This document shows positions 1 to 34,090 of a stretch of DNA of 34,090 bases, one piece after another; positions within the stretch are counted from its first letter, which is position 1, and each line of letters begins with the position of its first letter. Source of the stretch: Bacteroidota bacterium (GTDB lineage: Bacteria > Bacteroidota > Bacteroidia > Chitinophagales > Chitinophagaceae); contig JAKAKY010000003.1 of NCBI GenBank assembly GCA_021824365.1, positions 1 through 34,090 on the forward strand. The letters are read 5' to 3'. The notes under the pieces are model-generated. The model was not told the DNA's origin. It saw only the letters and a program-made list of their open reading frames with translations, and made no database searches. The position numbers and the translations under genes are program-made.

Positions 1-384
1 CGTTAAAACGGCATTGAGTAGTAAAACCCCCTGTTTTGCCCATGGCGTTAGGTTGCCGGTGGTAGGAATGGGCATACCTAAATCGGCCTGTAATTCTTTA
101 AAAATATTCTGTAAAGAGGGGGGTGGTTGCACGCCATCGGGAACGCTAAAACTAAGGCCCATGGCTTGTTGTGGCCCATGATAGGGGTCTTGCCCAATGA
201 TGACTACCTTTACTTGCTGAAAAGGCGTGGTATTAAACGCATTAAAAATTAAACTACCGGGTGGGTAAATAGTTGCCCCGGTGGCTTTTTCTGTTTTTAA
301 ATGGGTTACCATTTGCAAAAAATAGGGTTTGGTGAATTCTTTTTGCAGTTGTTCTTTCCAACTGTTTTCAATTTTTACGTCCAT
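1..384 (-). CDS. ung: Uracil-DNA glycosylase, 5' part (cut by window edge)
   Basis: Removes uracil from DNA as the first step of base excision repair in the cytoplasm. The first 128 residues are visible; the family is usually about 220-230 residues, so the C-terminal part lies beyond base 1. The water-activating loop GQDPYHG is at residues 64-70 with catalytic Asp66, and the visible part ends in the conserved LLLN stretch of family 1 UDGs. The ATG at 384 leaves a 59-bp divergent gap to tRNA-Arg. A TAGTTTGC sequence at 404-411 on the minus strand resembles a -7 box with a one-base spacer. Family assignment is secure; nothing looks broken in the visible part. Confidence 0.96.
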
Positions 385-397
385 TTTTTGAAATGTG

Positions 398-429
398 TTT
401 GGATGCAAACTAATTAAAATTTAGTTTTG
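398..429 (+). promoter_or_regulatory. Promoter of tRNA-Arg
   Basis: TTTG at 398-401, 20 bases, then TAGTTTTG at 422-429. This fits the Bacteroidetes housekeeping promoter (-33 TTTG, -7 TAnnTTTG, about 19-21 bp apart). It ends 14 bp before the mature tRNA and is the best-formed promoter in the window. Confidence 0.75.
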
Positions 430-443
430 CGCCCTAATCAATT

Positions 444-517
<74 letters not shown>

Positions 518-524
518 CTGAAAG

Positions 525-545
525 CCCCTTTAAATAGGGGTTTTT
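525..545 (+). terminator. Rho-independent terminator of tRNA-Arg
   Basis: CCCCT (525-529) pairs with AGGGG (536-540) around a six-base AT loop and is followed at once by TTTTT. It begins 8 bp after the tRNA. Confidence 0.8.
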
Positions 546-656
546 CGTTTACATGCTTATTTTAATTATTTTAATTACACTTATTTACACTTTTTTTCCT
601 TTTTTTGCCCTGAACTGTTCTACAAATGTGCTACTATTGTTCTACAATTGTTGCTT

Positions 657-761
657 ATGTCTTATTCAATCAAAGCTATCCTGCATAATCACGTGCAAAA
701 AAACGGCCTTCAAAGTATTAAAATTCAAGTGATTTATAACCGAATCACTGCAACAGATTGA
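657..761 (+). pseudogene. N-terminal stub of a tyrosine recombinase (integrase remnant)
   Basis: A 34-codon ORF starting MSYSIKAILHNHVQKNGLQS and continuing with an IKIQVIYNR-type stretch, then stopping at a TGA (759-761). The pattern (SIKAIL, a basic KNGLQ turn, then a beta strand ending in YNR) is what I expect from the arm-type DNA-binding N-terminus of Bacteroidetes phage or ICE integrases, which run to about 400 residues. No SAM-like or catalytic R-H-R-Y region follows in any plus-strand frame before the MFS gene. It lies 140 bp after tRNA-Arg, points away from it, and contains the 11-bp tRNA repeat at codons 28-31. Family call is from memory of the pattern; a chance short ORF cannot be excluded. 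The rest of 546-842 holds nothing else I can name. Confidence 0.5.
740..750 (+). repeat. Direct repeat copy 2, possible att core
   Basis: CCGAATCACTG, identical to 510-520 and 230 bp from it. It lies inside the integrase stub. The bases immediately flanking the two copies differ, so the match is exactly 11 bp. Confidence 0.5.
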
Positions 762-841
762 ATGGCTTCATCTAAATACGATGCGGCCATTTTTGTTTCA
801 GCTTCGGCCACTATTATCACAAATTTGAAGAACGGGATGGG

Positions 842-2107
842 TTATTTAAAAGGATTTTTGGGAATATATTTTTCAATTGCAGGATTCATTACCTTACCCA
901 TACCTGCTTTTTTAAAGGCCGGTATAAATGCGGTTACAGAAATAATACCTGCAATACCTTCCATTAATAAGGTAAAAGGAGCACTGGTTTTATGCGCTAA
1001 ATACCCAGTCAATAAACTACCAATGGGCTGTATGCCTAAAAAGGCCATGACGTAATAACTAATTACCCTGCCGCGCATACGTTCTTCTACATGAGTTTGT
1101 ATGTAAGTATTGGTGGAAGCGATGAGTGCTAACAGGCCACTTTCGCCCAACATAATAATGGCTAAGGCAATCCATAAATGTTGCATGTAAGAAAAAAGTA
1201 TGATACAAACAGATATTAATATGTTTGACCATGTAATAATTTTTAAAAAATCTTTGCCCGGTTTTAAGTTGGCTACATATACAGCGCCCATTAATGCACC
1301 CAGTCCGGCAATACTGTTTAGCCAACTGAAAGTGGTTACATTACCCTTAAACACCTGTTGTGCATATACCGGAAATAAGGTATTATAAGGCATTACAAAA
1401 AAACTGATTAAAGCCATTAACAAAATGGCTGAGCGAATACCCCTGCTCTGTTGTAAATAAGCATATCCTTCTTTCAGATTTTCCCAAATAGGCTCTTGTA
1501 TTGTTTTAGCGGGTGGCACTTTTATTTTCATCAGCAACAACGAAACAATTACTGCAATAAAACTTAGAAAGTTAATGAAGAAACATACCCCTTCTCCAAA
1601 ACTGCTGAGCAATATACCGGCTACTGCAGGCCCTGCTAAACGGGCTAATGTAACCATGCTTGAATTCAGTGCAATAGCATTGGGTAAGTCATCTTTTTTT
1701 TCAACCATCAAAATCATAAACGACTGGCGGGCTGGTGTATCAAATGCATTGATGATTCCGAGCATGATACTTAATAGAATGATGCTATTAACAGTATGTG
1801 TACCCGTAATTACAAGAGCTGCTAAAATACCGGCCTGTATCATAGAAGCAATTTGCGTAATTAATAAGGTTTTATAACGGCTATGCCTGTCAACATAACT
1901 GCCTGCATAGGGTGAAAGCAGTAAAGTGGGTATTTGCCCGGCAAAGGCAACTATACCCAACATAAAAGCGGAATGTGTTAAGGTATAAATTAACCAGCTT
2001 ACCGCTATTCTTTGCATCCATGTGCCAATGAGTGAAATAGCCTGACCCCAAAAGTATAGCCTGAAATTTCTATACCGCAATGCCCGCATGGAGTTGGGTA
2101 GCATCAT
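842..2107 (-). CDS. MFS transporter, EntS/MFS_3-like exporter
   Basis: A 421-residue inner-membrane protein with about 12 hydrophobic segments. The N-terminus (RALRYRNFRLYFWGQAIS, then GTWMQRIAVSWLIYTLT) and the A-loop DRHSRYK match the MFS_3 branch that includes EntS-like siderophore or drug exporters. R-G-R-V in the second half is the matching loop. An upstream ATG at 2158 is in frame, but a TATATTTG -7 box lies at 2148-2155, so a transcript would begin after it; this favours the ATG pair at 2107/2104 (MMLPNS). No siderophore or regulatory gene is nearby, so the substrate is unknown. It is a single-gene unit between the integrase stub and hutH. Confidence 0.85.
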   Translation of the reverse strand: MMLPNSMRALRYRNFRLYFWGQAISLIGTWMQRIAVSWLIYTLTHSAFMLGIVAFAGQIPTLLLSPYAGSYVDRHSRYKTLLITQIASMIQAGILAALVITGTHTVNSIILLSIMLGIINAFDTPARQSFMILMVEKKDDLPNAIALNSSMVTLARLAGPAVAGILLSSFGEGVCFFINFLSFIAVIVSLLLMKIKVPPAKTIQEPIWENLKEGYAYLQQSRGIRSAILLMALISFFVMPYNTLFPVYAQQVFKGNVTTFSWLNSIAGLGALMGAVYVANLKPGKDFLKIITWSNILISVCIILFSYMQHLWIALAIIMLGESGLLALIASTNTYIQTHVEERMRGRVISYYVMAFLGIQPIGSLLTGYLAHKTSAPFTLLMEGIAGIISVTAFIPAFKKAGMGKVMNPAIEKYIPKNPFK

Positions 2108-2147
2108 GTAATTACTTTTTTCAGAATAAGAAATGAATGTATAACAG

Positions 2148-2155
2148 CAAATATA
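2148..2155 (-). promoter_or_regulatory. -7 box of the MFS gene
   Basis: TATATTTG on the minus strand, 41 bp before the chosen start at 2107. No clear -33 TTG is seen. It decides against the longer start at 2158. Confidence 0.45.
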
Positions 2156-2279
2156 CATTACAATAAAACCATGAACGATTAATGTTTGCCAATGGTATTG
2201 TAACAGGAAAACTGATAGCTTGCAATACGATTTTTCAAATATTTTTTCAATACCAGATTGGCTTACATTTACTGCTTAA

Positions 2280-3788
2280 ATGCACCATATGAAATTGCCT
2301 GTTTTTAATTTAAATACTGAATGGGTGTTGCTTCAAACCATTGCTGCAACTATTTATGAGCAATATGAATTACAGATTAAAGAAGATGCCAAAGAAAATG
2401 TAATACGCTGCAGGAATTTTTTAGATGCAAAAATGCAACGTGCCGATACTGCTTTTTATGGCATTAATACCGGCTTTGGTTATTTGCAAAATGTACAAAT
2501 AGATAAAGCCAAAATTGAACAATTACAATACAATTTGTTGATGTCGCATGCCTGTGGCATGGGTGAAGAAGTGCCGGCGCCTATTGTGAAATTGATGTTA
2601 TTATTGAAAATAAAATCATTAGTGTATGGATATAGTGGTGTACAATGGGCTACCGTTCTACGCTTGGCCGATATGTACAATAATGCTGTTTTGCCGATAG
2701 TCTACACACAAGGCTCATTAGGTGCGTCGGGTGATTTAGCACCATTGAGCCATTTAAGCCTGCCCTTAATTGGATTGGGAGAAGTGAAGTATCAGGGTAA
2801 AACCATGCCTGCCCAACAGGCACTATCCTTATTGGATTGGCAGCCGCTTGCCTTACAAAGCAAAGAAGGCCTTGCCTTAATTAATGGAACGCAGTTCATG
2901 AGTGCATATGGGGTATACTGTATTCATCAATCGCATCGTTTATTAAATTGGGCTAATTTGATTGCCTCAATCTCTTTTGATGCGTTTCATTGTACCACCG
3001 AACCTTTGCAGGCACTTATCCATCAAATCAGGGCACACAGTGGTCAGGTTGCTTGTGCAGACACTTTGCGTAAATATTTAAAAGACAGCTCCATTGCGTT
3101 TCAGAAAAAGGAACAGGTACAAGACCCCTATTCGTTCAGATGTATACCGCAAGTGCATGGAGCTACAGCCGATGCCATACATTTTGTTCAGGAAACTTTT
3201 ACAAGAGAAATTAATTCAGTAACAGATAATCCTAATATTTTTCCGGAAGAAGATGCTATTTTAAGTGGAGGAAATTTTCACGGACAGCCATTGGCGCTGG
3301 GATTAGATTTTATGGCTATTGCCATGAGTGAATTGGCTAATATTAGTGAACGTAGAACTTATCAGTTAATTAGCGGGCAACGGGGCTTGCCTTTGTTTTT
3401 GGTAAAAGACCCGGGTTTAAATAGTGGTTTTATGATTCCTCAATACACTGCTGCAGGCATTGTTAGCGAAAACAAACAATTATGTACACCGGCAAGTGTA
3501 GATAGTATTTCCTCTTCCAACAATCAGGAAGACCATGTGAGCATGGGCGCCAATGCTGCCACCAAATGTTATCGGGTAATACAAAATGTAGAAAAAGTTT
3601 TGGCTATAGAATTGTTAACTGCTGTTCAGGCATTAACCTTCCGTCGTCCGGAAACCAGTTCTCCCAGGATTGAAAAATTGGTTGCCGATTTTAGAAACGA
3701 AGTACCTTTTAATGAAAAAGACAGGGTGCTGCATGATGATATGATGACAACTATTCGTTTTATACAAACGTATCATTTACCGGATTAA
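2280..3788 (+). CDS. hutH: Histidine ammonia-lyase
   Basis: Deaminates L-histidine to urocanate, the first step of histidine breakdown in the cytoplasm. The protein is 502 residues, normal for the family. Ala149-Ser150-Gly151 (in GSLGASGDLAP) forms the MIO electrophile autocatalytically; Tyr60 in FYGINTGFG is the catalytic tyrosine region; the Ser89-His90 pair is the type seen in histidine rather than phenylalanine or tyrosine lyases. SVTDNP and the later QEDHVSMG stretch are also present. The start may be Met1 (2280) or Met4 (2289); a near-consensus TACATTTA at 2264-2271 allows either. hutU, hutI and the last step are not in the window, so the pathway is scattered. The last 12 bp overlap the tail of the convergent PKD gene. 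Confidence 0.95.
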   Translation: MHHMKLPVFNLNTEWVLLQTIAATIYEQYELQIKEDAKENVIRCRNFLDAKMQRADTAFYGINTGFGYLQNVQIDKAKIEQLQYNLLMSHACGMGEEVPAPIVKLMLLLKIKSLVYGYSGVQWATVLRLADMYNNAVLPIVYTQGSLGASGDLAPLSHLSLPLIGLGEVKYQGKTMPAQQALSLLDWQPLALQSKEGLALINGTQFMSAYGVYCIHQSHRLLNWANLIASISFDAFHCTTEPLQALIHQIRAHSGQVACADTLRKYLKDSSIAFQKKEQVQDPYSFRCIPQVHGATADAIHFVQETFTREINSVTDNPNIFPEEDAILSGGNFHGQPLALGLDFMAIAMSELANISERRTYQLISGQRGLPLFLVKDPGLNSGFMIPQYTAAGIVSENKQLCTPASVDSISSSNNQEDHVSMGANAATKCYRVIQNVEKVLAIELLTAVQALTFRRPETSSPRIEKLVADFRNEVPFNEKDRVLHDDMMTTIRFIQTYHLPD

Positions 3789-5489
3789 TACAGTTGTTCC
3801 TTTTAAAGCAAACTTTTCGCCGGTTTGGCTATCGGTATAACTCAACGTCCATATATAGGTGCCACTTGGTTGTGCCAAACCATTTACCGTGCCATCCCAT
3901 TTTTGGCTCCAATCCGTAGTTTGAAAAATAATTTGCCCAAAACGATTATACACTGCAAAACGCAGGTTAATGGCTTTATAAGCATTTAACGGATATAAAT
4001 AATCATTCAAGCCATCTCCGTTAGGTGTAAAGGCAGATGGTACGGCAATATAACAGTTGGGAACCGCTTTAAGTAGTTTGGTATAGGTATTTGTACAACC
4101 TGCTGTATCGGTAATGGTTAATTGAACCGGATAATTAGTGGTTCTGTTATTGTTGGGATAATTTTGTGCAGGCGGCGTTTGTAATCCACTGGTTTGCCCA
4201 TTACCAAAATTCCAATACCATTTGGTAATTAAACCAATACTTGAATCAGTAAAGTTGACGGCATCATTCGGACAAATAAAACCGGGTGATGAGAAAAATG
4301 CTTTTGGTGGATAATTATCTAATACAATGGTTTTTAAAATACTATCAGCACAAACGCTGTTAGCTGCAACTAATTTAATTTGCTTTTGTCCCAGCGTAGC
4401 ATAAATTATAGCCGGGTTTGCATTAGTGCTGGTAGTTACATTATCGAAAGTCCATAACCATGTGGTTGCATTTTGAGCTTGCAAAGTATACTGAACGGTA
4501 TCTTGCCGGCAACCATAATGTATGTTGTAAGCAAAATTGGCTTTTACCAATTGTTGCGACGTAATGGTAAAAGATGATTGAGTACCTAACGGTACCGCAT
4601 TGAGGCAGTTATCTAATAAAGTATTTCCATCAGAGCCCATTAATTGCTGAATACTGTAAATATTTGGCGAAAGTGGTGCATTTAACTGAACAATGATGGA
4701 ATCTGTATCAAAACCGGTATTGCAACCTACACCTGAGGCAGATTGTGCGGTAGCGGTCGGCGAAAGTGAAAAATCGCTTCCATCTGCAGCAATAGACGAG
4801 CATTGAACGGTTTTGTTTAATTTAATATATACTTCTTTACCCCCACAAATACCCGAAGCTTTCAGGTAAGTAGGAATATTAGGATCAGTTATACTGGCGG
4901 TACCACCAGAAAAGGTTAAACTATAACCACTTTGGCTATCGGTAAAATGACTAACCAGCAACAAATAAGTATGCCCCTGAATAATAGCAGGTGGCTTACT
5001 AAACGGGGAAACACCGCCTTGTGCATAGGTAGGGGGTGAAGCACATTGATTAGCAGCAGCGGCAGTATCGGCAGTGCCTGTTAAACCACCAACACCAGAC
5101 CAGTTGCAGGCAACAAAAAGGGATGGGTCGGTAAATACCGTATTGGGATCAACACCTGTTATATCAAATATTTGCCAGTCGTAATCATCACTTAATGTAT
5201 TTGGCGTTATCACAAATCCAAGCGTTCCGGATTGGTAGCAGGTAAATTTATACCAATAGGGATTTTTGTTAGTGGCTATAAATGAATTTGGACCGGAACA
5301 AGGTGGAACAGGAATAGGCGTATTACCACAAATACCAACAGAGCCTTGTGTAAATGTTTTAACGCCACATACCGGAAATGCACTGGCAGGGGTTTGTCCC
5401 TTTACAGAACAAACCGCTTGTGCGCCAATTTTGGTTGGCTGCAGAAAAAATACAAACACACATAAAAAAATATATTTAAGCTGATTCAT
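3777..5489 (-). CDS. Secreted PKD-domain protein with T9SS type B sorting domain
   Basis: A 570-residue exported protein. Residues 1-24 are a signal peptide (hydrophobic FLCVFVFFL, cleavage probably after GAQA). The first 200 residues contain several Cys and a GYSLTFSGGTA strand. A beta-sandwich segment around 205-300 is followed by two PKD-like repeats at about 320-390 (TWLWTFDN) and 395-475 (KWYWNFGNGQ). Residues 480-570 (PSAFTPNGDGLNDYL, YNRFGQIIF, W-DG-G, SGTYIW) are the gliding-motility-type C-terminal domain (TIGR04131-like), which directs export through the type IX system to the cell surface. No enzymatic domain is visible; an adhesin-like or structural surface role is inference. TATTTTGC lies upstream as a possible -7 box with a one-base spacer. 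Confidence 0.88.
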   Translation of the reverse strand: MNQLKYIFLCVFVFFLQPTKIGAQAVCSVKGQTPASAFPVCGVKTFTQGSVGICGNTPIPVPPCSGPNSFIATNKNPYWYKFTCYQSGTLGFVITPNTLSDDYDWQIFDITGVDPNTVFTDPSLFVACNWSGVGGLTGTADTAAAANQCASPPTYAQGGVSPFSKPPAIIQGHTYLLLVSHFTDSQSGYSLTFSGGTASITDPNIPTYLKASGICGGKEVYIKLNKTVQCSSIAADGSDFSLSPTATAQSASGVGCNTGFDTDSIIVQLNAPLSPNIYSIQQLMGSDGNTLLDNCLNAVPLGTQSSFTITSQQLVKANFAYNIHYGCRQDTVQYTLQAQNATTWLWTFDNVTTSTNANPAIIYATLGQKQIKLVAANSVCADSILKTIVLDNYPPKAFFSSPGFICPNDAVNFTDSSIGLITKWYWNFGNGQTSGLQTPPAQNYPNNNRTTNYPVQLTITDTAGCTNTYTKLLKAVPNCYIAVPSAFTPNGDGLNDYLYPLNAYKAINLRFAVYNRFGQIIFQTTDWSQKWDGTVNGLAQPSGTYIWTLSYTDSQTGEKFALKGTTVLIR

Positions 5490-5619
5490 TAAAAGATAAT
5501 GAGCAGTTTCTAATTAGAATTGCAAAATAGACATTCTGCTGCTTTTCCCTTAGGTTTTAACAATTCCAATGAATAAGCATCTATATACTTTAAATTACAT
5601 AGTAATGATAATTATTGGG

Positions 5620-5637
5620 TTTGTTACAGGTAACAAA
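5620..5637. promoter_or_regulatory. Perfect palindrome, possible operator
   Basis: TTTGTTACAGGTAACAAA: two 8-bp arms around a 2-bp centre. It lies in the 210-bp divergent gap, 131 bp from the PKD gene start and 33 bp before the glnS -7 box. The shape suits a dimeric regulator; no run of T follows, so it is not a terminator. Confidence 0.3.
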
Positions 5638-5670
5638 GGCTGGCAGCAAGTTTTATATGGGTGTATAACG

Positions 5671-5678
5671 TACATTTG
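5671..5678 (+). promoter_or_regulatory. -7 box of glnS
   Basis: TACATTTG, 21 bp before the glnS ATG at 5700. No clear -33 TTG at the right distance. Confidence 0.45.
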
Positions 5679-5699
5679 TTCACTACAATTCATAGAGGT

Positions 5700-7361
5700 A
5701 TGAGCGAAGAAAAAAGTTTAAATTTTTTGGAAGAAATTATTGAGGCTGATGTAGCATCGGGAAAATACCAACAAATCATCACCCGTTTTCCACCGGAACC
5801 CAATGGCTATTTACACATGGGGCATGCCACCAGTATTTGCCTCAATTTCGGACTTACAAAAAAATATGGCGGATATACCAACCTGCGATTCGACGATACG
5901 AATCCCATAACAGAGGATGCTGAATATGTAGAAAGCATTAAAGCAGATATTAGATGGTTGGGTTTTGAATGGAAGCATGAATTATATGCCAGCGATTATT
6001 TTGAAACCTTATACGAATTTGCTGTTCAATTAATTAAAAAAGGATTGGCATATGTGGATGACAGTACCAGTGAAGAAATTGCCGTACAAAAAGGTACACC
6101 CACACAACCCGGCATTAACAGCCCGTATCGCAACAGAAGTATAGAAAAAAATATACAACTATTTGCAGCCATGCGAAATGGGCAATTTAATGATGGTGAA
6201 AAGGTATTGCGTGCTAAAATAGATATGGCACACCCTAATATGCTATTACGAGATCCTTTGATGTATCGCATTAAACATTCCCACCACCATCGCACTGGCG
6301 ATAAATGGTGTATTTATCCCATGTATGATTTTGCGCATGGACAAAGCGATAGTATTGAACATATTACCCATTCCATTTGTACATTAGAATTTGTTCCGCA
6401 TAGAGAATTATATGATTGGTTTATTGCACAATTAGGTATTTACCCATCGCACCAATACGAATTTGCACGCCGTAATCTTTCTTACACCGTAATGAGTAAG
6501 CGAAAACTATTACAATTGGTGAATGAAAAATTAGTGGCCGGGTGGGATGACCCACGTATGCCCACCATTAGCGCCATGCGCCGCAGAGGGTATTTACCTG
6601 AAAGTATCCGCGATTTTTGTGATGGCATTGGTATAGCCAAAAGAGAAAATTTGGTGGATATTGGATTGTTAGAATTTTATGTACGCGAACGTTTGAATAA
6701 AATGGCACTTCGCCGGATGGTTGTATTTGATCCCCTTAAAATTACCATTACCAATTTTCCTGATACGATTGAATGGGTTGAGACAGAAAATAATCCGGAA
6801 GATTGTAATGCCGGTATGCGTTCAATGCCTTTTAGTAAGGAGATTTATATTGAAAGAGCTGATTTTATGGAACACCCCCCAAAAAAATATTTTAGGTTAG
6901 CACCCGGGCAAATGGTACGTTTAAAAAGTGCATATATTATTCAATGTAATGAAGTAATCAAAGATGCCAATGGAAATGTATCTGAACTAAAATGTACCTA
7001 TATACCTGAAAGCAAAAGTGGTAACGATACCAGTGGCATACATGTAAAAGGTACACTACATTGGGTAAGTGTTGCACATGCCATTCCCATTGAAGTGAGG
7101 TTATATGATAGGTTATTCACGGTTGAAAATGTGGATGCAGCTGAAGGTGATTTCAAGGATTATTTCAATCCAACATCGTTGGAAGTATTGCATCATGTTT
7201 ATGCTGAGCCTGCTTTGCAACATGCAACATTTGAAGAACGTTATCAGTTTATGCGTAAAGGATATTTTTGTTTAGATAAAGATTCGCAAACCCAACAACT
7301 CATGTTTAACCGTACAGTTGGCTTAAAAGATACCTGGGCAAAAGAAATGAAAAAGGCATAA
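5700..7361 (+). CDS. glnS: Glutaminyl-tRNA synthetase
   Basis: Charges tRNA-Gln with glutamine. The 553-residue class I synthetase has RFPPEPNGYLHMGH at 29-42, where HMGH is the HIGH signature, and VMSKR at 264-268, the KMSKS loop. LRFDDTNP and the IEHITHSICTLEF stretch are typical of GlnRS rather than GluRS, and the C-terminal beta-barrel anticodon region follows. An in-frame ATG at 5661 would add 13 residues, but the TACATTTG box at 5671-5678 lies inside that extension and an AGAGG precedes 5700, so 5700 is chosen. tilS follows after 37 bp on the same strand and is probably cotranscribed. Confidence 0.96.
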   Translation: MSEEKSLNFLEEIIEADVASGKYQQIITRFPPEPNGYLHMGHATSICLNFGLTKKYGGYTNLRFDDTNPITEDAEYVESIKADIRWLGFEWKHELYASDYFETLYEFAVQLIKKGLAYVDDSTSEEIAVQKGTPTQPGINSPYRNRSIEKNIQLFAAMRNGQFNDGEKVLRAKIDMAHPNMLLRDPLMYRIKHSHHHRTGDKWCIYPMYDFAHGQSDSIEHITHSICTLEFVPHRELYDWFIAQLGIYPSHQYEFARRNLSYTVMSKRKLLQLVNEKLVAGWDDPRMPTISAMRRRGYLPESIRDFCDGIGIAKRENLVDIGLLEFYVRERLNKMALRRMVVFDPLKITITNFPDTIEWVETENNPEDCNAGMRSMPFSKEIYIERADFMEHPPKKYFRLAPGQMVRLKSAYIIQCNEVIKDANGNVSELKCTYIPESKSGNDTSGIHVKGTLHWVSVAHAIPIEVRLYDRLFTVENVDAAEGDFKDYFNPTSLEVLHHVYAEPALQHATFEERYQFMRKGYFCLDKDSQTQQLMFNRTVGLKDTWAKEMKKA

Positions 7362-7398
7362 TACGCATTTGAATGTATGATGGCCTAAATGAAAGTAT

Positions 7399-8748
7399 AT
7401 GAATTTATTGCAGGCATTTCAGCAAGAATGGAAAAAACGATTTTCGTATCTGCATCCTCACAACTGCACATTATTATTGGCAGTTAGCGGTGGTGTAGAT
7501 AGCATGGTATTGCTGGATTTATTGCATACAATGTCCTTTCCTATTTCGGTGGCGCATGTTAATTTTCAATTAAGAGGTGAGGAGAGTGACAGAGATGAAC
7601 GCATTGTGCAGGAAGCCGCTGCTAAATATCAGGTAAATTTTTTTTTGAAAAGCGTAAATACCCAACAATTTGCTGCATCTGAAAAAGTTTCAATACAGGT
7701 TGCAGCAAGGCTGTTACGTTACCAATGGTTTCATGAATTACTCAATCATTCATTTTTTACTGCATCAGCCAATGCAGTAATTGTAACGGCACACCATGCC
7801 AATGATAATATTGAAACCGTACTGCATCATTTTTTTAGAGGAACCGGAATTGAAGGGTTACAGGGTATCCCATCCAAAAACAATCAAATTATCAGGCCAC
7901 TGCTATTCGCATTTAAAAAAGATATTTTGGCGTATGCACAACAAAATGGAATTCAATGGGTAGAAGACTCATCTAATGCAACTGATCATTATACCCGCAA
8001 TTTTATCCGTTTGCAATTAATGCCCATATTGCAGCAGCAGTTTCCGGCTATTGAAACAGTATTAACAGAAAATATACACCGGTTTACAGAGGCTACCCAT
8101 TTATACCAACAGGCCATTCAATTACATCTAAAAAAATTATTGTTGGCTAATAAAGATGGATATCAAATTTCCATAGCTTTATTGAAAAAATCAATTCCTT
8201 TTCAAACTATTTTATGGGAAATAGGTAAACAATTTGGTGGCAGTTCTCATCAAACAAAAGAAATAGAAAAACTCTTAGATGCGCAAAACGGAAGCATACT
8301 GCTAACTTTAACGCATCGGTTTATTAAGAATAGAAATTGGCTACTCATTCAACCACTTTCAACAACAGTGGCAGATTTAATAGCAATACCTGAATTTACA
8401 CAACAGGTAAATTTTGCCAATGGTCAATTGCATTTTGAACAAATACCCACACCTAAAAATATTCAGGTTGCTGCAAATATACTATTGGCAGATGCAACCG
8501 ATATTCAGTTTCCGCTGATTTTACGCAAATGGAAAACGGGCGATTATTTATATCCTTTTGGTATGCCGCACAAAAAGAAAATAAGCCGGGTTTTAGTAGA
8601 TTTAAAATTATCATTACCCGAAAAAGAAGCGGTTTGGGTGTTAGAAATGAATAAGAAAATCATTTGGATAATTGGCTACAGAGCTGATCATCGTTTTCGG
8701 ATAAAACCTTCTACCAATAATTGTTTCAAAATTACCTATCTGAAATAA
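7399..8748 (+). CDS. tilS: tRNA(Ile)-lysidine synthetase
   Basis: Changes C34 of tRNA-Ile(CAU) to lysidine with ATP and lysine, so that the tRNA reads AUA. The 449-residue protein has the PP-loop SGGVDS at residues 30-35, then AHVNFQLRG and TAHHANDNIET, which are standard for TilS, and FFRGTGIEGLQGI. The C-terminal TilS domain ends with a WKTGDYLYPFGM-type strand. It follows glnS by 37 bp. The last 13 bp overlap the tail of the convergent rhomboid gene; both stops are clean. Confidence 0.95.
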   Translation: MNLLQAFQQEWKKRFSYLHPHNCTLLLAVSGGVDSMVLLDLLHTMSFPISVAHVNFQLRGEESDRDERIVQEAAAKYQVNFFLKSVNTQQFAASEKVSIQVAARLLRYQWFHELLNHSFFTASANAVIVTAHHANDNIETVLHHFFRGTGIEGLQGIPSKNNQIIRPLLFAFKKDILAYAQQNGIQWVEDSSNATDHYTRNFIRLQLMPILQQQFPAIETVLTENIHRFTEATHLYQQAIQLHLKKLLLANKDGYQISIALLKKSIPFQTILWEIGKQFGGSSHQTKEIEKLLDAQNGSILLTLTHRFIKNRNWLLIQPLSTTVADLIAIPEFTQQVNFANGQLHFEQIPTPKNIQVAANILLADATDIQFPLILRKWKTGDYLYPFGMPHKKKISRVLVDLKLSLPEKEAVWVLEMNKKIIWIIGYRADHRFRIKPSTNNCFKITYLK

Positions 8749-9374
8749 CCGGATACTTCATTTATAAAATGGTTAATGGGATTAAATGTGCTGAGAAACC
8801 GGGAAGTAATGATTAAAAATACAATACCATAAACAGCTCCCCAAAAATGGGCGGAATGGTTAATTCTTGAATGGCTATTTCTTGATAAATAAGCTGAAAT
8901 ACCAAGATAAATAATACCAAATATAAATGCAGGAAATTCAATGGGAATAAAAATTAAGCCCAAAGGTTGTGTTGGCGCCAAAAAAACAAAAGCAAATACT
9001 ACCGCCGATACTGCACCGGATGCACCTAAGCTTCTGTACGAATAGTTATCTGCATTTTTAAAATAGGTGGGTAATAAACATACTACTAATGAACTGATGT
9101 ATAATAGTAGAAATAAGGGCTTACCTCTATCGCCGAAAATGGTTGCAAAAAAACTTTCAATGGCTTCGCCAAACATATAAAATGCATACATGTTAAAAGC
9201 TAAGTGCATAATATCTGCATGAATAAAACCGCAGGTAATAAAACGATACCATTGGTGTTGGTGTGTAATGGCAGGAGGATAGAAAATCAATTCATCCATT
9301 AGCGTTTCATTTGAAAACGCAATGAATGAAACAATACATGTAATTGTAATAATAATAATGGTAATTGAAATCAT
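8736..9374 (-). CDS. Rhomboid family intramembrane serine protease
   Basis: Cleaves membrane proteins within or near their transmembrane segments. The 212-residue protein has about six membrane helices. The catalytic dyad is Ser119 in GASG (117-120) and His176 in AHFWG. HLAFNMYAFYMFG holds Asn61, the usual oxyanion residue, and HxxxN spacing is kept. WYRFITCGFIHAD is the usual loop 1 stretch. It lies 20 bp after rlmH and is the last gene of the minus-strand run from glmS. Substrates cannot be told from context. Confidence 0.93.
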   Translation of the reverse strand: MISITIIIITITCIVSFIAFSNETLMDELIFYPPAITHQHQWYRFITCGFIHADIMHLAFNMYAFYMFGEAIESFFATIFGDRGKPLFLLLYISSLVVCLLPTYFKNADNYSYRSLGASGAVSAVVFAFVFLAPTQPLGLIFIPIEFPAFIFGIIYLGISAYLSRNSHSRINHSAHFWGAVYGIVFLIITSRFLSTFNPINHFINEVSGYFR

Positions 9375-9394
9375 ACAGATGATTGCGCTGCTAT

Positions 9395-9868
9395 TTAATG
9401 GTGATGATATTTTTCATTTTTTAAAATGGTGCATGCCCTGTACACCTGTTCCGCTAAAATGAGCCGTACCAGCATGTGCGGAAAAACTAACTTTGAGAGA
9501 CTCCACACAAAATTGGCACGTTTTAAAATTACGTTATCCGCGCCAAAAGCACCGCCAATTAAAAAAATTATTTTTTTATGGCCGGCATTGGCACGTTGTT
9601 GTAAAAAATCTGCTAATACTACAGAAGTGAGTTGCTGCCCTCTTTCATCTAATAATATCAGGTAATCTTCTGTTTGTAATTCATTGAGCAGCAGTGTGGC
9701 TTCTGCTTTTTTTAATGCTGAAGCTGATAATGTTGCTGCATTTTTGACCGGTTTTATGATGATCCATTCAACTGAAAAGTAATTTTGAATACGACGGGTA
9801 AATTCTACAACACCTGATTGTACATATGTATCATGAGGTTTACCCACTGACCAGAATTGAATATTCAT
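9395..9868 (-). CDS. rlmH: 23S rRNA pseudouridine-1915 N3-methyltransferase
   Basis: A SPOUT methyltransferase that modifies helix 69 of the 23S rRNA in assembled ribosomes. The length, 157 residues, is normal. LLDERG (72-77), FLIGGAFG (102-109, the SAM-binding knot) and HMLVRLILAEQVYRA (from 131) are family signatures, and the protein ends in KYHHH, matching the usual YH near the C-terminus. It sits between the two-TM protein (61 bp upstream) and the rhomboid gene (20 bp downstream). Confidence 0.95.
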   Translation of the reverse strand: MNIQFWSVGKPHDTYVQSGVVEFTRRIQNYFSVEWIIIKPVKNAATLSASALKKAEATLLLNELQTEDYLILLDERGQQLTSVVLADFLQQRANAGHKKIIFLIGGAFGADNVILKRANFVWSLSKLVFPHMLVRLILAEQVYRACTILKNEKYHHH

Positions 9869-9929
9869 GATGTAATTTTTAAAACTGATGTGTGAGGTAG
9901 TTTACTTAAGATTAAAAGGATAGGAAAGT

Positions 9930-10583
9930 TTAGATTTTTATAATTTCATAACCTGTTACCAAAACATAAATGAACACAATCATAGCCAGGAAAATAAGCA
10001 GAAAAATTGGAATTAAACCAACTAATAAATATAATTTGCTTCTGAACAAATTACTAAATGTAAAATGATTGCTTTTTTCAAGCATACCATTATTGTGTGC
10101 TTTTAAAAATTTGGTTAAAAATTGTTGATACTGCTGAAATGCAGGATTTAATACCCTTTCAATAATTATCTGAACTGAATCTCTATTCTGAGGCAGGTGT
10201 TGGTAATAGTAAATAATTAAAGTATTGTATTTTTTTCTTGCCAATTTTAAACTATCTAATATTAGCCCGTCATTTGGGTGTAATAGGTTTTGATTAGAAA
10301 TACTATCAAAATGGGAATTGTTTTGTGCAATAATTTCCTGCCAGCTTTCATTGCTATGTTTAGGTGTTTGTTTGTATGCAGTTTGCAGGAACAATGACCA
10401 ATTGGTGGTGGATGATTGTAATATATTTTGACTAATATCGTTAAAGCGGGCTTCATTATTTATTAATTTACTATATTCTTTATCAATTTTTACTGCAAAA
10501 AAGTAATAAAAAATAAATGTAATAACAAGCGCAAATGATAATAAAGCAATTAAACCTTTCTTTGAAAAAAAAATGGAGCCCAT
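9930..10583 (-). CDS. Hypothetical two-TM protein with helical extracytoplasmic domain
   Basis: I do not recognise this 217-residue protein. Residues 10-30 and 184-211 are hydrophobic and look like membrane helices; KKG before the first suggests the N-terminus is inside. The roughly 150 residues between them are polar, rich in Gln, Asn and Leu and nearly free of Gly and Pro. They look like three or four long helices, similar in layout to the four-helix-bundle sensors of chemoreceptors and kinases. The chain stops six residues after the second helix (GYEIIKI), so there is no HAMP, kinase or other output domain. It lies 58 bp after the DUF4954 gene and 61 bp before rlmH, probably in one transcript. 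Sensor function is only an analogy. Confidence 0.8.
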   Translation of the reverse strand: MGSIFFSKKGLIALLSFALVITFIFYYFFAVKIDKEYSKLINNEARFNDISQNILQSSTTNWSLFLQTAYKQTPKHSNESWQEIIAQNNSHFDSISNQNLLHPNDGLILDSLKLARKKYNTLIIYYYQHLPQNRDSVQIIIERVLNPAFQQYQQFLTKFLKAHNNGMLEKSNHFTFSNLFRSKLYLLVGLIPIFLLIFLAMIVFIYVLVTGYEIIKI

Positions 10584-10641
10584 AGTATCGATTTGCGTAC
10601 TACGAATATAGCCAACAAATTAGAATACCACCTTACTGTGT

Positions 10642-12906
10642 TTATGTGGTTTTCGCTTTTTTTGGGAGATTACCGACAATGGGCTCTGTTAAATGCAGTT
10701 GAGCTTTTAATTTTTGTAAATCTTTCTTAAAGGTTTTTAGTTCTTTATTTTGTTGGTGAATAAAGGTATTATCAGATAACTTGCCCATTACAGCTTCCAT
10801 TTCTGCCTCAGAGGTATAGACCATTTTTCGGTAGGGGTTGGTGTAATCTTTTTTTCTTGAGAGAAATATTTGTTCGGTAATCCAAATTTTTGTTAAAAAA
10901 GTTTCATTGAATAATTGTTGCAAAAAAGTAGTATCCATTTTTTGCCAGTCTATATTAAGCAATTCGGTTAAAGCAGCTAAAGCGTGTTTGGTTTTTTCAG
11001 CAGGATATACCTGGCCTTGTTCCTGATAAAACTGGTGCACGTCTTCCCAGGTTTTAATAAAGTTTTTTTTAATTTTCGTTAATAATTCATCAACTGTGGT
11101 TTTTTCCATTAATTGTCCGCCAACATTTATCCATTCTCCTCTTTTAATTTTAGGTAAAGATTTTTTTAAATTTGCAATACTGTTAATTTGAGATGATTTA
11201 ACCCAATTTAATAAATGATTGGTACCATAATAGGTAATCATTTTTTTGTATAAATCATAGGCCTGACAAACTTTTATTACCACAGTTTTGCGTTTGGCAT
11301 TTTCTGCATCCGGTAAAATAATTTCTAATTGTTCAATGGTATTTAAGTCTCTTTGCTCTAACAGTAATTTGCCTTTTTCAATACAGGCAATAGTATCGTT
11401 TTGGTTGTTATTATTTTCTTGAAGGTAATATGCTTTTCCGGTAATGTATTGTAATGTTTCTAAAGCCTGAAACATTTCATTTACGGTATCGGGTGCTAAA
11501 AAATCGTATTCTAAATATTGAATTTTTTCCTGCCGTTTATCTCTGTCAATATATTTCCAGCTGTTTCTGGCTAATGCATACATGTTGTACATAAACCAAT
11601 AACCCGGCATAATCACTAACATATTTTTTTCTATATCCATACTTACCAGCGAGAAGGGTAAAGTAATGTTTAATTCTGCCGGATAATCGCCCTTGGCTAA
11701 AATGGTATAACTGGCAAATTTTGAATTGTGTTTCAAACTAACACATAAACCCGGCCAAAAGCCACGCCCCATTACTATTTCTCCATCTGCACCTCTGGAG
11801 TTGTGGTTGGAACCAATAGTAGCACCGGCTGCAATATTACTTTGCCCCATAAGTAATGCAGCACATAAAAAAGAGTTATTGTGGTGTTGTTCATGTGCCG
11901 GAAAAATCAGCGAGTTCAATACCTCGCAGCAGGAAATTGTGGCATTATTACCCAGGTAAGAGTTAATTAATCGAGCGCCATATTTTAATTGAGAATGCGA
12001 TGCCATGATAAACCGAACTGCCTTTACTCCATAAAATATTCTGCAACCATAACCAATAATACCATTCACCAATTCACAACCCTCACCAATTTGTGTCTGC
12101 CCTTCTTTACCTGAGTTAATGGTTAAATTTTTTAATTTATTGGCTCCCTTAATGTAGGCATCTTCACCAATCCAAACATCTTTTAAAATAGCACAGTTTT
12201 TAATCACTGTTCGGCTGCCCACTTTTCCGTAGTAGCCTCTTTTTTGGTTAAATTGTTTTTCAGTAAATTTTTTAAATTGCTGCAACAGTTTGTAATCATC
12301 TCTGTATTTGCTCCATAAATAAGCATCGCCGGGTAGCATACCATTGAATGGAATGACACTTCTTCCACCATTTTCGTTACAAATTTCCATCCATATTCTA
12401 ATGGCTTCATCTTCTCCTTCTTTCACAATACCATTCCCAAATTTGGCATGGTTAGTTGTTACCATTTCATTGATGTTGACTAAAATACATTCATTGCCAA
12501 TAATAAAATGAGAAAGATAATTTACATTATCAATCACAACATTATCACCAATATCGCAACTGATGATGATGGAGTTGTATAATCCTACAGGAATGGTTAA
12601 ATCGCTGAAATTCAGGCAAACGGGTTCTAGCTTGCCTATTCTTACTAATCCAAAAAATTTACAGTTTTTAACCAATTCAGGATTGAAGGCATCAGAAACA
12701 AGGATATTATTCCAATCATCGCTGGTATTTCTGTTCTTCACCAAAGCCTCAATTTCATAAGCGGTTAAGCGTCTGTATGTTATGCCGCTTCTGTTTTGGG
12801 CATCTCTTAAATAATATTCCTTTTTACCTTTTGGCAAAAACTGTTGCGGAATAAAATGATATCCCAATAGATGCATGGGTATTTTCTGAATATTATTTTC
12901 AGGCAT
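10642..12906 (-). CDS. DUF4954-like protein with left-handed beta-helix region
   Basis: A 754-residue cytoplasmic protein without signal peptide. About residues 100-420 have the spaced Ile/Val/Gly/Asn rhythm of a left-handed beta-helix, as in hexapeptide transferases such as the GlmU C-terminal domain. Two polar patches stand out: HEQHHNNSFL at 338-347 and SNHNSRGADGE at 366-376. The C-terminal 300 residues are charged and helical (DUF6819-like from memory). Length and pattern match the DUF4954 family of Bacteroidetes; function is not established. It starts 26 bp after the glmS stop, so cotranscription is likely. A role in amino-sugar or nucleotide-sugar chemistry is inferred from the fold and neighbour only. 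Confidence 0.85.
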   Translation of the reverse strand: MPENNIQKIPMHLLGYHFIPQQFLPKGKKEYYLRDAQNRSGITYRRLTAYEIEALVKNRNTSDDWNNILVSDAFNPELVKNCKFFGLVRIGKLEPVCLNFSDLTIPVGLYNSIIISCDIGDNVVIDNVNYLSHFIIGNECILVNINEMVTTNHAKFGNGIVKEGEDEAIRIWMEICNENGGRSVIPFNGMLPGDAYLWSKYRDDYKLLQQFKKFTEKQFNQKRGYYGKVGSRTVIKNCAILKDVWIGEDAYIKGANKLKNLTINSGKEGQTQIGEGCELVNGIIGYGCRIFYGVKAVRFIMASHSQLKYGARLINSYLGNNATISCCEVLNSLIFPAHEQHHNNSFLCAALLMGQSNIAAGATIGSNHNSRGADGEIVMGRGFWPGLCVSLKHNSKFASYTILAKGDYPAELNITLPFSLVSMDIEKNMLVIMPGYWFMYNMYALARNSWKYIDRDKRQEKIQYLEYDFLAPDTVNEMFQALETLQYITGKAYYLQENNNNQNDTIACIEKGKLLLEQRDLNTIEQLEIILPDAENAKRKTVVIKVCQAYDLYKKMITYYGTNHLLNWVKSSQINSIANLKKSLPKIKRGEWINVGGQLMEKTTVDELLTKIKKNFIKTWEDVHQFYQEQGQVYPAEKTKHALAALTELLNIDWQKMDTTFLQQLFNETFLTKIWITEQIFLSRKKDYTNPYRKMVYTSEAEMEAVMGKLSDNTFIHQQNKELKTFKKDLQKLKAQLHLTEPIVGNLPKKAKTT

Positions 12907-12932
12907 TTCTTTTCATTTTAGCGTTTAACACA

Positions 12933-14771
12933 TTATTCAACTGTAACACTTTTGGCTAAGTTACGCGGCTTATCTACATCATATCCTTTAGCAACACCCA
13001 CATAATAACTGAGTAATTGTAGTGGTATAACACTTAATAAAGGCGCAACAATTTCATCGGCATCAGGAACAAACATAATATTATCTGCCATGCCGGGTAA
13101 CACATTATCGCCTTCGCTTACCACTGCAACGATGATGCCTTTGCGTGCTTTAATTTCCTGCACATTGCTAATTACTTTTTCATAATACCTGTCTTTTGTA
13201 GCTACAAATACTACAGGTAATGTATTATCCACTAAGGCAATAGGTCCGTGTTTCATTTCAGCAGCCGGATAACCTTCGGCATGTATATAAGAAATTTCTT
13301 TTAGTTTTAATGCACCTTCTAAAGCAATGGGGAAGTTGTATCCGCGTCCTAAAAATAAAAAGTCGTGGGCATCTTTGTACTTTTCTGCAATTCGTTGAAT
13401 ATCAGTAGTGTCTTTTAGAATTTCTCTTACTTTTTCAGGTATGTCATTTAATTCGTGCATCAATTCCATATAGCGTTCATGCGATAAGGTGCCTTTCGCC
13501 AAACCAATTTTAAATGCCATCATGGCTAATACGGCTAACTGTCCGGTAAAAGCTTTTGTACTGGCTACGCCAATTTCGGGGCCAGCATGTGTGTAAGCAC
13601 CTGCATGGCTTAACCGTGCAATGCTACTACCCACTACATTTACAACGCCAAAAATAAACGCACCTTTTTCTTTGGCATTTTCTAATGCCACTAACGTATC
13701 AGCAGTTTCACCACTTTGTGAAATGGCTACAATTACATCGCCCTGGTGTATAATAGGATTTCTATACCTGAATTCACTGGCATATTCTACTTCAACCGGT
13801 ATGCGGCATAATTCTTCAATCATATATTCAGCAATTAAACCTGCATGCCAGCTGGTACCACAGGCAACAATAATAATGCGTTGGGCCTGTGTAAGCGCTT
13901 CAATATGATTTTCAATACCACTCATGATAATTTTACCAACATCAGGCAACAAACGACCACGCAAACAGTCATGAATAGTTTCAGGTTGTTCGTGGATTTC
14001 TTTGAGCATAAAATGATCGTAACCTCCTTTTTCTATGGCAGCTAAATCCATATCCAATTGTGCGATAAATGGCGTTTGTTTTTCATTGCCTAAGTTTTTT
14101 AAAGTAAGCTCATCAGCTTTAACTATGGCAATTTCATAATCGTTAACGTAAACTACTTCTTTGGTGTATTCAATAATGGGAGAGGCATCACTGGCCAAAA
14201 AATGTTCGCCTTTCCCTATACCAATTACTAACGGACTGCCCTTTCTGGCAGCTATGATGGTATCAGGCTCATTTTTATCCACCAATAAAATGCAATAGGC
14301 ACCTACAATTCTTTTTAATGCAATACGAACCGCTTCTTCCAGGCTGCAACAATTGTTTTTTTGAATGTCTTCAATAAAGTTTAATAATACTTCTGTATCG
14401 GTATCGCTGGTAAAATAATAGCCCTTTTTTAATAAATCATTCTTAATGGCTGCGTAATTTTCTATAATACCGTTGTGAATCATGGCCAGATTACCATTAT
14501 TACTCACATGTGGATGTGCGTTTCTATCGTTGGGTTCGCCATGTGTAGCCCAACGGGTGTGCCCAATTCCAATATGCGCATGCACATTCTTGCCCAGCGC
14601 TTCTTCTTCCAATTCAGCAACTCTGCCTTTCTTCTTGTAAACATTCAATTGTCCATTGTCTACTAAGGCAATGCCTGCGCTATCATAACCCCTGTATTCT
14701 AAACGCTTTAAGCCCTTAATAATAACCGGATAGGCTTCTCTTTTTCCGATATAACCAACAATTCCACACAT
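12933..14771 (-). CDS. glmS: Glutamine--fructose-6-phosphate aminotransferase (isomerizing)
   Basis: Makes glucosamine-6-phosphate from fructose-6-phosphate and glutamine, the entry to peptidoglycan and LPS amino sugars. The 612-residue protein begins MCGIVGYIG, exposing Cys2 as glutaminase nucleophile; GHTRWATHGEPNDRNAHPH and the RGYDSAG stretch complete that domain. Two SIS domains follow (CGTSWHAG, SQSGETADT, STKAFTGQ; then EGYPAAEMKHGP), and the chain ends NLAKSVTVE with the Schiff-base lysine. It is the first gene of a five-gene minus-strand run. No glmS ribozyme fold is seen upstream; the 83 bp to the divergent GNAT gene hold only a near-match -7 box, TAAATTCG (14777-14784). Confidence 0.97.
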   Translation of the reverse strand: MCGIVGYIGKREAYPVIIKGLKRLEYRGYDSAGIALVDNGQLNVYKKKGRVAELEEEALGKNVHAHIGIGHTRWATHGEPNDRNAHPHVSNNGNLAMIHNGIIENYAAIKNDLLKKGYYFTSDTDTEVLLNFIEDIQKNNCCSLEEAVRIALKRIVGAYCILLVDKNEPDTIIAARKGSPLVIGIGKGEHFLASDASPIIEYTKEVVYVNDYEIAIVKADELTLKNLGNEKQTPFIAQLDMDLAAIEKGGYDHFMLKEIHEQPETIHDCLRGRLLPDVGKIIMSGIENHIEALTQAQRIIIVACGTSWHAGLIAEYMIEELCRIPVEVEYASEFRYRNPIIHQGDVIVAISQSGETADTLVALENAKEKGAFIFGVVNVVGSSIARLSHAGAYTHAGPEIGVASTKAFTGQLAVLAMMAFKIGLAKGTLSHERYMELMHELNDIPEKVREILKDTTDIQRIAEKYKDAHDFLFLGRGYNFPIALEGALKLKEISYIHAEGYPAAEMKHGPIALVDNTLPVVFVATKDRYYEKVISNVQEIKARKGIIVAVVSEGDNVLPGMADNIMFVPDADEIVAPLLSVIPLQLLSYYVGVAKGYDVDKPRNLAKSVTVE

Positions 14772-14854
14772 AATAACCGAATTTAAGATGAGCCTGCAAT
14801 ATCCTAAATTTTAGCCAAAAAATTTGTATGTTCATGCATAAATACACCATTTAT

Positions 14855-15463
14855 ATGTCATTATCATTTCTATTCACTGATGAAATTGTATTAGAAGATG
14901 AACGCGTAAAACTGCGTAGTTTACAAGCAGATGATGATCTAAACCTGCGTTTTTTTTCGCAGTATGAGCCTGAATTATGGAAATATTCCATACAATCTGC
15001 TGCAGGTGAAGCTAATTTGAAACAATATATTAGTAATGCTTTAGCTGATCGGCATGCTAATCATTCCTATTCTTTTATTGTGTATGACAAAAAGCTGCAT
15101 GAATTTGCAGGGTGTACCCGTTTTTATGATATTCAAAATACACATGCTACTTTGCAATTGGGCTATACCTGGTATGGAAAAAAATTTCAGGGAACAGGTC
15201 TGAATCAACATTGTAAATATGTAATGTTGGCATTTGTTTTTGATACTTTGCAATTTGAACGGGTAGAGGCAAGGGCTGATATATTGAATGAGCAGAGTAT
15301 TGCCGCCATGAAAAAAATTGGATTTATCACGGAAGGGGTTTTACGTAATAATGCATTAAGTGCAAATGGGTATAGAAGAGATTCAATGGTGTTATCCATA
15401 TTAAAAAACGAGTGGATAAATAGGGTGAAAGAAAAGCTGATGTGTATGTGCAAATTGACATAA
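14855..15463 (+). CDS. GNAT family N-acetyltransferase, RimJ/RimL-like
   Basis: A 202-residue acetyl-CoA-dependent acetyltransferase. ERVKLRSLQADD near the N-terminus, IQNTHATLQLGYTWYGKKFQGTG in the middle (acetyl-CoA loop in the QGTG position), VEARADILNEQSIAAMKKIGF and EGVLRNNALSANGYRRDSMV near the end follow the RimJ/RimL subgroup. The chosen ATG (14855) starts just before the first beta strand; ATGs at 14828 and 14834 are in frame and would add 9 or 7 residues. Substrate unknown: subgroup members act on ribosomal proteins, amino acids or antibiotics. It is divergent from glmS and followed by a 246-bp AT-rich gap with no gene that ends in the prfC promoter. Confidence 0.88.
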   Translation: MSLSFLFTDEIVLEDERVKLRSLQADDDLNLRFFSQYEPELWKYSIQSAAGEANLKQYISNALADRHANHSYSFIVYDKKLHEFAGCTRFYDIQNTHATLQLGYTWYGKKFQGTGLNQHCKYVMLAFVFDTLQFERVEARADILNEQSIAAMKKIGFITEGVLRNNALSANGYRRDSMVLSILKNEWINRVKEKLMCMCKLT

Positions 15464-15630
15464 TGTTGAATATAATTAAATATTTTTTATATTAATACAT
15501 TTTACTTTATTTTAGTTTAATTACTAAATATATTAACTATTTTTATCGGTAATGCACGTTAACAAAAAAAATTACATTTCTATTTATACCGTATATGAGC
15601 TGATCTCAATTCGTTTATTTGAATACTCTA

Positions 15631-15663
15631 TTGAGTGCAAAACCTTTCAATTTTGTACCTTTG
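15631..15663 (+). promoter_or_regulatory. Promoter of prfC
   Basis: TTG at 15631-15633, 22 bases, then TACCTTTG at 15656-15663. The box is 46 bp before the prfC ATG, leaving a leader of about 40 nt. The spacer is slightly long for the Bacteroidetes consensus. Confidence 0.55.
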
Positions 15664-15709
15664 CACTTGTTATTTATAAAAAAAACTAAAAGTAACAGAG
15701 AACTTTGTA

Positions 15710-17296
15710 ATGAATAATCAACAGGAAATAGAAAAGAGAAAAACTTTCGCCATTATATCTCACCCTGATGCGGGTAAAACAACATTAACCGAAAAATTAT
15801 TGTTATTTGGTGGTGCCATTCAAACGGCAGGTGCTGTAAAAAGCAACAAAATTAAAAAGCATGCTACCAGCGATTTTATGGAAATTGAACGCCAGCGCGG
15901 TATTTCTGTGGCTACCAGTGTGATGACTTTTGAATATGAAGGCTTTTTAATTAATTTATTAGACACACCAGGCCATAAAGATTTTGCTGAAGATACCTAC
16001 CGAACCTTAACTGCGGTTGACAGTGTGGTGTTGGTAATTGATAGCGTAAATGGGGTTGAAGAACAAACCCGCCGCTTGATGGAAGTGTGTAGAATGAGAG
16101 ATACTCCCGTTATTGTATTCATTAATAAAATGGACCGGGACGGCAAAAACAGATTTGACCTCTTAGAAGAAATTGAAAAAGAATTGAATATTGCTTTACA
16201 TCCCATGACCTGGCCTATTAATAGCGGAAAAGACTTTAAAGGAGTGTATAATATTACCAATAATAATTTATTATTGTTTACAGCCGGCACAAAAGCCGAC
16301 GATGAAGACGTATTACAAATTGATGATTTAAGCAGCACAATTATTGATCAAAAAATTGGGGAACGCGATGCCGCACAGTTACGTGAAGATGTAGAACTTA
16401 TTGAAGGCGTGCATGGCAATTTGATAATTGAAGATTATTTGACAGGTAAAGTAGCCCCGGTATTTTTTGGTAGTGCCGTTAATAACTTTGGTGTGCAGGA
16501 AATGTTGAATACTTTTATTCATATAGCCCCTACACCCAGAAGCAGAGCAACATCAACGGGGTCAGTAGCTCCCGATGATGCTAATTTTAGTGGATTCATC
16601 TTCAAAATTCACGCCAATTTAGACCCCAGGCATCGTGATCGTATTGCTTTTTTGCGGGTTTGCAGTGGTAAATTTGAACGCAGTAAATATTATCATCATG
16701 TACGTTTGAATAAAGCTATCCGCTTTAATAATCCTTATTCTTTTTTGGCAAGAAGTAAAGATGTAATTGAAGATGCCTATCCCGGTGATGTAGTGGGATT
16801 GTTCGATACCGGCAATTTTAAAATTGGTGATACCCTCACGGAAGGTGCTAACTTTTATTTTTTGGGTATTCCAACTTTCTCTCCCGAAATATTTAAAGAG
16901 TTGGTGAATAAAGACCCAATGAAAGCCAAGCAGTTAGAAAAAGGAATTCAACAGTTAACAGATGAAGGGGTAGCACAATTATTTACTCAATTTGGTGGTA
17001 CCAAAAAAATTATTGGATGTGTGGGTGAGTTACAGTTTGAAGTAATTCAATACCGTTTATTGCAGGAATATGGTGCTGCAGTTGAGTTTAGATCGTTACC
17101 ATTTTATAAAGCCTGCTGGCTTACCAGTACTAATGCCAAAAAATTAGAAGATTTTTTACGGTTTAAGCAACAAAACACAGCGGAAGATAAAGATGGGCAT
17201 CCGGTGTATTTAGCGCAAAGCGAATGGTTTTTGAATACGGAAATAAACAATAATCCGGATATTATTTTTCACTTCAGTAGCGAAATTCATAAGTAG
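15710..17296 (+). CDS. prfC: Peptide chain release factor 3
   Basis: A translational GTPase that removes RF1/RF2 from the ribosome after peptide release. The 528-residue length is normal. HPDAGKTT (18-25) is the P-loop, DTPGH (85-89) and NKMD (139-142) are G3 and G4, and the RF3 subgroup is shown by the [19 protein letters not shown] switch region and [15 protein letters not shown]-like C-terminal stretches (here CVGELQFEV). It is preceded by a good promoter and followed by ypdA after 39 bp on the same strand. Confidence 0.96.
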
Positions 17297-17335
17297 TTGT
17301 TATTGGATGTTACTTACTTGTAATACATAATTGTA

Positions 17336-18328
17336 ATGAAAGAAACTAAAATTTTAGATGTGATTATGATTGGTGGCGGGCCTATTGGTTTGACATGTGC
17401 TTTAGAAGCAAAAGCCCATGGGCTAAATTATTTAATATTGGAGAAAGGTTGCTTAGTTAATTCATTGTATCACTACCCCATGAACATGACCTTTTTTTCC
17501 ACTTCTGAAAAACTGGAAATAGGAGACATTCCATTTGTAAGTATTGCATCAAAGCCTACCCGTAATGAAGCATTGGAATATTACAGAAGAGTGGCTGTAA
17601 AAGAGCAACTACACATTCATTTATTTGAAAAAGTAGAAGGGGTGACACCATTAGCACAGTATGAACCTGCTGTTTTTGAGGTTAAAACAATTAAAGGCAT
17701 TTATTATGCCAATAACATTGTTGTAGCAACCGGTTTTTATGATATTCCTTTTTTACTAAATGTTCCGGGAGAAGAATTACCAAAAGTTACCCATTATTAT
17801 AAAGACCCGCACTTTTATGCGTTTCAGCAGGTAGTAGTGGTGGGTGCCAACAATTCGGGGGTGGATGCTGCATTAGAAACCTGGCGTAAAGGTGCTACCG
17901 TTACTATGGTAGTCAGAGAAAGCGGGATTGGTGAACGGGTAAAATATTGGGTAAGGCCCGATATTATTAACCGAATTGAAGAAGGCTCAATCAAGGCTTA
18001 TTTTAATTCCTTTATTTCGGCTATTGAACCTCATCAGGTTCATATTCAAACACCGGATGGGCCGGTTACTATTCCCAATCAATGGGTGATTGCCGCCACC
18101 GGTTATCAGCCCGATTTTTCATTTTTGCAGCATCTGGGCATTCAGTTATCGGATGATGGCGTGCAAAAACCCTCATACGATGAAAATACGCATGAAACCA
18201 ATGTGCCGGGCATTTACTTAGCCGGCGTGGTTTGCGGCGGATTTAATACGCACCGGCTGTTCATTGAAAATTCGAGAGAGCATGCCGTTAAAATACTCAG
18301 TCATATAGCTGCAAAGAAGATTTCCTAA
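17336..18328 (+). CDS. ypdA: YpdA-family FAD/NAD(P)H bacillithiol disulfide reductase
   Basis: Expected to reduce oxidised bacillithiol with NADPH and FAD in the cytoplasm. The 330-residue protein has GGGPIG (13-18) for FAD, SLYHYPMNMTFFST (from 43), which is typical of YpdA, GANNSG (170-175) for NADPH, and an ATGYQPDFSFL stretch near the C-terminus. There is no CxxC, which separates it from thioredoxin reductase. In Firmicutes YpdA the FAD loop reads GGGPCG with a conserved Cys; here that position is Ile17. The other visible Cys residues (20, 39) lie elsewhere. It is 39 bp after prfC and probably cotranscribed. Bacillithiol synthesis genes are not in the window, so substrate is by family. 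Confidence 0.88.
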   Translation: MKETKILDVIMIGGGPIGLTCALEAKAHGLNYLILEKGCLVNSLYHYPMNMTFFSTSEKLEIGDIPFVSIASKPTRNEALEYYRRVAVKEQLHIHLFEKVEGVTPLAQYEPAVFEVKTIKGIYYANNIVVATGFYDIPFLLNVPGEELPKVTHYYKDPHFYAFQQVVVVGANNSGVDAALETWRKGATVTMVVRESGIGERVKYWVRPDIINRIEEGSIKAYFNSFISAIEPHQVHIQTPDGPVTIPNQWVIAATGYQPDFSFLQHLGIQLSDDGVQKPSYDENTHETNVPGIYLAGVVCGGFNTHRLFIENSREHAVKILSHIAAKKIS

Positions 18329-18383
18329 AAATTAACGGGTGCTATTGTTGTAGTAGCTGCATAGTGAAACAAACGTACAAGAG

Positions 18384-18404
18384 TGCGACGCAACGATGCT
18401 GCAC
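18384..18404. repeat. Small palindromic segment in the ypdA-aspartate aminotransferase gap
   Basis: TGCGACGCA (18384-18392) is a 4-bp perfect inverted repeat around one base, and GTGC (18383-18386) also pairs with GCAC (18401-18404). The 122-bp convergent gap is more GC-rich and repeat-like than other gaps. No second copy is present in the window, so a dispersed-repeat status is a guess. Confidence 0.2.
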
Positions 18405-18450
18405 AATGTGATACAGCCGGTTACATAAATACCATCCCGCTACTTTTTAT

Positions 18451-19647
18451 TTATTGCAAAGTGGCTAAAGCATCTTTTATTCTGGCCCATGCTTTTTCAA
18501 TGTTTTCCATGCTATTGGCAAATGAAAAACGTATGCAGTTGGGTTCACCAAATGCATCGCCCATTACAGATGAAACATGCGCCGTGTTGAGTAAAAACAT
18601 GCTTAAATCTGCCGCATTGGTAATGGTTTCAGCGCCATTTTTTTTACCATAATATGCACTTACATCCGGAAACACATAAAATGCACCCTGGGGTTCAAAA
18701 CATTTAAAGCCGGGGATACTTTTTACCAAGGCAAGTGTTTTTTCGCGGCGGCGGGCAAATTCGGCAGTCATGGCACGTGATGGAGCTAAATCACCTGTAA
18801 GTGCTGCCACTGCTGCTTTTTGCGTAATAGAGCAGGTGCCGCTGGTAAATTGCCCCTGTAGTTTTTCGCAGGCTTTTACAATTTCGGTATTGGCGGCAAT
18901 ATAACCCAAACGCCAGCCCGTCATGGCAAAGCCTTTACTTAACCCATTAATCACTGCCACTCTTTCTTTGATAGAAGAGAATTGTGCAATGCTTTCATGC
19001 TGACCAATGAAATTAATGTATTCGTAAATTTCATCAGATAAAATCGTGATTTTGGGATGTTTTTCGAATATTTTTACCAATGCTGCCAATTCCTCTTTGG
19101 TATACACCGCGCCGGATGGGTTGCAGGGCGAAGAGAACATGAAAACACGTGTGTTGGAGGTAATAGCAGCTTCTAATTGTTGCGGCGTAATTTTAAAATT
19201 GTTTTCAACAGTTGATCTAATTTCAACAACATGGCCACGGGCAATTTTAACTAATTCAGAATAGGTTACCCAATAAGGGGTGGGTATAATTACTTCATCT
19301 CCTTCGTCTACCAAAGCCAGAATGGCATTGGCTAAGCTTTGCTTAGCGCCGGTTGAGGTAATGATATTTTCGGGTTTATAATCTAATTGATTATCGCGTT
19401 TTAATTTGGTGCAAACGGCTTCTTTTAAATCAGGAAATCCGGCAACGGGTGTGTAATGGCTCCAGTTGTCGTTAATAGCTTTGATTGCTGCCTCTTTAAC
19501 ATGTTGTGGGGTGTCAAAATCGGGTTCACCAAGGCTCAGGTCAATTACATCAATGCCTTTAGCCCTTAATTCGCGGCCTAATTTGGCCATTTTAAGTGTT
19601 TCCGGTTCGCTGAAACGCAGCAGTAAAGTAGATAAATTGGTGCTCAT
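18451..19647 (-). CDS. PLP-dependent class I aminotransferase, aspartate aminotransferase type
   Basis: Transfers amino groups between aspartate (or a related amino acid) and 2-oxoglutarate, using PLP in the cytoplasm. The 398-residue protein has Lys238 in NGLSKGFAMTGWRLGY for the PLP Schiff base, Asn176 in SPCNPSG, Asp205 in SDEIYEY and a C-terminal Arg in CIRFSFA for the substrate carboxylate. ITSTGAKQSLANAI is typical of the Thermus-type (class Ib) aspartate aminotransferases, some of which also act on prephenate, so aspC/aspB is likely but not certain. A TACATTTG box lies 26 bp upstream of the ATG. Confidence 0.92.
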   Translation of the reverse strand: MSTNLSTLLLRFSEPETLKMAKLGRELRAKGIDVIDLSLGEPDFDTPQHVKEAAIKAINDNWSHYTPVAGFPDLKEAVCTKLKRDNQLDYKPENIITSTGAKQSLANAILALVDEGDEVIIPTPYWVTYSELVKIARGHVVEIRSTVENNFKITPQQLEAAITSNTRVFMFSSPCNPSGAVYTKEELAALVKIFEKHPKITILSDEIYEYINFIGQHESIAQFSSIKERVAVINGLSKGFAMTGWRLGYIAANTEIVKACEKLQGQFTSGTCSITQKAAVAALTGDLAPSRAMTAEFARRREKTLALVKSIPGFKCFEPQGAFYVFPDVSAYYGKKNGAETITNAADLSMFLLNTAHVSSVMGDAFGEPNCIRFSFANSMENIEKAWARIKDALATLQ

Positions 19648-19673
19648 GATTCAATTGCTTTTTTAAATGGCAC

Positions 19674-19681
19674 CAAATGTA
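19674..19681 (-). promoter_or_regulatory. -7 box of the aminotransferase gene
   Basis: TACATTTG on the minus strand, 26 bp before the ATG at 19647. No TTG at the expected -33 distance. Confidence 0.45.
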
Positions 19682-19743
19682 CTTAATTACTAAACAGGAT
19701 TATTAGAGAGTTTTAAGCAGAAACTGAAAAAACTAAATAATTT

Positions 19744-21006
19744 TTATTGTTTTAGGTAATCGAATATAAATTCTGATAGATTTGGCACAAATGCCCGTTT
19801 GCGTGTTAACTCATATTGATAAAGCAGTTGACCAATATTTTTCATGAATGGATAGCCGATGGAATCATAATTGTAATTATCGTTATTGTAAATGCCTTTT
19901 GTATTGCACGAGATAGTTGCACTCAGCATAAATTCTATTTTGTTTTGTGTGTCGATGATGTAAGCTACATCGGTTAAAAAACCATAAGCATCGCCTACTT
20001 TGTTAAAAATTCGGATGTTTTGTGGCAATGGCCCTTTCTCAGACCCGTACATTAAAAACTTGCAATAAGTATCACTGTAATTAGTGGTGTCATAATTGGG
20101 ATAATTACTTTCCCGGGGGTAGGCACTCATCCAATGTAATAAAAATTGCCGGTCGGCAGTTGTTAAGTTAAACCTGCTTTGAGGCGGTACTGATTCAGGA
20201 AAAATAACGGAGCGGAGTATGTGCGTTAAATCCTGCAAATACACCCGGTTTTTTTCAGAAAAATTAAAGGGTTTGTTTACCAGGTTTCCATTGCTCAAAT
20301 AACCTTTTCCTAAAAATACATTCAGGTTCGGCAATGGGGTATCGTTGTATTGTGCCGGTTGATGCCAAAATTTTTTACCTGAAGTATCATAAAAAGAACA
20401 GGCATTGGTATGGCGGTTTTGTTCATCGGTTAAACTAACCTGTAAACGGTGGCGGATGATGGCATCAAGATACCCTTTTTGTTGAAGTTGATGCAAGATA
20501 GTTTTTTGTCCTAAAAATTCATATAAGCGATTAAATGCATCATTATCGCTCACCAAAAAAATTTGTTGGATGTAATTGGCAATGGTAGGGCGACTATCGA
20601 TAGCTGTAGGTTGCGTAAAAACAAAAGTTTGTTGCGGCGCACTGCTATCGGTAACCATAGTAGTGTAGGCATTAACGCCTGGTTGATGTAAGGCATTTAA
20701 TTTTTCTAAAGCCAAAAAAACAATGGGCATTTTTACTGTGCTTGCCGGGTAAAAATAGTTGTTCGATATATTGAAGTGGTATTCGGTAAATTGTGGTTCA
20801 TTATTATTATCACGGTCAATTTGGGTGTATATTATTTGCACATTCCATGCCTGCCGGTTTTGTAAAATGGAAGAAAATTGCTCCGGATGTTGTTGCATTA
20901 AGGTTTCTAAAAAAATTACCGGAAGCTTGGTTTGCATCATTTTTTTAGAGGTATTGCAGGCAAACAATGTTGCTGTGATAAAAAAAATAAACATTTTTTG
21001 AAGCAT
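19744..21006 (-). CDS. Class A beta-lactamase-like serine hydrolase, lipoprotein
   Basis: A 420-residue penicillin-recognising type hydrolase, probably anchored by lipid in the periplasm. FFITATLFAC is a signal with lipobox, Cys17 being the lipidation site. The active-site motifs are STVK (Ser89, Lys92), SDN (153-155) and KVG (336-338, in place of KTG). The first in-frame codon upstream, TTG at 21012, is unlikely; ATG 21006 is used, and ATG 20994 is possible. The protein is much longer than a resistance enzyme (about 270-290 residues) and I cannot place a Glu166-type omega loop, so cell-wall or unknown esterase activity is as likely as beta-lactam hydrolysis. It is divergent from sdaA with 55 bp between starts. 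Confidence 0.85.
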   Translation of the reverse strand: MLQKMFIFFITATLFACNTSKKMMQTKLPVIFLETLMQQHPEQFSSILQNRQAWNVQIIYTQIDRDNNNEPQFTEYHFNISNNYFYPASTVKMPIVFLALEKLNALHQPGVNAYTTMVTDSSAPQQTFVFTQPTAIDSRPTIANYIQQIFLVSDNDAFNRLYEFLGQKTILHQLQQKGYLDAIIRHRLQVSLTDEQNRHTNACSFYDTSGKKFWHQPAQYNDTPLPNLNVFLGKGYLSNGNLVNKPFNFSEKNRVYLQDLTHILRSVIFPESVPPQSRFNLTTADRQFLLHWMSAYPRESNYPNYDTTNYSDTYCKFLMYGSEKGPLPQNIRIFNKVGDAYGFLTDVAYIIDTQNKIEFMLSATISCNTKGIYNNDNYNYDSIGYPFMKNIGQLLYQYELTRKRAFVPNLSEFIFDYLKQ

Positions 21007-21009
21007 TTC

Positions 21010-21017
21010 CAAATATA
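21010..21017 (-). promoter_or_regulatory. -7 box of the serine hydrolase gene
   Basis: TATATTTG on the minus strand, only 3 bp before ATG 21006. If used, the transcript would have almost no leader or would start at the internal ATG 20994. Confidence 0.35.
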
Positions 21018-21049
21018 CAAATCCTGTTACATTAGTGGCAGTTGCAGTG

Positions 21050-21057
21050 TAACTTTG
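21050..21057 (+). promoter_or_regulatory. -7 box of sdaA
   Basis: TAACTTTG, 4 bp before the sdaA ATG at 21062. TTA at 21027 is a weak match to a -33 element. The start codon cannot move downstream because the conserved fold begins at residue 7. Confidence 0.4.
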
Positions 21058-21061
21058 TACA

Positions 21062-22501
21062 ATGGTAAATCAGGCACACGAATCAATTTCCGTATTCGAT
21101 ATTTTTAAAATAGGCGTGGGGCCATCCAGCTCGCATACATTAGGCCCCTGGAAGGCGGCATTACAGTGTATAGCCAATATTCAAAAAAAGGACTCATTAG
21201 CCGCTGTTGAAAAAATGCAGGTATTGTTGTATGGCTCATTAGCCAAAACAGGGCATGGGCATGGCTCCGATATTGCTGTAATGATGGGGCTTTGTGGTGA
21301 AGACCCTGAAACTATTGATGTTCATTCTATTTTACCTAAAGTGGCACAAATTAATGATAGCGGAATGATTGTTTTGTATGGCGAAAAAGCCATTCCTTTT
21401 CAGCCTGCTACCGATATTGTTTTTTTGAAAAATGAGAATTTACCCTTTCATCCTAATGGGCTTTCTTTTTTAATTTCGATGAAAGATGGCCGTGAAATAT
21501 GTGCCACCTATTACTCTATTGGCGGTGGTTTTATTGTGCAGGAAGGTGATACAGCCAGTACAACAACGCAACCAATTGTTGAATTGCCTTTCCCGATTGA
21601 TACTGCCAATGATTTACTGCGTTGGTGTATGAAAGGTTTGAGTATTAGTGATGTGGTAATGGAAAATGAGCTGGCCTGGCGTAGTGAAGAAGCTACCCGA
21701 ATCGGGCTTTTACATATTTGGGAAACCATGCGGGATTGTATTTACAGAGGTTGTCATACACAAGGCGAATTACCTGGCGGATTAAAAGTAAAACGCAGGG
21801 CATTTGATTTGAATAAAAAATTAATGGGTGGAACCCTGGCCCCTGATTATGATACCTGGCTTAGTAAAATACAGGCCGGTGGCAACTCCTTTCAATATAC
21901 CTTAGATTGGGTGAGTTGTTTTGCTTTGGCTGTGAATGAAGAAAATGCTTCATTTGGAAGAGTAGTAACGGCGCCCACTAATGGTGCAGCAGGGGTAATA
22001 CCTGCTGTATTGCAATATTTTGTTTGTTTTTGCAATGGAAAGGATCCCGATAAAATTATTCGGTTTTTATTAACAGCCTCTGAAATCGGTTCTATTTTCA
22101 AGAAGGGGGCTACCATATCTGCGGCAATGGGTGGCTGTCAGGCTGAAATTGGTGTAAGCAGTGCTATGGCTGCAGGCGCATTAACCGAATGTATGGGTGG
22201 AAGCCAGCGTCAGACATTAATGGCTGCTGAAATTGCCATGGAACACCATTTAGGACTAACCTGTGATCCCATTGGGGGGTTAGTGCAAATACCCTGTATT
22301 GAACGCAATACCATGGGGGCTATTAAAGCTATTACCGCATCGCAATTAGCTTTGCAAAGTGCGCCTGATTTTGCCAAAGTAAGCTTAGACAAAGTGATTA
22401 AAACCATGTGGGATACTGCTTTGGACATGAACAGCAAATACAAAGAAACCTCCGATGGTGGCCTTGCGGTTAATATACCATTAGGATTAAGTGAATGTTG
22501 A
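21062..22501 (+). CDS. sdaA: L-serine ammonia-lyase, iron-sulfur type, single chain
   Basis: Converts L-serine to pyruvate and ammonia in the cytoplasm. The 479-residue chain has the beta-domain start [19 protein letters not shown] and the catalytic alpha domain with [15 protein letters not shown]. Three cysteines suited to the [4Fe-4S] cluster stand in [17 protein letters not shown] and QIPCIERN. The protein is full length and ends just before a 35-bp convergent gap to mqnE. The leader appears to be only a few bases if the TAACTTTG box is used. Confidence 0.95.
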
Positions 22502-22536
22502 TGAATGCCATGTTTACCCTTTTTTACGGTGAATAT

Positions 22537-23715
22537 TTAATTCAGTAACGGATTAGCAACAATAGCGTCATAACTTAAGTTGCTGTAATCTCTAATTTCA
22601 TTGTATAAAGTATCTCTTTCTACCGGCTGGCGATTGACCTGTTTAATAAGAGTAACCAAATCGGCGGTTGACATGCTTGGGTTTTGTTCTTCACTACCGG
22701 CCATTGAATAAATTTTGGTTGAGTCATCAATGGTGCCGTCAATATCATTCACGCCAAATTGTAGGGTTAGCTGTGCATTTTTTCTGCCTAACATAGGCCA
22801 GTAAGCTTTGATATGTGCAAAATTATCTAAATACAACCTGGCTAAGGCATACATTTTTAAATCTTCAACAATGGTAGATTCGGGTACATTGCTCATATCA
22901 TTGTCTTTATTCCTGAATTTTAAGGGAATAAAGGTGTTGAATCCGCCGGTTTCATTTTGTAATTGGCGTAAACGTTCCATATGGTCAATGCGATGCCAGT
23001 ATTGTTCAATATGTCCATATAGCATAGTGGCATTGGTGTGCATGCCTAATTGGTGTGCTGTTTTATGAATATGTAACCAGCCTTCTGCATCTACTTTATC
23101 GGCACAAATTTGTGTACGTATTTCCGGATGAAAAATTTCAGCACCCCCGCCAGGTAAAGAGTCTAATCCCGCTTCGTGTGCAATCTGCATGCCTTCTTCA
23201 ACAGAAACTTTAGCTTTTCTAAACATATAATCTAATTCAACAGGTGTAAAGGCTTTGATGTGTAAATCGGGCCGATGCGCTTTTATGGCTTTTAATAAGG
23301 TGGTAAAAAATGCCAAATCCATTTTTGGATGAACGCCACCCACAATATGCACTTCGGTAACGGGTTTACCATCATAGCTTTTTACAATATCGAGCATTTG
23401 TTCCATGCTCAGTTCCCAACCTTCTTCGCGGTGGGCATATAAACGTGAGTATGCGCAGAATTTGCAACTAAACACACAAATATTGGTAGGTTCTATATGA
23501 AAATTACGATTGAAATAAGTTTTGTCGCCATGTTTTTGCTCTCTTACATAATTGGCTAATGCACCTAAAAAAGGTAAGCTTCCTTTTTCGAATAATAACA
23601 CGCCTTCATTAAAATTAATGCGTTTACCTGCTAATATTTTTTCGCCAATTGGTTGTAGTTCTTTTATGGCTGTTGCATTCAGCGTATCTAAAGAATGATA
23701 TTCAGTTGTTTTCAT
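22537..23715 (-). CDS. mqnE: Aminofutalosine synthase (radical SAM)
   Basis: Radical SAM enzyme of the futalosine route to menaquinone, joining the MqnA product with SAM-derived adenosyl radical to give aminofutalosine. The 392-residue protein has Cys80, Cys84 and Cys87 in ICVFSCKFCAYSR, the CxxxCxxC cluster motif, and LPGGGAEIFHPEIR plus HTNATMLYGHIE, which favour MqnE over MqnC (the two are close). Other mqn genes are not in the window. A TAGTTTTG box lies 20 bp upstream, in the 182-bp divergent gap to the transporter gene. Confidence 0.92.
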   Translation of the reverse strand: MKTTEYHSLDTLNATAIKELQPIGEKILAGKRINFNEGVLLFEKGSLPFLGALANYVREQKHGDKTYFNRNFHIEPTNICVFSCKFCAYSRLYAHREEGWELSMEQMLDIVKSYDGKPVTEVHIVGGVHPKMDLAFFTTLLKAIKAHRPDLHIKAFTPVELDYMFRKAKVSVEEGMQIAHEAGLDSLPGGGAEIFHPEIRTQICADKVDAEGWLHIHKTAHQLGMHTNATMLYGHIEQYWHRIDHMERLRQLQNETGGFNTFIPLKFRNKDNDMSNVPESTIVEDLKMYALARLYLDNFAHIKAYWPMLGRKNAQLTLQFGVNDIDGTIDDSTKIYSMAGSEEQNPSMSTADLVTLIKQVNRQPVERDTLYNEIRDYSNLSYDAIVANPLLN

Positions 23716-23735
23716 CTACTCTTTTTTTCAATTGG

Positions 23736-23743
23736 CAAAACTA
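23736..23743 (-). promoter_or_regulatory. -7 box of mqnE
   Basis: TAGTTTTG on the minus strand, 20 bp before the mqnE ATG. No clear -33 element. Confidence 0.45.
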
Positions 23744-23897
23744 CCATTATAATTGTTTACATGAAGAGATTGTTAAGCGGTAATCAAAAATTACTATCTT
23801 CCATTTTAAATTATTATTAACCTTGCTTGCCTTTAATGGAATAAATTAGTGTTTTCGCTAAGGCCATCTATTTGATGCAAGAAGAAAAACAAATGCA

Positions 23898-25154
23898 ATG
23901 AATATTAAGTTGAGATTGATTTTGCTTAGTTTTTTAGAATTTTTTATTTGGGGTTCCTGGTTAATTACCGTGGGCGCCTATTGGTTTCAAAATAAACAAT
24001 GGACGGGCGAAGATTTCGGAAAGATATTTTCCACCATGGGCATTTCTGCCATTTTTATGCCCGCCATTATGGGTATTATAGCCGATAGATGGATTAATGC
24101 AGAAAAACTATTGGGTTTTTGCCATTTATTGGGTGCAGTTATTTTGTTTTATTTGCCAACATTGAATGATCCGGATACTTTTTTCTGGATATTATTATTG
24201 TACATGGTTTTTTATATGCCTACTTTGGCATTAGCCAATACCGTTTCCTACACAGCATTGATTAAAAATAGGAAAAATATTATTAAAGATTTCCCGCCCA
24301 TTCGAGTATGGGGAACAATTGGTTTTATTGTAGCTATGTGGATTGTCAGTTTATTGCATATAGAAACATCGGCCAGCCAGTTTTATGTGGCAGCTATTGC
24401 TTCATTGATATTTGGGTTGTATTCTTTTACATTGCCTAAATGTGAACCGCTGGCCAAAACCGGAGAGAAGAAATCTTTGGGTGAAATGTTGGGTTTAAAT
24501 GCCTTTAGCTTGTTTGGACAATACAAGATGGCGTTGTTTTTTATTTTCGCTATGTTACTGGGGGCTGCACAACAATTAACCAATGCTTATGGCGATACAT
24601 TTTTACATGATTTTGCTAAAATTGATGCGTATAAAAACACCATTGCCGTAAAGTTTCCGGCTATCATCATGTCAATTTCTCAAATCTCTGAAACCTTGTT
24701 TATTCTTGCCATACCTTTCTTTTTGAGAAAATTTGGAATAAAGATTGTAATGTTGTTGAGTATGTTGGCCTGGGTATTGCGTTTTGGCTTGTTTGCTTAT
24801 GGCAATCCGGGTAATGGGTTGTGGATGATTATTCTTTCCTGCATTGTGTATGGTATGGCTTTCGACTTTTTTAATATTACCGGATCGTTGTTTGTAGATA
24901 CCCAAATAAAACCCGAAATAAGAGCCAGTGCGCAGGGTATATTTATGATGATGACTAATGGGGTAGGTGCCTTGTTAGGCAGCCGTATTAGTGGTTATAC
25001 TATTTCCCGGTTTTTTACACATAGCGATAAAAGCTTAGACTGGTATGGCATCTGGATGTCGTTTTCCCTATATGCAGTTGTTATTGCCATTTTGTTTTTA
25101 TTACTGTTTAGGCATAAACACCGGCCGGAAGAAGTAATGCAATTTCAACATTAA
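23898..25154 (+). CDS. Nucleoside:H+ symporter-like MFS permease
   Basis: A 418-residue inner-membrane protein with about 12 hydrophobic helices. The start MNIKLRLILLSFLEFFIWGS, followed by WLITVGAYWF, then IMGIIADRW and FPPIRVWGTIGFI, matches the NupG/XapB nucleoside symporter family, in which Bacteroidetes have several members of unknown specificity. The ATG at 23898 gives a standard N-terminus directly before helix 1. It is divergent from mqnE and ends 4 bp before the shared terminator with trxA. Nucleoside uptake is by family; no nucleosidase or nucleoside kinase is adjacent. Confidence 0.88.
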   Translation: MNIKLRLILLSFLEFFIWGSWLITVGAYWFQNKQWTGEDFGKIFSTMGISAIFMPAIMGIIADRWINAEKLLGFCHLLGAVILFYLPTLNDPDTFFWILLLYMVFYMPTLALANTVSYTALIKNRKNIIKDFPPIRVWGTIGFIVAMWIVSLLHIETSASQFYVAAIASLIFGLYSFTLPKCEPLAKTGEKKSLGEMLGLNAFSLFGQYKMALFFIFAMLLGAAQQLTNAYGDTFLHDFAKIDAYKNTIAVKFPAIIMSISQISETLFILAIPFFLRKFGIKIVMLLSMLAWVLRFGLFAYGNPGNGLWMIILSCIVYGMAFDFFNITGSLFVDTQIKPEIRASAQGIFMMMTNGVGALLGSRISGYTISRFFTHSDKSLDWYGIWMSFSLYAVVIAILFLLLFRHKHRPEEVMQFQH

Positions 25155-25157
25155 AAA

Positions 25158-25194
25158 AATAAGGCCTTCCACACTATTCAGGAAAAGCCTTATT
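25158..25194. terminator. Bidirectional terminator between permease and trxA
   Basis: AATAAGGC (25158-25165) pairs with GCCTTATT (25187-25194); inside it TTCC and GGAA extend the stem. A run of A precedes it, giving T after the stem for the minus strand; on the plus strand TTATTGATT follows. Confidence 0.65.
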
Positions 25195-25218
25195 GATTAG
25201 GTTTATTAAAATGTATGC

Positions 25219-25536
25219 TTATTTATGCGCTTCAATTTTTTTCACAAAATTGGCTTTAGGCTGTGCACCCACTAATTTATCAACCACCTCTCCATTTTTA
25301 ATAAAAAGAATGGCAGGAATGCTGGTAATTCCATAATTTAAACTTACTTGTGGGTTATGGTCAACATTCAATTTGCCCACTTTCACAACACCTTCATATT
25401 CTTTTGCCAATTCTTCTACAACGGGTCCAATAGCACGGCAGGGGCCACACCATTCTGCCCAAAAATCAATCATGGTTAATTGATTGCCTGCCAAAACTTC
25501 TGTTTGAAAGTTAGCATCTGTAATTTCTAAAGCCAT
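25219..25536 (-). CDS. trxA: Thioredoxin
   Basis: Cytoplasmic dithiol carrier that reduces protein disulfides. The 105-residue protein has WCGPC with Cys30 and Cys33 in FWAEWCGPCRAIG, the cis-proline in GITSIPAILF and the usual F-KNGEVVDKLVGA C-terminal part. An in-frame TTG at 25593 would add 19 residues, but that extension holds the TATTTTTG box (25579-25586), so the ATG at 25536 (MALEIT) is right. It lies downstream of dnaE with a 180-bp gap and its own promoter. Confidence 0.97.
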   Translation of the reverse strand: MALEITDANFQTEVLAGNQLTMIDFWAEWCGPCRAIGPVVEELAKEYEGVVKVGKLNVDHNPQVSLNYGITSIPAILFIKNGEVVDKLVGAQPKANFVKKIEAHK

Positions 25537-25578
25537 TGTTTTATTTTTTATGGTTATAAATATTTGGTAAACGAAATG

Positions 25579-25612
25579 CAAAAATAAATCCAAACTAACA
25601 ATCTGCCGGCAA
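25579..25612 (-). promoter_or_regulatory. Promoter of trxA
   Basis: On the minus strand TTG (25612-25610), 23 bases, then TATTTTTG (25586-25579), leaving a leader of about 40 nt. The spacer is long. GCCGGC with CTGC/GCAG arms lies around the -33 region. Confidence 0.5.
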
Positions 25613-25716
25613 GCAGTTATACACCACTGTTAATTATGACTTTGTGATGACTATAACAATTTTTTTTCAGCCATTTTGCCCGAATTTCAGGCAAATCGTC
25701 AGTAGTTTGAAGCGGT

Positions 25717-28700
25717 TTAATTTTGCAAATGCACATTTATCTGTATCTCGGGATGATTTTGCAAAAACTGAATTAAATCATCATTCAGCAAAATACTCAC
25801 TTCGTTATTGTATAAACTAATTTTCAGGTTTTCTGTATTATCAATTATGTTGAATTTTAGCAATGTTCTTCCCGGAAATGCTTTTATATTTTTGGTAAGA
25901 AAATCAATCATCTCTTTTGTTAAATCAGCAGGCTCCAAATTCATTTCAATCATACGGGTGGTGCGTTCTTTTAAAGTTTCTAACAAAAAAAGCTGGTTAA
26001 TTTTAAATTCAAAATTTTCTTCACTTTTATACCGTTGTCTGAAGTTACCGGTTAAAAAAACTTTCCTTGCTTTTTCCAAATAGTTTTGAAATTTTACATA
26101 ATCTTCACTCCACAGTGTGAACTCCGTTTTTCCGGAAAAATCTTCCAGTACAAATGAGCCAAAGTTTTTTCCGGTTTTGGTTACTCTGTGTTGTACATCT
26201 ACAATTAAACCAGCCAGTCTTACGGTTAAATTGGCGGCCTGTTTAATAAGGTTGGTATCCATCTTCACTTCATTAAATTCTGCAATTTCAATAATTTGAT
26301 AATGCTGCAATTCAAAACGGTGATGATCTAACGGGTGGCCACTCATAAACATACCTGTTACCTCTTTTTCATAATTTAATTTTTCGGTTAAAGACCATTC
26401 TTCACATTCGGCTAATTTGGGTGCCGGAATTTGCATAGCTACCGACATTTCGCCAAAAAGTGTATTGGCCTGGCCATTTTTCATTTGTGCACTTGCCGCA
26501 CCGTAATTAATAATTTTTTCCAGGCTGGTCAGTTTATCGCCATCGCCTTTTACAAAAAACTGAGCCCGGCTCATTTGTGGGAAACAATCGAATGCACCGC
26601 TATAGGCTAAACTTTCCAATGATTTTTTATTAACGGAGCGCTGATTAATTCTTCTAATAAAATCAAAAATATCTTTAAACTGCCCGTTTTTATTGCGTTC
26701 TTCAATAATGTTTTCAATAGCGGCTTCGCCTACACCTTTTATTCCACCCAATCCAAACCGTATTTTACCTTTTTTATTCACCGCAAAACCTTTTAGCGAT
26801 TCATTGATATCTGGCCCCAGTACTTTAATACCCATTCGTTTACATTCTTCCATAAAAAAAGTAATCTTATCAATGCTTCCTGCATGGTTCAGTACAGCCG
26901 ACATATATTCACCCGGGTAATGCGCTTTTAAATAAGCCGTTTGGTAAGCTACAAAAGCATAACACGTACTGTGCGATTTATTAAAAGCATATTGTGCAAA
27001 TGCTTCCCAATCGGTCCAAATTTTCTCCAAAGCTTCCGGAGCATGCCCTTTTACTTTACCGCCTTCTATAAACCGGGTTTTCATTTTATCAAGCACACTT
27101 TTTTGTTTTTTACCCATGGCTTTTCGCAATACATCGGCATCGCCTTTGCTAAAGCCGGCCAAACTCTGGCTCAATAACATCACCTGTTCCTGATAAACAG
27201 TAATGCCATACGTATCATTCAAATATTGAGCTGCTTCCGGAATATCGTACATTACTTGTTCCCGCCCCTGCTTCCGGGCAATATAGCTGGGAATATAGGC
27301 AATGGGACCGGGACGGTACAATGCGTTCATGGCAATTAAATCATCAAACTGGTCGGGCTTTAACTCACGCAGGTACTTTTGCATGCCCACACTTTCAAAT
27401 TGAAAAGTGCCATTGGTTTCGCCTCGCTGGTATAACTGAAATGTTTTTTCATCATCTAACGGAATATTATCCAAATCAATTTCTACCTGATGATTTTGTT
27501 TAATTAATTCCAAAGCAGTTTTAAGAATGGAAAGGGTCTTTAATCCTAAAAAGTCCATTTTAATAACGCCTGCTTCTTCAATGCTGCTGCCTTCAATTTG
27601 GGTTAACCATAACGAAGAGTCTTTTGCAGTAGCTACAGGAATTAATTCTGTTAAATCTTTTGGCGCAATAATGATGCCGGCAGCATGCACACCGGTATTA
27701 CGGATACTGCCTTCTAATTTATCGGCTTCTTTTAGTACCTGTGCCCGAATATCATCGCCGGCATAAATTTCTCTGAGTTTTTTAATGTTTTCAATATCTT
27801 CCTGTGTATAACCTTCTTTTTCTTCCAATGATTTTTCGCCTTCTTTTGCAGTAATGGGGGCATGTAAAACCCTTTTTAATTCTGTGCCTGGTTTATCGGG
27901 TACTAATTTAGCCAGCATATTGGCTTCAGCTAAGGATAAATCCATAACCCGTGCTACATCTTTAATACTGCTTTTGGCAGCCATAGTACCATAAGTAATA
28001 ATTTGGGCTACCTGATTTTTGCCGTATTTTTCTACTACATAATCAATTACTTTCTGGCGGCCATCATCATCAAAATCAGTATCTATATCGGGCATTGATT
28101 TACGATCGGGATTCAAAAATCGTTCAAACAGTAAATTGTATTTAATGGGGTCAATATTGGTAATGCCAATGCAATAAGCTACAACAGAACCTGCTGCTGA
28201 ACCACGGCCTGGACCCACAAATACATTCATGGTTCTACCGGCTTTAATAAAATCACTTACAATTAAAAAGTAGCCTGCAAACCCCATGGTTTTAATGGTA
28301 AACAATTCAAAATCAATACGTTCTTGTGTGGTGGCATCAATTTCGCCATAGCGTTGTTTAGCGCCTTCGTAGGTTAAGTGTTTCAGGTATTCCCACTGGT
28401 TCAGGTTATTATCTGTATGAATTTTAAAGGAAGCAGGAATAGGGAAGGCGGGTAGTAAAATATCTTTTTTTAAATTCAGTACTTCAATTTTATCTACAAT
28501 AGCATTGGTATTGTCAATTGCCTCCGGAATATCTGCAAACAGTGTTGTCATTTCTTCGGGAGTTTTAAAATAAAATTGGTCGTTTGGAAATTTAAAACGG
28601 CGGTTTCTTACCTGCACTTCATCATTTACAAAATCGTCAAAACCGGGTGTAGCTTGTTTTTCGCCGGTATTTACACAGAGTAAAATATCATGTGCATTAT

Positions 28701-29394
28701 AATCGTCGCGTTCGGTATAATGGCTATCATTGGTAGCTATTACCGGTACATTATATTTTTTTGAAAATTGAAGCAGTGTTTGGTTAATAATTTCCTGTTC
28801 TTTGATATTGTGGCGTTGTAATTCAATATAATAATCTTCGCCAAAAATATCTAACCACCATTTAAATTCCTGTTCCGCTATGGCAATATCACCTTTTAAA
28901 ACGGTTTGCGGCACATAGGCACCAATGCAGCAGGTGGTTGCAATTAATCCTTCATGGTATTGTAAAATCAATTCTTTATCTATTCGGGGGTATTTGCTAT
29001 ACATGCCTTCGATAAAACCCAGCGAGGTTAGTTTAATGAGGTTTTGATAGCCTTGCTTATTTTTTGCAAGTAGTACCTGGTGAAAGCGCTGGTCTTTTTG
29101 TTCTTTTGTAAAATTTTTAATATGACGGTTTTCCACCACGTAAAATTCACAACCAACTATGGGTTTAATTACCGGTTCAACTATGTCTTTACCATTGGCA
29201 TCTTTACCAACTACTTTTGTGTTTTTCCATGCCTGATTCACAAAATCAAATGCCCCAAACATATTACCGTGGTCGGTTAATGCCACGGCAGGCATATTAT
29301 TAGCTGCTGCTTTTTTATAAAGTGAAGTAATAGAAGCAGCACCATCTAACAAGGAATATTGAGAGTGGACATGAAGATGAGAAAATTGAGGCAT
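25717..29394 (-). CDS. dnaE: DNA polymerase III alpha subunit
   Basis: Catalytic subunit of the replicative polymerase. The 1225-residue chain starts with a PHP domain: HVHS with His8 and His10, Asp17, DHGN (41-44), Glu83 in GCEFY and NDSH (222-225). These metal-binding positions look intact, unlike in E. coli. The polymerase active site is PDIDTDF at 435-441 with Asp436 and Asp438; GPGRGSAAGS precedes it. The tail holds the helix-hairpin-helix (GLGGIKGVGEAAIENI) and an OB-fold (VRLAGLIVDVQHRVTKTGK). It is a single dnaE1-type gene with its own TACATTTG box, and trxA follows. Confidence 0.97.
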   Translation of the reverse strand: MPQFSHLHVHSQYSLLDGAASITSLYKKAAANNMPAVALTDHGNMFGAFDFVNQAWKNTKVVGKDANGKDIVEPVIKPIVGCEFYVVENRHIKNFTKEQKDQRFHQVLLAKNKQGYQNLIKLTSLGFIEGMYSKYPRIDKELILQYHEGLIATTCCIGAYVPQTVLKGDIAIAEQEFKWWLDIFGEDYYIELQRHNIKEQEIINQTLLQFSKKYNVPVIATNDSHYTERDDYNAHDILLCVNTGEKQATPGFDDFVNDEVQVRNRRFKFPNDQFYFKTPEEMTTLFADIPEAIDNTNAIVDKIEVLNLKKDILLPAFPIPASFKIHTDNNLNQWEYLKHLTYEGAKQRYGEIDATTQERIDFELFTIKTMGFAGYFLIVSDFIKAGRTMNVFVGPGRGSAAGSVVAYCIGITNIDPIKYNLLFERFLNPDRKSMPDIDTDFDDDGRQKVIDYVVEKYGKNQVAQIITYGTMAAKSSIKDVARVMDLSLAEANMLAKLVPDKPGTELKRVLHAPITAKEGEKSLEEKEGYTQEDIENIKKLREIYAGDDIRAQVLKEADKLEGSIRNTGVHAAGIIIAPKDLTELIPVATAKDSSLWLTQIEGSSIEEAGVIKMDFLGLKTLSILKTALELIKQNHQVEIDLDNIPLDDEKTFQLYQRGETNGTFQFESVGMQKYLRELKPDQFDDLIAMNALYRPGPIAYIPSYIARKQGREQVMYDIPEAAQYLNDTYGITVYQEQVMLLSQSLAGFSKGDADVLRKAMGKKQKSVLDKMKTRFIEGGKVKGHAPEALEKIWTDWEAFAQYAFNKSHSTCYAFVAYQTAYLKAHYPGEYMSAVLNHAGSIDKITFFMEECKRMGIKVLGPDINESLKGFAVNKKGKIRFGLGGIKGVGEAAIENIIEERNKNGQFKDIFDFIRRINQRSVNKKSLESLAYSGAFDCFPQMSRAQFFVKGDGDKLTSLEKIINYGAASAQMKNGQANTLFGEMSVAMQIPAPKLAECEEWSLTEKLNYEKEVTGMFMSGHPLDHHRFELQHYQIIEIAEFNEVKMDTNLIKQAANLTVRLAGLIVDVQHRVTKTGKNFGSFVLEDFSGKTEFTLWSEDYVKFQNYLEKARKVFLTGNFRQRYKSEENFEFKINQLFLLETLKERTTRMIEMNLEPADLTKEMIDFLTKNIKAFPGRTLLKFNIIDNTENLKISLYNNEVSILLNDDLIQFLQNHPEIQINVHLQN

Positions 29395-29427
29395 GATTAT
29401 TGAAAATTTTTATTGCAATTCAAAAAT

Positions 29428-29435
29428 CAAATGTA
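29428..29435 (-). promoter_or_regulatory. -7 box of dnaE
   Basis: TACATTTG on the minus strand, 33 bp before the dnaE ATG. No clear -33 element. It lies in the 162-bp divergent gap to the NlpC/P60 gene, which otherwise holds no recognisable feature. Confidence 0.45.
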
Positions 29436-29556
29436 CTGCATTCAACAGGTAGTTAGGGTTGAAAAATTTATCCACAACGAACGTGTTATAAAGTTACCTA
29501 AACAAAAGTTGTGCAGGTTTTGGTGGCATAAAAAAGGGTTGCTTATTTTGCAGGCT

Positions 29557-30258
29557 ATGTACAGGCGTTATTTATCTTTTTGTTTAATAGTGGGAACAGT
29601 ACTGGTAGCTACCGGTTGTAAAACGCTGCGAAAAATTACTGCGCATGATAATTCATTAACAACAGCTTCAAAATCAGTAAAATCAGGCAATCCTGAATTT
29701 ATTGATGGAATAGAAATTGCACCAGGAAGTGTTGTTAATTCACGCCATAAAACTTCCACTACAAAAATTAATACGCTAAGCAGCAATCATGAAAATAACA
29801 GCAGGAATTGGGTGAGCATAGAAAAAGTCAACTGGTTGCAAATGAAATATGCCATTATTATGGATGCAACAGTTGAAAAATTAACCGACATTCCTTTATT
29901 GCAAAAAATTGATGAATGGTGGGGTACGAATTATTGTTTGGGCGGCAGTACCAAAGCTTGTATTGATTGTTCTGCTTTTACTTATATTATTATGCGGGAT
30001 GTGTATGAGGTGAATTTACCACGTACAGCCCAGGAGCAATACAATATTTGTACTAAAATACCTGATGATTCTTTGCAGGAGGGCGATTTGGTTTTCTTTC
30101 ATACCGGTGGAAGAAGAAGCCGGGCTATTTCGCATGTGGGCGTTTATGTTGCCAATAATAAATTTGCCAATGCTTCATCCAGCGGTGGGGTTACCATCAG
30201 CGATTTGAATGATCCTTATTGGAAGAGAGCCTACCGGGGTGCAGGCAGGGTTCGTTAA
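29557..30258 (+). CDS. NlpC/P60 family lipoprotein, peptidoglycan peptidase-like
   Basis: Probable outer-membrane lipoprotein that cuts peptidoglycan stem peptides. The 233-residue protein starts MYRRYLSFCLIVGTVLVATG with lipobox Cys21 right after. A 100-residue linker leads to the NlpC/P60 domain: Cys138 in ACIDCSAF, LPRTAQEQYN, LQEGDLVFFH and His193 in SHVGVYV. The third catalytic position, usually His in an F-H-A-S stretch, reads FANAS here, with Asn205. The frame is open upstream to a TTG at 29413 (and an ATG at 29431), but those would put 40-48 residues before the signal peptide, so ATG 29557 is chosen. The LTA-synthase-like gene follows after 107 bp. Confidence 0.9.
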   Translation: MYRRYLSFCLIVGTVLVATGCKTLRKITAHDNSLTTASKSVKSGNPEFIDGIEIAPGSVVNSRHKTSTTKINTLSSNHENNSRNWVSIEKVNWLQMKYAIIMDATVEKLTDIPLLQKIDEWWGTNYCLGGSTKACIDCSAFTYIIMRDVYEVNLPRTAQEQYNICTKIPDDSLQEGDLVFFHTGGRRSRAISHVGVYVANNKFANASSSGGVTISDLNDPYWKRAYRGAGRVR

Positions 30259-30285
30259 TTTCTTTATTTGTGGGGGTAGTCAATC

Positions 30286-30302
30286 ATAAGCTCCCAGCTT
30301 AT
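30286..30302. other. Perfect short hairpin between the NlpC/P60 and LTA-synthase-like genes
   Basis: ATAAGCT, CCC, AGCTTAT: two 7-bp arms with a 3-base loop, 28 bp after the NlpC/P60 stop. No T-run follows, so it is a weak terminator at best; it could also be an mRNA stability or processing element. Confidence 0.3.
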
Positions 30303-30365
30303 AGTGAGATATATTACTTTTACAGCTTGTTTCTCTTTTTATAACTGTACTGTACGCCTCTTACT

Positions 30366-32375
30366 ATGCAAAAAAATATACTGTCGCGTTTGCAGCGCTG
30401 GGTACTCATTTTGTCTGCAACTTTTTTCCTGCTCATGGCAGTTGCTCGCATTTTCACTTTTACATTATTCAACACCGGAGCATTTACATGGAAATCTTTT
30501 GGCGAGGTAATGTGGATGGGTTTTCGATTTGATGCCAGAGATGTAGGCATTATGGCCATCTTAATGTTAATTTTAGGTGCTATTAAACCGCTGCATCCTT
30601 TCCAAAAAAAATTAGGAAAATCTGTGGCTGATACCTTATGGTTTATTGCCATTGTTTTGTTTACGTTATTCTATGCATTTGATTTTGGCCATTTTGCCTA
30701 TTTAGATGTGCGCTTAAATGCTCAGACACTCGATTTTTTACACAATACCCGCATTTCTTTAGGTATGATGTGGGAAACCTATCATGTAATTTGGATTTTG
30801 GTGGGTATGATTATTTGTATATGGCTTAGTTTTTTTTGGGTGAAATACACGCAAAGGATGATTGCTCGCTCAGCCGATAGGCAGGAACCTTATAGAAAAA
30901 GAAGGGGCTTGTTTTCCATCATTTATTTTCTACTTTTTGGTTTTGGTATTTTTGGAAAATTTGATCAGTTTCCGCTGCGTTGGAGTGACGCTTTTTCATT
31001 GAACAGCGATTTTAATGCACAGGCAGCTTTAAATCCATTTCAGAGTTTTTTTAGCACACTGGCTTTTCGTCAATCAACTTATAATGAAGAAAAGACCAGG
31101 GAATATTATCCTTTAATTGCCCAATATTTGGGTATTGAACATCCCGATTCGGGGCAGTTAAATTATAATAGGCATGTAGCACCCGATACCAGCTTACCTG
31201 CTACCACGCATCCTAATATTATTTTGGTGATTTCAGAAAGTTTTAGTGCCTATAAAAGTTCACTATTTGGCAATCCATTAAACAGTACACCATTTATTGA
31301 TCAAATGGCTGTTAAAAGCATTTTTTTCGATCATATGTATACACCCGGCTTTGGAACGGCGCGTGGAGTATGGACCACTATTACAGGTTTAACAGATGTG
31401 GAACAAAATAAAACGGCCAGTCGTAATCCGCAAATTGTAGATCAACAAACCATCATTAATTCCTTCAAAAACTATGGCCATTATTATTTTATTGGCGGCA
31501 GTACCAGTTGGGCAAATGTAAAAGGATTATTAGAAAACAACATTGATAGTTTACATATTTATGAAGAGAAAGATTATAGCGTACCAAGATTAGATGTTTG
31601 GGGCATTAGCGATCATAATTTGTTTACGGAAGCCAATAAGGTTTTGGCAAAACAAAACAGACCATTTTTTGCTGTAATACAAACAGCAGATAATCATAGG
31701 CCCTATTCCATTGCTGCAGAAGACTTAAAAACTTTTAAAAAGGTAACGGTACCCAATGATACATTGTTAAAATATGGATTTACATCGAACGACGAACTCA
31801 ATGCATTTCGGTATTTTGATTACAACGTACAGCATTTTATTGAAACCATACAAAAGGAACCTTATTTTAATAATACCATTATTGCATTTATTGGTGATCA
31901 TGGTTTGGTGGGTAATGCAGAAGCATTATTTTGCAAAGCTTATACTGCTGAAGGGCTTACCAAAAATCATGTACCCTTTATTATTTATGCACCTCAATTA
32001 GTGAAGCCGGCAAAACATACCATGCTGGCATCACAGGTGGATGTATTGCCCGTTTTGGCCGGAATTGCTAATATTCCTTACACCAATACCGGAATGGGGA
32101 GAGACCTATTGCATGTAAAAGATACCACCCAAAATATGGCTTTTATATTTGAAGGTGAACAACAACAATTGGGATTATTAAAACACCACTATTTTGTAAC
32201 ACAGCTCATTGGAAAACCGGGAAAAATGAAAATATTTTCACTGGAAAATAATGCACCGATTCCTAAAAATGCACTTACTGATTCCATACAAAATGATATG
32301 CAAATCTGGATGCAGGCCTTCTATGAAACCACACGGTACATTACACATCATAATAAGAAAAATGGGAATAACTAA
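30366..32375 (+). CDS. LTA synthase/sulfatase-family membrane protein
   Basis: A 669-residue membrane enzyme of the alkaline-phosphatase superfamily. About five hydrophobic helices lie in residues 12-200, followed by an extracytoplasmic domain. NIILVISESFSAY gives Glu291 as a metal ligand, GFGTARG places Thr331 at the phosphothreonine nucleophile position, GGSTSW and the FIGDHG stretch supply further metal ligands. The layout is that of LtaS/OpgB-type phosphoglycerol or phosphoethanolamine transferases; Gram-negative Bacteroidetes lack classical LTA, so the acceptor is probably a glycan or lipid and is unknown. ATG 30366 directly precedes helix 1. It may be cotranscribed with the NlpC/P60 gene. 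The IS begins 90 bp after its stop. Confidence 0.88.
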   Translation: MQKNILSRLQRWVLILSATFFLLMAVARIFTFTLFNTGAFTWKSFGEVMWMGFRFDARDVGIMAILMLILGAIKPLHPFQKKLGKSVADTLWFIAIVLFTLFYAFDFGHFAYLDVRLNAQTLDFLHNTRISLGMMWETYHVIWILVGMIICIWLSFFWVKYTQRMIARSADRQEPYRKRRGLFSIIYFLLFGFGIFGKFDQFPLRWSDAFSLNSDFNAQAALNPFQSFFSTLAFRQSTYNEEKTREYYPLIAQYLGIEHPDSGQLNYNRHVAPDTSLPATTHPNIILVISESFSAYKSSLFGNPLNSTPFIDQMAVKSIFFDHMYTPGFGTARGVWTTITGLTDVEQNKTASRNPQIVDQQTIINSFKNYGHYYFIGGSTSWANVKGLLENNIDSLHIYEEKDYSVPRLDVWGISDHNLFTEANKVLAKQNRPFFAVIQTADNHRPYSIAAEDLKTFKKVTVPNDTLLKYGFTSNDELNAFRYFDYNVQHFIETIQKEPYFNNTIIAFIGDHGLVGNAEALFCKAYTAEGLTKNHVPFIIYAPQLVKPAKHTMLASQVDVLPVLAGIANIPYTNTGMGRDLLHVKDTTQNMAFIFEGEQQQLGLLKHHYFVTQLIGKPGKMKIFSLENNAPIPKNALTDSIQNDMQIWMQAFYETTRYITHHNKKNGNN

Positions 32376-32465
32376 TTGGGGTTATTTTTTTAATTTATTT
32401 TTTTCCTGACTTCATCAATAGGACACCCTTAATCATAAAAACAGAGCTAATAGATTTTTTTGTTC

Positions 32466-32486
32466 CTCAGTTTCCCGGCTTGTCCA
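32466..32486 (+). repeat. IS left inverted repeat
   Basis: Core CAGTTTCCCGGCTTGTCCA at 32468-32486; pairs with the right end at 34065-34083 with three mismatches in 19. Confidence 0.8.
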
Positions 32487-32487
32487 A

Positions 32488-32499
32488 ATTAGGTCAGCA
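32488..32499 (+). repeat. Subterminal direct repeat, left copy
   Basis: ATTAGGTCAGCA, identical to 33988-33999, exactly 1500 bp away. This copy covers the last codons (Leu-Thr) and stop of the transposase. Confidence 0.8.
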
Positions 32500-33979
32500 G
32501 GTTTAATTTTTGTAAAATTTCGATAGTTGCCTTGTTCAGCTTTGCCCTAATCCTAATTTCTTTACCTGTAATTTTATTTTTTAATCTTGCGTCCGTTATC
32601 TTTTTGCATTCGTGAATAAGTTTTCTGATTGAGGTTTTCGTTTGAAGTTCAATCTGCTTTGATATAACTAGTGCCATAAAGCAAATCAACACATGTAGTT
32701 TTATTGGTTCTTCTTTATAGTGGAATATCGGTCGTGTTTGTAAATCGCTTTTCGATATTCTGAAGGCTTGTTCTATTTTGTAGAGTTCGTGATATCGCCC
32801 TATGATTGTTTGATTGTCTACTCTGCTTTCTTCCAGATTGGTATAATAACCTTTAATACCAAGTAGCGTTTGGGTTCTGTCTATTAGCTTTTGATTGAGT
32901 TCAATATTTTGCCCACTTGATTTTGTAAACTTTAGTTTTTTGTTTTTAGAGGGATTTTCGATAATATGTTTTGCTTTTTCAATTTGCTTTTCCATTTCAT
33001 ACTTATCCTTGCGGTATCGAATCGAAGAGTAGCTGCAAATCAGGTATCCATTATCTGTTTTTATTCTAATATTTTTACCATCTTCACGAGAGATGCTTTT
33101 GTCAATTTGTTTCATCAGTTCATTTGACAAATTACCCAATCTCGCACCTACAATGTAATTGATTTCATTTTCCTTTAAAGCCTGAATATTTTCAGTGCTA
33201 ATCATTGCTGCATCGGCAACTACCGTAAATGCTTTTACGTTGTTTTTTCTGATAAAATTTTTCACCACCGGAATAATAGTATGACCCTCGAAAGTGTTGC
33301 CTGCAAACACTTCATAAGCAATCGGAAAGCCTTCTTTTGTAACCATCAGTGCAACTAAAATCTGTGGTTGCCGGGATTTGTTGTCTTTGGAAAATCCATT
33401 TTTACGCAATTCATCTTCGCCAAAGGTTTCAAAGTACAATGTCGTTACATCATAAAACAATAAATCAAAATTGAAAGCATAATGTTTTCGGGCAAAACCA
33501 AGAGCAATGTTTTCTGCTTTTGTTTTTAATGTAAGCCATTGTGGTGCTGACTCATAATAACTTTGCCTACGATGTTTTATGCCAAAGTATTCGTCTAACA
33601 TTTCGATAGAACGTAGCTTGGATGCCGGTTCTATCATTCGCAGAATAACCAGATCCAAAAGCAGATTATTCTTTACTTTATCAAACTCTATTGTAATAAT
33701 GAGTTTTGAAATCAACTCATACAAAAAGGTATAATGAACACCTATAAATTCGGTTTGATTCAGGTATAATATGTTAGTGGATTGGTTAGCTTCAAACAAA
33801 GTCAATTGTTGTGACATTTTTTCAATAAAATCTTTGGCAAGAAACAGCAAATCGGATTGCTCCTGCTCGTTATGTGCAGTTCCAATATGCCTTACAATTA
33901 CTCTCTTCCTGTTTACTATCTTATAAACTTGAATCGAAACTGAGGTTGGAGCGTACTTTATTTGCCTGATTTTGTACAT
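32489..33979 (-). CDS. Transposase, IS4/IS1634 family
   Basis: A 496-residue DDE transposase that appears full length and intact. The catalytic acids are Asp177 in LLFYDVTTLYFE, Asp256 in FTVVADAAM and Glu403 in YHELYKIEQAFRISKSDL, which is the Y-(2)-R/K-(3)-E-(6)-K signature of the IS4 group. The KPTLYFET-like DVTTLYFET stretch and the N-terminal region (KNRKRVIVRHIGTA-like turn) are as in IS1634/IS1549 members. The ATG at 33979 is 9 bp from the right subterminal repeat; TAATTTGC (33997-34004, minus strand) is a possible -7 box overlapping that repeat. The element may therefore still be active. Confidence 0.92.
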   Translation of the reverse strand: MYKIRQIKYAPTSVSIQVYKIVNRKRVIVRHIGTAHNEQEQSDLLFLAKDFIEKMSQQLTLFEANQSTNILYLNQTEFIGVHYTFLYELISKLIITIEFDKVKNNLLLDLVILRMIEPASKLRSIEMLDEYFGIKHRRQSYYESAPQWLTLKTKAENIALGFARKHYAFNFDLLFYDVTTLYFETFGEDELRKNGFSKDNKSRQPQILVALMVTKEGFPIAYEVFAGNTFEGHTIIPVVKNFIRKNNVKAFTVVADAAMISTENIQALKENEINYIVGARLGNLSNELMKQIDKSISREDGKNIRIKTDNGYLICSYSSIRYRKDKYEMEKQIEKAKHIIENPSKNKKLKFTKSSGQNIELNQKLIDRTQTLLGIKGYYTNLEESRVDNQTIIGRYHELYKIEQAFRISKSDLQTRPIFHYKEEPIKLHVLICFMALVISKQIELQTKTSIRKLIHECKKITDARLKNKITGKEIRIRAKLNKATIEILQKLNLLT

Positions 33980-33987
33980 TTTGACCC

Positions 33988-33999
33988 ATTAGGTCAGCA
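33988..33999 (+). repeat. Subterminal direct repeat, right copy
   Basis: ATTAGGTCAGCA just upstream of the transposase start; same orientation as the copy at 32488-32499. Confidence 0.8.
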
Positions 34000-34064
34000 A
34001 ATTATCAAAAAAATTAAAATAAATATCACATTATCAATAACTTATAAATTATCGAAAATATGGG

Positions 34065-34085
34065 TGGACAAGTCGGGAGATTGGG
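34065..34085 (-). repeat. IS right inverted repeat
   Basis: TGGACAAGTCGGGA at 34065-34078 is the reverse complement of the left core with one mismatch. Confidence 0.8.
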
Positions 34086-34090
34086 CCTAT

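Follow-up and report, generated by a model that had tools for sequence, protein, structure and literature searches.

A DUF4954 protein encoded beside glmS in Bacteroidota as a candidate glucosamine-phosphate N-acetyltransferase

The glmS-DUF4954 locus

The window analysed here is a Hydrotalea-like stretch of 34,090 nucleotides from a Chitinophagaceae genome, in which the gene of a large protein of the DUF4954 family follows glmS on the minus strand. The features relevant to the discussion are these.

10642..12906, minus strand: long-form DUF4954 + DUF6819 gene, 754 aa (ORF; PF16314, PF20683)
10687..11598, minus strand: C-terminal helical part, residues about 437-740, including DUF6819 at 582-726 (PF20683; full model)
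11602..12699, minus strand: putative beta-helix part, residues about 70-435, limits estimated (sub-threshold hexapeptide Pfam matches; strands in low-confidence models)
11779..11811, minus strand: patch 2, SNHNSRGADGE, residues 366-376 (conservation; Asn367 corresponds in spacing to the second GlmU Asn)
11866..11895, minus strand: patch 1, HEQHHNNSFL (residues 338-347), in which His342 is proposed as catalytic (conservation; profile comparison)
12907..12932, minus strand: gap of 26 bp between glmS and the DUF4954 gene (coordinates)
12933..14771, minus strand: glmS, glutamine--fructose-6-phosphate transaminase (isomerizing), 612 aa (TIGR01135; SIS and GATase domains)
14828..15463, plus strand: divergent GNAT acetyltransferase gene on the far side of glmS (PF13302, 67.2 bits)

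The 754-residue protein is a member of both families, scoring 193.9 bits with PF16314 (DUF4954; curated cut-off 26.2) and 28.8 bits with PF20683 (DUF6819; curated cut-off 23.5), and it is the sole DUF4954 match above cut-off in its own genome, while the glmS product reaches 825 bits with TIGR01135 against a cut-off of 418. The first-pass annotation had placed the DUF4954 gene 26 bp after glmS, which the ORF coordinates reproduce exactly, and judging from this spacing the two genes look like parts of one transcript. The beta-helix character noted at the same time is also seen as a hexapeptide signal in Pfam, where two hexapeptide beta-helix families, LbH_EIF2B and Hexapep_GlmU, match below their cut-offs (21.8 bits against 23.3 for Hexapep_GlmU) over residues 270-325 and 310-364. 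Since Hexapep_GlmU stays below its cut-off and the NCBIfam search returned no family at E <= 0.001, the GlmU models TIGR01173 and TIGR03991 included, we do not class the protein as a GlmU.

Two structure models, of the kind suggested in the first reading for a comparison with hexapeptide transferases, both have pLDDT <50 over the region of the two patches and gave no match at E <= 0.001 in fold searches; the underlying alignments were no deeper than 71 near relatives. The C-terminal helical part is modelled with pLDDT mostly >80 in the full model, and it too gave no fold match at E <= 0.001. In the portion of the literature accessible to our search, there was no paper on DUF4954 function and no mention of DUF6819, and the literature on GlmU in Bacteroides and Treponema yielded no paper on the DUF4954 gene.

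Gene neighbourhood with glucosamine-6-phosphate enzymes

In our count on named genome contigs, 63 of 80 relatives have glmS at most about 600 bp upstream of the DUF4954 gene, at distances of -5 to 580 bp with a median of 56 over the 63 loci, and another 4/80 have it 1.8-3.8 kb upstream; no glmS was found upstream in 11/80, two of which could be searched over only about 1 kb, and the remaining 2/80 have <400 bp of upstream sequence. General synteny is ruled out as the source of this pairing, because none of the 15 other genes of the window that were compared adjoins DUF4954 in more than 3/80 relatives. The pairing recurs in four Bacteroidia families, f2, f3 and f52 being cases outside the relatives counted above. 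The adjacency proposed for counting in the first-pass annotation proved to be specific and to extend past close relatives. The link is not phylum-wide: glmS is not next to the long-form gene in 7/7 loci of another order, nor next to DUF4954 at locus L215 of family f51.

The DUF4954 family also has a short form, which scores about 550-800 bits with PF16314 against about 170-213 bits for the long form; these low scores, together with 23-25% identity to two short forms, set the long form apart as a separate branch. In one order, that of genome G120, the short-form gene is found near nagB in 15 of 18 larger stretches (14 from the main neighbourhood survey and L180, the same as L136, seen by tblastn only), the nagB neighbours scoring 432-437 bits with TIGR00502. 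GlmS makes glucosamine-6-phosphate (GlcN-6-P), and the nagB product is the other enzyme of this metabolite, acting in its breakdown. With the short form by nagB and the long form by glmS, each of two homologous subfamilies is thus linked to a different enzyme of one metabolite, and a generic beta-helix protein unconnected to amino sugars is ruled out by the specific glmS pairing and the nagB link. In families that have the short form and are without GlmU, the short-form gene comes after hflX-like genes and not nagB.

A conserved polar site and its likeness to GlmU

When the window protein is aligned with 70 relatives at 60-89% identity (71 proteins in all), 10/10 residues of patch 1 and 9/11 of patch 2 are invariant, in agreement with the conservation that had been supposed for both patches from the single sequence. 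Beyond this set, H342 is kept in all proteins with a letter at that place (119/119 long, 33/33 short and 2/2 of a third type), and the SNH of patch 2 is invariant in 20 short forms as well. The acetyltransferase site of GlmU, E242-H256-N270-N279, is spaced in steps of 14, 14 and 9, as is that of the solved homologue 2ggo, and precisely these steps separate E276, H290, N304 and N313, invariant in 20 short-form proteins; the corresponding long-form set, Glu328, His342, Asn357 and Asn367, runs in steps of 14, 15 and 10, that is +1 and +1 relative to GlmU. When the conserved short-form residues were shuffled, such a set arose once in 20000 trials, in a test designed post hoc.

Three profile comparisons of DUF4954 with GlmU gave E values of 6.7e-5, 1.9e-4 and 5.2e-6. 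His342 is aligned with the GlmU His in the first two; the third, made with the short-form profile, brings the Asn pair into line but misses the His and contains a gap of 20 residues, and the solved GlmU 2v0h is matched weakly (E 0.061) in yet another register. Hexapeptide proteins align in several registers, and for the short form the His register is ambiguous. Solved relatives found by sequence included none convincing, and the GlmU residues Lys351 and Tyr366 (E. coli numbering) have no evident counterpart in DUF4954. We propose His342 as the catalytic residue on the strength of its conservation and alignment; for the beta-helix enzyme ApmA, a comparable His change is reported to have left resistance within 2-fold (PMC7885111).

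DUF4954 resembles the acetyltransferase half of GlmU (TIGR03991, alt_bact_glmU; Sulfolobus 2ggo/5z09) in its hexapeptide repeats, in the spacing of Glu, His, Asn and Asn, which is equal in the short form and close in the long one, and in a link to GlcN-6-P supply, and its occurrence is complementary to that of GlmU. It differs in that Pfam finds no nucleotidyltransferase half, in that the protein is extended at the N terminus and carries a large helical part at the C terminus, and in that the similarity is seen at profile level only (E 5e-6 to 2e-4). The match of the patches to the GlmU acetyltransferase site in spacing suggests an enzyme of the acetylation step rather than an unspecified control point.

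Distribution of GlmU and the proposed function

The phyletic relation was assessed in the order of G120 (98 genomes), with TIGR03991, the Bacteroidota form, standing for GlmU. It is absent from 7/7 long-form genomes, 11/22 genomes with the short form only and 4/69 without DUF4954 (Fisher p 7e-9 for any form, 1.5e-7 for long against none, 1.2e-5 for short against none). Permutation within families expects 10.0 joint cases, and the 18 observed were reached in 0/20000 trials; permutation within genera is not significant (6178/20000). Two genera are mixed for the long form and both agree with exclusion: in g66 GlmU is present in the single genome that does not have the long form and missing from the five that do, and g42 repeats the pattern, two against one. 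The N-terminal half of GlmU, spanning positions 2 to about 240 of the 452-residue profile, is kept by itself in 29/30 tested genomes of this order, 6/7 long-form genomes among them, from which we conclude that the part lost is the acetyltransferase half. The same order has 11 short-form genomes still with GlmU and 4 genomes without both proteins.

In a class sample of well-assembled genomes GlmU is absent from 10/26 with DUF4954 against 6/313 without it. Among 14 named controls Bacteroides ihuae alone passes the DUF4954 cut-off, and it alone gives no TIGR01173 match at E <= 1e-12, with TIGR03991 missing at 1e-12 too. Genome G535 of f51 has the long form plus an ordinary GlmU, G408 of f52 is without DUF4954 and yet shares the odd GlmU of its relatives, and in 11 genomes of f79 the GlmU matches are weak and DUF4954 is missing. 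We downgraded the association of GlmU type with DUF4954, because on the tree the swap comes down to few events, with 4 independent pairs, of which 1 agrees and 3 are neutral.

The family of the window presents another picture. TIGR03991 matches in 117/117 Chitinophagaceae genomes, above cut-off in 112, and the acetyltransferase-site His is invariant in 33 aligned GlmUs. We dropped the idea that the GlmU of members with DUF4954 has lost its acetyltransferase function, since the alignment shows the His kept, and with GlmU still found there is no obvious gap for DUF4954 to fill. The coincidence of DUF4954 with absence of the GlmU acetyltransferase half is seen in the order of G120 and not in the Chitinophagaceae sample.

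From this analysis we consider it somewhat probable that DUF4954 is a monofunctional N-acetyltransferase of left-handed-beta-helix type for GlcN-6-P or GlcN-1-P, replacing the C-terminal half of GlmU. The proposal builds on computed gene neighbourhoods, phyletic exclusion, conservation and polar-residue spacing, from which we infer the fold at the site, catalysis, the role of His342, the substrate and the shared transcript. GlmS would supply GlcN-6-P; DUF4954, apparently produced from the same transcript, would acetylate its amino group with acetyl-CoA, or alternatively the mutase would act first and DUF4954 would acetylate GlcN-1-P; a separate uridylyltransferase would complete UDP-GlcNAc. 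The missing step or control point that the first-pass annotation suspected in amino-sugar metabolism is thereby partly retained: near-exclusion of DUF4954 and GlmU and the nagB link favour a missing step, and the control point gives way, in view of the GlmU-like site spacing, to an acetylation step.

In eukaryotes GlcN-6-P is acetylated first, with mutase and uridylyltransferase following, and the acetylating enzyme, GNA1, has a GNAT fold. DUF4954 would carry out the same reaction if its substrate is GlcN-6-P, although the GNAT fold is unrelated to a beta-helix. Location beside glmS and nagB, the genes of the two GlcN-6-P enzymes, points to this substrate rather than GlcN-1-P. We may even suggest, quite tentatively and as the less likely case, that DUF4954 is the GlcN-6-P N-acetyltransferase missing from Bacteroides-like bacteria and from other lineages that have no GlmU, so that acetylation would come first, mutase and uridylyltransferase would follow, and a beta-helix protein would take the place of the GNAT enzyme. 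UDP-GlcNAc leads into both peptidoglycan and lipopolysaccharide, and in the GlmU-less genomes found in this analysis, including Bacteroides ihuae, the enzyme of glucosamine-phosphate acetylation is not identifiable with the GlmU models used. If true, the acetyltransferase assignment would close a gap in a core pathway, give a function to a family without an assigned one, offer a target specific to these bacteria, and provide a case where half of a bifunctional enzyme is replaced and the other half retained.

Among other explanations, the same kind of acetyltransferase may act on another amino sugar derived from GlcN-6-P or its products, for instance an envelope sugar, GlmU loss having some other cause. 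The hexapeptide signal and conserved polar site would suit this, as would the GlmU retained in DUF4954-bearing Chitinophagaceae, a family in which the long form occurs as a single copy and is missing from 31/117 genomes; we nevertheless find it unlikely, as it leaves unexplained why 7/7 long-form genomes of the order of G120 are without GlmU while the uridylyltransferase half is retained. The occurrence of DUF4954 next to the enzyme that makes GlcN-6-P as well as the one that degrades it, and a large helical part without known relatives, could also speak for a non-enzymatic sensor or scaffold. It would bind GlmS, NagB or a sugar phosphate to adjust the flux, and its beta-helix and helical parts would serve binding and assembly. 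This too seems improbable, given an invariant Glu-His-Asn set spaced as in the GlmU site and since a regulator would not replace an acetyltransferase.

It is more doubtful still that operon convenience explains the neighbour links and lineage the GlmU exclusion, with DUF4954 having no role in UDP-GlcNAc synthesis: the non-significant within-genus permutation and the few changes behind the GlmU-type association agree with this, but the family-stratified result, the two concordant mixed genera and the independence of the nagB and glmS links argue against it. Hardly credible, finally, is that in Chitinophagaceae the divergent GNAT protein (14828-15463) acetylates at the glmS locus and DUF4954 does something different, for although it has a GNAT domain and neighbours glmS in 18/67 glmS-holding loci, it is much less constant than DUF4954 (63/80) and its NCBIfam matches are to protein and spermidine acetyltransferases, below cut-offs.

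The glmS–DUF4954 pair and its spread

Two neighbouring genes of the window are considered here:
12933-14771, minus strand, glmS, which makes glucosamine-6-phosphate
10642-12906, minus strand, 754-residue protein with DUF4954 (PF16314) and DUF6819 (the long form)

The window is contig 62 of a 2.9-Mb genome, and the DUF4954 protein it encodes shares 89% identity with the Hydrotalea flava homologue and 82% with that of H. sandarakina, which marks the source as a Hydrotalea-like bacterium within the Chitinophagaceae. The first-pass annotation had set the DUF4954 gene 26 bp after glmS, which the coordinates confirm, both genes lying on the minus strand. Among relatives the gap has a median of 56 bp and extremes of -5 and 580 bp (63 loci), sizes that would fit a single transcript.

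DUF4954 exceeded the cut-off in 86 of 117 Chitinophagaceae genomes, as a single copy in each. At class level 26 of 395 genomes carry it, and 13 of 198 do in a sample drawn more widely from the phylum. Among 128 loci, a set counting some genomes twice because two collections overlap, 120 contain the family; glmS lies directly upstream (<400 bp) in 92 of them, farther upstream in 7, is unseen in 19 (two short-form and two third-type loci among them), and 2 were untestable. With loci on named contigs only, glmS is paired with DUF4954 in 63 of 80; none of 15 other window genes adjoins it in more than 3. The adjacency recurs outside Chitinophagaceae in families f2 (L013), f3 (L010, L210) and f52 (L212-L214, whose glmS has just 55% identity), and is absent from the f51 locus L215 and from 7 of 7 long-form loci in the order of genome G120, another order than the window's. 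At L198, a long form without adjacent glmS has upstream a NagB/PIG-L fusion (PRK02122, 999 bits), a neighbour of glucosamine-6-phosphate type.

Short forms, nagB and the candidate site

With the Pfam DUF4954 model, short forms (about 660 residues) reach some 550-800 bits, against some 170-213 bits for long forms (about 740 residues); profile comparison joins the two over almost their full length (E 1.2e-61). In the order of G120, nagB (TIGR00502, 432-437 bits) lies within 4 genes of the short form in 14 of 18 larger stretches, and tblastn detected a further nagB, missed by gene calling, at L180 (the same as L136), which brings the total to 15 of 18. Acyl carrier protein, an HMGL-like synthase and acyl-CoA synthetase are common companions there. 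The short form adjoins nagB also in family f95 (L222); ten further short-form loci from the class have no nagB nearby, and seven of these have an HflX-like gene, named by eye, upstream.

A recurrent cluster of NDP-forming acyl-CoA synthetase, nagB and short DUF4954 was seen at L181, L182, L189 and similar loci, sometimes with acyl carrier protein, HMGL-like synthase and a second nagB. At L178 (11926-14280) a 784-residue protein lies upstream of the nagB-DUF4954 pair. It resembles the NagB/PIG-L type only weakly (PRK02122, 198 bits against a cut-off of 384), and Pfam gave nothing for it at 1e-6.

The site survey took in 119 long forms, 34 short forms and two proteins of a third type, 155 distinct proteins in all. 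Every protein with a letter at the column (119 long, 33 short, 2 third-type) has Glu328, His342 and Asn357 (window numbering). In 20 short forms E276, H290, N304 and N313 are invariant, with steps of 14, 14 and 9, and the same steps separate E242, H256, N270 (invariant) and N279 (nearly so) of Bacteroidota GlmU and the corresponding residues of the solved Sulfolobus homologue 2ggo. The short form equals the GlmU acetyltransferase site in spacing; the long form (14, 15, 10) is one residue longer in the second and third steps. The counterparts in E. coli GlmU are Glu349, His363, Asn377 and Asn386. When the 117 conserved short-form residues were shuffled, the set was reproduced once in 20000 trials, the motif having been noticed before the test. 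Two profile comparisons, with E 6.7e-5 and 1.9e-4, place His342 on the GlmU histidine; that of the short form with GlmU (E 5.2e-6) aligns the asparagine pair and opens a gap over the histidine.

In an AlphaFold2 model built with 71 close relatives, pLDDT is below 50 nearly throughout residues 292-389 of the window protein, and so it is for the equivalents of 335-395 in a model of a cut piece; fold searches with both low-confidence models found no match at E <= 0.001.

The third, distant type (L014, L022; L160, L161) comes from GC-rich genomes and retains the H, N and SNH residues; at L160 it is preceded by a Gfo/Idh oxidoreductase whose start is twin-arginine-like.

Distribution of GlmU

For 98 genomes from G120's order, the DUF4954 search was crossed with that for the Bacteroidota GlmU model (TIGR03991). 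GlmU was found in 0 of 7 long-form genomes, 11 of 22 short-form-only genomes and 65 of 69 without DUF4954 (any form against GlmU, Fisher p 7e-9); G380 passed the DUF4954 cut-off but was scored negative, its match being a hexapeptide stretch within an 866-residue protein. The exclusion holds under family-stratified permutation (0/20000) and genus collapse (p 6e-4); permutation within genera, few of which are mixed, is not significant (6178/20000). Both genera mixed for the long form agree with it: in g66 five long-form genomes lack GlmU and the sole other genome has it, and in g42 one long-form genome lacks it and two others have it. Genus g243 is contrary, short-form G390 having GlmU and DUF4954-less G389 lacking it. 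Genome incompleteness would produce the reverse association.

A stand-alone match to the first half of canonical GlmU (TIGR01173) was present in 29 of 30 tested genomes of this order (E <1e-68; profile residues to about 245 of 452, in one case 293), a test that covered a minority of the short-form GlmU-less genomes, G351 among them; the exception is long-form G336. This half is mostly accompanied by a separate TIGR03991 GlmU (L293-L304 and other tested genomes).

TIGR03991 gave no match at E <= 1e-45 in 16 of 339 well-assembled class genomes. Ten of the 16, each with the short form, belong to the 26 genomes that carry DUF4954, and six to the 313 without it (two of these six are named among the matches listed). 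Eight of the ten have no match at 1e-20 either. Bacteroides ihuae, a named control, is over the DUF4954 cut-off. It alone among the 14 controls gave no match to canonical GlmU at 1e-12; it has no TIGR03991 match at 1e-12 and a weak one at 0.001.

All 117 Chitinophagaceae genomes have some TIGR03991 match. The top 24 scores (397-452 bits) all belong to DUF4954-less genomes, ten of the DUF4954-less set being assigned by elimination; DUF4954-bearing genomes reach at most 377 bits, and seven DUF4954-less ones have a lower score or a fragment. Comparison of 20 + 20 sequences chosen from both groups with 19 from other families gave two GlmU types, the DUF4954-associated one occurring in 26 of 27 long-form-bearing genomes against 3 of 32 others. 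This association carries little weight, because the tree reduces it to four independent pairs (one agrees, none disagrees, three neutral). An alignment of 33 GlmUs covering both types has an invariant acetyltransferase histidine, and Chitinophagaceae may therefore employ GlmU and DUF4954 together.

Proposed function and neighbouring genes

We propose DUF4954 as a candidate monofunctional N-acetyltransferase of glucosamine phosphate, to which we give somewhat better than even chances. Such an activity would account for the links to glmS and nagB, for the exclusion of GlmU where its uridylyltransferase half persists and for the conserved Glu-His-Asn set; the gene neighbours favour glucosamine-6-phosphate as the substrate. 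The literature searched gives no function for the family: one paper names DUF4954 in a list of Treponema pallidum genes and another as a domain in sh2 orthologues. Tannerella forsythia is reported in one paper to lack glmS and glmU.

Beside glmS, a divergent GNAT acetyltransferase (PF13302, 14828-15463) is possibly another amino-sugar acetyltransferase; it lies 57-257 bp off glmS in 18 of 67 glmS-holding relative loci. The window also encodes a YpdA-type putative bacillithiol disulfide reductase (17336-18328; TIGR04018, 467 bits) and an aromatic amino acid lyase (2280-3788; PF00221, 621 bits) adjoining a CHU_C-tagged PKD protein (3777-5489).
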